Shown here: in pieces, positions 1 through 64,000 of the stretch
Layout of the letters: every line of letters begins with the position of its first letter
Numbering within the stretch: position 1 is the stretch's first letter
NCBI RefSeq assembly: GCF_008369165.1
Contig: NZ_VOBA01000001.1
Coordinates: 62,001-126,000, forward strand
Length of the DNA stretch: 64,000 nt
Source of the DNA: Dietzia sp. ANT_WB102
GTDB taxonomy: Bacteria > Actinomycetota > Actinomycetes > Mycobacteriales > Mycobacteriaceae
Direction of reading: 5' to 3'
Program-made: the position numbers and the translations under genes
The notes under the pieces: model-generated
What the model was told of the DNA's origin: nothing
Seen by the model: only the letters and a program-made list of their open reading frames with translations
Databases searched by the model: none

Positions 1-647
<647 letters not shown>

Positions 648-664
<17 letters not shown>

Positions 665-1304
665 AGCGGGTCTCCAATCGACGCAGAACGAGGGTGCACG
701 GGACGCTCACGATGAGGAAGAGCAGCGCCGCGATGGTGAACGGTTCGATGTAGCGGAACTCGGACTGGCCGATCGCCTTTGCCACCGACATCAACTCGTA
801 GACGGTTATGGCGGACAGGATCGCCGAATCCTTGAACATCTGGATGAGGTAGTTGCCCAACAGGGGGACGACCCGCCGCACGGCCTGGGGCAACACGATC
901 CGGGTCCACGTACGGGCCCGGGGCAGATTCAGCGCGGTTGAGGCCTCCCACTGGCCTACCGGGACGCCCTCGATGCCGGAGCGGTAGACCTCGGCGGTAT
1001 AGGCGCTGTAGTTGATGCCGATGACGATGATGCCGGTGAGCAGCGCGCTCATGGCTATTCCGTACTCGGGCAGGACGTAGAACACGAAGAACGCCTGGAC
1101 GAGCAGCGGCGTGCCGCGGATGAAGTAGACCAGGAAGCCGAGGACCTGCGAGAGCACCGGGATCCGGAGGAACCGGAACACCGCGACGATCAGACCGAGG
1201 ACGGCGGCGATAGCCATCCCGGCGATGGTGATCTGCACGGTCGTCACCAGGCCTTGGAGCAGCTTCGGCAGGATGCTGATCGCGAAGGCGTTGTCCCAGA
1301 TCAT
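648..1304 (-). CDS. ehuD: Ectoine/hydroxyectoine-type ABC permease EhuD
   Basis: Inner-membrane permease of a HisM/EhuD-type importer, 218 residues, with about five hydrophobic segments. The EAA-loop region is present ([20 protein letters not shown]), as is the RGTPLLVQ motif of amino-acid permeases. I chose the ATG at 1304 because it overlaps the preceding permease stop as TGATG; an in-frame TTG at 1307 is possible. Sequence style (an MIWD start and a [15 protein letters not shown] stretch) resembles EhuD as I remember it. The substrate is inferred rather than shown: other polar amino acids or compatible solutes remain possible. Confidence 0.85.
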
Positions 1305-1999
1305 CAACTCACCCCCTGCATCCGACCGGCGAGGGAGGTGAGCAGCGGACGGCGTTCACGCGTCGGCGAGAATCGCCGTTCCAGCAGCGCCACGATCGCC
1401 GAGATCACCAGGGACAGCAGGAAGTACAGGATCAGGATGATCCCGTAGACCAACGCGGTCTCGCCCGTCGAGGAGCGGATGAGACCGGCGTTGAACGTCA
1501 GGTCGGCCACGGTGACGAGCGAGACCAGCGAACTGTTCTTGAGCAGGTCGACCATGACGTTGCCCATGGGCGGCAACATCGCCGGGACCGACTGCGGGAG
1601 CAGTATCCGGCGCATCCGCAGTGCGGGTGTCATGTTGAGCGCGATCGCCGCCTCGGTCTGCCCCCGTGGCCGCGACGCGATCGAGCCGCGGACGACCTCC
1701 GACGCGTACGCCCCCTCGTTGAGGCCCAACGCGAGGACGCCGGCGAAGAGGGCGGTGAGCTGGATCCCGAAAAACGGCAGTGCGAAGAACAGCCAGAACA
1801 GCTGCACCACCAGCGAGGTACCGCGTAGGAACTCCACAATGCACGCGGCCGTCCAGCGCAACCATCGGTGGGTGGACAGCCGTGCCAGCCCCAGCACGAA
1901 GGCCACGACCAGGGCCAGCACCGCACCGAGGACCGTCACCTCGACGGTGGTGACTAAACCCTGGCGAATCAGGGGGAGGTATTCGGCTATCGCATCCAT
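1304..1999 (-). CDS. ehuC: Ectoine/hydroxyectoine-type ABC permease EhuC
   Basis: Second permease of the importer, 231 residues, pairing with EhuD to form the channel. It shows RGTSLVVQ after the second hydrophobic segment, the EAA-loop TEAAIALNMTPALRMRRILL, and a conserved KNSSLVSLVTVADL segment. The ATG at 1999 lies 9 bases after the binding-protein stop. Its own stop overlaps the EhuD start by one base, so BCDA are read as one transcript. Family membership (HisM-type amino-acid permease) is firm; the EhuC subtype is moderately firm. Confidence 0.85.
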   Translation of the reverse strand: MDAIAEYLPLIRQGLVTTVEVTVLGAVLALVVAFVLGLARLSTHRWLRWTAACIVEFLRGTSLVVQLFWLFFALPFFGIQLTALFAGVLALGLNEGAYASEVVRGSIASRPRGQTEAAIALNMTPALRMRRILLPQSVPAMLPPMGNVMVDLLKNSSLVSLVTVADLTFNAGLIRSSTGETALVYGIILILYFLLSLVISAIVALLERRFSPTRERRPLLTSLAGRMQGVS

Positions 2000-2008
2000 C
2001 TGGTCGGG

Positions 2009-2887
2009 TCAGCCGTCGACCGCGCAGAGTTCCTCGGTGGTGACCCCGGCGACGACGCTCGGGTCGAAGCCCCACTTATTGAGGATCTCGGCGAATTCCG
2101 GCTCGGTCTTGAACGCCTCGAGCTCGGTGTTGTACGCATCGAGGAAGTCCTGGTCGTCCGGGCGGAAAGCAGCGGACGAACCGGTGCTGGGCGCGTCCTC
2201 GATCGGGTCGGTGACCTCCACGCCGTCCAGCTCCCGCAACGAGAGGGTGGGCAACAGGAACGCGTCGATCCGGTCGGCCGCGAGGGCGTCCGCGCCACCG
2301 CGCGCGTCGGTCACGTTGACGATGCGGGCCGCGTCGATCCCGGCCGTTTCCAGGATCCCCTGCTCGAACCCGCCGGGCACGACGCCCACCCGCACGTCGT
2401 CGCGGCCCTTCACGTCGGCGATCGTCCGGATGTCCTTGGGGTTGCCTGGCCGGACCCCGAACGATTCGGTGGAGACGATGACCGGCGAGGCGTAGATGAC
2501 CTCGCGGCAGCGCGACTGTTTCATGAACAGCCCCGCGGCGATGACGTCCCACCTGTTGGCTTTGAGACCCGGGATCATCGCGTCGTAGCCGGACACGATC
2601 CCCTCGACCTTGTCGATGCCCATCCGCTCACACACCGCGCGCACGACATCCGGCTCGCAGCCGGTGACGGTGCCGTCCGCGGCGAGCTCGGTGTAGGGCG
2701 GCTCGTTCCCGATCGCGATGCGCAGCCCCTGCGTCTTGGCCCGTTCGAGGAGTCCGCCACCCCCTCCTGCCTCAGGCCCTCCGGGGTCGGTGGTGCTGCA
2801 GGCTGTCAGTGAGCCGCCAACCGCGACCACCCCGCCCAATGCCAGTGCGCCCTGGAACAGTTGTCGTCGTGAGATGTTCGTGCTCAT
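2009..2887 (-). CDS. ehuB: ABC substrate-binding lipoprotein, EhuB-like
   Basis: Extracellular solute-binding protein family 3, 292 residues. It has an SRRQLF twin-arginine-like motif at residues 6-11 and a lipobox LTAC with Cys30, so it is probably a Tat-exported lipoprotein. Ligand-pocket features typical of this family are visible: IGNEPPYTE near residue 59 and a YDAMIPGL...RWDVIAAGLFM stretch. The start at 2887 has AAAGG about 7 bases upstream. The 105-base gap before it (2888-2992) holds only weak dyads, ACGGT-N6-ACCGT and GGCCG-N9-CGGCC (2946-2964), so I expect read-through from the amidase/regulator genes. Specificity for ectoine is inferred from resemblance to EhuB only. Confidence 0.85.
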   Translation of the reverse strand: MSTNISRRQLFQGALALGGVVAVGGSLTACSTTDPGGPEAGGGGGLLERAKTQGLRIAIGNEPPYTELAADGTVTGCEPDVVRAVCERMGIDKVEGIVSGYDAMIPGLKANRWDVIAAGLFMKQSRCREVIYASPVIVSTESFGVRPGNPKDIRTIADVKGRDDVRVGVVPGGFEQGILETAGIDAARIVNVTDARGGADALAADRIDAFLLPTLSLRELDGVEVTDPIEDAPSTGSSAAFRPDDQDFLDAYNTELEAFKTEPEFAEILNKWGFDPSVVAGVTTEELCAVDG

Positions 2888-2992
2888 CGTTGCCTTTCGT
2901 AGGCCGAAGTTAACGGTCTCTGCACCGTAGAACCGGGCTCACATCGGCCGTCAGGTAACCGGCCAAAGCGTGATCTGCCCGTTACTGAACGC

Positions 2993-3676
2993 TCAGCTGT
3001 CTTCTCCCGCGGCCCGGACGCGGGCGTAACCGTCCTTCATGTGGTCGACCAGCAGCGATCGGGCCCGGGCAGGGTCAGCTGCGCGGACCGCGTCGGCGAT
3101 CGCCCGGTGCTCGGTGAGCCTGGACTGGGCGTCCGTATAGGTGGGGCTCATGGCGTGCAGGCACATGCTCGTCTCCACCAGGACGGTCTCGTGCACCCGG
3201 GACAGTCGCGGGCTGCGGGCCGACTCTACGAGGGCGTGGTGGAAGTCCAGGTCCGCCGCGACCATCGCCGCGGAGCGGGGTTCGCCGGAGAGTGCCGCCA
3301 TGGCGTCCACGGCGGCGTCGAGTGCGTCGGCGGTCTCGGTTGTCCGGCCGGATTCGAGAACCCTGTCCAGGGCAGCGGTCTCGACGGTCGTGCGCAGGAG
3401 GTACATATCCTGCACCGCCTCCGGGGTGAGCTCGGCGACGAACAGTCCCCGGTTGCGGTGCGAGACGAGCAGTCCCTCCTGGGTGAGCCGTTGCATGGCC
3501 TCGCGCAGCGGCCCGCGGCTCACGCCGAGCGAGCGCGCCAGGGCCGCCTCCCCGAGTTGCGTGCCCGGGGCGAACGTCCCGTCGGAGATGGCGCGGCGGA
3601 GGGTCCGTGCGATGAGCGCGGGCGTCGATTCCTGCACGACGGGTTCGAGGCCGCCGGGCGCATCGGGGACGATCAC
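2993..3676 (-). CDS. GntR-family (FCD subfamily) transcriptional regulator
   Basis: DNA-binding repressor or activator, 227 residues. The N-terminal winged helix reads TQLGEAALARSLGVSRGPLR, followed by an all-helical FCD ligand-binding domain with the metal-binding pattern (D..FH..L near residue 130, then HRAIADAV and HMKDG). I chose the GTG at 3676 because it overlaps the amidase stop as GTGA; a longer reading frame upstream lies inside the amidase and is a shadow. Being sandwiched between the amidase and importer genes, it most likely controls this operon, with the palindrome at 5190-5203 as the obvious operator. Confidence 0.9.
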   Translation of the reverse strand: MIVPDAPGGLEPVVQESTPALIARTLRRAISDGTFAPGTQLGEAALARSLGVSRGPLREAMQRLTQEGLLVSHRNRGLFVAELTPEAVQDMYLLRTTVETAALDRVLESGRTTETADALDAAVDAMAALSGEPRSAAMVAADLDFHHALVESARSPRLSRVHETVLVETSMCLHAMSPTYTDAQSRLTEHRAIADAVRAADPARARSLLVDHMKDGYARVRAAGEDS

Positions 3677-5172
3677 GGGCGGTCGCCTCCCGGCGCGCCG
3701 GCGTGGATCCGAGGGACGGGTACGACACCACCGGACGGGGCCCCCGCTGCGGACCCCAGCGCGGCCTCCAGTGCCGCCCCGGCCCGGACCACCAGCCGGT
3801 CCTCGAACCGGGGTCCGACCAGTTGCAGCCCCACCGGCAGCCCGGCGTCGGTGATGCCGCAGGGGATGCTCAGCGCCGGTTGCTGCGTCATGTTGAACGG
3901 GTAGGTGTAGGGGGTCCACGAGGTCCAGTCGGGGCTGTGCCAGCCCGGCGGCACGTCGGAGCCCGCGGCGAAGGCCGGGATCGGTGTGGTGGGCGTGACC
4001 AGGAGGTCATAGTCCCGGTGGAAGTCGGCCATGGTCGCGCCCAGCGCCATTCGCACGGCCACGGCGTCGAGGTAGTCGGCCGCCGAGTAGTCGCGGTAGC
4101 GGCCCAGCGCCTCCCGCATGGACGGGTCGACGCGGTCGATCGCTCCCGGGCCGTGTGGGGCCAGCACCGCCGCGAGTCCGGCAAACCAGAGAACGTGAAA
4201 CGCGTCGACGGGGTCGCTCACGCGCGGGTCGACGGCGTCGACGCGGGCGCCGAGCGCCTCGAGTACGCCCACGGCTCGTGTGACCTCGCGCTCGACGTCG
4301 TCGTCGTTTCGGCCGAATCCCAGCGTGGCGCTGTAGGCGACCCGTAGGCCCTCGAGCGGGCGGTCGCCGCGGCGCGCACCTTCGGTGGCCGAGGCCAGGT
4401 AGCCGCCGGGGCCGGGCGTGGTGGCCCGGGCGGGGACTGCGGACCAGTCCCGCGGGTCCGGGCGCAGCAGAACGTCCATGAACGCGGCGGTGTCGGCGAC
4501 GGTCCGGGTCATGGGGCCCGCGTGGGCGAGGGTGCCGAAGGGGCTCGACGGGAACATCGGGATGACGCCGTAGGTGGGCTTGAACGCGACGATCCCGCAG
4601 AACGCGGCGGGGATCCGGACTGATCCCCCGCCGTCGGTGCCCAATGCGAGTTGCCCGAGGCCGGCGGCCACCGCGGCTGCGGCACCGCCACTGGAGCCAC
4701 CCGGCGTCAGGGCCGGGTCGTGGGGGTTGCGAGCGATTCCGGTGAGTGTGTTGTCGGTGACGCCCTTCCACGCGAACTCGGGGGTGGTGGTCTTGCCGAT
4801 CACCACGCATCCGGCCTCGCGGGTGGCCGCGGTGACGGGCGCGTCGTCGGGCCATGCGGCGGGGTCGGCCGCGTCGGGCTTGTCTGCCAGCAGGTGGGAT
4901 CCCCGCAGTGTGGGCACACCCCGGGTGTAGAAGATGTCTTTGATCGAGGTCGGCACCCCGTCGAGTGGGCCGAGGGGTTCGCCCCTCCGGTACCGGTCTG
5001 CCGCCTCGCGGGCGGATGTCAGGGTGGACTCAGGATCGAGGTGGCAGAAGGCGTTGATCCCGCCGTCGATCTGCTCGATCGCCGCCAGTGCGTCGCGGGC
5101 CGCGTCGACCGGTGAGACCTCCCCGCTGCGGTACGCCGCGGCCAGGTGCAGGGCGCTCATCGATGTGGTCAT
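3673..5172 (-). CDS. Amidase-signature (AS) family amidohydrolase
   Basis: Hydrolyses an unknown amide, 499 residues, cytosolic. The AS catalytic Ser-cisSer-Lys triad is visible: Lys in PTSIKDIF, the cis-Ser in PGGSSGGAAAA, and the nucleophile in GTDGGGSVRIPAAFCG. The start at 5172 is supported by GGAGG 8 bases upstream; a second ATG at 5160 is in frame. First gene of the operon with the GntR regulator and the Ehu-type importer, so the imported compound or its derivative may be its substrate. It is not recognisably an ectoine hydrolase (DoeA) or N-acetyl-DABA deacetylase (DoeB), so a role in ectoine use is not established. Amide, biuret-like or acyl-amino-acid substrates are equally possible. 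Confidence 0.9.
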   Translation of the reverse strand: MTTSMSALHLAAAYRSGEVSPVDAARDALAAIEQIDGGINAFCHLDPESTLTSAREAADRYRRGEPLGPLDGVPTSIKDIFYTRGVPTLRGSHLLADKPDAADPAAWPDDAPVTAATREAGCVVIGKTTTPEFAWKGVTDNTLTGIARNPHDPALTPGGSSGGAAAAVAAGLGQLALGTDGGGSVRIPAAFCGIVAFKPTYGVIPMFPSSPFGTLAHAGPMTRTVADTAAFMDVLLRPDPRDWSAVPARATTPGPGGYLASATEGARRGDRPLEGLRVAYSATLGFGRNDDDVEREVTRAVGVLEALGARVDAVDPRVSDPVDAFHVLWFAGLAAVLAPHGPGAIDRVDPSMREALGRYRDYSAADYLDAVAVRMALGATMADFHRDYDLLVTPTTPIPAFAAGSDVPPGWHSPDWTSWTPYTYPFNMTQQPALSIPCGITDAGLPVGLQLVGPRFEDRLVVRAGAALEAALGSAAGAPSGGVVPVPRIHAGAPGGDRP

Positions 5173-5189
5173 TCGTCCACCCTCCGTCA

Positions 5190-5203
5190 GATTGTCGACA
5201 ATC
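5190..5203. promoter_or_regulatory. GntR/FadR-type operator palindrome upstream of the amidase operon
   Basis: Perfect 14-bp palindrome GATTGTCGACAATC, 17 bases upstream of the amidase ATG. The core TTGTCGACAA fits the TnGTnnnACnA-like sites bound by FadR-type (FCD) GntR regulators. The second gene of the operon encodes such a regulator, so autoregulation is the simple reading. The site sits where RNA polymerase would make its initial contacts, which would mean repression. Confidence 0.7.
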
Positions 5204-5299
5204 CTACAGCTGGCCGTGGGGCCGTCAAGCGCCGCCTACGCGCACACCGATCCCTCCCGCATGACCACCGGCGCCGCGCCCGGCTTCTACGCTGGGGCC

Positions 5300-6079
5300 A
5301 TGAGTTCCGACGCCCGGTCCGCCGCACTCCCACCCGACCTCGCCGAGGCGCTGCGCCGCGCCGCTGACGCCCCCACCCTCGTGGTCGCGTGCGACTACGA
5401 CGGCACCCTCGCCCCGTTCGTTGACGACCCCACGCAGGCCGTGCCTGTTCCCGGCGCCACCGATGCGCTCGCCCGCCTGGCGCAGTTGCCCCGCACGACC
5501 GTCGCCTTACTGTCCGGCCGCAACCGTGCCGCACTCGCCGAGGTGAGCGGTGCCGGCGCCCCGGTGGTCCTGGTGGGCAGCCACGGGTCGGAGTGGGAGG
5601 GCGGGTTCGACTCCCCCCTCGACGACGACGAGGTCGCGCTTTTGACGCGGGTACGTTCCGCCCTCGAGGAGATCGTCTCCCGCACCCCTGGGGCGCACGT
5701 CGAGATCAAGCCGACGGCCGCTGTCCTGCACGTTCGGCCGGTGGCCGATCCTGAGGAGCGCGAACGCGCGCAGACCGAGGCGATGTCCGGGCCCGCCGCC
5801 CTCGATGGGGTGTTCGTCACCGAGGGCAAGAACGTTGTGGAGATCGCCGTACGGGAGGCGAGCAAGGGAGCGGCCATCGAGAGGATGGTCGAGCAGACGG
5901 GGGCCGACGTCGCGCTGTTCATCGGCGACGACGTCACCGATGAGCGCGGCTTCGCCCGCCTCCGGCCGCAGGACGTCGGGGTCAAGGTCGGCGATGGACA
6001 GACGGCCGCCGCGTACCGGGTGGCGGACATCCCCACCGTCGTCGGCCTGCTGGACACGCTCGCCGACCTGCGGGGCTGA
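5300..6079 (+). CDS. otsB: Trehalose-6-phosphate phosphatase
   Basis: Dephosphorylates trehalose-6-phosphate, the last step of OtsAB trehalose synthesis, 259 residues, cytosolic HAD superfamily. HAD motif I is CDYDGTLAPF with nucleophile Asp32 and Asp34. Motif II is in LLSGR, and motif IV is IGDDVTDERGF. The ATG at 5300 gives the standard compact OtsB; an in-frame ATG at 5261 would add 13 residues. The reading frame extends far upstream, but that part lies over the amidase promoter. Divergent from the amidase operon; no OtsA is next to it. Confidence 0.9.
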   Translation: MSSDARSAALPPDLAEALRRAADAPTLVVACDYDGTLAPFVDDPTQAVPVPGATDALARLAQLPRTTVALLSGRNRAALAEVSGAGAPVVLVGSHGSEWEGGFDSPLDDDEVALLTRVRSALEEIVSRTPGAHVEIKPTAAVLHVRPVADPEERERAQTEAMSGPAALDGVFVTEGKNVVEIAVREASKGAAIERMVEQTGADVALFIGDDVTDERGFARLRPQDVGVKVGDGQTAAAYRVADIPTVVGLLDTLADLRG

Positions 6080-6115
6080 CACCCCCGGATGCACACACCA
6101 TCGACGACGCGGTTC

Positions 6116-6141
6116 TACACTTAACGACAACGGTTCCCATT
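6116..6141 (+). promoter_or_regulatory. Zinc-importer promoter with Zur-like box
   Basis: A -10-like TACACT (6116-6121) is followed at 6124-6141 by ACGACAACGGTTCCCATT, which resembles actinobacterial Zur boxes of the form ATGAAAACGGTTTTCAT (about 13 of 17 positions, consensus recalled from memory). It overlaps the expected transcription start, as a zinc-responsive repressor site would. The znuA-like start is at 6151. Confidence 0.5.
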
Positions 6142-6150
6142 ACAACGAGA

Positions 6151-7212
6151 GTGGTGCTCGTGACGTCGTTCCCCCGGCCCCGACTCCCCCGCGGTGCCCG
6201 CATCCCCGGCACCCACCCGCAGCGTGCGACTTGGAAACGGACCTCGGCGCTGGCCGCGGCGGCCCTGATCGGCGCCGGAGCGCTCACCGCCTGCAGCACC
6301 ACCGAGCGAGCGGGAACAGCGGCCGGCGACGGGAACGGTCCCAGAGTGGTGGCCTCGACGACCGTCTACGCCGACATCGCCGAACACGTCGCCGGCGGGA
6401 ACGCCTCGGTGGACTCGGTGATCTCCGACCCGACCGCCGACCCCCACTCCTACGAGGCCAGCCCCGCCGATGCCGCCGCAGTGGCCAGCGCCGACCTCGT
6501 CGTCTACAACGGCGCCGGTTACGACGGCTTCGTGGACCAGGCACTGGCCACCACGAACGATGTCCCGGTGGTGCGGGGGGTCGACGAATACGAACGCCTC
6601 ACCGGTGACGCCCTGACCGGGCACGACGACCAGCACGACGGGGCCGGCCATTCGCACGAAGCCGCCGAGAACGAGCACGTCTGGTTCAGCCTGCCCACCG
6701 CCACTGCTGTGGCCGCGCGCGTGGCCGAGGAACTCGCAGCGATCGACGCGGACAATGCCGAGCAGTATCGCGACAACGCGCGCGCCTTCGCCGACGCCGT
6801 AACCCCCCTTGAGAACAAGCTCGACGAGATCGCAGCGCGCGGACACTTCCCCTACGCCCAGACAGAGCGGGTCGGCGCGCACCTCTTCGACTCCGCACAC
6901 CTGACCGACCTCACGCCGCGCGGGTTCCTCGCCTCCGTCGAGGACGACACCGACCCCTCCGCCGCCGACCTCGCCGCCCTGCTCGACCTGCTGGCCGAGC
7001 GACGGGTCGTCTTCCTGGCCTTCAACGCCCAGACCGAGACATCCGTGACGAACCGCGTCCGCAACGCAGCCGAAGATGCGGACCTCGTCGTCGTCGACCT
7101 CACCGAGACCCTCCCGGAGGGTGCCGACTACGTCAGTTGGATGACCGGGATCGTCGACGAGATCTCCGGCGCGGTGGCCGACGCCTCCCCGGTGGGTGAC
7201 GGTGGGCACTGA
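6151..7212 (+). CDS. znuA: Zinc ABC transporter substrate-binding lipoprotein (ZnuA/TroA family)
   Basis: Captures Zn2+ (possibly Mn2+) outside the membrane and delivers it to the permease; cluster A-1 binding protein, 353 residues. The signal peptide ends in the lipobox LTAC (Cys48). Metal ligands of the TroA fold are recognisable: His in ADPHSYEASP, a His-rich loop (about residues 154-175, containing GHDDQHDGAGHSHE) and a later acidic/His site. The His-rich loop favours zinc. GTG at 6151 gives a long N-terminal region; an in-frame GTG at 6160 is an alternative. First gene of a three-gene importer operon whose ATPase gene overlaps its 3' end. Confidence 0.9.
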   Translation: MVLVTSFPRPRLPRGARIPGTHPQRATWKRTSALAAAALIGAGALTACSTTERAGTAAGDGNGPRVVASTTVYADIAEHVAGGNASVDSVISDPTADPHSYEASPADAAAVASADLVVYNGAGYDGFVDQALATTNDVPVVRGVDEYERLTGDALTGHDDQHDGAGHSHEAAENEHVWFSLPTATAVAARVAEELAAIDADNAEQYRDNARAFADAVTPLENKLDEIAARGHFPYAQTERVGAHLFDSAHLTDLTPRGFLASVEDDTDPSAADLAALLDLLAERRVVFLAFNAQTETSVTNRVRNAAEDADLVVVDLTETLPEGADYVSWMTGIVDEISGAVADASPVGDGGH

Positions 7213-8101
7213 TCCGGCGGCGGCCCACGTCCGCGGCACCCCCGGCCCCGGACCGGTCGTCTCACTTCAGGGCGTGACGGTCTCACGCGGCGACCGCACC
7301 CTCATCCGCGACCTCGACCTGGAGATCGCTCCGGGTGAGTTCGTCGCAGTGCTCGGACCCAACGGTGCCGGCAAGACCACCCTGCTCAAGGTGCTGCTCG
7401 GCGAACACCGACCCGACTCCGGCACCGTCCTGGTCGACGGCCGCGCGCCCGGCCACCGCGGCACCCACCTCGGCTACGTGCCCCAACAACGAGCTTTCGA
7501 TCCCGGCATCACCCTGCGCGGACGCGACCTGGTGTCCCTCGGGATCGACGGCACGCGCTGGGGCCCCGGATGGCCGTCGCGGCGTGCCGGCAAGCGCCGC
7601 ATCGTCGAGGACGCCCTGGGCAGGCTCGAGGCCGGCAAGCTGGCAGACAAGCCGCTCGGCCGGATGTCCGGTGGTGAGCAACAACGCGTGCGGGTCGCGC
7701 AGGCCATCGCCTGCGACCCGTGCGTCATGCTCTGCGACGAACCACTGCTCAGCCTCGACCTCACGGGCCAGCGCACGGTCGCCTCCGTGCTCGACCACCG
7801 GCGCCGCGAGCACGACACCGCGGTCGTGTTCGTCACCCACGAGATCAACCCGGTGCTACCGATGGTCGACCGGATCGTCTACCTGGTCGACGGCCGGCAT
7901 CGCATCGGCACCCCGGACGAGGTGTTCACCACGGAGGTCATGTCCGACCTGTACTCCTCCCCCGTCGAGGTACTGCGAGTACGCGGGCAGATCGTCGTGG
8001 TGGGCGACACCCACCATCTCGTCGCCGAGCCCTGGGCGAGCGGGCACCACCATCACGAGAACAGCACCAGCGACCACGACCACGGACACGGAGCGCACTG
8101 A
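7196..8101 (+). CDS. znuC: Zinc ABC transporter ATP-binding protein
   Basis: ATPase of the metal importer, 301 residues. Walker A GPNGAGKTT, signature MSGGEQQRVRVAQA, Walker B VMLCDEPLLSLD and H-loop FVTHEI are all intact. The C-terminus is a His/Asp-rich tail (HHHHENSTSDHDHGHGAH), unusual for the ATPase of such systems and likely to bind or sense zinc. The GTG at 7196 overlaps the binding-protein gene by 17 bases; an in-frame GTG at 7202 is possible. Its stop overlaps the permease start (TGATG). Confidence 0.9.
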   Translation: MTVGTDPAAAHVRGTPGPGPVVSLQGVTVSRGDRTLIRDLDLEIAPGEFVAVLGPNGAGKTTLLKVLLGEHRPDSGTVLVDGRAPGHRGTHLGYVPQQRAFDPGITLRGRDLVSLGIDGTRWGPGWPSRRAGKRRIVEDALGRLEAGKLADKPLGRMSGGEQQRVRVAQAIACDPCVMLCDEPLLSLDLTGQRTVASVLDHRRREHDTAVVFVTHEINPVLPMVDRIVYLVDGRHRIGTPDEVFTTEVMSDLYSSPVEVLRVRGQIVVVGDTHHLVAEPWASGHHHHENSTSDHDHGHGAH

Positions 8102-8949
8102 TGGACCGACTGCTCGAGATCTTCGGGTCCATCGCCGACACCGAGACCACCGCGTACCTGCTGGAGCAGGAGTTCGTACTCTTCGGCCTCGCCGCGATCG
8201 CACTACTCGGCCTGCTCTCCGGCGCGATCGGCCCGTTCATCGTCATGCGGCAAATGTCGTTCTCCGTCCACGGCGCAAGCGAGCTCGCTCTCACAGGCGC
8301 CGCCGCCGCGCTACTGTTCGGGCTCAACCTGGGCCTCGGCGCGATCGTCGGATCGGTGATCGCGGCCCTCATGTTCGGGGTCATGGGCTCGCGCGCGTCC
8401 CAACGCGACAGCTCCATTGGCGTGGTGTTGGCGTTCGGCCTGGGGCTGGCGGTGCTGTTCATCCACCTCTACCCCGGGCGGTCCGGCACCAGCTTCTCCC
8501 TGCTCACGGGACAGATCGTCGGGGTGTCCGAGCACGGGCTGGCGCAGATGGCGGTGGTCGCGGCCATCATCTGCGGCGCACTGATCGCCCTGTACCGGCC
8601 GCTCGTGTTCTCCTCCGCCGATCCCGAGGTCGCCGAGGCGCGGGGCGTTCCGGTCCGGGCCATCAACATGATCTTCGCCGTCCTCGTGGGACTGGCCGCC
8701 GCGCAGGCTGTCCAGGTCGTCGGGGCTCTCCTGGTCCTGTCGCTGCTCATCACGCCGGCCGCCGCCGCAGCCGCCGTCACCTCCAGCCCGGGGCGGGCGA
8801 TCGGGCTGACGATCCTCTTCGCCGAGATCGCGGCCGTCGGCGGGATGTTGCTCTCACTCGCCCCCGGCGTGCCCGTCTCGGTGTTCGTCACCACCATCTC
8901 GTTCGTCATCTACTTGGTGTGCCGCGCGGTCGCGACGCTGCGGCGCTGA
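8101..8949 (+). CDS. znuB: Zinc ABC transporter permease (ABC-3 family)
   Basis: Membrane channel of the metal importer, 282 residues, with about eight hydrophobic helices and the ABC-3 family look: GPFIVMRQMSFSVHGASELALTG near residues 43-65, and SSADPEVAEARGV before the C-terminal helices. Its ATG shares a base with the znuC stop, so expression is coupled. Uptake of Zn2+ under starvation is the expected role; Mn2+ cannot be excluded from sequence alone. Confidence 0.9.
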   Translation: MDRLLEIFGSIADTETTAYLLEQEFVLFGLAAIALLGLLSGAIGPFIVMRQMSFSVHGASELALTGAAAALLFGLNLGLGAIVGSVIAALMFGVMGSRASQRDSSIGVVLAFGLGLAVLFIHLYPGRSGTSFSLLTGQIVGVSEHGLAQMAVVAAIICGALIALYRPLVFSSADPEVAEARGVPVRAINMIFAVLVGLAAAQAVQVVGALLVLSLLITPAAAAAAVTSSPGRAIGLTILFAEIAAVGGMLLSLAPGVPVSVFVTTISFVIYLVCRAVATLRR

Positions 8950-9026
8950 CGCCGGCGGGGCCGTGGGCGGGGCGCGGGCGGGACCGTGACGGGGCAGCGA
9001 GACGCGGGCGGAGTGCGCCAAGGGAA

Positions 9027-9099
9027 CGCGTGGAGTCATTGCGTGCAGCGTTTCCCCAGGTCGAATCGCGGGAACTGCTGACGGAGTGACTCAACACGG
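9027..9099. repeat. Dispersed palindromic intergenic element, copy A
   Basis: About 73 bases downstream of znuB with imperfect terminal inverted arms: CGTGGAGTCA at 9029-9038 against the right block ending TGACTCAACACGG. The right block (9077-9099) matches 46960-46982 at 22 of 23 positions. The inner GTGCAGC and CCCAGG stretches are also shared with copy B. The rest of the 228-base gap before the next gene holds nothing I recognise. Confidence 0.65.
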
Positions 9100-9177
9100 G
9101 TTGCGAAGAGGGAAACGGCTGCTTCTGCCGTGTGGCGGTGCACTACAACCACGCCATGACGATCTAGCGTCTGATGG

Positions 9178-10110
9178 GTGACCTCCAGCCACCAGGCAGA
9201 CTCCCCGGAACTCGACGCGATCCGCGCGGCCTTCCCCGCGTTGCAGTGGGAGTCGACCTCCCGGACCGAAGAAGGTTGGGATCACGCGGTGGTGTTCTGC
9301 CACGGCTGCAGCGGTCCAGATGCGGGCGGGCACCAGGACCTGGTATTCCGCTTCCCCACCGATGAGCAGAGTTCGGCGCAGCTGCCCATGGAGATCGCGG
9401 TTCTCGAGCACCTGGCCGACCAGGTGGACGCCGCGCTACCGCACTACACCCACGTCCCCGAGGGCGGGGCGTTCGCCGGCTACCCGATGGTGCGGGGCGA
9501 GCGCCTCACCCCGGACCTGTACCAGCGCCTACCAACGACCGAGAAGACGATGCTCGCGGCTCAGCTGGGCGCGTTGCTGGCCGCGCTGCACATCCAGGAC
9601 ACCTCGGCTCCCCCGATCGATCGGGTGCCGCACTCCTACCAGCCGGAAAATCTGGACTTCGTCCGCGGGATCGTGGAGAACAACCTGCCGTCGGTGTTCA
9701 CCGATGCCGAGATGCACACGGCCCGGGAGATTTGCGACGAGGTCGGGGCGTTGCAGTCCACGCTGCTGCCACGGGTGCTGCTGCACAACGACGTTTACGA
9801 GCGGCACCTGTACTGGGACCGCGGGCCGGGCGGCGGTCGACTCGGGCTCATCGACTTCACCGACATGTGCCTGGGCGACCCGGCCGTCGACTTCGCCGAA
9901 CTGTACGAATACGGCCCGCGCTTCGTCGAGGACGTGCTGGCCCGCTATACCGGCAGGGTCGACGACACCTTTCTCGACCGAGCATGGACGTACCAGCGAC
10001 TGGCCGCGCTCTACATGATCGCCGGCCACCTGTACTACGGCGTGGAAACGTGGGAGTACGCCCGGTCGGCATTCGACCGCTGCCGCTCGCCGCATCGCCC
10101 GCGAGCGTGA
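9178..10110 (+). CDS. APH-family phosphotransferase of unknown substrate
   Basis: Protein-kinase-like (aminoglycoside phosphotransferase fold) enzyme, 310 residues. The catalytic loop is LLHNDVYERHLYWD (HND in place of the usual HGD) and the metal-binding segment is GLIDFTDMCLGDPAVDFAEL, so the active site looks complete. Such proteins phosphorylate small-molecule hydroxyls (antibiotics, sugars, fructosamines) or are uncharacterised. Start at GTG 9178 has no clear ribosome site. It stands alone between the zinc importer and convergent rlmB, so no substrate can be inferred. Confidence 0.8.
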   Translation: MTSSHQADSPELDAIRAAFPALQWESTSRTEEGWDHAVVFCHGCSGPDAGGHQDLVFRFPTDEQSSAQLPMEIAVLEHLADQVDAALPHYTHVPEGGAFAGYPMVRGERLTPDLYQRLPTTEKTMLAAQLGALLAALHIQDTSAPPIDRVPHSYQPENLDFVRGIVENNLPSVFTDAEMHTAREICDEVGALQSTLLPRVLLHNDVYERHLYWDRGPGGGRLGLIDFTDMCLGDPAVDFAELYEYGPRFVEDVLARYTGRVDDTFLDRAWTYQRLAALYMIAGHLYYGVETWEYARSAFDRCRSPHRPRA

Positions 10111-10145
10111 GGCCGGCCCCCGCCGTCCTCTACGCCCGGGTCCGA

Positions 10146-11114
10146 TCAGCCTTTGACGCGGCGCTGACGGGCGAACTCCGAGAGCACCACACCCGCGGCG
10201 ACGGAGGCATTGAGGCTCTCGACCTGTGAGGCGATAGGGATGGACAGGATCGAGTCGCAGTTCTCGCGGACAAGTCGGGACAGGCCCTTGCCCTCGGACC
10301 CCACGACGATGACCGTGGGGCCGGTGCCGTCGTAGTCGTCCAGGGAGACGTCACCGCCGGCGTCGAGGCCGACGAGTTGGGCGCCCGATTTGGCCCAGTC
10401 GAGCAGCGTCCGGTTGAGGTTGGTCGCACGGGCCACGGGCAGGCGCGCGGCGGCACCGGCGGAGGTGCGCCAGGCCACCGCGGTGATGGACGCGCTGCGC
10501 CGCTCGGGGATCAGCACGCCGTGCCCACCGAAGGCCGCAACCGAGCGGATGACGGCGCCGAGGTTCCGCGTGTCCGTGATGTTGTCCAGCGCCACCAACA
10601 GCGCCGGCTGCGATGAATTCATGGCGCTGGCGATGAGGTCGTCGGGGTCGGCGTACTCATACGGCGGAACCTGCAGACCGATCCCCTGGTGCATGCCGTT
10701 GGAGGTCATCCGGTCGAGATCGTGGCGGGGCACCTCGAGGATCGAGATCCCCTTGTCCGCGGCGAAGCGCACGGCCTCGGTGAGCCGCTCGTCGTTATCG
10801 GCCCCGACGGCCACGAAGAGCGCCGTCGCCGGGACCCCGGCACGGAGACATTCCACGACAGGGTTGCGGCCCACCACGAGTTCGGGCCCGTCCGCCTTCT
10901 TCTGGGCGTACTGGCGACGCTGCTGTGCGCCCTCCGACTTACGCGACGCGGCCTTGGCCCGGCGGTGCGCAGGATGGTAGGTCCGTTCCTCCGCCTTGGG
11001 GGTGGCGCCGCGCGCCTCGAGCCCGCGACGGCGCTGGCCGCCGGAGCCGACGACCTGCCCCTTCTTGGTGCCGGATTTGCGGATCGCTCCGCGCCGGCTC
11101 GAATTGCCCGCCAT
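10146..11114 (-). CDS. rlmB: 23S rRNA (guanosine-2'-O-)-methyltransferase RlmB
   Basis: SPOUT-family methyltransferase that 2'-O-methylates G2251 of 23S rRNA in the family's known members, 322 residues. It has a basic Lys/Arg-rich N-terminal extension (about 70 residues), a substrate-binding domain starting [16 protein letters not shown], and SPOUT motifs [30 protein letters not shown] and [18 protein letters not shown] at 11114 lies one base after the cysS stop. The cysS-rlmB pair is conserved in mycobacteria. Confidence 0.93.
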
Positions 11115-11115
11115 G

Positions 11116-12552
11116 TCAGTCCTTCCGGTTGGCGAGCGACCACTTCTGGCCGTCCGCGGTGTCAGCCACCTCGATGCCCGCCGCGACCAGTCGGTCACGG
11201 ATGGCGTCGGCGGTGGCGAAGTCCTTGTTCGCCCGCGCGTCCGCGCGGGCCTCGAGTTCTGCGCGCACGAGGAGATCGAGTGCTGTTGCCGCGGCGTCTT
11301 CCCCGCCCCCCGCGGAGGCCCACTGCGGGTCCAGCGGGTCGACGCCCAGCACCGCGGTCATCGCCCGGACGGACGAGGCCGCAACCAGCGCCGCGTCGAG
11401 ATCTCCCGACGACAGTGCGGTGTTGCCCGCGCGGACCCGGCCGTGGATCTCCGCCAGTGCGGCGGGGACCCCGAGGTCGTCGTCCATCGCTGCGGCGAAC
11501 GGCCCGGTCCACTCGCCGACCGGTACCTCGGCCTCCGGGTCCGAGCCCGACCTGACGGCCTCGTTCACCCGGTGCACGAGCGCCTCGATGCGGCGGTATG
11601 CCGCGGCCGCCTCCTGCAGCGCCTCGGGTGAGTATTCCAGCATCGACCGGTAATGCGCACTTCCGAGGTAGTAGCGCAGTTCCACCGGCCGGACGGTGGT
11701 GAGGATGTTGGGCACGCTGAGAACGTTGCCCAGGGACTTGCTCATCTTCTCGCCGGACATGGTGACCCAGCCATTGTGTAGCCAGTAGCGGGCGAACCCG
11801 TCACCGGCGGCGTGGGACTGTGCGGCCTCATTCTCGTGGTGCGGGAACTGCAGGTCGAGGCCACCGCCGTGGATGTCGAAGGTACCGCCGAGATACCACG
11901 TGGCCATGGCCGAGCACTCGAGGTGCCAGCCGGGCCGGCCGTCCCCCCACGGTGTGGGCCAGCTGGGCTCCCCGGACTTGGCGGCCTTCCACAGAGCGAA
12001 GTCCCTCGGGTCCCGCTTGCCTCGCAGGTCCGCGGATTCCCCCTGGTCGACCTCGTCGAGCCGATGGCCGGACAGGTGCCCGTAGTCGCCCTCCGGCGAG
12101 GCGGACCAGGCGGCGACGTCGAAGTAGACGCTGCCCTCGGCCGGGTAGGCATAACCGCGCTCGATGAGCCGTTCCATGTACTCGATCATCTGGGTCATAT
12201 GCCCGGTCGCGCGCGGTTCGGTGGACGGCGGGAGCACGCCGAGCGCGTCGTAGGCCCGGGTGAACTCGCGCTCGTGGGTGGCGGCCCATTCCCACCACGG
12301 CCGCCCGTTCTCGGCGGCCTTGGTCAGGATCTTGTCGTCGATGTCAGTGACATTGCGGACGAACGCCACGTCGTAGCCGCTGGCCATCAGCCAGCGGCGG
12401 AGGATGTCAAACGCGACGCCCGAGCGGACGTGGCCGATGTGCGGCACCGCCTGCGGGGTGGCTCCACAGAGATAGATGGACGCATGCCCTTCGCGGACGG
12501 GGGTGAACTCCCTCGGGGAGCGGGTGGCGGTGTCGTACAGATGGAGCGTCAC
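11116..12552 (-). CDS. cysS: Cysteinyl-tRNA synthetase
   Basis: Charges tRNA-Cys; class I synthetase, 478 residues, close to the usual length. HIGH motif in PHIGHVRSG with the zinc Cys just before it (LCGATPQ), a second zinc Cys in HLECSAMA, His ligands in [10 protein letters not shown], and KMSKSLGN near residue 268. The C-terminal anticodon-binding domain is present, which separates it from the shorter paralogue MshC of mycothiol synthesis. Upstream of rlmB and downstream of ispD-ispF on the same strand. Confidence 0.95.
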
Positions 12553-12580
12553 GGGTGCCGAGTCTACCGGTGTCGGGCTG

Positions 12581-13063
12581 TCAGGCCCGGTACACCAGCG
12601 CGGTGGCCACGGCGGAGACCCCTTCGCCGCGGCCGGTGAAGCCCATGCCGTCGGTGGTGGTGGCGGAGACCGAGACCGGGGCGCCGATGATCTCGGACAG
12701 CCGGTGCTCGGCTTCGGTGCGGCGTGGCCCCATCTTGGGCCGGTTGCCCACCATCTGCACGGCGGCGTTGCCGATCGTCCACCCGGCCTTGCAGAGTTCG
12801 GCTACCGCTTCGCGCAGCAGTCGCTCTCCGGAGACGTCGTCGTACTCTGGTCGACCCGTGCCCACCAGGGTGCCCAGGTCGCCGAGGCCCGCCGCCGAGA
12901 GCAGCGCGTCGACCAGGGAGTGGGCGACAACGTCGCCGTCGGAGTGGCCCTCGCAGCCGTGGTCGTCCGGGAAGTGTAGGCACGCCATCATGCAGGGTTT
13001 GCCGGGTTCGACGCGGTGGGCATCCGTGCCGATGCCCACCCGCGGGATGACTGGTCCGGTCAC
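12581..13063 (-). CDS. ispF: 2-C-methyl-D-erythritol 2,4-cyclodiphosphate synthase
   Basis: Cyclises CDP-ME-2-phosphate to MEcPP in the non-mevalonate isoprenoid pathway, 160 residues, trimeric zinc enzyme. Metal site [10 protein letters not shown] with Asp and His, then [16 protein letters not shown]; the C-terminal [13 protein letters not shown] motif is also present. The GTG start overlaps the ispD stop (GTGA), so the two are coupled, as in mycobacteria. Confidence 0.95.
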
Positions 13064-13839
13064 GAGTCCTCCTGGGGGCGGCCCGCGGTGACGAGGTGCG
13101 CGGTGGCGAGTTCCGTCAGTGCGCGGGCGTGGTCGGTGGCGGTGGTGATCTTGAACGCCAACGGGTCGCCGTCGACGGTCGCGACCGGTTGCCCCAGCCG
13201 CTCGACCAGTCCGGCGTCGTCGGTTGCGACGTCGCCTGCGGCGTCGTAGGCGGCGAGCAGGACGCCGGGCGCGAAGCCCTGCGGCGTCTGGACGGCGCGG
13301 AGCGTCGAGCGGTCGGGGGTGCCCACGACGTAACCGTCGGCATCAACCCGTTTGACGGTGTCGACGACCGCCAGGACAGGGACCACTGCGACCTCACCGG
13401 ACCGCACTGCCTTCACGACGCGCCGGATCGGTGCGCCGGGAGTGAGGCACCGCGCCGCGTCGTGGACGAGCAGGACGTCGTACACCGCCGCGCCGGGTGT
13501 GCCGTGGGTGGCGGTCAGCGCCGCGAGTCCGTTGCGTACCGAGTCGGTGCGCTCCGCGCCGCCCGTGGTGACGACGACGAGGTGGCCCCCGGCCCTGAGC
13601 GGATCCAGCAGTGCCTCCGCCTCGGATACGCGGTCGTCGGGAACTACCGCGACGACGTCGTCGACCGCTCCGGACGCCAGAAGGCCGGCGACGGACCTCT
13701 CCAGCATCGTCCGCCCGTCGAGTTCGACGAATGCCTTGGGCACGCCGGCCCCGAGCCGCACGCCTGAACCGGCCGCGGGGACGACTGCGGCCACCCTGCC
13801 CGTGGGGGCGGGGTGGCCGTTCGGATCGTGTGCCGTCAC
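13060..13839 (-). CDS. ispD: 2-C-methyl-D-erythritol 4-phosphate cytidylyltransferase
   Basis: Makes CDP-ME from MEP and CTP, 259 residues. The glycine-rich nucleotide loop is [31 protein letters not shown] and the TPQGF region complete the family signature. It lies 30 bases downstream of carD on the same strand and overlaps ispF by four bases; the carD-ispD-ispF order is conserved in mycobacteria. Confidence 0.95.
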
Positions 13840-13869
13840 TTCCGTCGTCGCGTCACTGCCCTGGTCGCG

Positions 13870-14364
13870 TCACGCCGGAGCGGCGGAGCCCAGAACCTCG
13901 TCGAGGAGTGCGTCGGCGCGCTCCTCGTCGGAACGCTCGGCGAGCGCGAGCTCACCGACGAGCACCTGACGAGCCTTGGCGAGCATGCGCTTCTCGCCCG
14001 CGGACAAGCCGCGATCGAGATCGCGGCGCCAGAGGTCACGCACGACCTCGGCGACCTTGTTCACGTCACCGGAAGCCAGCTTCTCGCCGTTGGCCTTGTA
14101 GCGGCGCGACCAGTTGGTCGGCTCTTCTGCGTGCTCGGTACGCAGAACCTCGAAAACCTTGTCGAGGCCCGCCTGGTCCACTACGTCGCGGACGCCCACG
14201 TACTCGGCGTTCTCGGCCGGTACCTTCACCGTGAGGTCGCCCTGCGACACCTTGAGGACGAGGTATTCCTTCTCGGTGCCCTTGACCGTCCGCATTTCGA
14301 TCGCCTGGATGGTTGCGGCGCCGTGATGCGGGTAGACGACGGTGTCGCCGACCTTGAACTCCAT
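13870..14364 (-). CDS. carD: CarD family RNA-polymerase-binding transcription factor
   Basis: Global regulator that binds the RNA polymerase beta subunit and stabilises open promoter complexes, 164 residues. The N-terminal Tudor-like RNAP-interaction domain begins [17 protein letters not shown]. The C-terminal helical DNA-binding domain has the NWSRRYKAN stretch, which includes the wedge tryptophan. The start has GGGGAAAG about 8 bases upstream, and a good -10 (TAAGAT) lies 28 bases before it. Likely essential, by analogy with mycobacteria. Confidence 0.95.
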
Positions 14365-14391
14365 GAGTGGCTTTCCCCTTTCGACTGCCCT

Positions 14392-14397
14392 ATCTTA
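14392..14397 (-). promoter_or_regulatory. carD promoter -10 element
   Basis: TAAGAT on the minus strand, 28 bases before the carD ATG. No clear -35 is visible. A small perfect dyad GCCCT-C-AGGGC (14402-14412) lies just upstream of it and could bind a regulator or be chance. Confidence 0.5.
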
Positions 14398-14560
14398 GCA
14401 CGCCCTCAGGGCAGGCGTTTCCGTTTGCGCAGGTCAGCAACGTGAACGGGCCGACGAGGGATTCTCAAGGGTGCGAGAGGGCCACTCTGGCTCCGGTCCC
14501 GACCGGTGGTGGACTACGATGAGACCGGCCTGAGAGACGACCATCCCCGAGGAGCCTGAC

Positions 14561-15130
14561 GTGACTTCACCGAACACCGGCCTGCGCCGCAGCGCGCTCG
14601 TAGTCCTGGCCGTGGGTGCCGCCCTCGGGGCGTCGGCCTGCAGCGCCGGCCAGGTCTCCCAGACGGCGAACCAGGTCGCAGCGGTCGACGGCGGGCGGGG
14701 TTCGGCGGGCGATCTGTATGTCAACGACCTACAGGTGGTCGTCCCCGAGAATGGTGGCGAGGCCCGAGTCGGGTTTGTGGCCTCCTACAGCGGATACGGC
14801 CTCGGCGCCGGGGTTTCCCTCGACCGGGTGGAAATCGACGGCAAGCCGGTCCAGATCGGTGAGACCCGGCCGATCGAACGCGGCTGCTCAATCGTCGTCG
14901 ACCCACGTGAGGGCACCAAGCCGGCCCCCGTGGAGGGTGTCTGCGTCGAGCAGACCTCCGCGACCCTCCCCTCGGCCGACGATCTGAATATCGGCGTGTC
15001 CGTCCCCGCGACCATCGCGTTCTCCAACGGCGACCAGATCCAGACCGAGGCCGCAGTCGTGGGCGAGGTCCTCAAGGCCGGCACGTACGACCGTCCGACG
15101 GACTACGCCGGCGAGTCCGAGGAGCACTGA
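14561..15130 (+). CDS. LpqE-like secreted lipoprotein
   Basis: Putative exported lipoprotein, 189 residues, with a signal peptide ending in a lipobox (SAC, Cys27 region). The mature part looks like a beta-sandwich (YVNDLQVVVPENGGEARVGF...). Function unknown. It is placed divergently from carD and before disA, exactly where M. tuberculosis lpqE (Rv3584) sits. GTG at 14561 has GAGGAG 6 bases upstream. I base the family name on position and general features rather than on a recognised domain. Confidence 0.75.
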   Translation: MTSPNTGLRRSALVVLAVGAALGASACSAGQVSQTANQVAAVDGGRGSAGDLYVNDLQVVVPENGGEARVGFVASYSGYGLGAGVSLDRVEIDGKPVQIGETRPIERGCSIVVDPREGTKPAPVEGVCVEQTSATLPSADDLNIGVSVPATIAFSNGDQIQTEAAVVGEVLKAGTYDRPTDYAGESEEH

Positions 15131-15179
15131 CACGTCCGCCCTCTCCGCCCGCTCGGCCGACTCACCGGTCGACCCCGAG

Positions 15180-16238
15180 ATGCGGGCCGTACTACGGCGG
15201 CTCGCCCCGGGCACCCCGCTGCGTGACGCGCTCGACCGAATCCGCCGGAGCGGCACCGGGGGCCTTGTCGTACTGGGCGACGATCCTGTCGTGCAGGCCA
15301 TCTGTGACGGCGGTGTCGACCTCGACGTCGAGTTCGCGCCTGCCCGATTGCGGGAACTGAGCAAGATGGACGGCGCTGTCGTGCTGTCCAGCGATGGTTC
15401 CAGGATCACCCGCGCCAATGTCCATCTGGTCCCCGACCCGTCGCTTCCCGCCGTGGAGACCGGTACCCGTCATCGCGCGGCCGAGCGGACCGCCCTGCAC
15501 ACGGGTGTTCCCACCGTGGCGGTGTCGGCGTCTATGACCACCGTGACCGTGTACGCCGGCGGCCTCGCCAGGGTGCTGGCCGACCCGGTGGTCCTGCTGG
15601 CCCGCGCCGACCAGACAGTCGCCACGATGGAGCGGCACGGCGCCCGGTCCGCCCGCGCCCGCGCCCGGCTCGACCGGGCGGAGATGGGCGGGTACGCCTC
15701 TGTGCGCGACGTGGTGACGATGGCCCAGCGCCTGCTCAGGCTCGAACGTCTGGGGGCCGAGCTCGCCGAACTCACAGTCGAGATGGGTGAGTACGGTCGC
15801 CAGACCACCCTGCAACTCGAGGAGTTGCTGTCCGACACCCCGAACGAACTGTGGGGTCTGGTCGCGGATCATCTCCGGGTGGAGCCCGTCGACGGCGACC
15901 CGACGCCGATCCCGACCGCCGAGCAGGTCGCCAACGGGCTCGAGCGCCTTGCCGCACTGTCCGATGCCGATCTTCTGTTGCCCGCACCCGTCGCCCGATG
16001 CCTGGGCCTGCCGGCCGAGCCCGAGGACCTGGACGAGCACGTCACTGCGCGTGGTCACCGCATGCTGGCCCACATCCCGCGTCTGCGGCCCGTGCAGATC
16101 ACCGCGCTCGTCGAGCGTTTCGGGTCGGTGCCCGCACTCCTGGCAGCCGAGCAGTCGGATTTCGCCGATGTCGAGGGCGTCGGGGCTCTGTGGGCGCGCC
16201 ACGTTCGGCAACGCCTCACGGGGCTGGGCACAGTCTGA
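15180..16238 (+). CDS. disA: DNA integrity scanning diadenylate cyclase DisA
   Basis: Makes c-di-AMP from two ATP while scanning DNA for branched structures, 352 residues. The DAC domain is first: the DGA motif in LSKMDGAVVL and the RHR motif in GTRHRAAERTA are intact. A helical linker follows, then a C-terminal helix-hairpin-helix DNA-binding domain (RLRPVQITALVERFG...VEGVGALWARHVR). ATG at 15180 has no good ribosome site, though alignment with mycobacterial DisA supports it. In mycobacteria radA precedes disA; here only 49 bases separate it from the lipoprotein gene and radA is absent. Confidence 0.95.
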   Translation: MRAVLRRLAPGTPLRDALDRIRRSGTGGLVVLGDDPVVQAICDGGVDLDVEFAPARLRELSKMDGAVVLSSDGSRITRANVHLVPDPSLPAVETGTRHRAAERTALHTGVPTVAVSASMTTVTVYAGGLARVLADPVVLLARADQTVATMERHGARSARARARLDRAEMGGYASVRDVVTMAQRLLRLERLGAELAELTVEMGEYGRQTTLQLEELLSDTPNELWGLVADHLRVEPVDGDPTPIPTAEQVANGLERLAALSDADLLLPAPVARCLGLPAEPEDLDEHVTARGHRMLAHIPRLRPVQITALVERFGSVPALLAAEQSDFADVEGVGALWARHVRQRLTGLGTV

Positions 16239-16298
16239 CCGCCGCCGACGCGGACACCGACTCGTCCGCCCCTCCCTGTGACGCTCGGGCGAACCCGA

Positions 16299-16952
16299 TC
16301 AGGCGTCGGGCGACTCGACGACGTTGAAGGTGGCGGCCGGACTGAAGACGGTACCGACCAGCGCATACACCTGGTACGCACCGACCTCGACCGGCGTGCG
16401 ATCCGTCTCTGAACACGCTCCCTCGGCAGAGCGCCGGCCGGTCCAGTCGATCTGACGCGGCTCCGCCTCTTCGGGGCGAAGTTCGACCTTGTCCTCGTCG
16501 CGCGGGGTGGTGCAGTCAATGCTCGACCACACCTTGGAGTTGTCGTCGAGCCGGTAGACCTCGAACGACAGCGGAGCCTCGGACAGGTCGCGGTCACACG
16601 TCGTGTCCGAGACGTTGATGATGTTGACGAAGAACCTCACGTCGGACCCCACGGGCACATTGGGCTCTGCCGGCCACACGTCCAGACGGAGGTCCTCGTC
16701 CGCGCACCGGCCCCGCGAGGCGCCGCCATCCCGCTTGGTCGTTGCGGAGGTGGTCGTCTCCGAGGTCTCGACCGCCCCCGTGGCGCCGCTCTCGCCACCT
16801 GTGGCGGTCTCCTGCGTATCCGTCCCGCTGTCGCGGGACGCGAGGAACAGGGCGAGCAGCACTACGGCTACGGCGATGACGGCAACAGCGACCGCGGCGA
16901 CGCGGCGGCGCACATAGACTTCGCGCGGTAGGGGGCCCTGGGGTTCCTGCAC
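16299..16952 (-). CDS. Membrane-anchored hypothetical protein (Rv3587c-like position)
   Basis: A short basic N-terminus, one transmembrane helix (about residues 13-36, rich in Ala/Val), a Thr/Ser/Gly-rich linker, and an extracytoplasmic domain of about 130 residues with three or four cysteines that could be disulphide-bonded. Function not recognised. GTG at 16952 is my choice; the frame stays open to 16985 from another GTG. It sits between disA and the carbonic anhydrase gene, where M. tuberculosis has Rv3587c. Confidence 0.7.
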   Translation of the reverse strand: MQEPQGPLPREVYVRRRVAAVAVAVIAVAVVLLALFLASRDSGTDTQETATGGESGATGAVETSETTTSATTKRDGGASRGRCADEDLRLDVWPAEPNVPVGSDVRFFVNIINVSDTTCDRDLSEAPLSFEVYRLDDNSKVWSSIDCTTPRDEDKVELRPEEAEPRQIDWTGRRSAEGACSETDRTPVEVGAYQVYALVGTVFSPAATFNVVESPDA

Positions 16953-17025
16953 AGGACCAACTCTAGAGCCGAGCGAGCACCCCACCGGCCCCTCGTCGCG
17001 GCGTGTCCCTCAGACGGTGCCGCCG

Positions 17026-17679
17026 TCAGACTGCGACCATCTTCTCGCCGGGACCGTGCGGCACGTCGTCCACGTCCCCGACGACGCTGCGCAGGTAGGC
17101 GCGGCCGTCCGAGAGCTTGTAGGTCACGCCGACGATCGCCAGCCGACCGTCGTCGATCTTGTCGCTGATGATCTTGGAACGCTGCTTGAGCAGCTCGCCG
17201 GTCTCCAGGATGTGCCGTGCCTCGAAATCGTCGGTGGTCGTGAGCCCCTCGCGACGCCCGTTGAGGATCGAGGGCGACACCTTCTCCACCACGTCACGAA
17301 GGAAACCGGGGGGGATCTCACCGGTACGCAAGGCGTCGACGGCCGCCGCGACGCCCCCGCAACTGTCGTGCCCGAGCACCACGATGAGGGGCGTCTCCAG
17401 AAGGTGAACGGCGTATTCGATCGAGCCGAGCACCGCCGTATCGATGATGTGCCCGGCGGTGCGGATGACAAAGAGGTCGCCGAGCCCCTGATCGAAGATG
17501 ATCTCGGCCGCTACCCGCGAGTCCGAGCAGCCGAACAGCACCGCCTTGGGGTGCTGCGCGGCGACGAGATCCTCCCGACGCTGGGTATTCTGGCTGGGAT
17601 GACGCATATCCCCCTCGACGAATCGGTGATTGCCGTCGCGGAGCGAGGCCCAGGCACTGATGGGATTGGTATGAGGCAT
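17026..17679 (-). CDS. canB: Beta-class carbonic anhydrase
   Basis: Interconverts CO2 and bicarbonate; zinc enzyme, 217 residues. Zinc ligands are visible: Cys in LFGCSDSRV (with the Asp-Arg dyad) and His/Cys in VLGHDSCGG. Divergent from mutY with only 38 bases between the starts, so the two promoters overlap. Corresponds in position to M. tuberculosis canB (Rv3588c). Confidence 0.93.
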   Translation of the reverse strand: MPHTNPISAWASLRDGNHRFVEGDMRHPSQNTQRREDLVAAQHPKAVLFGCSDSRVAAEIIFDQGLGDLFVIRTAGHIIDTAVLGSIEYAVHLLETPLIVVLGHDSCGGVAAAVDALRTGEIPPGFLRDVVEKVSPSILNGRREGLTTTDDFEARHILETGELLKQRSKIISDKIDDGRLAIVGVTYKLSDGRAYLRSVVGDVDDVPHGPGEKMVAV

Positions 17680-17717
17680 GGCTCATATTGTGCACGGGTG
17701 ACCCCGGAAGGTTCGCG

Positions 17718-18593
17718 GTGACCTCCCTCGACACACCCGCTCTCCTGTCCTGGTTCGCCCACGCTGGCCGCCGACTGCCGTGGCGGGACGAGGGGGTCGG
17801 CGCGTGGGAGATCCTGCTCTGCGAAGTCATGAGCCAACAGACCCCCGTCGCGCGGGTCGAGCCCGTGTGGCGGGAGTGGCGTGATCGTTGGCCCGGCCCC
17901 GCTGATCTCGCGGCCGCCGCCCCCGCCGACGTGATCCGCATGTGGGGAAAGCTCGGCTATCCCCGCCGCGCGCTCCGGCTCCGAGAATGTGCCCTCGTCG
18001 TCGTCGAACAGCACGGGGGCGAGGTGCCCACCGACGTTGATGCCCTCCTCGCCCTTCCTGGCATCGGCGACTACACCGCCCGCGCCGTGGCCTGCTTCGC
18101 CTACGGACAGCGCGTCCCAGTGGTTGACACCAATGTCCGGCGGGTGGTCGCGCGGGCCGTGGGCGGCGCCGCCGAAGCCGGCCCCCCGTCGACGCGGCGC
18201 GACCTGGCGGCGGTCGACGCACTCCTCCCGACCGACCGCGAGCAGGCCGTGGCGTTCTCCGTGGCGGTCATGGAACTCGGCGCGCTCGTGTGTACTGCCC
18301 GGTCGCCGAAGTGCGACGACTGCCCGCTCGCCGCGTCGTGTGCGTGGTTGGCCGCCGGCAAACCGGCGTGGGACGGCCCCCGCCGCAAGGTGCAAACGTT
18401 CGCCGGTACCGACCGGCAAGTGCGCGGGCTACTGCTCGACGTGCTGCGCGACGGCGACGGCACCGCCGCCCGCAACGCACTGGACGCGGTCTGGCCCGAT
18501 GCAACTCAACGCGACCGCGCGCTAGGCTCGCTGCTCTCTGACGGGCTCGTCGTCCAAGCGGGCGGCACCTACTCGCTGCCGGGAGAGAACTAG
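17718..18593 (+). CDS. mutY: A/G-specific adenine DNA glycosylase
   Basis: Removes adenine mispaired with 8-oxoguanine, 291 residues. Catalytic Glu in EVMSQQTPV, helix-hairpin-helix LPGIGDYTARAV, catalytic Asp in VVDTNVRRV, and a 4Fe-4S loop C-x6-C-x2-C-x5-C (VCTARSPKCDDCPLAASC). GTG at 17718 is chosen because GGAAGG lies 7 bases upstream; the open frame begins 30 bases earlier. The C-terminal recognition domain is short, as in other actinobacterial MutY. Confidence 0.95.
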   Translation: MTSLDTPALLSWFAHAGRRLPWRDEGVGAWEILLCEVMSQQTPVARVEPVWREWRDRWPGPADLAAAAPADVIRMWGKLGYPRRALRLRECALVVVEQHGGEVPTDVDALLALPGIGDYTARAVACFAYGQRVPVVDTNVRRVVARAVGGAAEAGPPSTRRDLAAVDALLPTDREQAVAFSVAVMELGALVCTARSPKCDDCPLAASCAWLAAGKPAWDGPRRKVQTFAGTDRQVRGLLLDVLRDGDGTAARNALDAVWPDATQRDRALGSLLSDGLVVQAGGTYSLPGEN

Positions 18594-18612
18594 TTGAGGG
18601 TAGGCTCCCCTT

Positions 18613-18921
18613 ATGCCCGTCGTGAAGATCAATGCCCTGAACGTCCCGCCGCAAGCCGGAGCCGAACTCGAGCGCCGCTTCTCCGAACGCGCACACACCG
18701 TCGAGAACTCCCCCGGATTCCTCGGCTTCCAGTTGCTGCGCCCCACCGGCGGCGAGACCCGGTACTTCGTCGTCACCACCTGGGAGGACGAGGAGTCCTT
18801 CGCGGCGTGGCGCGACGGTGACGCCCGCGCGGCCCATGCCGGCGAGCACGGCAAGCCCGTCGCCGACGGCGCGAACCTACTTGAGTTCGACGTCGTGATG
18901 GACATCAAGCCCTCCGCCTGA
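18613..18921 (+). CDS. mhuD: Heme-degrading monooxygenase MhuD
   Basis: Non-canonical heme oxygenase of the IsdG family that releases iron from heme (mycobilin products in M. tuberculosis), 102 residues, ferredoxin-like dimer. The catalytic and heme-contact residues known from M. tuberculosis MhuD fall at the same numbers here: Asn7, Trp66 and His75. The NSPGFLGFQLLRP and ANLLEFDVVMD stretches match closely. Downstream of mutY by 19 bases, as in Rv3589-Rv3592. Confidence 0.93.
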   Translation: MPVVKINALNVPPQAGAELERRFSERAHTVENSPGFLGFQLLRPTGGETRYFVVTTWEDEESFAAWRDGDARAAHAGEHGKPVADGANLLEFDVVMDIKPSA

Positions 18922-18963
18922 CCACCCTCCCGACCCCGACACCCGCCGCGCCCCCGCCCGCTC

Positions 18964-19350
18964 GTGGACACTGTCGCGGAACAGCCGTTCGCAGTGGCGT
19001 TCGTGTCGCTGTTCGTCATCGTGATGCTTCGAGCGAACGCCACCTACTGGCTCGGTCGCGGCGCCCTGAGTGGCGGACGGCTCAGCCGAAAGATGGCCCG
19101 CCACCTCGAGGGGCCGGCCATGCAGCGGGCCCGGCGACTATCGGCACGATACGGGGTCGTGGCAGTGCCGCTGTCATTTCTCACTATCGGGATCCAGACG
19201 GCGATCAACTTCAGCGCGGGCTTCACCAGCATGCCGATGCGCCGCTACCTACCCGCGGTCACCGTGGGATGCCTGCTGTGGGCGCTGCTCTACTCAACCG
19301 TCGGCCTGGCGGGCTGGTCGGCCGTGGCTGTGCTGTGGGACCAGATTTAG
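18964..19350 (+). CDS. Small VTT/DedA-type membrane protein
   Basis: A 128-residue membrane protein with about three or four hydrophobic segments. The core resembles the VTT (DedA, SNARE-associated) fold: YWLGRGALSGG, then RYGVVAVPLSFLTIGIQTA and a glycine-rich re-entrant FSAGFTSMPMRRYLP before the last helix. It is shorter than typical DedA proteins (about 200 residues), lacking the N-terminal part. GTG at 18964. DedA proteins are thought to flip or transport lipids or anions; no specific role can be given here. Confidence 0.7.
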   Translation: MDTVAEQPFAVAFVSLFVIVMLRANATYWLGRGALSGGRLSRKMARHLEGPAMQRARRLSARYGVVAVPLSFLTIGIQTAINFSAGFTSMPMRRYLPAVTVGCLLWALLYSTVGLAGWSAVAVLWDQI

Positions 19351-19427
19351 AGTCGACCACCCGTCCCATCGGTCCCGGCAGCCCAGCGTAGAGGCCACGC
19401 CAGCCCCACGGGGTTCGACCGGAGACA

Positions 19428-19465
19428 AGAGAACGGCCCCCGCCCGAAGGCGGGGGCCGTTCTCT
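19428..19465. terminator. Strong bidirectional terminator
   Basis: Perfect 17-bp stem (AGAGAACGGCCCCCGCC and its complement) with a CGAA loop, between the convergent VTT gene (ends 19350) and clpC (ends 19498). It ends in TTCTCTCT on the plus strand and AGAGAA-flanked T-rich sequence on the other, so it can stop transcription from both sides. Confidence 0.9.
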
Positions 19466-19497
19466 CTATCAGCCGGTCGGGGCGGACCGGCGCCCGG

Positions 19498-22152
<2,655 letters not shown>

Positions 22153-22284
22153 CGTGCTACCTCACATTCCTCGGGTATTCACCACTGTAGTGGCCCGGTC
22201 CGACGACGGGAGCCACAGGAGCGGCAGTCGGTCCGTCATGTATGTGCAACGCGGCAGGTGGGGTAATGATTGCCGATTCGTGTA

Positions 22285-22295
22285 CGCCGTCAGCG
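22285..22295 (-). promoter_or_regulatory. ClgR-like operator upstream of clpC
   Basis: On the minus strand CGCTGACGGCG followed by TAC fits the Corynebacterium ClgR core CGC-Y-N-A-N-R-GCG-W-W-S (recalled consensus). It lies 133 bases before the clpC start, where an activator would bind. A 12-bp palindrome CCACTGTAGTGG (22182-22193) nearer the gene overlaps a TACAGT -10-like element. Confidence 0.55.
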
Positions 22296-22371
22296 AACGC
22301 AGCCGCGGGGGGCCGGATTCATCGACGACTAGGGTCATCCCCATGAGGTACGCGAGCGGCGGTCGGGGCCG

Positions 22372-24945
22372 GTGAGCACGTTCGACCTCGGCCGCATCGG
22401 CGCCGGGCTGCCGTTCGCCCGGGCGCTTCCCGCACTGCGGGACGCCCTCGCCACGGCGGGTACCGCGGTGGTCCAGGCCCCGCCGGGCACCGGCAAGACG
22501 ACCCTCGTGCCACCCGCGGTGGCCGTCGCCGAGACGGTGACGGGTCGGGTCGTGGTCACCCAGCCCAGGCGGGTCGCCGCCCGTACTGCAGCGCGGCGAC
22601 TGGCCGCGCTCACAGGGACCGAACCCGGCGGCGCGGTGGGGTACTCGGTCCGGGGGGACTCCCGCGTCGGGGGCCAGACCCTCGTCGAGTTCGTGACACC
22701 GGGAGTGCTGGTGAGACGGTTGATCGCGGACCCCGATCTGCCCGGGGTGGGGGCCGTGGTCCTCGACGAGGTCCACGAACGCGACGTCGAGTCCGACCTA
22801 GCCTTCGCTCTGCTGTGCGAGGTGCGCCAGCTGCGGGACGATCTGCCAGTGGTGGCGATGTCGGCCACGGTCGAGGCCACCCGGTTCGCTTCGCTGCTCG
22901 GCCGCGGGGGCGGCGACGGCATCGCGCCGGTGATCGACGTCCCGGCCGAGCTGCATCCGCTGGAGATCCGCTACGCCCCGCCGCCCGGGGCCCGCCTGGA
23001 CGCCCGCGGCGTCACCGACGCCTTCCTCGACCACGTGGCGGCGGTGACGGCGGACGAAGTCGGCGCGCGCGGCGTCGACGCGTTGGTGTTTCTGCCCGGC
23101 GTCCGCGAGATCGAGCGGGTCGTACGTGCACTGTCCGCGCGTCTGGGGGACGCTGCCGAGATCCTTCCGCTGCACGGCAGCCTGGGCGCCGCTGCCCAGG
23201 ACCGGGCGGTGTCGGGCGTCGGGACGCACTCCGGGCCGGATGGCCGGGCCCGGCCGCGGATCGTGGTGTCGACCGACCTGGCGGAGTCCTCGCTGACGGT
23301 GCCCGGAGTGCGACTGGTCGTCGACGCGTGCCTGAGCCGCGAACCGCGGAGGGACACCGCGCGAGACATGACCGGGCTGGTGACGATCTCGGCGTCCCGC
23401 GACTCGTGCGTCCAGCGCTCGGGCCGGGCCGCCCGTCTCGGCCCCGGGGTGGCGGTGCGCTGCCTGACGGAACAGGAGTACGCGCACCTGCCCGACCACC
23501 GCACCCCGGCGATCGCGACGTCGGACCTGACGACGTTCGCACTCGACGTGGCGTGCTGGGGCGCTCCCCGCGGAGAGGGTCTGGCGCTGCCCGATCCGCC
23601 GCCGACTGCCGAGATCGCCCGCGCCGAGACGGTGCTGGGCGGACTGGGCGCGCTCGACGACGGCGGCCGCGTGACCGACCGCGGTCGAGACCTGGCACGG
23701 GTGCCGGCCGATCCGCGCCACGCCCGCGCGCTGCTCGACGGAGCCGGGCTGGTCGGGGTGACGGTGGCCGCCGAGGTGGTCGCGCTGCTCGCGTCGGGAC
23801 GTCGCTCCCCCGGTGGCGACCTGGTCGCGGACCTCCGCGCATTGCGGGCCGGTCGCGCGCCGGAGGCGTCGGTGTGGGCGCGGGAGGTTCGACGGCTCGA
23901 ACGGATCGCGCAGGGCCATCGTGGCACGTCACGGGGCGGGGTCGGCGGCAACGGGACGGACCTCGCCGACGCGGTCGGCACGGTCGTGGCGCTCGCTCAC
24001 CCGGACCGTGTCGCGCGCCGACGCGGTGACCAGTACACGTTCGTCTCGGGGACCGGCGCGGTGCTGCCGCCGGGGTCCGCACTCGCCGGCCACGAGTGGC
24101 TGGCGGTGGCCGAGGTCGGGCGCGCATCAGGACGCGCCGCAGGAGAGGCCGGCGCGGTGATCCGCGCCGGTGCCGCGGTGGATCGGGAGGGCGCGGAACG
24201 TGCGGCATCACACCTTCTCGACGACGACGAGACCGCCGTCTTCGACCGGGGATCAATTGCGGGTCGACGCATCCGGCGGCTCGGCGCTATCGAGTTGTCC
24301 TCCACACCGGTACGGCCCACCCACGCGGCGGCGAGGCAGGCGGTGTCAGCAGCGATCCGGGCCGGCGGATTCTCCGCGCTGGGACCCGACGACGATTCGC
24401 TCCGCCTGTGGCGCCGCCTCGGGATCGCGCACCGGGAGATCGGCCCGCCGTGGCCCGACGTGTCCGCCGACGGCCTCGCCGGGCGGCTGGACGACTGGCT
24501 CGGACCCGAGATCGATGCCCTCGCGCACGGCTCCCGACTGGCGGGACGAGACCTCGGACCGGCCCTCCGCAGGCTGCTGCCCTGGCCCGAGGCAGGGCGG
24601 TTCGACGAACTGGTGCCCGACCGGCTGCAGGTGCCCTCGTCGTCGTCGTACCGCGTCGACTATCCCGAGGTCGGGTCCGACGACCCACCGGTGCTGGCGG
24701 TGAAGCTGCAGGAGTGCTTCGGCTGGACCACCTCGCCCCGCGTCTGCGACGGACGGGTGCCCGTGACGGTCCACCTGCTCTCGCCCGCCGGCCGGCCGCT
24801 CGCGGTGACTCGGGACCTGGAGTTTTTCTGGCGCGAGGCCTACCCCGGAGTGCGCGCGGAGATGCGGGGCCGATATCCGAGGCACCCGTGGCCGGAGGAC
24901 CCGATGTCGGCCGAGCCGACCCGCCGGACCAACCCGAGACGCTGA
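22372..24945 (+). CDS. hrpB: ATP-dependent helicase HrpB
   Basis: DEAH/RHA-type RNA helicase family protein, 857 residues, with a role still unclear in bacteria. Walker A QAPPGTGKTT, Walker B LDEVHERD (DEVH box), motif III MSATV, motif VI QRSGRAARLGPG; the HA2 and HrpB-specific C-terminal domains follow. GTG at 22372, divergent from clpC with a shared 219-base promoter region. Ordinary HrpB length and composition. Confidence 0.92.
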   Translation: MSTFDLGRIGAGLPFARALPALRDALATAGTAVVQAPPGTGKTTLVPPAVAVAETVTGRVVVTQPRRVAARTAARRLAALTGTEPGGAVGYSVRGDSRVGGQTLVEFVTPGVLVRRLIADPDLPGVGAVVLDEVHERDVESDLAFALLCEVRQLRDDLPVVAMSATVEATRFASLLGRGGGDGIAPVIDVPAELHPLEIRYAPPPGARLDARGVTDAFLDHVAAVTADEVGARGVDALVFLPGVREIERVVRALSARLGDAAEILPLHGSLGAAAQDRAVSGVGTHSGPDGRARPRIVVSTDLAESSLTVPGVRLVVDACLSREPRRDTARDMTGLVTISASRDSCVQRSGRAARLGPGVAVRCLTEQEYAHLPDHRTPAIATSDLTTFALDVACWGAPRGEGLALPDPPPTAEIARAETVLGGLGALDDGGRVTDRGRDLARVPADPRHARALLDGAGLVGVTVAAEVVALLASGRRSPGGDLVADLRALRAGRAPEASVWAREVRRLERIAQGHRGTSRGGVGGNGTDLADAVGTVVALAHPDRVARRRGDQYTFVSGTGAVLPPGSALAGHEWLAVAEVGRASGRAAGEAGAVIRAGAAVDREGAERAASHLLDDDETAVFDRGSIAGRRIRRLGAIELSSTPVRPTHAAARQAVSAAIRAGGFSALGPDDDSLRLWRRLGIAHREIGPPWPDVSADGLAGRLDDWLGPEIDALAHGSRLAGRDLGPALRRLLPWPEAGRFDELVPDRLQVPSSSSYRVDYPEVGSDDPPVLAVKLQECFGWTTSPRVCDGRVPVTVHLLSPAGRPLAVTRDLEFFWREAYPGVRAEMRGRYPRHPWPEDPMSAEPTRRTNPRR

Positions 24946-25052
24946 CCGGCGGGTACCACGGTCGCGGCCGTCCGCGCGGTGGATAGGTGGGGGCTTCTGA
25001 CCTAGAGTGTGACTTGTACCACACAATGCCCGTCCGTGAAAGGGTGATCGCA

Positions 25053-25604
25053 GTGACTGCGTACACGCCCCCGTCCCCGCACCGCTCCCCCCTCCCGACC
25101 CGGACCCAGTCGAGGACCAAGGTCATCCCCCATGGCAACAACCGGCTCGGTGCACTCATCGCGGTCGTGGGGCTCGCACTCGCCCTGGTGAGCCTCTACC
25201 TGCCCTGGTTGAGCACAGGTAAGGACCGGATCACTGCGCTGGGCATCACCGACATCATCGATGTCCGCAGTGTCGCCCCGGTGCTCTTCCTGGGTTTGGT
25301 GGTCCTGCTGTTCCTGGTGGGGGTCACCGCGGTGACCCGATTGGGTGCGTTCGCCGCCGCCGCCGCGATCGTTGCCCTGGGCGTCCTCGCGGCGCACCTG
25401 GCCTTCTTGTGGGCACTGATGTCCTCCACCAGCGGTACGGAGCCGACCCTGACTGGTCTGCCCGCCGGCGCATCCGTCAGCTTCGGCCCCTTCGTGGCGG
25501 CGCTCGGTTTCCTTCTTGTGGCGGCCGGGTCCGCGTGGGCCGCGCGGGCGGCGGAGTACGCCTTGCCCGACCTGCGTCCCCCCTTGGCCGACGGGCAGCG
25601 GTGA
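25053..25604 (+). CDS. Four-helix membrane protein, unknown function
   Basis: A 183-residue protein with a polar N-terminus (about 30 residues) and four predicted transmembrane helices; the first (LGALIAVVGLALALVSLYLPW) is followed by a short outer loop. No domain recognised. GTG at 25053 is chosen because AAAGGG lies about 8 bases upstream; in-frame starts at 25044 (GTG) and 25026 (ATG) are possible. It follows hrpB after 107 bases, on the same strand. Confidence 0.7.
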   Translation: MTAYTPPSPHRSPLPTRTQSRTKVIPHGNNRLGALIAVVGLALALVSLYLPWLSTGKDRITALGITDIIDVRSVAPVLFLGLVVLLFLVGVTAVTRLGAFAAAAAIVALGVLAAHLAFLWALMSSTSGTEPTLTGLPAGASVSFGPFVAALGFLLVAAGSAWAARAAEYALPDLRPPLADGQR

Positions 25605-25614
25605 GCGCGCTACG

Positions 25615-25645
25615 TCATGTTCGATCACGGTCATGTTCGATCACG
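25615..25645. repeat. Tandem 16-base duplication
   Basis: TCATGTTCGATCACG occurs at 25615-25629 and again at 25631-25645, a two-copy direct repeat just after the membrane-protein gene. Each copy contains an ATG that opens a short frame (21 and 46 codons); neither looks like a protein I recognise. The 443-base stretch 25605-26047 otherwise holds only the broken gene at 25754-26000. Confidence 0.75.
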
Positions 25646-25753
25646 ACCACAGCTGGACGCTCGACGCCCCGATGCCGGACTCGACCTACTTGAACTGAAG
25701 CGGCATGGCGCTCCACACAAGACTGGCCGCCCGCGTGATCTACCGTCGGACCC

Positions 25754-26000
25754 ATGACAGGTTTCCCGCTACCACTGCCGCGGCTTTCGGCCCCGGCGAC
25801 GCGATCGCTAGCCTCCGCCGACATCACCGACCTGCGACAGCTCGACGGCACCTCGGAGAAGCACGTCTTGGCGCTCCACGGAATCGGGCCGTCTCAACTC
25901 GGTGCCCCCCCCCCGGCTGGAACGGATAGACGAACACGTGCTGCGCGACTTGGTCGCGAGCGCGTGGAATCGACGCGACGCCACACCGGGGTCGCCCTAG
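25754..26000 (+). pseudogene. Small helix-hairpin-helix protein broken at a C10 tract
   Basis: From ATG 25754 the frame encodes PATRSLASADITDLRQL and then EKHVLALHGIGPSQL, the pattern of small actinobacterial helix-hairpin-helix proteins. It then meets ten consecutive C at 25905-25914. With the tract as it stands the tail reads as arginine-rich noise to 26011. Removing one C restores PRLERIDEHVLRDLVASAWN and a stop at 25998-26000, a more convincing end. Either a decayed gene, a phase-variable gene, or a sequencing error in the homopolymer. Divergent spacing from convergent lysS is 47 bases. Confidence 0.6.
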
Positions 26001-26047
26001 CGAACGGCTAGAGCACCGGCGAGGACGCGAACCTCACATGGCGGGGT

Positions 26048-27682
26048 TCAGTCGCGCGGCAGCGGCTTGACCATCGGGAACAGGATGGTCTCGCGGATCC
26101 CCAAGCCGGTCAGCGCCATGAGCAGTCGATCGATCCCCATCCCGAGCCCGGTGGTGGGCGGCATGCCCTGCTCCATCGCGGCGAGGAAATCCTCGTCGAG
26201 GACCATCGCCTCGTCGTCGCCGGCCGCTGCCAAACGGGCCTGGTCCTCGAAGCGCTGACGCTGGATCACGGGGTCGATGAGCTCCGAGTAGCCGGTGGCC
26301 AACTCGAAACCGCGGACGTAGAGATCCCACTTCTCGGTGACCCCGGGGTCGGTGCGGTGGTCGCGGGTCAGGGGCGAGGTCTCCACGGGGAAGTCCCGCA
26401 CAAAGACGGGCCCGTCGAGCTGATCGCCGCACAGGTGCTCCCAGAGCTCCTCGACGAGTTTGCCGTGCAGCCATCCCTGCCCACTGGGGACCTCGAGACC
26501 AACCTTCCCTGCCAGTTCCGTGAGCTCGCCGACAGTCGAGTCGACAGTAACGGTGTCTTCTCCGTCGCCAGCAGCGAGCTCGGGATGCTTGGCGCGTAGG
26601 GCCTCGTTGAGGGACGGGTACATCCGCATCTCGCGCCACTGGCCGCCGAGGTCGTATTCGCTGCCGTCGGCGAGTGTGACCGTGGTGGAGCCGAACACTG
26701 CGGTCGCGACCTCCTGGATGACCTCACGGATCATCGTGGCCGAGGTGTCATAGTCCCCGTAGGCCTGATACGTCTCAAGCATCGCGAATTCCGGGCTGTG
26801 GGAGGAGTCCACGCCCTCGTTGCGGAAGTTGCGGTTGATCTCGAAGACCCGCTCGATCCCACCCACCACGCACCGCTTGAGGAACAACTCTGGAGCGATG
26901 CGCAGGTACAGATCCAAGTCCAGCGCGTTGGAGTGGGTGACGAAGGGTCGGGCCGCGGCGCCGCCGTGCAGTGTCTGCAGCATCGGCGTCTCCACCTCGA
27001 GGAAGCCGCGCTTACCCAGGGCGTCGCGCAGTGCCCGGACTACCTTGATGCGCGTGAGGGCGTTGCGGCGGGCGGCGTCCCGCATGATCAGGTCGGTGTA
27101 GCGCTGACGGACGCGGGTGTCCTCGCTCAGCTCCTTGTGTGCCACCGGCAGCGGGCGCAGCGATTTGGCCGCCAGCACCCAGGAGTCGGCCATGACCGAC
27201 AGTTCGCCGCGCTTGGACCGGACAACCCGGCCGGTGACCGAGACGTGGTCGCCCAGGTCGACGTCCTGCTTCCATGCGTCGAGCCGCTCCTGGCCGACGA
27301 TTGCCAGGGAGAGCATGACCTGCAGCTGGGGAGTGAGAGGCCCCACCTCCCCCTCCGGCACCGCGACGGAGAGGTCGGCCGATGGGTCGAGGCCGTCCTG
27401 CAGGCGGACAAAGCACAGCTTGCCGGTGTTCCGGACGAAGAGGACCCGGCCGGCCACCGAGACCTCGACCTCGGTCTCCTCGCCCGGCTCCAGCGCAGCG
27501 AAGCGGGGGTCCGAGGTGATGTCCGCGAGCCCGTGGGTGCGGGGGACGTCCACCGGGTAGGCCTGCTCCCCGGAGTCCAGGATGCGCTGTCGCTTGTCGC
27601 GGCGGATACGCAGCTGCTCAGGAGTGTCGTCGGCGGGCTCACCGGTGGCGGCCCCGGGCGCGGCGGGAGTCGAATCGGTCAC
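26048..27682 (-). CDS. lysS: Lysyl-tRNA synthetase (class II)
   Basis: Charges tRNA-Lys, 544 residues. An N-terminal OB-fold anticodon domain ([20 protein letters not shown]) is followed by the class II core: motif 2 in [16 protein letters not shown], motif 3 in [19 protein letters not shown] at 27682. The N-terminal 40 residues are rich in Ala/Pro/Glu and form a disordered extension. It terminates the long minus-strand folate/pantothenate gene run, as in mycobacteria. Confidence 0.96.
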
Positions 27683-27764
27683 GACAGTCGAGGATAGTCG
27701 TCCCTAGCCTGCAGCATCGAACCCGTAGCCTCGGGAGGCCGCCCCAGGCAGGCGCGGGCGGGAC

Positions 27765-28202
27765 TCAGTGGGCCGAGATGGCTGAGCGTTCCCGCTGGAG
27801 GTGATCTGCGTCGGAGAGCAGGCTGAGCGCCCGGGCAGCCCGGAGTGCATCGTGCCCGCCGTCCACCGCACGGATTCCGCGGACACCCCGCGAGTGCAGC
27901 TCCAGGGTGAACAGTTCTGCGTCCAGGCCGTCGTCGCTGACGAGGATGACCGTCCGACCTTCGCTCACGGCGGCGAGGGGCGCGGCCGATCGGGGGTCGA
28001 GGAGGTCGACGACGGGCCGGGCCTCCACCGCGATGGCACCCGCAAGCACCCCCTGCCGCTCACGCTGGGCCCTGGACCGGATGTCGACGACGAGGGCGCC
28101 CCCGCGGACCGCGGCCGGGTAGTCCGCTGCGGCGATCGTGGTGGCGAGCTCCGCGGCAGGCGAGGTCGGCGCGGCCGGAGAGATGCTGAAGCTGGTGGTC
28201 AT
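27765..28202 (-). CDS. Rhodanese-like protein lacking the catalytic cysteine
   Basis: A 145-residue single rhodanese domain: ALVVDIRSRAQRERQGVLAGAIAVEA matches the DVR entry motif. The active-site loop, normally V-C-x-x-G-x-R, reads LVSDDGLDAEL, with Ser in place of Cys. It is therefore probably inactive as a sulfurtransferase and may bind or regulate instead. Preceded by a small overlapping ORF (28199-28309) and its own promoter with a TetR-like operator (28331-28360). An early remark on related genes: similar proteins lie near cysteine metabolism in other actinobacteria, which I cannot check here. Confidence 0.75.
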   Translation of the reverse strand: MTTSFSISPAAPTSPAAELATTIAAADYPAAVRGGALVVDIRSRAQRERQGVLAGAIAVEARPVVDLLDPRSAAPLAAVSEGRTVILVSDDGLDAELFTLELHSRGVRGIRAVDGGHDALRAARALSLLSDADHLQRERSAISAH

Positions 28203-28309
28203 GTGATGCTCCCGGGTGGAGTTGGTCGACTACTGCGGGCGGGGCCTGCCGGCCGAGGACACCAGTGCTGCACGCGCACGTCAGACCACGCCGGACCGGC
28301 CGGGGGCAT
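28199..28309 (-). CDS. Putative 36-residue upstream ORF of the rhodanese gene
   Basis: ATG at 28309 opens a 36-codon frame whose TGA overlaps the rhodanese ATG as ATGA, the arrangement of translationally coupled leader ORFs. The peptide contains VQHWCPRPAG and is Pro/Arg-rich. No strong ribosome site is visible; the predicted transcript start is about 15 bases upstream. Could be a leader peptide that controls the downstream gene, or a chance frame in GC-rich DNA. Confidence 0.4.
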   Translation of the reverse strand: MPPAGPAWSDVRVQHWCPRPAGPARSSRPTPPGSIT

Positions 28310-28330
28310 TCGTCGCAGATTCACAGGGCA

Positions 28331-28360
28331 ATAATAGACAGACCGGTCTATCTACCGCAA
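28331..28360 (-). promoter_or_regulatory. Promoter with embedded TetR-type operator, upstream of rhodanese gene
   Basis: On the minus strand: -35 TTGCGG (28360-28355), an 18-base spacer and -10 TATTAT (28336-28331). The spacer region holds the near-perfect 20-bp palindrome TAGACAGACCGGTCTATCTA (28335-28354, one mismatched pair), a classic TetR-family site. A bound repressor would block polymerase. No TetR gene is adjacent. The rest of the 302-base gap 28203-28504 holds the leader ORF and nothing else I recognise. Confidence 0.7.
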
Positions 28361-28504
28361 GAGCGGGCGCGTGGGGACCGCGTGCATCACGCCACGATTT
28401 CCACCGCGTCCCCCGCGAGTTCTACGCATACGACTACCCGGCCCCGGGCGCACCAGAGTTGTCGGCGCAGCTGACCGGTGACGCCTCCACGACGGCGAGC
28501 GGGG

Positions 28505-29275
28505 TCAGGTGTTCCGGTCGAACACCAGCCGCAGTCCCTCCAACGCCAGTTCGGGCTCGACGTCGGTGATGGTCCGCGACTCCTCCGCCACCACGTCCGC
28601 GCGCAACCCGGTCAGCACCACGGAGGCGTCGGACAGTTCGGCCACGTCGGTGCGCAGCCGATCCACCAGGGCGTCGATCTGCCCGGCGAATCCGATCACG
28701 ATGCCGGCCTGCAGCGCCGCGACGGTGTTCTTGCCCAGTGCGCCTCGAGGGCGAACGACCTCGATCTTGCGCAGGGCGGCGGCACGTTCGGCCAGGGCGT
28801 CGACGGAGATGTCGATGCCGGGCGCGATGGCCCCGCCGAGTAGCTCTCCCCGCGCGGAGATGGCGTCAACGGTGGTCGCCGTGTCGACGTCGACGACGAC
28901 GACGGGCCCCTCGAACATGGAGTGGGCGGCCAGCGCATTGACCACGCGGTCCGAGCCCACTTCCCGCGGATTGTCCACTTTGAGTGGCACCCCGGTTTTC
29001 ACCCCGGGCGCGACGACGACGGCCGGCAACCCCGGCCAGTAGTCGGCGGCCATCCGGCGCAGTTCCCCGGTGACCGACGGCACCACTGACATTGCGGAGA
29101 TACCGGTGAGCCGCAGCGCGCACTCCCCCAACAGGCCGCGGATCGTCAGCGCCAGCTCGTCGGAGGTCACGGACGGGGAGGTGCGCATACTCCAGGTGCG
29201 CTCGAGCGGCCCACCGCCCTGGGGGAAGACGCCGAGCCGGATGTGGGTGTTGCCGACGTCGACGGTGAGGAGCAT
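28505..29275 (-). CDS. coaX: Type III pantothenate kinase
   Basis: First step of CoA synthesis from pantothenate, 256 residues, ASKHA fold. Phosphate loop LTVDVGNTHIRLG at the N-terminus, Asp-containing REVGSDRVVNALAAH and VVVDVDTATTVDAI motifs are intact. It directly follows panC-panD on the same strand, so one transcript supplies pantothenate and its phosphorylation. Confidence 0.95.
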   Translation of the reverse strand: MLLTVDVGNTHIRLGVFPQGGGPLERTWSMRTSPSVTSDELALTIRGLLGECALRLTGISAMSVVPSVTGELRRMAADYWPGLPAVVVAPGVKTGVPLKVDNPREVGSDRVVNALAAHSMFEGPVVVVDVDTATTVDAISARGELLGGAIAPGIDISVDALAERAAALRKIEVVRPRGALGKNTVAALQAGIVIGFAGQIDALVDRLRTDVAELSDASVVLTGLRADVVAEESRTITDVEPELALEGLRLVFDRNT

Positions 29276-29291
29276 GATTCGTCCGCGACGC

Positions 29292-29717
29292 CTAGACGGC
29301 GGCGGGCTCCGGTACGCGCGGATTCTTCAGGCCCGAGCCCTCGGGTACATCGGCCGGGTCGGTGCCCTCGGTGAGCATGCGGTTGTTGCCGTCGACGAAC
29401 ACCACCCGGGGCTTGTAGGCCCGCGCCTCGGCGTCCTCCATCTGGGCGTAGGCGATGATGATCACCAGGTCGCCGGGGTGGACGAGGTGGGCGGCGGCGC
29501 CGTTTATGCTGATGACGCCGGATCCGCGCTCGCCGGTGATGGCGTAGGTGGTCAGACGGGCGCCGTTGTCGATGTCGACGATATCGATCTGCTGCCCCTC
29601 GAGCAGGTCGGCGGCGTCCATGAGGTCGGCGTCGATCGTGCAGGAGCCGACGTAGTGCAGGTCGGCCTGAGTGACAGTGGCTCGGTGGATCTTGGAGTGG
29701 AGCATGGTGCGCTGCAT
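29292..29717 (-). CDS. panD: Aspartate 1-decarboxylase
   Basis: Pyruvoyl enzyme making beta-alanine, 141 residues. The self-cleavage site Gly24-Ser25 is visible in [13 protein letters not shown]; the Ser becomes the pyruvoyl group. Catalytic Lys9 ([10 protein letters not shown]) and Tyr58-region [12 protein letters not shown] are present. Its ATG follows the panC stop directly. The C-terminal 25 residues are a disordered tail, as in mycobacterial PanD. Confidence 0.95.
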
Positions 29718-30704
29718 TTACAGGCCTTCCTCGAGGTCTTCGGCCAACTCGGCCTGCTGGGCGGCGACGGTCGCCTCGGCCGCGGCGAGGAAGCCGGTGC
29801 CGATCGCCACGCCGACGTTGTCGATGAGTCTGGTGGTCCCGATCCGGGCCGCGATGAGCAGCCGACCGGGGCCCTCCTCCGGCGGTTCGCCCAGATCTCC
29901 GGCGCGCAACTCGAGGTAGTCGATCGAGATCTGCGGCCGTTCGGCGAGCACGGCGCGGGCGGCCTCGACGACAGCGAGCTGCCCTCCCTTCGCCGCGAAC
30001 GTCCCCGCCACGAGGGCGGCGTTGAGGACGGTGGCCAGTTCTCGCTCGTCGTCGGACAGATAGCGGTTGCGTGAGCTCATCGCCAGACCATCCGATTCGC
30101 GGACGGTGGGGACTCCCACGACGCGCACGTCCATGTCGAGGTCCGCGACCATCTGGCGGATGAGGACGAGCTGTTGGTAGTCCTTCTCCCCGAAGAACGC
30201 CTGGTGCGGGGCGACGATATTGAACAACTTGTTGACCACGGTGAGCATCCCGGCGAAGTGCCCTGGACGCGCGGCGCCTTCGAGGATCTCGCCGGTGGGG
30301 CCGGGCTGGACAGTTGTGCGCGGGCCGTCGGGGTACATGGCGGCGGCACTGGGGGCGAAGACCAACTCCACGCCGGCGTCAGCGAGCCGGGCCACATCCG
30401 CGTCGAGCGTGCGCGGGTAGGCGTCGAGGTCCTCGCCGGGCCCGAACTGCAGCGGGTTGACGAAGATCGACACCACGACCACCGAGCCCGGGGTCTTACG
30501 GGCGGCCTCGACCAGCGCGAGATGGCCCTCGTGCAGCGCACCCATCGTCGGGACGAGGGTGATCTGCTTGCCGACCTTGCGCAGGGAGTCGGTGACCGCG
30601 CGCAGGGAGGACGGATCATGGTGGACGGTCAGCTCGCCCCGGTTGTATCCGGTGCTCGGCCGACCGGGCACCGCGGTCCGGGCCGGGAACGTGGTGGGGG
30701 TCAT
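29718..30704 (-). CDS. panC: Pantothenate synthetase
   Basis: Joins pantoate and beta-alanine, 328 residues. ATP-binding HIGH-like motif in [33 protein letters not shown], and the [12 protein letters not shown] segment. The ATG at 30704 overlaps the preceding DUF2520 gene stop as ATGA. An N-terminal extension of about 35 residues precedes the core. Panthothenate genes are ordered C-D-coaX, with no panB or panE nearby. Confidence 0.95.
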
Positions 30705-31654
30705 CGCAGCTGCTCCGTGAGGTCGGGGGCCAACAGGTCGGTCACGTCGGGTCCGGCTCCAACACGGTCGGCTGTGCGCAGCGCGAGCGCCCGGTAGCCT
30801 GCGGCGATGCCGCCGTCGACGCCCTCGAGGGCATCGAGGTGGCGGGAGACGGTGACGGCGTCACCGCGCATCACGGGCCCGGTCAGGGCGGAGTCGCCGG
30901 AGGCCAGGACGTTGTCGAGTGCCGCGCGGAGCAAGGGTTCCAGGGTACGGCGGGCGAGCGCCTCCGCGTCCTGACCGAGCATTCCGTCGGGATCGCCCTC
31001 GACACCGCCCCCGGGCAGGACCGTGAAGGAAGCGGCGAGAGCCTCCGCGGCATCGTTCACGAGGGTGACGAGGTGGTTGGCGCCGTGCGCGAGCGCGGCG
31101 TGGTAGAGGGCCCGGTGAGATTCGGCGACGGTGACGGGCAGGCCGCCGGTCTCCATGACCAGCATCTGGCCGACGATCAGTCCGATTTCATCCGGGGAGG
31201 TGAGCGCCCACGAGCATCCCTCCATGCGGTCGATATCGGCAGCTCCCCCGGTGAAGGTCATGGCCGGGTGCGCAGCGACGACGACCGCGCCAGCGTCGGC
31301 CGCCGGACGCAGCACTTCCGCGCCGACCGCTCCGGCCACGTGGACAACGATGTGACCCGGTCGGAACGCGTTCGCGTCCGCGAGTTCGGCCACGACCCGG
31401 GGCAGCGCAGCGTCCGGGACCGCGAGAATGAGGAGTTCGCAAGCCTCCGCCACGGCGGCCGGGTCGGCGATGCGGGCCTCGGGGAGGCGACTCGCGGCGA
31501 GGTCTCGGGACCGCGCCGAGCGCGCGACGAGGGCGGAGACAACGTGCCCACGCCGCTCGAGAGCGGCGCCCACGGCGGTGCCTACCCGTCCCGCGGACAC
31601 GAGACCGATGGACAGGCGGGCAGGGGGTGATCCGGTGACGCCGGGTTCGGACAT
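30701..31654 (-). CDS. Rossmann-like DUF2520 oxidoreductase
   Basis: A 317-residue protein with an N-terminal NAD(P)-binding Rossmann fold ([27 protein letters not shown]) and a C-terminal helical DUF2520 domain (HPAMTFTG...; [19 protein letters not shown]). Related in shape to ketopantoate reductase and 6-phosphogluconate dehydrogenase. ATG at 31654 is chosen for GGAG upstream; the frame extends to a GTG at 31696. Overlapping panC by ATGA, it may supply pantoate to it. Corresponds to Rv3603c. Confidence 0.85.
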
Positions 31655-31832
31655 CTCAGGGTGCTCCAGTGCTCGATCCGTTCCAGGCCCACTCACTGTT
31701 GGCGGGTCCCGGACATCTCGCTGGCGAGAGTAGTCGCGACGACGGCGCCGAGCACCATTCAGTGGCGCACTTCACACAACTGTCCCGACCGGTGGCGGCA
31801 CTAGTCCGGTTGGGGGTCCGGCTGGGTGGCGG

Positions 31833-33005
31833 TCAGTCCTCCGCGCGACGGCGACGCCGACCCGACGTCGGCTCGGCGTCCCCACCCAGCCGCGCCATGA
31901 TCTCGGCGACCGAGAGGCCGGACCCCTCGCCGTGGCGGCTCGGTGGCGCCGCCTCGGCTGCAGGGGCGGTCCGGGGATGGGACTGCGGCGGGGTGGTCGT
32001 CTTGTCGGACGTAGCGGCCTTGCCAGACGCGGCCGGTGACCCTGGCGAGGAGGCATGCTCGACATTGCCTGCCTTGTCGGGCTCTGCCGTGGACGCGCTC
32101 TCGTGCTTGCCGACCTTGCCGGACGCGGTCGCACTCCCGGACGGAGCTGGGGTTTGCGGCTGGGCTGTGCCCTGCGGCGTGGCAGGAGCCTGGGGGCCGG
32201 TCACGGTCTCGGCCCGGGCCTTCGGCCCCGGGGTGGTACCGGCAACCGCTCCGGGGCGGGGCTCCCGGATGCCGCCTGTGGGGCGCACTGCCGGGCGACG
32301 GGATTCCCCGGCCGACGTCTCCGCCCGAGCAGGACCCTCGGAGACCGGGGACAGCCGTTCGGTGCGCTCAGTGCTCGGGGTGGCGTCCGGACCGACGCCG
32401 GGGGTGGGCGCCGCGCCGGGGGTTGACCCGAAGCCCCCGATGGGCCCGGAATCCGATCCGGCGGCACGCCGACGGGGCGCGACACGCTCGGACGGGACCG
32501 ACGGCAAGGACGAGCCGGCTCCCAACTGTCCGGCGGTACCGGGGCCCCCGACCGCGAAACGGTCCTCGGGGAGGCTGACACCCAGTGCGCCGAGCTGCTC
32601 ACGCAGCGCCGCAATCTCGTGCCGCAGCGCCATGATCGAATCGCCGGTCTCGGCGCGAACGGAGGCGCGAAGATCTCTCTCCACCACGAGCTCGTGCTCA
32701 CGGCGGGCGGCGATCTCCCTCTCGAGCTGCAGTTCGTAAACGGTGTGCAGGTCGCGGACCCGGGCCGCCTCGGCTGCGGCCTGCCGGCGGTACCGGGCGA
32801 CGAGGAACGCACCGATGAACGCCGCCCACAGCGCGGCCAGAGTCCCGATGCGCATCCAGACCGGGTTATCGGAGAACACCATCACGATGGTGGCGATGAG
32901 CGCCAGGACCAGTAGCACCCCCAGTGCGATACTCGCCAGTCCGCGGTCGTCGCCCCGCGCGGGGCGAACTGACCGGGGCTTATCCATCGCGCCGTCGGAA
33001 CTCAT
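31833..33005 (-). CDS. DUF6779 membrane protein with long disordered tail
   Basis: A 390-residue protein with two N-terminal transmembrane helices (about residues 25-45 and 52-70), a coiled-coil stretch (RYRRQAAAEAARVRDLHTVY...), a low-complexity Pro/Ala/Gly/Thr region of about 200 residues, and a conserved-looking end (GLSVAEIMARLGG then a GRRRRRAED basic tail). Start ATG 33005; ATGs at 33014 and 33038 are also in frame. In M. tuberculosis the equivalent is Rv3604c. Function unknown; position in the fol/pan cluster suggests only co-expression. Confidence 0.75.
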   Translation of the reverse strand: MSSDGAMDKPRSVRPARGDDRGLASIALGVLLVLALIATIVMVFSDNPVWMRIGTLAALWAAFIGAFLVARYRRQAAAEAARVRDLHTVYELQLEREIAARREHELVVERDLRASVRAETGDSIMALRHEIAALREQLGALGVSLPEDRFAVGGPGTAGQLGAGSSLPSVPSERVAPRRRAAGSDSGPIGGFGSTPGAAPTPGVGPDATPSTERTERLSPVSEGPARAETSAGESRRPAVRPTGGIREPRPGAVAGTTPGPKARAETVTGPQAPATPQGTAQPQTPAPSGSATASGKVGKHESASTAEPDKAGNVEHASSPGSPAASGKAATSDKTTTPPQSHPRTAPAAEAAPPSRHGEGSGLSVAEIMARLGGDAEPTSGRRRRRAED

Positions 33006-33106
33006 GCCCCGCATGATACGCGGAGAATCACGGGTCACACGGGTAACCCTCGCGTGTCTGCGCTAACGAGGGCGCCAGTCACCCTGCCCGCTCGATCGGC
33101 CGCGCC

Positions 33107-33583
33107 TCAGGCGGGTTCGGCCAGACCGCCATTCTCGTCGTCGTCCGGGGGTGTTTCGCACGACGATTCCAGGAACAGGCCCGCACCCACCAGCACCGCA
33201 CCCGACACCAGGACGGCAACGGACGCGGACAGTTCGGCCCCCGCGACCGCGAGTTCGCCGAGTCGTTGCAGGTAGTACAGGGCCAGCCCGGCCCCGATCC
33301 CGCTGGCCACCGCGCCGAGTACGGCGGAGGCCTGCCCGAGGGCGGCACTGCGCGCGACGGTCAGCGGATGCATCTGACTGCGGTCCTGCCCGATCCCGCC
33401 GTCGGAGATCGCTGCGCGAATCCGCAGGGCAAGCAGCACGTCGACCACTGCGACCGCGAGCAGGGTCACCCAGCCGAAACCGATCGGGGGCAACGATCCG
33501 AGAAAGGTCCCGTTGAGGAGATACGCGGCCACGGCCGCAACCACTGCCACCAAGGCGAGGGTGGACTTCGCAACGCGGTTCAC
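33107..33583 (-). CDS. DUF3180 membrane protein
   Basis: A 158-residue protein with four predicted transmembrane helices (first about residues 7-25) and an RSQMHPLTVARSAALGQASA loop typical of DUF3180. The GTG at 33583 overlaps the folK stop as GTGA. Equivalent to Rv3605c next to folK in mycobacteria. Function unknown. The acidic C-terminus (PDDDENGG) is not conserved-looking. Confidence 0.85.
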   Translation of the reverse strand: MNRVAKSTLALVAVVAAVAAYLLNGTFLGSLPPIGFGWVTLLAVAVVDVLLALRIRAAISDGGIGQDRSQMHPLTVARSAALGQASAVLGAVASGIGAGLALYYLQRLGELAVAGAELSASVAVLVSGAVLVGAGLFLESSCETPPDDDENGGLAEPA

Positions 33584-34110
33584 GTCCGGTCCCTTTCCAC
33601 TGCCGACGTCAGGGGATCGTGCAATCGGCGCACCGCGGCGACGTCCCCGGGGTCGAGCGCGTCGAGGCACACCCTGGCCGGCACCCCGTCCAGCTGCGCG
33701 CCCGGGTCGATCTCGAGCCACGGGACCAGCACGAACGCACGCTCGGCTGCGCGGGGATGGGGAAGCGTCAGGGACTGTTCGTCGGACGAGACCGACTTGC
33801 CGTCGACCTCGGCGGTCACGACGTCCACGTCGAGGGTGCGCGGACCCCAGCGCACATCACGGGTCCGCCCAGCGGCACGCTCACGCGTGAAGCCCCACTC
33901 GAGGACATCCGTCGGGGAGCCGGGGTGGTCGACGATGAGGACGGCGTTGAGGAAATCGTCCTGCTCGACACCGCCCCAGGGCGGGGTCGCGTAGACCGAG
34001 GAGACCGCCCGCAGGATCCCGTCCGCGGCCGCCGCGTCGGCGACCCCGCGCAGGAGCGCGAGCGCGTCCCCCTGATTGCCCCCGATGGACAGCACCGCCC
34101 TACAGCTCAT
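33580..34110 (-). CDS. folK: 6-hydroxymethyl-7,8-dihydropterin pyrophosphokinase
   Basis: Transfers pyrophosphate from ATP to hydroxymethyl-dihydropterin in folate synthesis, 176 residues. [11 protein letters not shown] start, [20 protein letters not shown], and the [11 protein letters not shown] motif with the two Mg-binding Asp are present. ATG overlaps the folB stop as ATGA. Confidence 0.94.
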
Positions 34111-34502
34111 CGCTCTCCCCCCGCGGCGCCCCGCTCGCCCCTGCGCGAGCGACGTGCCACGACTGCGACGTCGGCGAAGTCCGCGGGGATCGGAGCCTCA
34201 GGCTTGTGCAGAGTCACCTCCACCGCGTGGGCAGCCGGGGCCATTTCCATGACCCCGTCGGCGATCCGCGAAGCAACGGTCTCGATGAGGTCGCAGCTCG
34301 GCCCGGACACCACGTCACGCGCGTACAGAGCGAGCGCCCCGTAGTCGACGGTGTCGGCCAGGTCATCGGACGTGGCCGCGGCCGTGAAGTCGGTCCACAG
34401 CACCAGGTCCACCAGGAAGTCCTGGCCGTCCCGCTTCTCGTGTTCGAAGACCCCGTGGGTGCCCCGCACCCTGAGACCGCGTAGTTCGATGCGATCGGCC
34501 AT
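34107..34502 (-). CDS. folB: Dihydroneopterin aldolase
   Basis: Cleaves dihydroneopterin to hydroxymethyl-dihydropterin, 131 residues. [20 protein letters not shown] includes the catalytic Tyr/His region and Glu; [11 protein letters not shown] includes the catalytic Lys. Start at ATG 34502 (TGATG overlap with folP); an in-frame extension to 34532 lies inside folP. Confidence 0.94.
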
Positions 34503-35365
34503 CACCGAGCCTCCACTCTTCCGTCCGCCCATGCGGCGGCCACCCGCACCGCGTCCGCACTGGGGGCCACGTCGTGGACGCGGACCGCCCAGGCGCCGGC
34601 GGCAGCGGCGAGCGACGTGATCGCCGCCGTCGCTGGATCGCGACCCGACACCGCGCGGGGCTCCTCGCCTTCTCCCGACAGCAGCGAGCCGAGGAACCGT
34701 TTGCGAGACGCCGCGACGAGTACCGGGAACCCCAGCGCGATCAGCCGGTCCAGCCCATGCAGTAGCGCCCAGTTGTCGTCAGCGTTCTTGGCGAAACCGA
34801 GACCCGGGTCGAGCACGATGCCCGCAGCGTCGACGCCCGCCTCGAGCGCGGCGTCGGCCCGGCGAGCCAGGTGGTCTCGTACCGCGCCCACCACGTCCCC
34901 TCCGTAGTCGGCCCGGCCACCGGCGCCGGCGCGATAGTCGTCCGGAGACACCCAGTGCATGAGAATCACGGGGCTCCGATGCTCGGCCACGACCCGCAGC
35001 ATGTCGGGGTCGGCGAGCCCACCCGAGACGTCGTTGATGATCGCCGCATTCTCCTCCAGCGCGCGCGCGGCGACCCTGGCGCGCATGGTGTCCACCGAGA
35101 CCGGCGCGAGGCCGGACACCGCCCGCACCAGCGGGACGACCCGCTGCTCTTCGTCGGACTCCTCGACACGGATGGCGCCGGGCCGCGTGGACTCGCCACC
35201 GATGTCGATGAGGTCAGCGCCCTCCGCGACCATCCGCCGGGCGTGCGCGACCGCGTCGGAGAACGCGAGGTGCCGGCCACCATCGGAGAAGGAATCCGCG
35301 GTGACGTTGAGGACGCCCATCACCGCGCACCGGTCAGGGCGGGGCAGGAGGCCGGGCGCGCTCAC
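34502..35365 (-). CDS. folP: Dihydropteroate synthase
   Basis: Condenses hydroxymethyl-dihydropterin pyrophosphate with p-aminobenzoate; the sulfonamide target, 287 residues, TIM barrel. [25 protein letters not shown], and [13 protein letters not shown] loops match the family. GTG at 35365 overlaps the folE stop (GTGA); the frame open to 35497 lies inside folE. Confidence 0.95.
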
Positions 35366-35985
35366 GTCCCGCGCAGGAGGCCGAGCGCCTCCGCCCTGGT
35401 GGACGCGTTGGACCGCATGATTCCCCGCACAGCCGACGTGGTGGTGACTGCGCCCGCCTTCCGGATACCGCGCATCGACATGCACAGGTGCTCGCATTCG
35501 ATCACCACAAGCACGCCCGAGGGGTCGAGCCTGTCGACCAACGCGTCGGCGACCTGGCCGGTGAGCCGCTCTTGGACCTGGGGCCGCTTCGCATACAGGT
35601 CCACCAGACGCGCGAGCTTGCTCAGCCCGGTGACCGCCCCGGTGTGCCCCGGGATGTACCCGATGTGTGCGACACCGTGGAAGGGCACCAGGTGATGCTC
35701 GCAGGTCGAGTAGATGGGGATATCCCGCACCAGTACGAGCTCGCGGTGGTCCTCGTCGAAGGTTTTCGACAGCACCTCCGACGGGTCGGTGTACATCCCG
35801 GCGAAGACCTCCCGGTAGGCCCTCGTCACCCGCGCAGGGGTTTCCCGTAGTCCCTCGCGGTCGGGGTCCTCGCCGACGGCGATCAACAACTCTCGGACGG
35901 CAGCTTCGGCGCGCTCGGCGTCGAAGACCTGTCCAGTGTGGAGCGACCGGGCGTCAGCCGCGGGAATGTGGTCAGGCGTCGTCAT
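35362..35985 (-). CDS. folE: GTP cyclohydrolase I
   Basis: First step of folate synthesis, GTP to dihydroneopterin triphosphate, 207 residues, zinc decamer. Zinc ligands: Cys/His in [13 protein letters not shown] and Cys in [18 protein letters not shown] and [10 protein letters not shown] motifs are intact. 34 bases after ftsH, so probably read from the ftsH promoter. Confidence 0.96.
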
Positions 35986-36019
35986 TCAATCCTCTTCTCG
36001 CACGGAGCCGACCGTGCGG

Positions 36020-38527
36020 TCAGTCCTCACGTTCCCACGGCGCACGCCAGTCGGGATCCTTGTTCTCGCGGCGGTGCGAACCGCCGCCCGCGGGGTCCGA
36101 GGTCGAGCCACCGGGGTTGTCGTCATTATCGGATTCGCCGCCATCGCCGACGGCAGACCATGCACGCGTCGGGGCCTCGGAAGGCTGTTCGCGCGGATCT
36201 GGTCCGGCCGGACCGTCGGAGTCGCCTGTCCGAACAGGCGGCTGCTCGTTACCGGGCGCGGCCGGGAGCCGGGTGGTCTCGGCACCGCTCGGACCCCTGG
36301 TACCGCGGTAGGTGGACTGACGCGGGGGCCACCCGGGCGCCGACCACCCCGGCGGTGGTGGCGTCCCATAGGCCGGCATGCCGGCCGGCCGCTGCACGCC
36401 GCCAGCGGCCCCGCCGCGATCGGATCCGCCGCGGCCTCTGGCCTCCCCGACAGCCGCGTCCACGCCGTTGCGGTCGCCCTCGTACTCACCGGGGCCGCGC
36501 GCCTCTTCCGGTCCGTGGTCCGCGGTCTCGCGGCTGGCGGGGAGGACGGGCATCGCGAACGGGTCGGTCACCGGCGGGGGCCACGGCTCGCCGCGCTCCT
36601 TTGCCAGCTCACCCGGGGTCTTGATGGGTAGCCGAGTCGACGGGATGCGGCCACCGAAGTCGTCAAACTCGGTGATGCGCGGCCGCTTGACCACGTCGGC
36701 GAAAAGCCTTTCGAGATCGTCCTGCCGCAGAGTCTCCTTCTCGAGGAGCTCTGCCGCGACCGCATCGAGGATGTCGCGGTTGGATTCGAGGACCTGCCAG
36801 GCCTCGGTGTGGGCGGCGTCGATGATCCGGCGAACCTCGTCGTCGATGATCTTGGCGATCTCGGGCGAGTACTCCCCCGCCGCCGGACCGCCGCGACCGA
36901 GGAACGGGTCCCCTCCTTCGCCGCCGTACTTCACCGCGCCCAGCTTCGCACTCATGCCGTACTCGGCGACCATCGTCCGCGCGATCCGGGTCGCCTGCTC
37001 GATGTCCGAGCTGGCACCCGAGGTGGGCTCGCCGAACACGTACTCCTCGGCGGCCCGGCCACCCATCGCCATGACGACGCGGGCGATCATGTCCGCCCGC
37101 GTCATCAAGGACTTGTCGTCCTCGGGAACCACCAACGCGTGACCGCCGGTGCGACCTCGCGCGAGGATGGTGACCTTGTGGACGGGCTCGAGGTCCTCCA
37201 TCGCCCACGCCGCCAGGGCGTGGCCGGACTCGTGGTACGCGGTGACCTTCTTCTCGTGCTCGCTGATCACCCGGTGCTTGCGGCGCGGGCCACCCACCAC
37301 GCGGTCGGTGGCTTCCTCGAGGATGTCGATGTCGATCTCGTCGCGACCCAGCCGGGCCGCGAGCAGAGCACCCTCGTTGAGCACGTTGGCCAGGTCTGCG
37401 CCCGACATGCCGATCGTGCGCCTGGCCAGCGAGGTCATGTTCACATCCTCCGCCAGCGGTTTGCCCACGGCGTGGACGGCGAGGATCGCCTCGCGCCCCT
37501 TGAGGTCGGGGTTGGTCACCGGTACCTGGCGGTCGAAACGGCCCGGACGGAGGAGCGCCGGGTCGAGGACGTCTGGGCGGTTGGTCGCGGCGATCATGAT
37601 GACCGTCTCGCGATCACTGAACCCGTCCATCTCGACGAGCAGCTGGTTGAGCGTCTGCTCGCGCTCATCGTGGCCACCGCCGGTTCCCGAACCACGATGT
37701 CGGCCCACCGCGTCGATCTCGTCCACGAACACGATGCAGGGAGCGTTCTGCTTGGCTTTTTCGAACAGGTCGCGCACCCGCGAAGCGCCGACACCGACGA
37801 ACATCTCGACGAAGTCCGAACCGGAGATCGAGTAGAACGGCACGCCAGCCTCACCCGCGACCGCCCGGGCCAGCAGGGTCTTGCCCGTCCCGGGTGGGCC
37901 GTAGAGCAGGACACCTCGCGGGATCTTTGCGCCGAGTCGTTCGTACCGCGCGGGATTCTGGAGGAAGTCCTTGATCTCGTTGAGTTCCTCGACCGCCTCG
38001 TCCTCACCCGCGACGTCCGCGAACGTCGTCTGAGGCATGTCCTTGGTGAACTCCACGGCTCGCGACTTACCCACGCCGAACAAGCCGCCCTTGCCACCCT
38101 GCATCCGGGACATGAAGTAAAACAGCAATCCGAACAGGATGAGCATCGGCAGCAGGAACGACAGCATCTGGGCCAGGAAGCCCTGCTGGTTGACGGCCGT
38201 GTCGTACTTCTCCGGCTCCGCCGCGGCGACCCGGTCGAAGACCTGGTCGGCGGCCCGCGCCGGATACTTGGTGAGGAGCTTGTCGGTCTCGGCCGCACCG
38301 TCCTCCGGGGCGATCGGGTTCTTGAGGGTGAGCCGGAGCTGCTGTTCCCGGTCCTCGATCAACGCTTCCTTCACGTTTCCCGCATCGACCTGCGCCAATG
38401 CGACGGACGTGTCGACCTCGGCGTAGTCGCGGTCATCGTTGGCGAAGAACGAGAAGCCGACGATCGCCAGGATGATCACGCCCGCGATCGCGACGTTGCG
38501 GAAGACGGTGTTGCTCTTGCGTTCCAT
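36020..38527 (-). CDS. ftsH: ATP-dependent zinc metalloprotease FtsH
   Basis: Membrane AAA+ protease for misfolded and regulatory proteins, 835 residues. TM1 about residues 12-28, an extracytoplasmic segment, TM2 about 117-137, AAA domain with Walker [11 protein letters not shown] and SRH, then zinc site HESGH. The last about 190 residues form a Pro/Gly/Arg-rich disordered tail, longer than in E. coli FtsH but typical of actinobacteria. First gene of the minus-strand folate run. Confidence 0.96.
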
Positions 38528-38679
38528 TCGGTCCTCGTGTGGAAGGACGGCCCAGCCGGTCGACGGGCCCGGTCGTGCATCCGACTTCGTCGGTATCGCC
38601 CCAGGCTACCCGCCGGGCGGGACCGCTCACCGTGATGATCGCCATGGGCGGACACCGTCGCCGTCGTACGATCGTGGCC

Positions 38680-40008
38680 GTGACCACCGACCCCCTCTCC
38701 GCAGTCGAGACAGCCGAGGCCGTACGGACCGGCGCCGTCGGTGCGCTCGCCACACTCGACGCGGCCTTCGACCGGGTAAACCACCTCGACCCGTCACTCC
38801 GCGCGTTCACCAGCCTGCTGCGGGCGGAGGGTCGCGCCGCCGGGGCGGCCGTCGACGCCGCGAGCGCGAATGAACGCGCGGCCCTGCCCCTGGCCGGGGT
38901 ACCGCTGGCGATCAAGAGCACCGTCACCCTCGACAACCCGGTTGTCGCCCCACTGCTGGCCGCGGGCGCGGTACCTGTGGGCATCACCGCCGCGCCCCAG
39001 CTGTGCACCTGGGGGATGACCGATTCCGACGCGCACGGCATCACCCGCAACCCTCGCGACCCTGCCCTGTCCGCGGGCGGGTCCTCGGGTGGATCAGCGG
39101 CGGCGGTGGCCTCCGGCATGGTGCCGCTCGCCGTGGGCGACGACGGGATGGGGTCACTTCGAATCCCCGCCGCGGCGTGCGGGATCGTCACCATCAAGCC
39201 CGGACCCGGCGTCGTTCCCACGTGCCTGGCGGGTGACAACTGGGGCGGACTGGCCGAGTCTGGTCCGCTGGCCAGGACCGTCGACGACGTCGCGCTGGCA
39301 CTCTCGGTGATGTCCGGTCGGTCCGAGCTCGCGGACATCGGGCCCGTCCCCAGCGGGACACGTGTCGGACTGTCCTTTACCTCCCCGATCCGGCTCGGCC
39401 GCGATCTGGTGCGCATCCACGAACCCTGGGTGCGCGCCGCGCGGGAGGCCGCGGCGCTGCTGCGTGGCGGCGACCTCGTCGTCGTCGACACCGCCCTGCC
39501 CTCCCCACGCGACCCGGTTCTCTACCTCGCCCGGTGGACCGCCGGCGTGGCACGGGCGGCCGAGGACGAGAACCTGCCGCTGTCCGCTATGGAGCGCCGC
39601 ACCCGGCACCACGCGCTGCTCGGCCGCACAGTGTTCCGGCGCGGCGGAGCGGGTGACGGGGACACGCGCTGGAATCGCGGTGTCGAGTCGCTCCGCGCAG
39701 AGGTCAACGATGCAATGGACTCCGCCGGCGTCGACGTGTGGCTCACCCCCTCGCTCGCAGACGTGCCGCCCGAGGCGACCGACTGGCACCGGCGGTCCTG
39801 GGGTCGCTCCCTGTGGGCGTCGATGCAGTTCTCACCGTTCTCCCCACTGGCCAACGTGCTCGGCTGGCCCGCGATGTCCGTCCCGTGCGGCGCCACACAC
39901 AGCCCTCTCGGTCGGGTGCTGCCCACGTCGGTTCAGCTCGTGGGCCGGCCCGGCTCGGAGGCGACGCTGCTCGCGCTGGCCGCCGTGATCGAGAAGGGCA
40001 GCCGCTGA
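38680..40008 (+). CDS. Amidase-signature family amidase
   Basis: A second AS-family amidohydrolase, 442 residues. Triad: Lys in LAIKSTVTL, cis-Ser in AGGSSGGSAAA, nucleophile in DDGMGSLRIPAAACG (Met where most members have Gly). Start GTG 38680 is supported by a TACGAT -10 at 38667-38672, placing the transcription start at the start codon (leaderless); GTG 38674 is an alternative. Divergent from ftsH. Substrate unknown; not part of an operon. Confidence 0.85.
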   Translation: MTTDPLSAVETAEAVRTGAVGALATLDAAFDRVNHLDPSLRAFTSLLRAEGRAAGAAVDAASANERAALPLAGVPLAIKSTVTLDNPVVAPLLAAGAVPVGITAAPQLCTWGMTDSDAHGITRNPRDPALSAGGSSGGSAAAVASGMVPLAVGDDGMGSLRIPAAACGIVTIKPGPGVVPTCLAGDNWGGLAESGPLARTVDDVALALSVMSGRSELADIGPVPSGTRVGLSFTSPIRLGRDLVRIHEPWVRAAREAAALLRGGDLVVVDTALPSPRDPVLYLARWTAGVARAAEDENLPLSAMERRTRHHALLGRTVFRRGGAGDGDTRWNRGVESLRAEVNDAMDSAGVDVWLTPSLADVPPEATDWHRRSWGRSLWASMQFSPFSPLANVLGWPAMSVPCGATHSPLGRVLPTSVQLVGRPGSEATLLALAAVIEKGSR

Positions 40009-40031
40009 GCCGCATCCGCTGACCGGGCGGT

Positions 40032-40268
40032 TCAGTCCTCCGGCAACTCCGCGAAACGCTTCTTGACGTCCCGGTACCACCCGAGTGACTGCCGCGGCCG
40101 CCGCCAACGGCTCTTCATCTCTTCCCGCGCGGGGACGTGCGCCTCATCGCCGGCCTTCACGCGCTGCTTGAGGTGGGCGTCCTGGGCGTTGATCACGTCG
40201 TCCGCCGTCGCACCTGGGTGCGCCAGATCGCAGGGGCCACCCAGGTCTTGGCAGGTCATCGTCTTCAC
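40032..40268 (-). CDS. DUF1059-type small protein
   Basis: A 78-residue cytosolic protein: MTCQDLGGPCDLAHPGATAD start with two Cys and a His that could bind metal, an INAQDAHLKQRV helix and a WRRPRQSLGWYRDVKKRF tail. It resembles small DUF1059 proteins of actinobacteria; function unknown. GTG at 40268 has GAGG about 10 bases upstream. Convergent with the amidase, 24 bases between stops. Confidence 0.75.
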   Translation of the reverse strand: MKTMTCQDLGGPCDLAHPGATADDVINAQDAHLKQRVKAGDEAHVPAREEMKSRWRRPRQSLGWYRDVKKRFAELPED

Positions 40269-40354
40269 GGGGATATCCTCTCTGTCATGGCGACGCCGAA
40301 GCGCGTCGCCTCACCCTGATGACGAGTGGCCGGTCCGAAGTGTGACCGGGTCGC

Positions 40355-41191
40355 TCATCTCGGTTCTCCGTCCCTGCGCCGACGGGTAGCCGCGAGCACG
40401 TCGGGATCCGCGCGGAACTCGATGCGACTGACCACGCCGTCCGCGACCCGGAAGTCGAACGCCACCCGGGCCACTCCCCTGTCGAACCACGCCGCACCCG
40501 GTCGCTCGTCGACGAACACCGGCAGCGCCGAGGCTGCCGCCCCGTCGAAGAATTCGGCCACGGCGTCGCGCCCCTCGATGCGCGCAGGGGTCCCGAGGCC
40601 GATGGCGATCGGGTCGCCGGCCACCACCACGTCCGGCGCGAGGAGACCGAGGAGCCGGGTGAACTCGCCGCGCCGCGCGGCGTCGAGGAAGGCGTCGACG
40701 ACGAGCCAATCCGCCTGCTCGACGGTGGGGCCCGCATCCGCGACCTTCGCGCGCGCCCGCGACGCGAGTTTGCGGGCCGCGACCGGTGAGCAGTCCAGTA
40801 CGGCCGCGATCGCCGCGAAGTCGACCGAGAACGAGTCATGCAGCACGAAAGCCACCCGCTCCGCCGGGGTGAGACGGTCGATCACGACATGCAGCGCCGC
40901 GCCCACCGAGTCGGCGAGGAGTACCTCGTCGGCGGGGTCCGGCGCGGCCGCGGCGGCGTCGGCCGGCTCCATAGGCGGCGGGACCGCGGCCTTGAGCCGG
41001 TCCAGACACAGGCGGGTGACAACAGTGGTGAGCCAGGCCGGGAGGGAGTCGATCATCCGGGAGTCGGCGCGCGCCAGCCGGAGCCAAGCCTGCTGCACCA
41101 CGTCCTCGGCCTCAGCCGGATCGCTGAGCACACTCGCGGCGATCCGGACGAGCCTGGGGCGTTCGCGCTGGAACTCAGTAGTCCGGTCCAC
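40355..41191 (-). CDS. ECF sigma factor with SnoaL-like C-terminal domain (ECF41/SigJ type)
   Basis: RNA polymerase sigma factor, 278 residues. Sigma-2 region LVRIAASVLSDPAEAEDVVQQAWLRL, sigma-4 region LTPAERVAFVLHDSFSVDFAAIAAVL with helix-turn-helix DCSPVAARKLASRARAKV, then a SnoaL-like domain (about residues 165-270) known in ECF41 to modulate activity in place of an anti-sigma factor. GTG at 41191 chosen because GGAGG lies 8 bases upstream. The usual ECF41 partner (a carboxymuconolactone decarboxylase/epimerase gene) is not adjacent. The 287-base gap upstream holds nothing I recognise. Confidence 0.88.
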   Translation of the reverse strand: MDRTTEFQRERPRLVRIAASVLSDPAEAEDVVQQAWLRLARADSRMIDSLPAWLTTVVTRLCLDRLKAAVPPPMEPADAAAAAPDPADEVLLADSVGAALHVVIDRLTPAERVAFVLHDSFSVDFAAIAAVLDCSPVAARKLASRARAKVADAGPTVEQADWLVVDAFLDAARRGEFTRLLGLLAPDVVVAGDPIAIGLGTPARIEGRDAVAEFFDGAAASALPVFVDERPGAAWFDRGVARVAFDFRVADGVVSRIEFRADPDVLAATRRRRDGEPR

Positions 41192-41478
41192 GCACGTATC
41201 CTCCACAGCCCCTTGGATCCGACAGTGCGAGAGCGGTCTTCACAGAAGCCTCCGACCAGCTGGCCGGCGGCATCGTGGGTGCGCGAGAGAGAAGTGGGTG
41301 GGCCGGGACGCGGGGTCGCCTCTCGGCGAGGTGCGCAACGCGGTTCCAGCCGGACGGAATTCCGCGAGGGCGTTGGGGTGAGCCCGGGGGACACTGCCGC
41401 GTCCCAGTCCACCCACTAGAACCACATCATCGGCGGATCTGTTCCCGCCCCGCCATTGCCGCCTCCCGCAGGCCCCGA

Positions 41479-43014
41479 TCAGACGTACTGCTGAACGATC
41501 CGGCGCTTGACCAACTTGCCGGTCGGGGTGCGCGGCAACTCGTCCACGAAATCCAGGCCACGCGGGATCTTGAAGTCGGAGATCGTTCCGCGCAAGGCGC
41601 CGAGGATCTCCTCGGCGAGACCGGGATCTCCCGCACGACCGGCGGCGGGTACCACCACGGCGTGCACCCTCTCCCCCATCTCCTCGTCCGGGAGCCCGAT
41701 CACTGCGACGTCCTCGACCGCAGGGTGCAGGACCAGCGCGTTCTCGATCTCCTGCGGGTAGATGTTGACCCCGCCCGAGATGATGGTGAACGCCTTACGG
41801 TCCGTGAGGTAGAGGAAGCGGTCCTCGTCGAGGTAACCCACGTCGCCGAACGTCGACCAGGTGGGATGGTCGGGGTGGAATACGGACGCCGTCTTCTCCG
41901 GATCACCGTGGTACGAGAAGGTGCCCTCGTCCTGCTGCCAGTAAATGGCGCCGATCTCGCCCGCGGGGAGCTCGCGACCCTCCTCGTCGCAGATGTGCGC
42001 GATGCCCTTGAGCCCATCCCGGCCTACCGACCCGGGGCGTTCGAGTGCCTCCTGCGAGTTGATGAACGTGATACCCATCCCCTCGGTGGCCGAGTAGTAC
42101 TCGTGTATCACCGGGCCCCACCACTCGATCATCCGACGCTTGACCTCGGGCGGGCACGGCGCGGCCGCGTGGATCGCGTGAGTCATGCTGGACACGTCGT
42201 AGCGCGCCCGTGTCTCCTCCGGCAGCTTGAGCATCCGCACGAACATGGTCGGCACCCACTGGGAGTGCGTGACCCGGTATTCCTGGATGAGCCGAAGCGA
42301 CTCCTCCGCGTCGAAGTGGTCCATGAGGATCACGGTCCCGCCGACGGAGTTGACCACGCCGCAGAACCGGAGCGGTGCCGCGTGGTACAGCGGCGCGGGG
42401 CACAGGTACACACTGTCGGCGTCGAACGCGTAGAGGAAGCTGAACACTGGGGTATACGGGTCGGGCACCTCGTCGATCTGCCCCTCCGGCGGGTCCACGC
42501 GGACGCCCTTGGGCCGGCCGGTGGTCCCGGAGGAGTAGAGGAAGTCGTGGCCGCGGGGCTGGTCCGTAGGCGGCGCGGTCGGCTTGCCCTCGAGCAGTGA
42601 CCGGTAGTCCTCGAAGCCTTCCAGCTCGCCACCGAACACCACCCGGTGCTCCACATCCGGGTGTGCGCCCGGCGTGACGTCGACATGATCGGCCACCGGA
42701 GCCGAGACGAACAGAGCCCGGGCGCCGCAGTCACTGATGATGTAGGACGACTCGTCCGCCGTCAGGTGGTGGTTGATCGCCGCGACGTACAGGCCTGTAC
42801 GGAGCGCGGCCCAGTAGATTTCGACCATCTCAAGGGTGTTGTCAGAGACCACCGCGATCGTCTCGCCGGGACGGAGCCCCCAGTCGTCGGTCAGGACGTG
42901 GGCGAGCTGGGCGGAACGGGCCTCGAGCTCGGCGTAGGTGATCTGCTCACCCGTCGCCGGACGGATCACGGCAGGCTTGTCGGGGGTGGAGGCAGCGAAG
43001 GTTCCTGGAAACAT
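41479..43014 (-). CDS. Acyl-CoA synthetase (FadD-like)
   Basis: Activates a carboxylic acid as its CoA thioester, 511 residues, ANL superfamily. Motifs: P-loop YSSGTTGRPKGV, YYSATEGMG, TFGDVGYLDEDRFLYLTDR, and the catalytic Lys in TPTGKLVKR. Fatty acid or aromatic acid substrate unresolved. A CRP/GlxR-like palindrome lies 23 bases before the start, hinting at carbon-source control. Downstream of hpt on the same strand but separated by 84 bases with a palindrome. Confidence 0.88.
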   Translation of the reverse strand: MFPGTFAASTPDKPAVIRPATGEQITYAELEARSAQLAHVLTDDWGLRPGETIAVVSDNTLEMVEIYWAALRTGLYVAAINHHLTADESSYIISDCGARALFVSAPVADHVDVTPGAHPDVEHRVVFGGELEGFEDYRSLLEGKPTAPPTDQPRGHDFLYSSGTTGRPKGVRVDPPEGQIDEVPDPYTPVFSFLYAFDADSVYLCPAPLYHAAPLRFCGVVNSVGGTVILMDHFDAEESLRLIQEYRVTHSQWVPTMFVRMLKLPEETRARYDVSSMTHAIHAAAPCPPEVKRRMIEWWGPVIHEYYSATEGMGITFINSQEALERPGSVGRDGLKGIAHICDEEGRELPAGEIGAIYWQQDEGTFSYHGDPEKTASVFHPDHPTWSTFGDVGYLDEDRFLYLTDRKAFTIISGGVNIYPQEIENALVLHPAVEDVAVIGLPDEEMGERVHAVVVPAAGRAGDPGLAEEILGALRGTISDFKIPRGLDFVDELPRTPTGKLVKRRIVQQYV

Positions 43015-43036
43015 GTCCAGAGCCTAGCCCCACAGA

Positions 43037-43050
43037 GTGACCCGGGTCAC
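43037..43050. promoter_or_regulatory. CRP/GlxR-like palindrome upstream of the acyl-CoA synthetase
   Basis: GTGACCCGGGTCAC is a perfect 14-bp palindrome with the GTGA-N6-TCAC half-sites of Crp/GlxR regulators, 23 bases before the fadD-like start. Its closeness to the start suggests repression. Confidence 0.55.
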
Positions 43051-43062
43051 CAAATTGACGGC

Positions 43063-43078
43063 CGGTAGCCGGCTACCG
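43063..43078 (-). terminator. Possible hpt terminator hairpin
   Basis: Perfect 16-bp palindrome CGGTAGCCGGCTACCG 20 bases after the hpt stop; it can fold with a six-base stem and CCGG loop, followed on the minus strand by CAATTT. Could equally be an operator for the acyl-CoA synthetase gene. Confidence 0.35.
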
Positions 43079-43098
43079 TGGGTGGGCGCTGCCCCAGC

Positions 43099-43656
43099 TC
43101 AGGAGTACATACGGGGGTGCAGCCGGCCGATGTACGGCAGGTCGCGGTAGCGCTCGGCGAAGTCCAGGCCGTAGCCCACTACGAACTCGTTGGGGATGTC
43201 GAACCCGATCTCGAGGATGTCCAGATCCGCCTTGACAGCGTCGGGCTTGCGCAGCAGGGTGACGATCTCCAGCGACCGCGGGTTCCGCGTGCGGAGGTTG
43301 CGCATCAGCCAGGACAACGTGAGGCCGGAGTCGATGATGTCCTCGACGATGATCACGTCGCGGCCGGCGATGTCACGGTCGAGATCCTTGAGGATCCGCA
43401 CCACACCCGACGAACTGGTGGAAGACCCATACGAGCTGACGGCCATGAACTCCAGCTCGGAGGGGATGGTCAGTGCCCGCGCGAAATCGGATACGAAGAT
43501 CGCCGCGCCCTTGAGCACGCAGACCAGCACGACCTCCTGCTCGACGTCGGCGTAGCGCTCACCGATCCGGGCGCCCATCTCGGCTATCCGCTCCCGGATG
43601 GTGTCAGCGTCGAGCAGTACCGATTCGATTTCGTCCGCGTACTTATCCGTGGTCAT
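43099..43656 (-). CDS. hpt: Hypoxanthine phosphoribosyltransferase
   Basis: Purine salvage, makes IMP/GMP from hypoxanthine/guanine, 185 residues. PRPP loop [14 protein letters not shown], and [12 protein letters not shown] near the start. ATG at 43656; the open frame continues into tilS but is shadow. Overlaps the tilS end by 14 bases. The tilS-hpt pair upstream of ftsH is an old bacterial arrangement; here ftsH is 4.5 kb away. Confidence 0.94.
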
Positions 43657-44680
43657 CTTGCGTCCCCGCTCCGCTCGCCCGGTCGTTCTCCACGACCACC
43701 TTTCCATGTCGACGCCGGGCGACCAACCTGGCAGAGGGGCCCGCCCCACCAGCATCCGCAGGTCCGGTGCCTCCGACCGCCACCCCGCCCTGCCCGCGCC
43801 AGTCCGTGATGAGCGCGGCCACCGACGTGATGTGTGCGTATGTGGGCGCGACAACCCCCTGGGCCAGCAGCCAGCGGCGCAGGACCCGGGTCAGTACGGC
43901 GGCCGGCAGCGGCTCAAGTCGGCTCACCTCCAGGGTGCCGTCGTCGCCGACGGGCACGGCCCCTGCGAGGCGGTCGAGCTCGTCGTCGTCGACCCCCAGC
44001 AGTGCCGCGGTTCGCGCCAGGCCCTCGGCGACGCCGCCCCCCAGCACATCCTCGAGCAGCGGGACGACCTCATGGCGCAGGCGTACCCGTGTGAATGTGG
44101 GGTCCGTGTTGTGCGGGTCGTCCCACCACGTGATCCCGAGGTGGCGGCACGCAGCGCGGGTATCGGCGGCGCGTACGCCGAGCAGTGGGCGCCCCCACGG
44201 CGCGTTCCATGTGGCCATCCCCCGCAGCGACCGGGCGCCGGATCCGCGCCCCAGGCCCAACAGGACGGTCTCGGCCTGGTCGTCGAGGGTGTGGGCGAGC
44301 AGCACGGGGCGGCCGCGGCGCGCAGACTCGAGCGCGGTGTACCGCGCAGTGCGGGCGGCGGCCTCGGGGCCGGAGCCGTCGGAGGGGACGACGACGACGA
44401 GGACCTCCGCCGATACACCGAGCCCGCGGGCCGCGGCGGCCGCGTCCCGGGCGACGACGTCCGAGCCCTCCTGCAGGCCGTGGTCCACCACGAGGGCGGT
44501 CACGGTGGCGAACTCGACGGCAGCCGCGGCGGTCAGGGCCAGCGAGTCCGCTCCCCCTGACAGGGCCACGCACACCTCGTCGCCCACCTCGGGGTGGTCG
44601 CGGCGGAACTCCCGCATCGCCGCGCGCACGGTCCAGGCCGGGCCGGTCCAGGCCGGGCCGAGCCGGTCAGCGGCAGCCAC
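43643..44680 (-). CDS. tilS: tRNA(Ile)-lysidine synthetase
   Basis: Converts C34 of tRNA-Ile(CAU) to lysidine so that AUA is read as isoleucine, 345 residues. PP-loop [12 protein letters not shown], then VVDHGLQ and [17 protein letters not shown] motifs. Shorter than E. coli TilS, as usual in actinobacteria. Overlaps dacB's 3' end and hpt's 5' end by 14 bases each, so the three genes are coupled. Confidence 0.94.
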
Positions 44681-46070
44681 AGGCGCGCAGTTCCGCGGCG
44701 ATCCGGTCGAGGACCGGACGGGCGACGGCGGGATCGGTGCCGGATGCGAGCAGAGCGAAGCTCATGGTGCGACCGTCGGCGCTGGTCACCGAACCCGCAA
44801 GGGCGCTCGCCCCGGCGAGGGTGCCGGTCTTGGCGCGTACCCACCCGGCGCCCGCCGCTGACGGGCCGGAGAACCGGTCGATCAGCGTCCCCGACCCGCC
44901 GGCCACCGGCAGCGTGTCGAGCAGGTCGCGCATCTCGCGGGTGGCGTCGGGCGCCGACGCGGTGCGCAGGACGTCGGTGAGCACGGCCGCCGAGATGCGG
45001 TTGCCGGCGCTCATCCCGGAGCAGTCATCCAGGCGCACCCCGGACATGTCGAGCCCGCGTTCGGTCAGGGTGTCGAGCACGGCGGCGGTCCCGGTCGCGA
45101 AGTCGGCGGGCCGTTCGGGGTCGCGGTCCAACGCCACCTCGCGGCAGATCGCCTCGGCCAGCACGTTGTCGGAGTAGACGAGCATCGAGCGGACGCGTTC
45201 AATGAGCTCAGCCGACGAGACTCGGCCCAGCTCCTCGGTGGTCTCCACCGACCCTGTCGAGACCTCCACACGCTCCGGGTCAACGCCCAGTTCACCGGCC
45301 AGGGCACGGCCGGCCGCGAGGGCGGGGTCGGTGGAGCGGGGCGAGTATTCGTCGGCCGGGTCGAGGCGGCCCGCGTCGAGCATCCACGCCTCGACCGGTG
45401 CGATGTTGCCGGCCGGAATCTCCGCCGGTGACCAGCCCGGGCCCAGCCGCGGTCCGGTGTACGGGCCCGGGTCGACGACGATGCGGGCGGGCGTCATCCC
45501 GGCCGCGCGGACGACCCCGGCGGCCTGCGCGAGCGTGGCCGCGCCGGGGAAGAGCGCTCCGGGCTCGGCGCCGCGGGACATGGTGGGGTCGCCACCGGGG
45601 ACGACGACCAGCGTGTCCGGCTCGACGCCGCGCGCGAGGACTGTGTCGACGCGGGCGTCGCCGGGCAGGCGGGTCAGCGCGGCGGCCGCGGTGAGCAGTT
45701 TGGTGGTGGACGCGGGGACTTTCGGATCGCGCGGCCGACGCTCCCACATCACCTCTCCGGTCGCGTCGTCGACCACGCTCGCGGTGAGGTCGCCGACGGC
45801 CGGGGAGTCCGCGAGCGGTCCGAGGATCCGTCCGAGCGCGGCCGGGTCCGGCGCGGGCGCCGAGTCGTCCGCCGCGACGAGGCCCGGGCTCGGATCGGCT
45901 ACGGCCTCCGACGGGGAGTCGACGGCGGCTCGAAGGTCATCGTCGACGTCGGTGACCAGGGCTGCCGCGACGAGTCCGCCGACAAGGAGGAGGACGACGA
46001 CGAGCACGATCCCGGCCCGCCACGCGAGCCCACGCCCCCGCCACATTCCCCGCTCGGTCACGCCACTCAC
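44667..46070 (-). CDS. dacB: D-alanyl-D-alanine carboxypeptidase/endopeptidase (PBP4, S13)
   Basis: Trims peptidoglycan cross-links outside the membrane, 467 residues. N-terminal anchor helix (GIVLVVVLLLVGGLVAAALV), then serine-protease motifs SxxK in PASTTKLLTAA, SDN in VYSDNVLAEA, and KTG in RAKTGTLAGAS. GTG at 46070, divergent from ppa. Corresponds to Rv3627c. Confidence 0.93.
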   Translation of the reverse strand: MSGVTERGMWRGRGLAWRAGIVLVVVLLLVGGLVAAALVTDVDDDLRAAVDSPSEAVADPSPGLVAADDSAPAPDPAALGRILGPLADSPAVGDLTASVVDDATGEVMWERRPRDPKVPASTTKLLTAAAALTRLPGDARVDTVLARGVEPDTLVVVPGGDPTMSRGAEPGALFPGAATLAQAAGVVRAAGMTPARIVVDPGPYTGPRLGPGWSPAEIPAGNIAPVEAWMLDAGRLDPADEYSPRSTDPALAAGRALAGELGVDPERVEVSTGSVETTEELGRVSSAELIERVRSMLVYSDNVLAEAICREVALDRDPERPADFATGTAAVLDTLTERGLDMSGVRLDDCSGMSAGNRISAAVLTDVLRTASAPDATREMRDLLDTLPVAGGSGTLIDRFSGPSAAGAGWVRAKTGTLAGASALAGSVTSADGRTMSFALLASGTDPAVARPVLDRIAAELRACGCR

Positions 46071-46173
46071 GCACCCTCCCGGACGCTCACGCCCCCACTG
46101 TCACCGCCGTCTGCAGAGACCCACGCTAGCGGCCCGCGTGACCGCGCCCACCCCCGGCGCCGGTGCCGCCTAC

Positions 46174-46179
46174 TAGAAT
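46174..46179 (+). promoter_or_regulatory. ppa promoter -10 element
   Basis: TAGAAT 63 bases upstream of the ppa start in the dacB-ppa divergent region; no clear -35. The ribosome site GAGG lies about 8 bases before the GTG. Confidence 0.5.
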
Positions 46180-46241
46180 CAGCCCGAATTGACCGGGAGA
46201 GCCGTCCCGGGTCCCGAGCATGACGATTTGTGAGGTAGCCC

Positions 46242-46754
46242 GTGTCTGTCGAAGTGACCATCGAGATCCCCAAGGGTTCGCGTAATAAGTACGAGATCCA
46301 CCACGAGACCGGCAAGATCTACCTCGACCGGTTTCTCTTCACCTCGATGGGCTACCCGGCCGACTACGGCTTCATCGACAAGACCCTCGCCGACGACGGT
46401 GATCCCTGCGACGCCCTGGTCCTGCTCGACGAGTCCGTCTTCCCCGGCGTGATCGTCAACTCGCGTGTGGTGGGCGTCTACACCATGTCCGACGAGGCCG
46501 GCGGCGACGACAAGCTGCTGTGCGTGCCGGCCAAGGACCCGCGCTGGGAGCACATCCAGGACATCAACGACGTCCCCGACTTTGAACTCAAGGCGATCGA
46601 GCACTTCTTCCTGCACTACAAGGACCTCGAGCCGGGCAAGCACGTCATCCCGGGCGAATGGCGGGACAAGGCTCACGGCGAGAAGCTCGTCGTGGAGGGT
46701 CTCGAGAACTTCCGCACGCACCCCGAGGAGAAGGCCGTGCCCTTCCGCGGCTGA
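46242..46754 (+). CDS. ppa: Inorganic pyrophosphatase
   Basis: Hydrolyses pyrophosphate to drive biosynthesis, 170 residues, soluble class I hexamer. Active-site Asp/Glu residues in [20 protein letters not shown] and [14 protein letters not shown] at 46242 with GAGG upstream. A strong hairpin terminator follows. Confidence 0.96.
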
Positions 46755-46775
46755 CCTGGCCGCCCGTACAAAGAC

Positions 46776-46821
46776 GAGCGTTCCGCACACACCGCCCGAG
46801 TGGGGTGTCTGCGGAACGCTC
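46776..46821 (+). terminator. ppa terminator hairpin
   Basis: 18-bp arms GAGCGTTCCGCACACACC (46776-46793) and GGTGTCTGCGGAACGCTC (46804-46821) pair with one mismatch around a 10-base loop, 22 bases after the ppa stop. No long T-run follows, as is common in high-GC actinobacteria. Confidence 0.8.
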
Positions 46822-46906
46822 CTGTCGTTGTGCGGCGGTGCTGTGCGTGTCGGCCAGCCCCGCGGCCGGCTCAGCGCCGCACCGACCCCACCTCGCACCG
46901 ACCCAG

Positions 46907-46982
46907 CCCCGTGTGGAGTCACTCGGTGCAGCAAAAGCCCAGGACCGCCCCGCCGGACCGCTGACGGAGTGACTCCACACGG
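46907..46982. repeat. Dispersed palindromic intergenic element, copy B
   Basis: Arms CCGTGTGGAGTCACTC (46909-46924) and its exact complement at 46967-46982 flank a 42-base GC-rich loop; the pairing continues past one mismatch (G/G) by two more bases. Shares the right arm and inner GTGCAGC/CCCAGG stretches with 9027-9099. Sits 150 bases after ppa, beyond its terminator. Together with the terminator and the direct repeats it accounts for most of the 335-base gap 46755-47089. Confidence 0.75.
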
Positions 46983-47003
46983 CCGAAAGCGGGCCCGGGG
47001 TGC

Positions 47004-47045
47004 GGGTGCGGGTTCGGCCCTGAAATCCGGGTGCGGGTTCGGCCC
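47004..47045. repeat. Two 17-base direct repeats
   Basis: GGGTGCGGGTTCGGCCC occurs at 47004-47020 and 47029-47045, separated by TGAAATCC. Intergenic, just upstream of the crotonase 3' end. No protein or RNA recognised. Confidence 0.75.
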
Positions 47046-47089
47046 GGACGAACGCGCGGGCCGGCTCACCGGCAGACTCAGCGGCAGGG

Positions 47090-47953
47090 TTAGCGGCCTG
47101 TGTACTTCGCCTCGCGCTTCTCCATCGTCGAGCTGATGGCCTCCATCATGTCGGAGGACGCCAGGAAGCCGGCGTTCCATGTGGCGACGTAGCGGTTGGA
47201 CTCGTAGATCGGCCCCTCGATCGCCCGGTTGAGTACTTCTCTGGTGCCGCGGACGACCAGGGGCGGGTTGTCCGCGATCTCGGCGGCCGTCGCGTGTGCC
47301 GAGTCCAGCACCGCGGCGGCGTCGTCGGCGACGTGCGAGACCAGGCCGTAGCGCAGGGCCGTCTCAGCGTCGATGTCTCGGCCGGTCAGCGCCAGCTCAC
47401 GGGTCAGCCCGGAACCGATGATGTACGGCAACCGCGCGAGCGACCCCATGTCGGCGACGATGCCCACTTTGACCTCGCGGACCGAGTAGGTCGAGTCCGC
47501 CGAACCGTGGCGGACGTCGCATGCCGAGATGAGGTCGATGCCGCCACCAATACAGCGGCCCTGGACGGCAGCCACCGTGGGGGTCCTGGCCGCCGCGACC
47601 GAGTCGATCGCCTGGCGCATGGCCTCCACGAAGTCCAGGATCTTCTCGTTACGCGAGGCGTCTGGAGCCTTGTCGGAGGGCAGGAACTCCATGAACTGCG
47701 GCATCATCGCCATCAGGTCCAGTCCGTACGTGAAGTTGCGGCCCTCGCCCGCGATCACGGCGGCGCGAACCTCGGGATCGGCGTCGAGCTCAGCCATGAC
47801 GCGGGGCATCTCGGCCCAGAAGTCCGGGCCCATCGCGTTGTTGCGACCCGGGCCGATCAGCGTCACCTGGGCGACGTGCGGGTGCCGAGCCCCCTTCTCG
47901 ATGCGGACGGAAACGTACTCGCCGGCAGTGGCTGAGGTGTCAGGAGTGCTCAT
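47090..47953 (-). CDS. Crotonase (enoyl-CoA hydratase/dienoyl-CoA isomerase family)
   Basis: Fatty-acyl-CoA metabolism enzyme, 287 residues. Oxyanion-hole segments GRNFTYGLDLMAMM and VQGRCIGGGIDLISACDVR, then YSVREVKVGIVADMGSLARLP. The acidic residue pattern (the Asp in VADMG) fits delta3,5-delta2,4-dienoyl-CoA isomerase more than hydratase. ATG at 47953; a longer open frame reaches into the pspC gene. Not clearly in an operon with its neighbours. Confidence 0.85.
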   Translation of the reverse strand: MSTPDTSATAGEYVSVRIEKGARHPHVAQVTLIGPGRNNAMGPDFWAEMPRVMAELDADPEVRAAVIAGEGRNFTYGLDLMAMMPQFMEFLPSDKAPDASRNEKILDFVEAMRQAIDSVAAARTPTVAAVQGRCIGGGIDLISACDVRHGSADSTYSVREVKVGIVADMGSLARLPYIIGSGLTRELALTGRDIDAETALRYGLVSHVADDAAAVLDSAHATAAEIADNPPLVVRGTREVLNRAIEGPIYESNRYVATWNAGFLASSDMMEAISSTMEKREAKYTGR

Positions 47954-47976
47954 GGACTCAGCCTGCCACGGGCGTC

Positions 47977-48183
47977 TCAGTCGCGGGTGTCGGGCATGAC
48001 GAACCACAGGATCAGATAAATGAGCAGCTGCGGACCCGGCAGCAGGATCGAGGCGACGAACAGGACGCGGACCAACGCCGGGTCCAGCCCGAAGTAGTCG
48101 GCCAGGCCGCCGCACACGCCGCCGATCCAGCGGTCCTCGGACCTGGTCAGTCGCTTGGGCTGGGAGTCTGGGTAGTAGGTCAT
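47977..48183 (-). CDS. PspC-domain membrane protein
   Basis: A 68-residue PspC protein: RLTRSEDRWIGGVCGGLADYFG followed by one hydrophobic helix (VRVLFVASILLPGPQLLIYLILWFV). PspC proteins take part in envelope-stress sensing; no other psp gene is here. ATG at 48183, with a frame that stays open to 48270. Upstream 170 bases to the SDR gene show no clear feature. Confidence 0.85.
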   Translation of the reverse strand: MTYYPDSQPKRLTRSEDRWIGGVCGGLADYFGLDPALVRVLFVASILLPGPQLLIYLILWFVMPDTRD

Positions 48184-48353
48184 GACAGTTCTCCTCGTCG
48201 TCGTGAAAAGTAGCTCGGGGACCTCCTCCCCGGTGACCTCCACCCTCCTCGCCGCCCACCCGATCCACATCGGGGTACGACCCCGATTTACGACCCTGAT
48301 CGCGCGTCGGGGTGCGCGCCTCTCCAGTCAGGGGATGCGCCGAGCCCCGAGCG

Positions 48354-49217
48354 TCACGTGTGGAACTCGCCGCAGTCCACGGTGAGGGTCTGTCCCGTGA
48401 CCGCGGAGGCGGCGTCGGAGAGCAGGAACAACACCGGGTCGACGATCTCCCGCTCCCCGGGCAGGCGCCGCAGGTCCATCTTCTCGGCGGTGTGTGCGTA
48501 GACGTCCTCGAGCGTGCCGCCGTACTTGGTGGCCAGGTGCTCGAAATACGCTTTGAGGGTCTCCCCGTAGATGTACCCGGGCGCCACGGTGTTGACGCGG
48601 ATGCCGCGCGGGCCGAGCTCGGTGGCGAGAGAGTGGCCGAGCGCGACGAGGGCGGTCTTGGCGATCTTGTAGCCGGCGTAGCGCTCGCGGGAGTGGTGGA
48701 TGACCGCCGAGGCCATCATGACCACCGAACTGCTCGCCGGCGCGGCGCCGTCCTGCGCGGCGCCTGCTCCATCTTCATTCGTGCCCGCCCCCGCGCTGGC
48801 GCCGGTGTCCGCGGCACCGGCCTCGAGCAGCGAGGTGAACTCCTGCGTGGTGCGCAGCGCGCCCAGCACCGACAGGTCGATGCCGCGCGAGATCTGCTCG
48901 TGGTCGGTCTGCGCGAGCGGCTTCATGCTGGGCACAGCGAACGCGCTGTACACCAAGCCGTGAACGGCGTCCGTGTGACCGGCGACCGTCTCGCGCAGCG
49001 CGCGCACCGACCCGGGATCGGTGGCGTCGACGGACGCCGCGATCGCGTTTCCGCCGCCCGCGCGAACCTCCTCGGCGATCTCGACCACGCGCGACTCCGT
49101 ACGCGCCGCGACGACCACGGTCGCGCCCTTCGCTGCGGCTCGCAGGGCGAGCGTGCGACCGAAACCCGGGCCCGCTCCGACGATCACGATGGTCTTGTTG
49201 CTCAGGCTCTCTGTCAT
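48354..49217 (-). CDS. Short-chain dehydrogenase/reductase
   Basis: NAD(P)-dependent oxidoreductase, 287 residues. VGAGPGFGRTLAL cofactor loop, SVDATDPGSVRALR, catalytic YAGYK. An Ala/Gly-rich low-complexity insert (about residues 138-165) interrupts the region before the catalytic Ser stretch ASSSVVMMASAV and is unusual. ATG at 49217; a GTG at 49226 is also in frame. Divergent from the NRPS gene by 68 bases. Substrate unknown. Confidence 0.85.
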   Translation of the reverse strand: MTESLSNKTIVIVGAGPGFGRTLALRAAAKGATVVVAARTESRVVEIAEEVRAGGGNAIAASVDATDPGSVRALRETVAGHTDAVHGLVYSAFAVPSMKPLAQTDHEQISRGIDLSVLGALRTTQEFTSLLEAGAADTGASAGAGTNEDGAGAAQDGAAPASSSVVMMASAVIHHSRERYAGYKIAKTALVALGHSLATELGPRGIRVNTVAPGYIYGETLKAYFEHLATKYGGTLEDVYAHTAEKMDLRRLPGEREIVDPVLFLLSDAASAVTGQTLTVDCGEFHT

Positions 49218-49273
49218 TCGACTCACTTAACCAGCCCGCAGGCGAGCGCGGTGGGGAGTTCACCTACGCGGGA

Positions 49274-49279
49274 TACGAT
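49274..49279 (+). promoter_or_regulatory. -10 element for leaderless transcription of the NRPS gene
   Basis: TACGAT lies six bases before the GTG at 49286, which places the transcription start at or next to the start codon. No ribosome-binding site is visible, consistent with a leaderless mRNA. Confidence 0.5.
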
Positions 49280-49285
49280 CCGCAG

Positions 49286-52200
49286 GTGGCCAGCATCCCT
49301 GAGCAGTATCTTCGCAGCTCACACGTGGCGGATCCCCGGACGCTCCTCGACGTGCTGGGCGCCGCGGCGAGCCGTCATCCTGACGCGCCGTGCATCGACG
49401 ACGGCGCCCGCGTCCTGACTTACGCCGAGGTCGCGCGCACGATCCACGCATCCGCGCGGTGGATGCACGAGCAGGGCGTCGGCGCCGGCGACCGGGTCGG
49501 TATCCACATGCCCTCGGGCTCCGCCGACCTGTACCTGGCGATCCTGAGCACCTTGGCGGCCGGCGCCGCGTATGTTCCCGTCGACGTGGACGACCCGGCC
49601 GAGCGCGCCGAGCTGGTGTTCGGGCAGGCACAGGTCGCGGCCGTCTACACCGCCGACGGCTTGCGTGTCACCGACCCCGACCGGCCCGCCGACCCCGCCC
49701 GCCACCGCGGCCCGACCGTGGACGACGACTGCTGGATCATCTTCACCTCCGGCACCACCGGCCTACCCAAGGGCGTGGCCGTCACGCACCGCAGCGCGGC
49801 CGCGTTCGTCGACGCCGAGTCGCGGATCTTCCTGCAGGACACGCCGCTGGGCCCCGGCGACCGCGTGTTGGCGGGGCTATCCGTAGCCTTCGACGCCTCC
49901 TGCGAGGAGATGTGGTTGGCCTGGGCACACGGGGCGTGCCTGGTGCCCGCGCCGCGCTCGGTCGTCAAGTCCGGGCTCGACCTGGGGCCGTGGCTGCTCG
50001 AACGCCGGATCACCGTCATCTCCACGGTGCCCACCCTCGCCTCGATGTGGCCCGATTCGATGCTCCGCGACATCCGGATGGTGATCCTCGGCGGCGAGGC
50101 CTGCCCGCCCGAGCTGGCCGAACGACTGGCCGGCGACGGGCGCGAAGTGTGGAACACCTACGGCCCCACCGAGGCGACCGTGGTGGCCTGTGCCGCCCGG
50201 CTGGACGGGCACGGCGAAGTGCCGATCGGGCTGCCGCTCGACGGGTGGGACCTCGCGGTGGTCGACCCCACCGGCCGGCCGGTGGGGTACGGGCAGTCCG
50301 GCGAGCTGGTGATCGGCGGCGTCGGGCTCGCGCGGTATCTGGACCCCGAGAAGGATGCCGAGAAGTACGGGCCGATGGAGTCCCTCGGCTGGGAACGCGC
50401 CTACCGGTCCGGGGACATCGTCCGGTTCGAGGCCGACGGCCTGTATTTCACCGGCCGGGTCGACGACCAGGTCAAGATCGGCGGGCGGCGGCTCGAGCTG
50501 GGCGAGGTCGACACCGCCGTATCTGCCCTGCCCGGGGTGAGCGCCGGTGCCGCGGCGGTGAGGAAGACCGACGCGGGCCAGCCGGTGCTCGTGGCCTACC
50601 TCGTGGCCGAGAACGCGAGCGGTTTCGACCTGGCGGGCGCGGCCGGACTTCTTCGCGAGCAACTGCCCGCCGGCGTGGTGCCGCGCCTGGCCCTGGTCGA
50701 CGAGCTGCCCACCCGCACCTCCGGCAAGGTCGACCGGGCCGCCCTCCCTTGGCCGCTGGCCCAGACGTCGGCGGCGGAGTCCGAACTCGACGGCACCGAG
50801 GCGTGGGTCGCCGAGCTGTGGTCCTCCGCACTCGGTGCCGACGTCTCCGGGGTAGACGAGGACTTCTTCGCCCTCGGCGGCGGGTCGCTGGCCGCCGCCC
50901 ACGTGGTGGTCCGGGTCCGCGAGCGCTTCCCCGCGGTCACCGTCGGCGATATCTACGACCGCTCGCGGCTGGGTGACTTCGCCGCCTACCTCGAAGAGCT
51001 GGAGCCCGAGGCCGAGGTCGAGCCGCGACACGTCCGGCCCGTCGGCCGCGGCGCGCAGCTCATGCAGGTACTCGCCACGATCCCGCTGCTCACCGTGACC
51101 GGCCTGCAGTGGCTCACCTGGCTCGGGATTGCGAGCACCCTCGCCGCCGGATCCGGGGTGGCGTGGGCGCGCCCCGTCTCGTGGTGGGTGCTCGGGATCC
51201 TGGCGGTGCTGCTTCTGCTGCCCGCCGGGCGGATGGTGGTGACCGCCGGACTGTGCCGGGCGCTCACCGCCGGCGTGATCCCGGGGACGTACCCGAGGGC
51301 GGGCGCGGTGCATGTGCGGATCTGGGCGGCCGAGCGACTGCTCGAGGTCTCCGGGGCGGCGAACCTGGAGGGTGCCGGCTGGCTCACCCCGTTCGCGCGG
51401 CTGCTGGGCGCGCGGATCGGTCACGGTGTCGACATGCACACCCTGCCGCCGGTCACCGGGCTGCTCCATGTGGGCGACGGGGCCTCGATCGAACCCGAGG
51501 TGGACCTGGCCGGGTACTGGGTCGACGGCGACCTCGTGCACGTGGGCGCGGTGGAGATCGGCGAGAACGCGGTGGTGGGCGCCAGGTCCACACTGCTGCC
51601 CGGCGCGGTGGTAGGCCGCGGGGCGCACGTCGAGATCGGATCCGCGGTGGTCGGCACCGTGAAGGCCGGTAAGCGCTACGCCGGATCGCCAGCGCTCAAA
51701 CGCGGTAAGCGGGGGTCTAGTTGGCCCGCCGAGCCCGCGCCCCACAGCCGGGGCTGGAGCCTGGTCTACCAGCTCTCTGCGGTGGCTCTGGGGGCGATGC
51801 CGCTGCTGGCCCTGTTCGCCGGTCTCGCGCTGGTCGCGTGGGGAGTCCGCGGCGCGGACAGCCCGGGCGGGCTGATTCTGCGCGCCGCGCTGTGGTCGAT
51901 CCCCGCCACACTCCTCGCGCTCGCACTCTTCGCCTCGGCCACCCTCGTGTCGATCCGGCTGCTGTCGATCGGGCTGACCCCGGGCTTCCACCCGGTCCAC
52001 TCGCGCATCGCCTGGCAGGCGTGGTGCAGCGAGCGGATCATGGACGCCTCCCGAAACTGGCTGTACCCGCTCTACGCCTCGATGCTCACCCCGGTCTGGC
52101 TGCGCATGCTGGGCGCGACGATCGGTAAGGACGTCGAGGCCTCGACCGTCCTGCTCATCCCCTCGCTCACCACGGTCCGCGACGGGGCGTTCCTCGCCGA

Positions 52201-53137
52201 CGACACCATGGTCGCACCGTACGAATTGGGCTCCGGGTGGATGCGTCTGGAGCACGCCCAGATCGGCAAGCGCGCCTTCCTCGGCAATTCCGGGATCGCC
52301 TCGGCAGGGCGTAAGGTGCCCGCACGGGGCCTGGTCGCAGTACTGTCTTCCGCCCCGCAGAAGGCCAAGAAGGGCACGTCGTGGCTGGGGTCGCCGCCCC
52401 GGAAACTGCACCGTGCGGTGTCCGACGACGACGACGATGTCCGCACCTATCAACCACCTCGCCGTCTCAAAGTGGCGCGAGGCGCGTGGGAGACCCTGCG
52501 GCTGGTTCCCACGTGGCTTTCCTTAGTCCTGCTGGTCAGCGTGCTCGTGGTGATGCAGGCAATCCATCTCAAGTGGGGCTTCGGTGTGGCGGCGCTGAGC
52601 TCGGGACTGGTTCTCGCCTCTGCGGGACTCGTTGCCCTCGTGGTGGCCGTGCTGGCCAAGTGGGTGCTCGTGGGTCGAATTCGCGCGGGAGAGCAGCCGC
52701 TGTGGTCCTCGTTCGTGTGGCGCAACGAGGTCGCCGACTCGTTCGTCGAGTTGCTGGCCGCGCCGTGGATGGCGCGCCCCGCTTCGGGAACCCCGGTGAT
52801 GAACGCGATGCTTCGCCTGCTGGGGTCGCGCATCGGCCGCGGCGTGTGGTGCGAGTCGTACTGGCTGCCCGAGGCCGATCTGGTCTCGCTGGGCGACGGC
52901 GCCACCGTCAACCGCGGTTGCGTGGTCCAGACACACCTGTTCCACGACCGCGTCATGCAGATCGACCGAGTGACGGTCGAGCCCGGCGCCACGCTGGGCT
53001 GCCACTGCGTGGCACTGCCGGCGTCGTCGATCGGTGACGGCTCCACGGTCGGTCCCGCCTCGCTCGTTATGCGCGGCGACCGCATCCCGCCCGGCACCCG
53101 CTGGCAGGGCAACCCGATCGCGCCCTGGCGCGGCTAG
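49286..53137 (+). CDS. Pls/PosA-type nonribosomal peptide (poly-amino-acid) synthetase
   Basis: A 1283-residue membrane-bound single-module NRPS. Order: adenylation domain (about residues 10-500; A3 FTSGTTGLPKGV near 153, A4 FDASCEEMW near 202, A5 NTYGPTEATV, A10 RTSGKVDRAAL), carrier domain with phosphopantetheine Ser534 in FALGGGSLAAA, then six hydrophobic segments alternating with three tandem hexapeptide-repeat (acyltransferase-like) domains to the end. This is the layout of epsilon-poly-L-lysine synthetase (Pls), which joins one amino acid into an isopeptide polymer without condensation domains. Aligning A4-A5 by eye on GrsA gives specificity residues D-A-E-S-I-G-T-V-V-K, close to the lysine code I recall for bacitracin synthetase. 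Monocistronic; the next gene is divergent in strand. Confidence 0.88.
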   Translation: MASIPEQYLRSSHVADPRTLLDVLGAAASRHPDAPCIDDGARVLTYAEVARTIHASARWMHEQGVGAGDRVGIHMPSGSADLYLAILSTLAAGAAYVPVDVDDPAERAELVFGQAQVAAVYTADGLRVTDPDRPADPARHRGPTVDDDCWIIFTSGTTGLPKGVAVTHRSAAAFVDAESRIFLQDTPLGPGDRVLAGLSVAFDASCEEMWLAWAHGACLVPAPRSVVKSGLDLGPWLLERRITVISTVPTLASMWPDSMLRDIRMVILGGEACPPELAERLAGDGREVWNTYGPTEATVVACAARLDGHGEVPIGLPLDGWDLAVVDPTGRPVGYGQSGELVIGGVGLARYLDPEKDAEKYGPMESLGWERAYRSGDIVRFEADGLYFTGRVDDQVKIGGRRLELGEVDTAVSALPGVSAGAAAVRKTDAGQPVLVAYLVAENASGFDLAGAAGLLREQLPAGVVPRLALVDELPTRTSGKVDRAALPWPLAQTSAAESELDGTEAWVAELWSSALGADVSGVDEDFFALGGGSLAAAHVVVRVRERFPAVTVGDIYDRSRLGDFAAYLEELEPEAEVEPRHVRPVGRGAQLMQVLATIPLLTVTGLQWLTWLGIASTLAAGSGVAWARPVSWWVLGILAVLLLLPAGRMVVTAGLCRALTAGVIPGTYPRAGAVHVRIWAAERLLEVSGAANLEGAGWLTPFARLLGARIGHGVDMHTLPPVTGLLHVGDGASIEPEVDLAGYWVDGDLVHVGAVEIGENAVVGARSTLLPGAVVGRGAHVEIGSAVVGTVKAGKRYAGSPALKRGKRGSSWPAEPAPHSRGWSLVYQLSAVALGAMPLLALFAGLALVAWGVRGADSPGGLILRAALWSIPATLLALALFASATLVSIRLLSIGLTPGFHPVHSRIAWQAWCSERIMDASRNWLYPLYASMLTPVWLRMLGATIGKDVEASTVLLIPSLTTVRDGAFLADDTMVAPYELGSGWMRLEHAQIGKRAFLGNSGIASAGRKVPARGLVAVLSSAPQKAKKGTSWLGSPPRKLHRAVSDDDDDVRTYQPPRRLKVARGAWETLRLVPTWLSLVLLVSVLVVMQAIHLKWGFGVAALSSGLVLASAGLVALVVAVLAKWVLVGRIRAGEQPLWSSFVWRNEVADSFVELLAAPWMARPASGTPVMNAMLRLLGSRIGRGVWCESYWLPEADLVSLGDGATVNRGCVVQTHLFHDRVMQIDRVTVEPGATLGCHCVALPASSIGDGSTVGPASLVMRGDRIPPGTRWQGNPIAPWRG

Positions 53138-53192
53138 CGAGCCCTGCCGGCGGAGGACCGGGTGTCGACACGATCTGACTGACAGGAGCGGA

Positions 53193-53564
53193 TCAGGCGC
53201 CGGCGATCGCCCGCAGCGCGGCCAGGTGCGACTCGTATGCTCGACGCCCGCCGCGGGTGAGCGAGAGCCAGGTCCGGGGACGCTTGCCCACATAGCCTTT
53301 ACGGACCTTGACGTACCCGGCCTTCTCCAGCACCGCGGCCTGCTTGGACAGGGTCGAATCGGTCACCTCCACCGCGTCCCGGATTGTCGCGAACTCGGCG
53401 TCGTCGACTCCGGCGAGTGCGGCGACGATCGAAAACCGCACCGGGGCGTGGATCACCTCGTCGAGCTGGTGACGCGCATGCCTGTCCGAACGGCCGCCGG
53501 CCCCCGGGACCGAGCCCCCCGACGCGGTGGCGCCGCTCGTCGTCGTCGACTGTTCCTGACTCAT
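53193..53564 (-). CDS. Winged-helix transcriptional regulator (PF13601 type)
   Basis: A 123-residue DNA-binding protein: Ser/Thr/Gly-rich N-terminus, then a winged helix (APVRFSIVAALAGVDDAEF, VTDSTLSKQAAVLEKAGYV, GKRPRTWLSLTRGG). It matches the small MarR/ArsR-like regulators usually paired with a membrane-protein gene. ATG at 53564 overlaps the partner's stop as ATGA. Likely operator: the inverted repeat at 54072-54098. Confidence 0.85.
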   Translation of the reverse strand: MSQEQSTTTSGATASGGSVPGAGGRSDRHARHQLDEVIHAPVRFSIVAALAGVDDAEFATIRDAVEVTDSTLSKQAAVLEKAGYVKVRKGYVGKRPRTWLSLTRGGRRAYESHLAALRAIAGA

Positions 53565-54010
53565 CGCTCGCCACCGCGACGGACGATGATCGCGGCGGCC
53601 ACCAATCCGGGCAGCGCGACCACCAGCACGGCGAAGGCGAACCACCAGGGCGTGAGGCCGATCGTGGTGCGGATGACGTGCAGGCCCGTGACCGCAACGA
53701 GGACCATGACAGCGGATCCCGCGACGCCCCAGGTGTACGTCCGCCCCGACCCCCGGGGACTCGCGCTGATCGCTCGCCGCTGCCAGAAGACCGCCACGAA
53801 CAGGAGCGCCACGTACGGCACCATCGCCCAGTTCGAGTACATCGTCGCGATGGTTCCGACGCCCATCAGTACCGCGATGCCCGCGGCGAAGCCGGCGAAC
53901 ACCCAGACGTCGTGTCGGGAACTCACCGGTGGACGCCCCTCGGCCTCGGCGAGGAGGCGGGCGGCCTCTCGTTGATCGACCTCGCCTGTCGTGGAGTGCT
54001 GCGGGTCCAT
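53561..54010 (-). CDS. Four-helix membrane protein partnered with a regulator
   Basis: A 149-residue protein: polar N-terminus of about 35 residues, then four transmembrane helices in two pairs (WVFAGFAAGIAVLMGVGTIA; WAMVPYVALLFVAVF; TWGVAGSAVMVLVAVTGLHVI; WWFAFAVLVVALPGLVAAAIIV). No domain recognised. First gene of a two-gene operon with the winged-helix regulator (ATGA overlap), which suggests that the protein is its sensing or effector partner. ATG at 54010. Confidence 0.75.
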   Translation of the reverse strand: MDPQHSTTGEVDQREAARLLAEAEGRPPVSSRHDVWVFAGFAAGIAVLMGVGTIATMYSNWAMVPYVALLFVAVFWQRRAISASPRGSGRTYTWGVAGSAVMVLVAVTGLHVIRTTIGLTPWWFAFAVLVVALPGLVAAAIIVRRGGER

Positions 54011-54071
54011 GGTTCTGCCTTCCCTCGGTCTCCCGCGGGGTTTCCGTCGTGGAGAGAGGTTCAGCCTATGC

Positions 54072-54098
54072 AACTACTTGCCTAACTGGCAAGTAGTT
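54072..54098. promoter_or_regulatory. 27-bp inverted repeat operator of the regulator/membrane-protein operon
   Basis: Perfect 11-bp arms AACTACTTGCC and GGCAAGTAGTT around TAACT, 62 bases before the membrane-protein start. The right arm on the minus strand overlaps a TTGCCA-N18-TAGGCT promoter-like pair. Typical autoregulatory operator for the neighbouring regulator. Confidence 0.7.
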
Positions 54099-54166
54099 TA
54101 CAAACCTCGCATTTCCGCGCCGGCGACGGTGGTCACCACCTCAGGTCCTCTAGACTCGCGCAGGTC

Positions 54167-55570
54167 ATGGAATTGAAGGCAGTCACGTCAGACCTCGTCG
54201 CCAGGATCGCGGCCCCGCACACGCCGTCGGGCGCCGACCCGGTCGACCCCTATCTGCCCGGCACCGGCAACCACGGGTACCGCGTGACGCGATACGAGTT
54301 GGATCTCGACTACAAGATGAGCCCCAACAACCTCCGTGGGGAGGCGGTCATCACGGCCACCGCCACCGAGACGCTCGAGTCGATACAGCTCGACTTCTCC
54401 CCGCACCTCAAAGTGTCGAAGGTGGTGATCGACCGCGGCGGGGCCGTCCGCTACACCCGACCCCGCGGCAAACTCTCGATCACCCCCGCCGAACCGCTCG
54501 ACGCGGGATCGTCGTTCACGCTGACCATCCGCTACTCCGGCAACCCGAAGCCGATCCGCGGCGCGTGGGGGGAGGTCGGGTGGGAGGAACTGACCGACGG
54601 CGTCCTAGTAGCCAACCAGCCCAACGGCGCCTCCAGCTGGTTCCCCTGCGACGACCATCCCTCCTCCAAAGCCCCGTTCCGCATCCGGCTCACGACGGAC
54701 TCGCCCTACCGCGCCGTCGTCACCGGCACGCTGGTCGGCAAGAAGCGCAGCGGAAGCACGACCACCTGGGATTTCGACCTGCCGCACCCCACCTCCACCT
54801 ACCTTGTCACCATCAACCTCGGCCGCTATGAGCATCTCGAGTTGACCGGGGGGCCGGTGCCGTTCCACGCCTTCGTCCCCGCCGAACTCAAGCGCGGATT
54901 CAGGCAGGCCTTCGACCGTCAGCTCGAGATGCTCGCGGTCTTCTCCGACCTCTTCGGCCCGTACCCGTTCGACAGCTACAAGGTCGTGGTGACCGACGAC
55001 GAGCTCGAGATCCCGCTCGAGGCGATGGGCATGTCGACGTTCGGCCGCACCACGTGTGAGGCCGGGGACCGGCCGGACTCGGACGAGCGGCTCATCGCCC
55101 ACGAACTCGCCCACCAGTGGTTCGGCAACGCCGTGACCGTCGCCCAGTGGAAACACATCTGGCTGCACGAGGGGTTCGCCTGCTACGCAGAGTGGCTGTG
55201 GACCGAATTCTCCGGCGGCGCCGACGCCGCCAGCCACGCCCTGCGCTACTACTCCAAGCTGCAGAATTCCCCCCAGGACATCCTCTTGTCCGACCCCGGG
55301 CCGAAGAACATGTTCGACGACCGCGTTTACAAGCGTGGCGCCCTGACCCTGCATGCACTGCGCCTGACGATCGGCGACGACCGCTTCTTCGACCTCCTGC
55401 GCGCGTGGGTGGCCGAGCACACCGGAAAATCCGTCACCACCGACGACTTCCTCCACATGGCCGCCGACCACTCCCCCGTCGATCTGCGCCCGTTGTGGAA
55501 CGCCTGGTTGTTCTCCGAGCCCCTGCCGCCGACACTCGGTATGCCCGATGACGACACCGGCAGCCGCTGA
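54167..55570 (+). CDS. M1 family zinc metallopeptidase
   Basis: Aminopeptidase-type zinc protease, 467 residues, cytosolic. Zinc motif HELAHQWFG with the second Glu in WLHEGFACYAEWLW 18 residues on. It has the M1 beta-sandwich N-domain but no large C-terminal helical domain, and the GAMEN exopeptidase motif is replaced by PLEAMGMST, as in the short M1 subgroup. -10-like TAGACT 10 bases before the ATG suggests a near-leaderless transcript. Confidence 0.9.
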   Translation: MELKAVTSDLVARIAAPHTPSGADPVDPYLPGTGNHGYRVTRYELDLDYKMSPNNLRGEAVITATATETLESIQLDFSPHLKVSKVVIDRGGAVRYTRPRGKLSITPAEPLDAGSSFTLTIRYSGNPKPIRGAWGEVGWEELTDGVLVANQPNGASSWFPCDDHPSSKAPFRIRLTTDSPYRAVVTGTLVGKKRSGSTTTWDFDLPHPTSTYLVTINLGRYEHLELTGGPVPFHAFVPAELKRGFRQAFDRQLEMLAVFSDLFGPYPFDSYKVVVTDDELEIPLEAMGMSTFGRTTCEAGDRPDSDERLIAHELAHQWFGNAVTVAQWKHIWLHEGFACYAEWLWTEFSGGADAASHALRYYSKLQNSPQDILLSDPGPKNMFDDRVYKRGALTLHALRLTIGDDRFFDLLRAWVAEHTGKSVTTDDFLHMAADHSPVDLRPLWNAWLFSEPLPPTLGMPDDDTGSR

Positions 55571-56846
55571 GTCCGCCCCGCGCCCAGCGCCCGCTCCCGC
55601 CGGCGCGGGAGGGCTGCGCGCACTGACCCTGGCGACGGTGTTCGCCGCCGCCTCCGGATACCTCATCATGGTCATCGTGGGTCGCTCTCTGGGCCCGGCC
55701 GACTACCGACTCTTTGCCTCCTACTGGGGGGCGTTCTTCGCCCTCGGCGGCGTGGCAAACGGTCTCATGCAGGAGACAACGCGGGCCGTCCGTGCGGCCC
55801 GTGGCGGTCAGTCTCCGGCACCGTTCGGGCCGCGGGTGCGACTGCTGCCGGCCGGATTGATGCTCGGGCTCGGGCTGGCCGCCGCCGTACTGCTGAGCTG
55901 GCCCGCCTGGCCCACCCTGGGGCTGGCTACGCACTCCGGTGCCGGGGTGGCGATCATGGCCGTGGGCATCCTCGGGTTCGCGCTGCAGGCCGCCACCGCC
56001 GGTGCGCTGTCGGGCACCGAACGATGGGGGATGTACGCGGTCCTCCTCACCGTGGACGCGACGCTGCGGCTCGCTGTCGCGGGCGTCGCCTGGTGGCTCG
56101 GCGACGCCGGGCTGGGATTCGCCGTCGCCACCGTCGCGGGAACGCTCACGTGGGCGCTGCTCGTCGCGTTCTCCGCCGCGACCCGGGCCGCTCTCCGGTC
56201 GGCCCTCGATGTCGGCCGCAGCGCGTTCTGGCGCCATACGGGGTCGGCGATGCTCGCCTCCGCGGGGACGTCCGCCCTAGTCGTGGGGTTCCCGGTGTTC
56301 GTCACCGCCACCGCCCGGGAGTCCGACTCCGCCCCCCTGGTCGGCGCCGTGATCCTCGCCATCACTCTCACCCGGGCTCCGCTTCTGGTCCCGCTCACGA
56401 GTTTCCAGAGCGCGATCATCGTGTATTTCGTCGAACGCCGCGCTCGTGGCGTCCGCGCTCTGGCGGCACCCCTGGGGCTCGTCACGGCCGTCGGTGTCGC
56501 GGGCGCCGGCGCCGCATGGCTGATCGGCCCCTGGCTGATCGGCCTTCTGTTCGAGGACGAGTTCGTCCTCCCCGGACCAGTCCTGGCGGCGCTCACCGCC
56601 GCGTCCTTGGGGACGGCCGCGCTGATGATCACCGGCAACGCTGCACTCGCTTTTGGCCATCACCTGCTCTACAACGCCGGGTGGTGGGTCGCGGTCGTCG
56701 CTGCCGCGGTCCTCCTCCTCGCCCTGCCCGGCACCGTGGATGCCCGCTCGGCGATCGCGCTGCTCGCCGGACCCGGATTCGGGGTGGCGCTACACCTGCT
56801 CGGAATTGCGCGTTCCGGGCGAGCGGAAGGCCACCCCGCGCCGTGA
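55548..56846 (+). CDS. Flippase-like (MOP superfamily) membrane protein
   Basis: A 432-residue protein with about 12 predicted helices, starting TLATVFAAASGYLIMVIVGRSLGPADY; related to lipid-linked polysaccharide flippases. Its ATG lies inside the end of the M1 peptidase gene, and its stop overlaps the aftA start (GTGA). Position and length match Rv3630 of M. tuberculosis. A role in moving lipid-linked sugar for the cell wall is inferred from the neighbours. Confidence 0.75.
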   Translation: MTTPAAAESAPRPAPAPAGAGGLRALTLATVFAAASGYLIMVIVGRSLGPADYRLFASYWGAFFALGGVANGLMQETTRAVRAARGGQSPAPFGPRVRLLPAGLMLGLGLAAAVLLSWPAWPTLGLATHSGAGVAIMAVGILGFALQAATAGALSGTERWGMYAVLLTVDATLRLAVAGVAWWLGDAGLGFAVATVAGTLTWALLVAFSAATRAALRSALDVGRSAFWRHTGSAMLASAGTSALVVGFPVFVTATARESDSAPLVGAVILAITLTRAPLLVPLTSFQSAIIVYFVERRARGVRALAAPLGLVTAVGVAGAGAAWLIGPWLIGLLFEDEFVLPGPVLAALTAASLGTAALMITGNAALAFGHHLLYNAGWWVAVVAAAVLLLALPGTVDARSAIALLAGPGFGVALHLLGIARSGRAEGHPAP

Positions 56847-58834
56847 CCGACGCCCGCGTCCTCGCCCGCCGTGCCCAGATCCTCGCTCGGCCCGCCGCCG
56901 AACTGCTCGCCGCGCTGCTGGTGGCGGCCGTCGTCGGGACCGTCACGTTCGCCGCGGTCGACGCCCTTCCGTTCGTCGAACCCAGCTGGTTGCCCGAGAC
57001 CTTCGGCGGGACCCTGGCCGCGGCCGTGGTCATCCTTGCCGGGTGGCTGCTCTTGCGCCGGTCCGCGAGCATGCGGACCCTGTGGCTGCTCGGAACCGCC
57101 GGCCCAGCCTTCCTGGCGTCGTCCCATCTCGGGCTCCTGCTGGGCGGGACGCCGCACTACCTGTACGGCCTGGGCGGCGACCAACTCAATCGCGTCGCCT
57201 ACGTCACCCGCTTCGCCGACTCCCCCGCCCTGGCAGATCCGTTCTACGCGGACGCCGCACCCTTCTACCCACCGCAGTGGTTCTGGGTGGGAGGGCGTCT
57301 GGCCGCGCTGTCCGGCGTCGACGGCTGGGAGTTCTACAAGCCCTACGCCATCGTCACGATGGGCATCGCGGGCGCGATCGCGTTCGTCGCCTGGCGGTGG
57401 CTCGTCCCGGCGCGACTTGCGGTCCTGTTCGGCCTGGTCACCGCCATCGTCGGCGTGCACACCAACGCCTACGAGCCGTACTCGTGGATCCTCATCTGTC
57501 TGCTTCCGCAGGTCGTCGTGGCGACGTTCCTGCTCTGCGCACGCGTCACCGCAGGAGCTGGATCCCTGACGCACCGCAGGCCCACGTGGCCACTCGTCGT
57601 GACGATCGGCGTGTACCTCGGCTGGGCCGCGCTCGGCTACACCCTCATCGCGGGTTTCGCGGCGCTGCTGGTGGGGCTCGTCGTCGTCATCCACGTCTGG
57701 CGGTTCCGCACCGACCGCGCCGCGGTCCGTGCTCTGCTCGCCCGACTGGCCGCGATGGCCGGGATCTCTGCGGCGATCGCCCTGCTGTTCTGGCACCGGT
57801 ACCTGTTCGCGGTGCTCGGCGGCGCGGAGACCGAGACCTCCGTGGCCAACGACTTCGCGCCCGAGATCGCGTCCCGGTGGCCGCTGCCGATGTTCGAGGT
57901 GTCCGCGTCAGGGCTGCTGTGCCTGATCGGTGTGGTGTGGATCGTGGTCACCGTGTGGCCCGCCGGGATCGGCCGGGCCGCCGACCGGGCGACGACGGCG
58001 CTGCGCACACGAATGGGTACGGAAGACGACGCGCAGACCACCCGCTCCGGTGACAGCGCCCTCCCGACTGCGGACCGCAGGCGCATCCTGGCGCAGGCAC
58101 TGGGACTGGTGGTGCTGGCCGTCCTCGGGTGGTACGTGCTCTCCGGCGTGCGTGCGGTCACCGGGAGCACGCTGCTGCCGTTCCGGATGATCCCGATCAT
58201 CACGCTGGCTCTCTCGGTGGCCGGAGCCGTGGGCGCGGTGGCTCTGGCCCGGTGGGCCGTGGATACGTCACCTGACCAGTCCCGCGGCCGGGTGACCGCA
58301 GCGGCTGTGCTGGTCGCCGGGCTCGCAGCGGTACAGATGGTGCAACACGTCTCCGAGGAGGACACGCACTTCGCCGCCGCCGCCAGACAGACTCCTGCCG
58401 TACCCCACCGTGTCCTCGATGCGATCGACGACATGACCGGCGACCGGGAGCCTTCCGAACTGGTGGTGCTGACCGCAGACCCGACCCTGTACGTCTACAG
58501 GCCGTACTTCACCTTCCAGGGCCCTGCGCAGGCCTACGCGACACCGGCGGCCCGGTACGGCGAGCGCCTCGACGAGATCCGCCAGTGGGCGGACACCACG
58601 ACCCCCGAGGAACTGAACGCAGCACTGGAGTCGAGCGCATTCCGCAGTCCCGACGTGCTCGTACTCACCCGGGAAGGGTCCCGCCGGTGGATTTTCCCCG
58701 CGGTGGTCAATGAGATGCCGCGCATCAAGAACAACTCGCGGGAGGAGATCGTCTTCCGACCGCGGCAATTCGATGACCCCGCACTGTTCGACGTTCGCCG
58801 GGTCGGGTCGCAGATGGTGATCGTCCGCCGGTGA
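56843..58834 (+). CDS. aftA: Galactan 5-O-arabinofuranosyltransferase (AftA, GT85)
   Basis: Adds the first arabinofuranose to the galactan chain of arabinogalactan using decaprenyl-phosphoryl-arabinose, 663 residues. Membrane part of about 11-13 helices (first 450 residues) with the GGDQLNRVAYVTRFADSPAL and PFYPPQWFW stretches characteristic of AftA, then a periplasmic-facing C-domain (VVLTADPTLYVYRPYFTFQG...). GTG at 56843 overlaps the flippase stop; a longer frame upstream is shadow. In M. tuberculosis aftA is in the emb region, so its place beside the Rv3630-like gene is a local difference. Confidence 0.87.
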   Translation: MTDARVLARRAQILARPAAELLAALLVAAVVGTVTFAAVDALPFVEPSWLPETFGGTLAAAVVILAGWLLLRRSASMRTLWLLGTAGPAFLASSHLGLLLGGTPHYLYGLGGDQLNRVAYVTRFADSPALADPFYADAAPFYPPQWFWVGGRLAALSGVDGWEFYKPYAIVTMGIAGAIAFVAWRWLVPARLAVLFGLVTAIVGVHTNAYEPYSWILICLLPQVVVATFLLCARVTAGAGSLTHRRPTWPLVVTIGVYLGWAALGYTLIAGFAALLVGLVVVIHVWRFRTDRAAVRALLARLAAMAGISAAIALLFWHRYLFAVLGGAETETSVANDFAPEIASRWPLPMFEVSASGLLCLIGVVWIVVTVWPAGIGRAADRATTALRTRMGTEDDAQTTRSGDSALPTADRRRILAQALGLVVLAVLGWYVLSGVRAVTGSTLLPFRMIPIITLALSVAGAVGAVALARWAVDTSPDQSRGRVTAAAVLVAGLAAVQMVQHVSEEDTHFAAAARQTPAVPHRVLDAIDDMTGDREPSELVVLTADPTLYVYRPYFTFQGPAQAYATPAARYGERLDEIRQWADTTTPEELNAALESSAFRSPDVLVLTREGSRRWIFPAVVNEMPRIKNNSREEIVFRPRQFDDPALFDVRRVGSQMVIVRR

Positions 58835-58859
58835 CCCCGCACGGCGGCGGGCTCAGCAG

Positions 58860-59717
58860 TCAGAGTCTGCCGGCGGCGATCAGGTCCACCGGGTCGGCCA
58901 GGTCGACGGTGCCCACGTATCCACCGCCATCGGCGATCGCGTCGTGAACACCGAAGCCCAGCAGCTCCATCGATTCACGCGGCAGCTGGCGCGCCTGCTC
59001 CAGCGGGATCGAAAGGTATTGGTTTTCTTCCGTGCGCAGCCAGCCGAGGCAGTAGCTGATGTGCATTCCACGACGCCACTGGTCCGCGGTGGTGTTCGCG
59101 CCTGCGGCGTGGATGGTCGAGCCGAGGTAGATGATGCCGGACCCGGCCTTCATCACCGCGGGAACGATCTCGTCCTCGGTGGGCTGACGGTCGCGGTCCC
59201 ACAGGTGACTGCCCGGCACGACCCGCGTGGCGCCGTTCTCCGCGGTGAAGTCGCGCAGCGCGACCACCGATGCGAGCTGAACGTTCGGGCGGGGCGACGG
59301 CAGCTGCGACCAGACCTCCTCATCACGGTGCAACATCTGTGGCGTACCGCCGGGGCCCCTGTTGAGCACATGAGCCAGGTTGAGTTGGTACGCGGCACAG
59401 TTCGGCAAGAGCACCTCGTCGCACACCGCCCGGTAGATGGGGTGGGTGAGGATCTCGGTGGCGAAGACCTGCGATTTAGCCGCCAGCCCGGCCAGGTGTT
59501 CCGTGCGATTGCCGAAGAACGCGGCGACACCCTCATTGACGAACCCCCGCTCGGCGCCCTGCGCCGATTCCGTCAGATGCTGGTCCAGCTCAGTGTTGAA
59601 ACGGGCGAGCAGGTCGGTATCCAGTAGATCCTCGACGAGCACTGCGCCCTGCTCGAGGAGGGTATCGGTGATGGTCGCGATCGGCGCGGACGCGTGGACC
59701 CGGGTCAGTTCAGCCAT
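58860..59717 (-). CDS. Phytanoyl-CoA dioxygenase-family enzyme
   Basis: Fe(II)/2-oxoglutarate oxygenase, 285 residues. The 2-His-1-carboxylate facial triad is visible: H-x-D in MLHRDEEVW and His in GSTIHAAGANTT; the 2-oxoglutarate-binding Arg is in QWRRGMHISY. Oxidises an unknown substrate; Rv3633 is the related M. tuberculosis gene near ppgS. Ribosome site AAGGAG 6 bases before ATG. Controlled with the divergent TetR gene through the operator at 59791-59812. Confidence 0.87.
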   Translation of the reverse strand: MAELTRVHASAPIATITDTLLEQGAVLVEDLLDTDLLARFNTELDQHLTESAQGAERGFVNEGVAAFFGNRTEHLAGLAAKSQVFATEILTHPIYRAVCDEVLLPNCAAYQLNLAHVLNRGPGGTPQMLHRDEEVWSQLPSPRPNVQLASVVALRDFTAENGATRVVPGSHLWDRDRQPTEDEIVPAVMKAGSGIIYLGSTIHAAGANTTADQWRRGMHISYCLGWLRTEENQYLSIPLEQARQLPRESMELLGFGVHDAIADGGGYVGTVDLADPVDLIAAGRL

Positions 59718-59790
59718 GAGAACTCCTTGTACAACGTGGACGGTGCAGGTTGCTGTGATCTGGACAACATCAAACCACGCCGACCCCGCT

Positions 59791-59812
59791 TAACGCAACA
59801 TTTGTTGCGTTA
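59791..59812. promoter_or_regulatory. TetR-family operator between dioxygenase and tetR genes
   Basis: 22-bp palindrome with perfect 10-bp arms TAACGCAACA and TGTTGCGTTA around TT, in the divergent region (dioxygenase start 59717, regulator start 59868). A repressor here would control both genes. Confidence 0.8.
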
Positions 59813-59867
59813 GTGCTCGCGATCGTCCCCTCCAGAGCCTGGCCCGTCGATGAGTAGGGTGAGGCGC

Positions 59868-60485
59868 ATGTCCAGTGGAGAACCGCGCACGCAGCGAATA
59901 CGCGCCGGTGGACGTAGCGAAATCGTCCGCCAGACCGTGGCGACCACGGTGCTGGAGATGCTGCGCCAGGGAAACTCGGCGTTCTCCGTTGCGGAAGTGG
60001 CGAAGCGCGCCGGAATCCATCGCTCTACGGTGTACCGCTGGTGGCCCACCCGCCTCGAACTCATCAAGGAGGCGCTGACGCTTCACACCGCCCGCCTGGT
60101 CGTACCCGACACGGGTTCCTGGGCTACGGACATCGACGCCCTTACGCGCGAACTAGCGGAATTCTTCTCAGACCCCGTCGAGGCAGCGATGAACGCGGTG
60201 CTCGCCTCCGACAGAGACTCCGAAGTCGCGAAGACCCAACGCGAACATTGGGCCCCGATCTTGCGGGACCTGTCCCGGGTCGTCGACCGGGCCAAAGCAC
60301 GCGGCGAGGTGCGCGATGACGTCAACCCGCGCTTTGTCCTGGAGATCATCGTCGGACCACTGTTGTTGAACACCACATTCGGCCATAACGAGATCGGCCC
60401 CACCGCCATCGACGCCATCGCCGATCTCGTCACGAACGCGTTCTCCACAGCCGGATCAGCCGCTGGTACCGAGGTCGGCCGCTAG
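59868..60485 (+). CDS. TetR-family transcriptional regulator
   Basis: A 205-residue repressor. N-terminal helix-turn-helix FSVAEVAKRAGIHRSTVYRWWPTR, then a helical ligand domain with DREHW... and LEIIVGPLLLNTTFG. ATG at 59868 chosen for AGGGTGAGG upstream; ATG 59850 is in frame. Divergent from the dioxygenase with a palindrome between them, so this pair is its probable regulon. Ligand unknown. Confidence 0.9.
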   Translation: MSSGEPRTQRIRAGGRSEIVRQTVATTVLEMLRQGNSAFSVAEVAKRAGIHRSTVYRWWPTRLELIKEALTLHTARLVVPDTGSWATDIDALTRELAEFFSDPVEAAMNAVLASDRDSEVAKTQREHWAPILRDLSRVVDRAKARGEVRDDVNPRFVLEIIVGPLLLNTTFGHNEIGPTAIDAIADLVTNAFSTAGSAAGTEVGR

Positions 60486-60536
60486 GCTAGGGCTATCGGC
60501 CATGCCCGTGGCCGTCGACCGCACGGAGGTGCAGCG

Positions 60537-60698
60537 ATGTTCGACATGTCATTGGGCTCGACATCCCAATTGTCAGCCGAATTCACAGACTGGCTCCAGA
60601 CGGGGAACCTCCCGCCGTACACAATTCTCGGCGCGTTCATGTCGGCCAGTCTCGCGCTGGTGGCGGGCGTCGGCCACGCTCTCACCCTGGGCAGCTGA
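60537..60698 (+). CDS. Small single-helix membrane protein
   Basis: A 53-residue ORF with GGAGG 7 bases before its ATG: a polar N-terminus (MFDMSLGSTSQLSAEFTDWL) and one hydrophobic helix (TILGAFMSASLALVAGVGHAL). No family recognised; small porin-like or regulatory membrane peptides of mycolata are of similar size but I see no specific match. It follows the TetR gene after 51 bases. Confidence 0.6.
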   Translation: MFDMSLGSTSQLSAEFTDWLQTGNLPPYTILGAFMSASLALVAGVGHALTLGS

Positions 60699-60712
60699 CG
60701 CCCGGCGCTCTG

Positions 60713-60778
60713 TCACGCAATCAGAAATCGCAGGCCGATGCCGTTGAGGATCTCCTCCGCCTCGTGCCAGTCGATCAT
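60713..60778 (-). CDS. Possible 21-residue peptide gene
   Basis: ATG at 60778 preceded by GGAGG seven bases upstream opens MIDWHEAEEILNGIGLRFLI and a stop after one more residue. It lies downstream of the minus-strand glycosyltransferase gene (35 bases). The ribosome site is good, yet the length makes this uncertain. Confidence 0.3.
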   Translation of the reverse strand: MIDWHEAEEILNGIGLRFLIA

Positions 60779-60812
60779 CCGTGCCCTCCCCCGCACGGCG
60801 CCGGACCTCGGG

Positions 60813-61709
60813 TCAGAACTTGCGGAACGTGTGCCCGAGCAACTTCTTCCCGCCTTCGGCGAGCTTGCCGGCCTTCGCCGCGGTCGGCAGCAGGGACAGC
60901 GCGTTGAGCCGTGACGTCACATGCAGGCGCGCAGCCCGCTCGGCGCTCTTCCACCCGCGGGCAGCAAACGCGTCGGCCTCACCGGCAAAAAAGCGAGCCT
61001 CCTCGTCGAACCGACGGCCATCGAGTGCACGCACCGACGAGTCGGACGCCCCGTGCCGGCGGTAAAGGAACGCCAGGGTGGGGTCGTAGATCATGTGGCC
61101 GCCGCCGGTGATGACGTCGACCAGCAGAGCGAGGTCCTGGACCACGTCGAGGCCCTCACGGAACCCGATCCGCTTAACCCACTCGGAGTTCCACGCCAGC
61201 GACGGAAAGTAGGTCCAGTTGCCGTGCATGAGCGAGGTCATGAGTTTCTCGCCGTGCAGCACTGTGCGGCCCTGCGCCTTGGGCTGGGTGAGCGCCTTCA
61301 CCGAGTCGGACAGTCCCCGGACGGGCGCGCCGTGCTCGTCGATCACGCTGACGCCCACCTCCATCACCGCAGCGTCGGGCACGGCGTCGAATCCGTCCGC
61401 CACGACCTGTAGGTAATTGGGCAGCATGATGTCGTCGGCACCCATGATCACGACAACCGGCGCGGTGACCATGCCGACGCACTTGCGGTAGTTTCCGTTG
61501 GCGCCGAGGTTGGTCTCGTTCTTCTCGTAAGTCACCCGCTCGTCGCGCGCGGTGATCTCGCCCATGTAGCGGGCCGGCTCCGGATCCGGGTAGCCGTCGT
61601 CCACCACGACCAGCCGGAAATCGCGGTAGCTCTGCGCGAGGACACTGTCCACGGCCTTCTTGAAATGGTCGACGTCCCCGTAGTAGGGGAGCATCACGTC
61701 GATGGCCAT
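60813..61709 (-). CDS. Family 2 glycosyltransferase
   Basis: Transfers a sugar from a nucleotide donor, 298 residues, GT-A fold, cytosolic face. Motifs: VMLPYYGDVDHFKKAVDSVL, LVVVDDGYPD (DDG), VIMGADDIMLPNY (DDx metal site), and a later FREGLDVVQDLALLVDV. Acceptor and donor unknown; envelope polysaccharide role suggested by neighbours. ATG at 61709; the frame stays open far upstream over the divergent gene. Shares a short promoter region with ppgS. Confidence 0.85.
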   Translation of the reverse strand: MAIDVMLPYYGDVDHFKKAVDSVLAQSYRDFRLVVVDDGYPDPEPARYMGEITARDERVTYEKNETNLGANGNYRKCVGMVTAPVVVIMGADDIMLPNYLQVVADGFDAVPDAAVMEVGVSVIDEHGAPVRGLSDSVKALTQPKAQGRTVLHGEKLMTSLMHGNWTYFPSLAWNSEWVKRIGFREGLDVVQDLALLVDVITGGGHMIYDPTLAFLYRRHGASDSSVRALDGRRFDEEARFFAGEADAFAARGWKSAERAARLHVTSRLNALSLLPTAAKAGKLAEGGKKLLGHTFRKF

Positions 61710-61757
61710 CAGGGGAACCGCCGTCCTTCTCGTCACCGGATTGTCCGTTCGATCGCA

Positions 61758-61763
61758 TAGTAT
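61758..61763. promoter_or_regulatory. Shared -10 element between divergent glycosyltransferases
   Basis: ATAGTAT (61757-61763) contains TAGTAT on the plus strand, 9 bases before the ppgS ATG, and the equivalent TACTAT on the minus strand, about 50 bases before the other gene. No -35 clear on either side. Confidence 0.45.
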
Positions 61764-61772
61764 CGACCTCCG

Positions 61773-62525
61773 ATGAACGGGGACAGTGTGCGGGATACGG
61801 GGCCGGGCGCGGCCGGCGGGGATCTGACCGTCGAGAACCGCGATGTCTGGTTGATCGTTCCCTGCTTCAACGAAGGCTCCGTGATCGAGGACGTGCTGCG
61901 CTCGGCGCTCGAGACGTTCCCCAACATCGTGGCGGTGGACGACGGTTCGGCGGACAATTCGGCTGTGGCGATCCACCGTGCGGGCGCCCACCTGGTGCGC
62001 CACCCCGTGAACCTGGGGCAGGGCGCGGCCATCCAGACCGGTGTGGAGTACGCCCGCGCGCAGCCGGGGGCCCGCTACTTCGTCACCTTCGACGCCGACG
62101 GTCAGCACCAGGTCAAGGACGTGCTGGCCATGGTGGGGCGGCTGCGCGCCGAGCCGGTGGATATCATCGTCGGCACCCGCTTCGGCCGCCCTCGCGGCGG
62201 CGACGACCAGGTCCCGCTGATCAAGCGTCTCGTGCTGCGCACCGTGGTGCTGCTGAGCCCGCGCACCCGGCGGCTCGGTCTGACCGACGCCCACAACGGC
62301 CTGCGCGTGTTCAACCGTCGCGTCGCGGACGACCTCAACCTGCGGATGAACGGGATGAGCCACGCCAGCGAGTTCGTGGAACTCATGGACTCACACGGCT
62401 GGAGGGTGGCCGAGCAACCGGTGGACATCCTCTACACCGAATACTCGATGTCCAAGGGCCAGTCGTTGCTCAACGGCATCAACATCCTCTCCGACGGGTT
62501 CGTGGGAAAGAGACTGCCCCGATGA
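61773..62525 (+). CDS. ppgS: Polyprenyl-phosphate glycosyltransferase, PpgS-like (GT2)
   Basis: Family 2 enzyme, 250 residues, with DPM-synthase-like motifs: VPCFNEGSVIEDVL, VDDGSADNS, FDADGQHQVKD, and IVGTRFGRPR. In M. tuberculosis Rv3631 loads GalNAc onto polyprenyl phosphate for arabinogalactan galactosaminylation, helped by Rv3632. The same pair is here (next gene, ATGA overlap). The orthology is inferred from motifs and context; a mannosyl or glucosyl donor remains possible. ATG at 61773 lacks a ribosome site. Confidence 0.8.
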   Translation: MNGDSVRDTGPGAAGGDLTVENRDVWLIVPCFNEGSVIEDVLRSALETFPNIVAVDDGSADNSAVAIHRAGAHLVRHPVNLGQGAAIQTGVEYARAQPGARYFVTFDADGQHQVKDVLAMVGRLRAEPVDIIVGTRFGRPRGGDDQVPLIKRLVLRTVVLLSPRTRRLGLTDAHNGLRVFNRRVADDLNLRMNGMSHASEFVELMDSHGWRVAEQPVDILYTEYSMSKGQSLLNGINILSDGFVGKRLPR

Positions 62526-62911
62526 TCAAAGTCCTGCTTCTGTTGGCCGGCGCCGCGCTGGTCGTGTTCTTCTTGGCCAACCGCCGCAAGGCGAGGGCGA
62601 AAGCCGGGGTGAAGATCGGGTTCGTACTGTTCGTGGTGTTCATGGTGTACGCCGTGATCCGTCCCGATGATCTCACCGTGGTCGCCAACTCACTCGGGGT
62701 GCAGCGCGGCACCGATCTGGTGTTGTACGCGCTGGTCATGGGCTTCGCCTTTGTCACCGTCTCCACGTATGTCCGGTTCCGTGAACAGGAGCTGCGGTAC
62801 TCGCGTCTGGCCCGGACGATCGCGTTGCAGAACGCGGTGCGTCCCGGAGACCGGGTCGACGCGGGAGCGATGAAGCCGGCCCCGCACGACGACGACCCGA
62901 TGGCGCCCTGA
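62522..62911 (+). CDS. DUF2304 membrane protein (Rv3632-like)
   Basis: A 129-residue protein with three predicted helices (residues about 3-18, 31-48, 66-84), a coiled stretch YVRFREQELRYSRLARTIAL and a charged tail. DUF2304 proteins stimulate the adjacent glycosyltransferase in M. tuberculosis. ATG overlaps the ppgS stop (ATGA), supporting a two-subunit unit. Confidence 0.82.
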   Translation: MIKVLLLLAGAALVVFFLANRRKARAKAGVKIGFVLFVVFMVYAVIRPDDLTVVANSLGVQRGTDLVLYALVMGFAFVTVSTYVRFREQELRYSRLARTIALQNAVRPGDRVDAGAMKPAPHDDDPMAP

Positions 62912-62918
62912 CCCACCC

Positions 62919-63239
62919 GTGAACGAGGACATCGCTGGTGAGGCCGCGCGGTTGCGGCGCCGACTCGAGGTCGCGCGCGACCGCCTCGACGCGATCCTCG
63001 CCGGTGCAGGGGACCGTGTGGGTGCCGGCGTCGCCGCCGTGGGGGCCGGGCCGGGCGAGGGTATCGCTCGTATCGACGACGACGACGAGATCCGCGCCCT
63101 CCTTCAGCCCGCGGCCGCCCGGATTGCGCGCCTGGTCGAGCTGACCGAGGCGTTTGCGGACGGCACGCTGCCCGAGGCGTCAACCGGGGATGCGGTCCGG
63201 GCGGTGGCGGGCACCCAGCCGCACCGGCGGCCACGGTGA
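62919..63239 (+). CDS. Small helical protein, unknown
   Basis: A 106-residue protein, mostly helical and Ala/Arg/Asp-rich (ARLRRRLEVARDRLDAILAG; RIARLVELTEAFADG), without membrane segments. Function not recognised. GTG at 62919, overlapping the next gene by GTGA, so it is likely to work with it. Confidence 0.6.
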   Translation: MNEDIAGEAARLRRRLEVARDRLDAILAGAGDRVGAGVAAVGAGPGEGIARIDDDDEIRALLQPAAARIARLVELTEAFADGTLPEASTGDAVRAVAGTQPHRRPR

Positions 63240-64000
63240 CCGGTGCACTCCCGGAAAACCCGCCACCGGCCCGGGTAACCCGACTACTCGACCTGGCGGC
63301 AGCGCTCGTCTCGGTGCGGGATGCGTTGGCGACGGCTCGCAACGCGCTGCTCACCTCGGCCATCCGCTCCCCCGCCCTGGACGCGTGCGCCGACGCGGTC
63401 GACGGCGAGGCCCGGGGACTGACCGAGATCCTGGCGGGCGTGTACCGGCTGGTCGAGCTCGCAGAGGACTCCTGGGACGACCTCGACGGCCCGGACCCGC
63501 TCCCCCGACCCGAGCGCGAGGCCTTGCGGGAGAAACTGGACCGCGCCGTGGACAACGCGTTCACCGATCTGGCCAGGCTGGCCGGGGTCCCGGCGGGCTC
63601 GGCGGGCTCGGCTCGCGAGCCGGACGAACCGGAAGAAGCGGTCGAGTCGGACGGACTCGACACCGCCACGACGGTCACTTCCTGGGCCTCGGCCGAACCC
63701 GAACAGGTCTATGCCAGCATCGAGAAAATGCCCGTCGCCGACCGGCGGCTCCTGGCATTGGCGGAGCCCGAGGCCGTGGGCGGGACGTACGGCGTGCCTT
63801 GGCCGGTGCGGGCCCGGGCCAACGCGGTGGCCGTGCGCAGGACGCTCCACCGCGAACAACTGGCGGGTACTCCGTGGAGCCCGCGCATCGGGCGTCTGGA
63901 GACGATGGCGCGACGCGATGCTCGTCGTCGTCGTTCCTTTCCGGCGTTCTCGCCGCACCGCGGTGGGAAGATGATCGAGCTGGTGGGCGAGCTCGGCCGG
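63236..64000 (+). CDS. N-terminal part of a DUF1023-type alpha/beta hydrolase (cut by window)
   Basis: 255 residues visible: a helical leader (about residues 10-140), a Ser/Glu-rich linker, then SIEKMPVADRRLLALAEPEAV and VGGTYGVPWPVRARANAV, the approach to a DUF1023 hydrolase; the last visible stretch, FPAFSPHRGGKMIELVGELGR, fits the segment before its catalytic domain. The catalytic Ser lies beyond the window. GTG at 63236 overlaps the small gene's stop. Unknown substrate. Confidence 0.65.
   Translation, partial: MTGALPENPPPARVTRLLDLAAALVSVRDALATARNALLTSAIRSPALDACADAVDGEARGLTEILAGVYRLVELAEDSWDDLDGPDPLPRPEREALREKLDRAVDNAFTDLARLAGVPAGSAGSAREPDEPEEAVESDGLDTATTVTSWASAEPEQVYASIEKMPVADRRLLALAEPEAVGGTYGVPWPVRARANAVAVRRTLHREQLAGTPWSPRIGRLETMARRDARRRRSFPAFSPHRGGKMIELVGELGR

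Follow-up and report, generated by a model that had tools for sequence, protein, structure and literature searches.

The window analysed here is the whole stretch of 64,000 nucleotides taken from Dietzia sp. ANT_WB102, in which a gene of the Pls/PosA family (pls) and a gene for an M1-family metallopeptidase lie on the plus strand, with a minus-strand insert of two genes between them. The features of the locus are as follows.

49274..49279, plus strand: putative -10 hexamer TACGAT, 12 bases 5′ of the pls GTG (conserved TANNNT)
49286..53137, plus strand: pls, a Pls/PosA-family gene predicted to encode an epsilon-poly-L-lysine synthetase of 1283 aa (GTG-start ORF, TIGR02353, PDB 7WEW)
49364..50761, plus strand: adenylation (A) domain, about residues 27-492, with the code DAESIGTVVK (Pfam, PDB match, alignment)
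50804..50992, plus strand: thiolation (T) domain, residues 507-569, with phosphopantetheine serine S534 in LGGGSLAA (Pfam, alignment)
51062..53119, plus strand: C-terminal polymerising part, residues 593-1278 (TIGR02353 profile 2-695/695)
53193..53564, minus strand: winged-helix (HTH_34) regulator of the insert, about 123 aa (PF13601, 96 bits)
53561..54010, minus strand: small membrane protein of the insert, about 149 aa; overlaps the start of the regulator (comparison of loci)
54072..54098, unstranded: palindrome with 11-bp arms, operator-like (sequence scan)
54151..54156, plus strand: TAGACT, putative -10 hexamer for the peptidase gene, 16 bases 5′ of its ATG (conserved TANNNT)
54167..55570, plus strand: metallopeptidase of the M1 family (467 aa), a likely partner of pls of the PldII type (PF01433, PF17900, adjacency, HELAH)

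The pls frame starts with GTG and is open for 1283 codons. Pfam places AMP-binding at residues 27-350 and PP-binding at residues 507-569 and gives only Hexapep besides, condensation and thioesterase domains being absent, and the position of S534 is a serine in all alignment rows that cover it. The TIGR02353 profile of the family scores 713.7 bits against a cut-off of 423.1, residues 593-1278 corresponding to profile positions 2-695 of 695, and it exceeds the cut-off once in the host's own genome. In this C-terminal part, hydrophobic segments are interspersed with hexapeptide-repeat-like stretches; set against the six transmembrane segments in three pairs looked for in a Pls, five segments have a hydropathy above 1.5 and the first segment has a value of 1.44. 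When the C-terminal part alone was searched against the PDB, only weak hexapeptide-transferase-like matches were obtained (best E 0.00099). The complete Pls layout proposed in a preliminary description of this DNA, namely A, T and a full-length TIGR02353 C-terminal part at 49286-53137 (+), is therefore borne out. Comparison with four Dietzia relatives places pls under purifying selection (pN/pS 0.17-0.21).

The top PDB match of the pls protein is 7WEW, the A domain of the S. albulus epsilon-poly-L-lysine synthase (E 8.8e-189), and 302 of the 478 aligned A-domain residues (63%) are identical between the two. The code DAESIGTVVK is read at residues 203, 204, 207, 246, 267, 269, 291, 299, 300 and 481, which we take to be equivalent to the GrsA code positions on the basis of motif anchors. 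An alignment of 113 rows was built from 110 relative loci together with L001 (the locus of the window itself), the query and 7WEW, with some genomes entering twice under two ids (e.g. L006 and L095). All 111 rows that cover every code position, the query and 7WEW included, carry DAESIGTVVK, and the other two (L107 and L115) are ended by contig edges. The code, which had been read by eye and placed near that of lysine, is thus confirmed by alignment and is in fact the Pls code itself, identical to that of 7WEW. As a control set, 12 further places of the family were picked, 11 from a sample of 394 genomes of the class and one from the search for relatives. Of these, nine have DFE[CY]-type codes, L183 carries the Pls code, and the stretches of the remaining two contain no A domain. 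A tree of 41 A domains, two of them from one genome, has a 100/100 branch that parts the query, 7WEW and 30 others from the nine DFE-type rows; the flagged long branches L175, L176 and L183 were kept in this tree, and joins of such branches may be false.

Lysine is therefore the best substrate prediction for the A domain of pls. It may be noted that NRPS codes are imperfect predictors of substrate, which leaves room for the alternative that another basic amino acid (ornithine, diaminobutyrate, diaminopropionate or beta-lysine) is activated and a different isopeptide is made. Several polymers are made by the Pls/PosA family according to PMC10522769, which also describes PosA of Acinetobacter baumannii, a delta-poly-L-ornithine synthetase that shares family and layout with our protein but is specific for ornithine. 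PDB chain 8G95 matches with E 1.5e-50 against 8.8e-189 for 7WEW, though 8G95 is a shorter construct and the two values are not strictly comparable. We consider this alternative very improbable, as the code is the same as that of S. albulus Pls and the nine members whose codes differ share 35-36% A-domain identity with the query and group in a clade of their own. The poly-lysine prediction of the preliminary description is well supported by the 7WEW-identical code, the A-domain identity and the shared clade.

That description also held that no degradation enzyme lies next to pls, which is wrong and is rejected here. The PF01433/PF17900 gene at 54167-55570 (+), overlooked in the earlier reading and now added, is the next plus-strand gene after pls, about 1 kb off and behind the insert, and in 78 of 80 loci (the best 80 of at least 582) tblastn finds a peptidase match 3′ of pls and in the same orientation. 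The two loci without a match, L007 (209 bases of 3′ flank) and L063 (no 3′ flank), are at contig ends. A stricter neighbour count, based on ORFs and 60% of length, gave the peptidase in 54 of the 80 loci as against 78 by tblastn. In 72 of the 78 cases, all but L006, L025, L026, L029, L031 and L033, the match starts within 125 bases past the end of pls. In many of the loci the earliest possible start of the peptidase, starts being taken mechanically, touches or overlaps the pls end. The HELAH zinc motif of the window's peptidase begins at residue 312, and HEXXH is present in 79 of 79 aligned peptidase rows (86 loci were sought and 8 were skipped before the count). This gene is also under purifying selection, with pN/pS of 0.20-0.23 against four relatives. 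An M1 peptidase likewise lies 3′ of pls in five picked loci of genus g57, with 41.8-48.7% identity to the window's. A point against the PldII-type assignment is that in G446, whose A domain is the closest to 7WEW among the 394 sampled genomes (79%), the M1-family peptidase behind pls is only 41.8% identical to ours.

Among 61 relatives, the TIGR02353 family is found above cut-off in 37 (18 of 23 within the genus). Peptidase matches with 48% identity or more, a line drawn after the results were seen, are present in 36 of these 37 and in none of the other 24; the sole pls-bearing miss, G020, stops at a contig edge, and ten of the 24 pls-lacking relatives have weaker matches of 29-41% identity. 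These figures bear on the possibility that an ordinary M1 aminopeptidase sits beside pls by chance. In favour of it is G024 (L161), a relative of 2.3 Mb in which pls has no peptidase match within the 15 kb examined and the homologue of the peptidase, adjoining the flippase-like gene, is found about 610 kb from pls. The adjacency in 78 of the 80 best loci, the co-occurrence of 36/37 versus 0/24, and the joint absence of pls and peptidase from two Dietzia genomes speak against it, and we regard a chance neighbour as quite unlikely. The window's peptidase is likely a PldII-type partner of pls, being likened to S. albulus PldII by position and description.

S. albulus pldII is described in PMC9223678 as the main epsilon-poly-lysine-degrading enzyme, an aminopeptidase whose gene is translationally coupled to pls. 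The S. albulus pair and ours are alike in the A-T-C-terminal layout, the ten-residue code and the placing of a peptidase gene beside pls, and unlike in that the window's pair is split by the insert and has separate promoter-like hexamers. Also, no signal peptide was seen by eye in the window's peptidase, whereas S. albulus PldII is reported to lie outside the membrane. Direct support for the proposed system comes from domain content, code identity, clade, gene pairing and purifying selection, and we hold with good confidence that pls encodes a Pls-type synthetase of epsilon-poly-L-lysine and has a PldII-type peptidase as its partner.

The insert of regulator and membrane protein that parts pls from the peptidase is present in some Dietzia genomes and absent from others. 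The HTH_34 regulator is found behind pls in 9 of 16 distinct genomes of the genus, the window included, and has no match in 7; these come from 17 rows, L009 and L170 being one genome, and L007 is counted as insert-bearing on a partial regulator at a contig end. The inserted membrane protein gave nothing above cut-off in Pfam. The palindrome is found in its exact form only in the window, and ACTACTT/AAGTAGT-like variants of it occur in six other insert-bearing loci (L006, L165, L166, L168, L169 and L171) but not in L164. Of 15 distinct genomes from the genus, 14 have a TANNNT hexamer beginning 12 bases ahead of the pls GTG (in L159 it begins 13 ahead; L173 was excluded because its match stops short of the gene start), and 14 of 15 have another beginning 16 bases ahead of the peptidase start, L159 again being the exception. 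As related genomes are not independent, these counts are to be read as conservation and not as working promoters. The pls transcript had been called probably leaderless; the conserved position of the hexamer 12 bases before the GTG lends this some support. A generic sigma-70 promoter and terminator scan found nothing. The peptidase gene having its own conserved hexamer, it is plausible that pls is monocistronic in this genome, as had been proposed.

Five members of the genus are without pls, and the best-assembled two (G004 and G016) were examined. In both, the tilS, PBP4, enoyl-CoA hydratase, SDR and flippase-like genes follow in order, and no match to pls or to the peptidase was obtained in these loci. 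The SDR and flippase-like matches are separated by 123 and 108 bases there, and the gaps at L187 and L188, of 108 and 123 bases, are too short to hold the regulator. In the window itself, envelope-type neighbours are present in the form of PBP4-type and AftA-type genes. The region 55548-58834 encodes a polytopic flippase-like protein, without a match in Pfam, followed by an AftA-type arabinofuranosyltransferase. The flippase-like gene (55548-56846), which lies behind the peptidase in 22 of the 80 best relative loci (of at least 582), was rejected as a member of the unit, as it is present in pls-lacking genomes and is kept where pls and peptidase are absent.

By analogy with characterised relatives, the A domain would adenylate L-lysine and load it on the thiolation domain, and the membrane-bound C-terminal part would link the lysines at the epsilon-amino group to give a short isopeptide of cationic character. 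Release of the polymer outside the cell is probable, and the M1 metallopeptidase may trim or degrade it for self-protection or length control; lysine activation, isopeptide linkage, export and the substrate of the peptidase are what we infer beyond the direct evidence. Epsilon-poly-lysine is secreted by S. albulus, which speaks against a rival reading whereby the polymer would be retained by the cell and serve the envelope, or the gene would be mostly silent, rather than giving a secreted antimicrobial. The presence of PBP4-type and AftA-type genes nearby and the spread of the family over 37 of the 61 relatives favour this rival, but in the two pls-lacking Dietzia genomes tilS and PBP4 remain grouped with the flippase-like gene, so these envelope neighbours are not tied to pls, and the flippase-like gene is found in other pls-lacking genomes too. 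A silent gene is possible given that native C. variabile has no epsilon-poly-lysine detectable in culture and that C. glutamicum carrying the C. variabile pls gave the protein but no epsilon-poly-lysine, as reported in PMC8117764. Overall, we find retention or silence rather unlikely, though it is the rival to which we give most weight. A secreted polymer is still the preferred reading. A further, speculative and improbable idea is that in part of Dietzia the insert, with its operator-like palindrome next to the putative promoter of the peptidase, puts polymer breakdown under a separate membrane-sensed signal, whereby the polymer would accrue only with the peptidase off and would maybe serve the mycolate envelope.

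The scan for relatives gave at least 582 related stretches, the best 80 of which are all actinobacterial, with best-segment identities of 85-87% in Dietzia and 56-65% in others. In the 394 genomes sampled from the class, the TIGR02353 family is above cut-off in 105 and a Pls-like A domain (E 1e-120 or better) is present in 95. The view that a non-streptomycete source would be notable fails in the light of this distribution (37 of the 61 relatives) and of earlier records. Epsilon-poly-L-lysine formation by the Pls of C. variabile DSM 44702, like our host a non-filamentous actinobacterium, was shown in S. coelicolor (PMC8117764); it is of a different genus, and we compared it by its published description. 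A Pls homologue of Nocardia was already noted in 2014 (PMC4035055), and this cluster class is reported from 218 of 263 Nocardia genomes (PMC12153302). For Dietzia, the excerpts of PMC12113857, PMC13385363 and PMC9860996 report no epsilon-poly-L-lysine or NAPAA product, the last mentioning only a type I PKS cluster for its Dietzia strain; pls terms sought in PMC7775120 gave nothing relevant.

The pair of pls and peptidase is thus common among relatives and not a new system, and Pls and the M1 peptidase co-occur in many mycolate-bearing actinobacteria. If Dietzia expresses pls, it could add to the possible sources of a food preservative and be a small-genome host for asking what use the polymer has to its maker, the biological meaning of such polymers being called unclear in PMC9606270. 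We also observed, at G239:C1:7438323-7440425, G419:C1:8354329-8356431 and in similar rows, open frames of only about 820-1110 aa that match the Pls C-terminal family over its full length; as these frames are short for A and T, they are possibly synthetases with a separate A domain.
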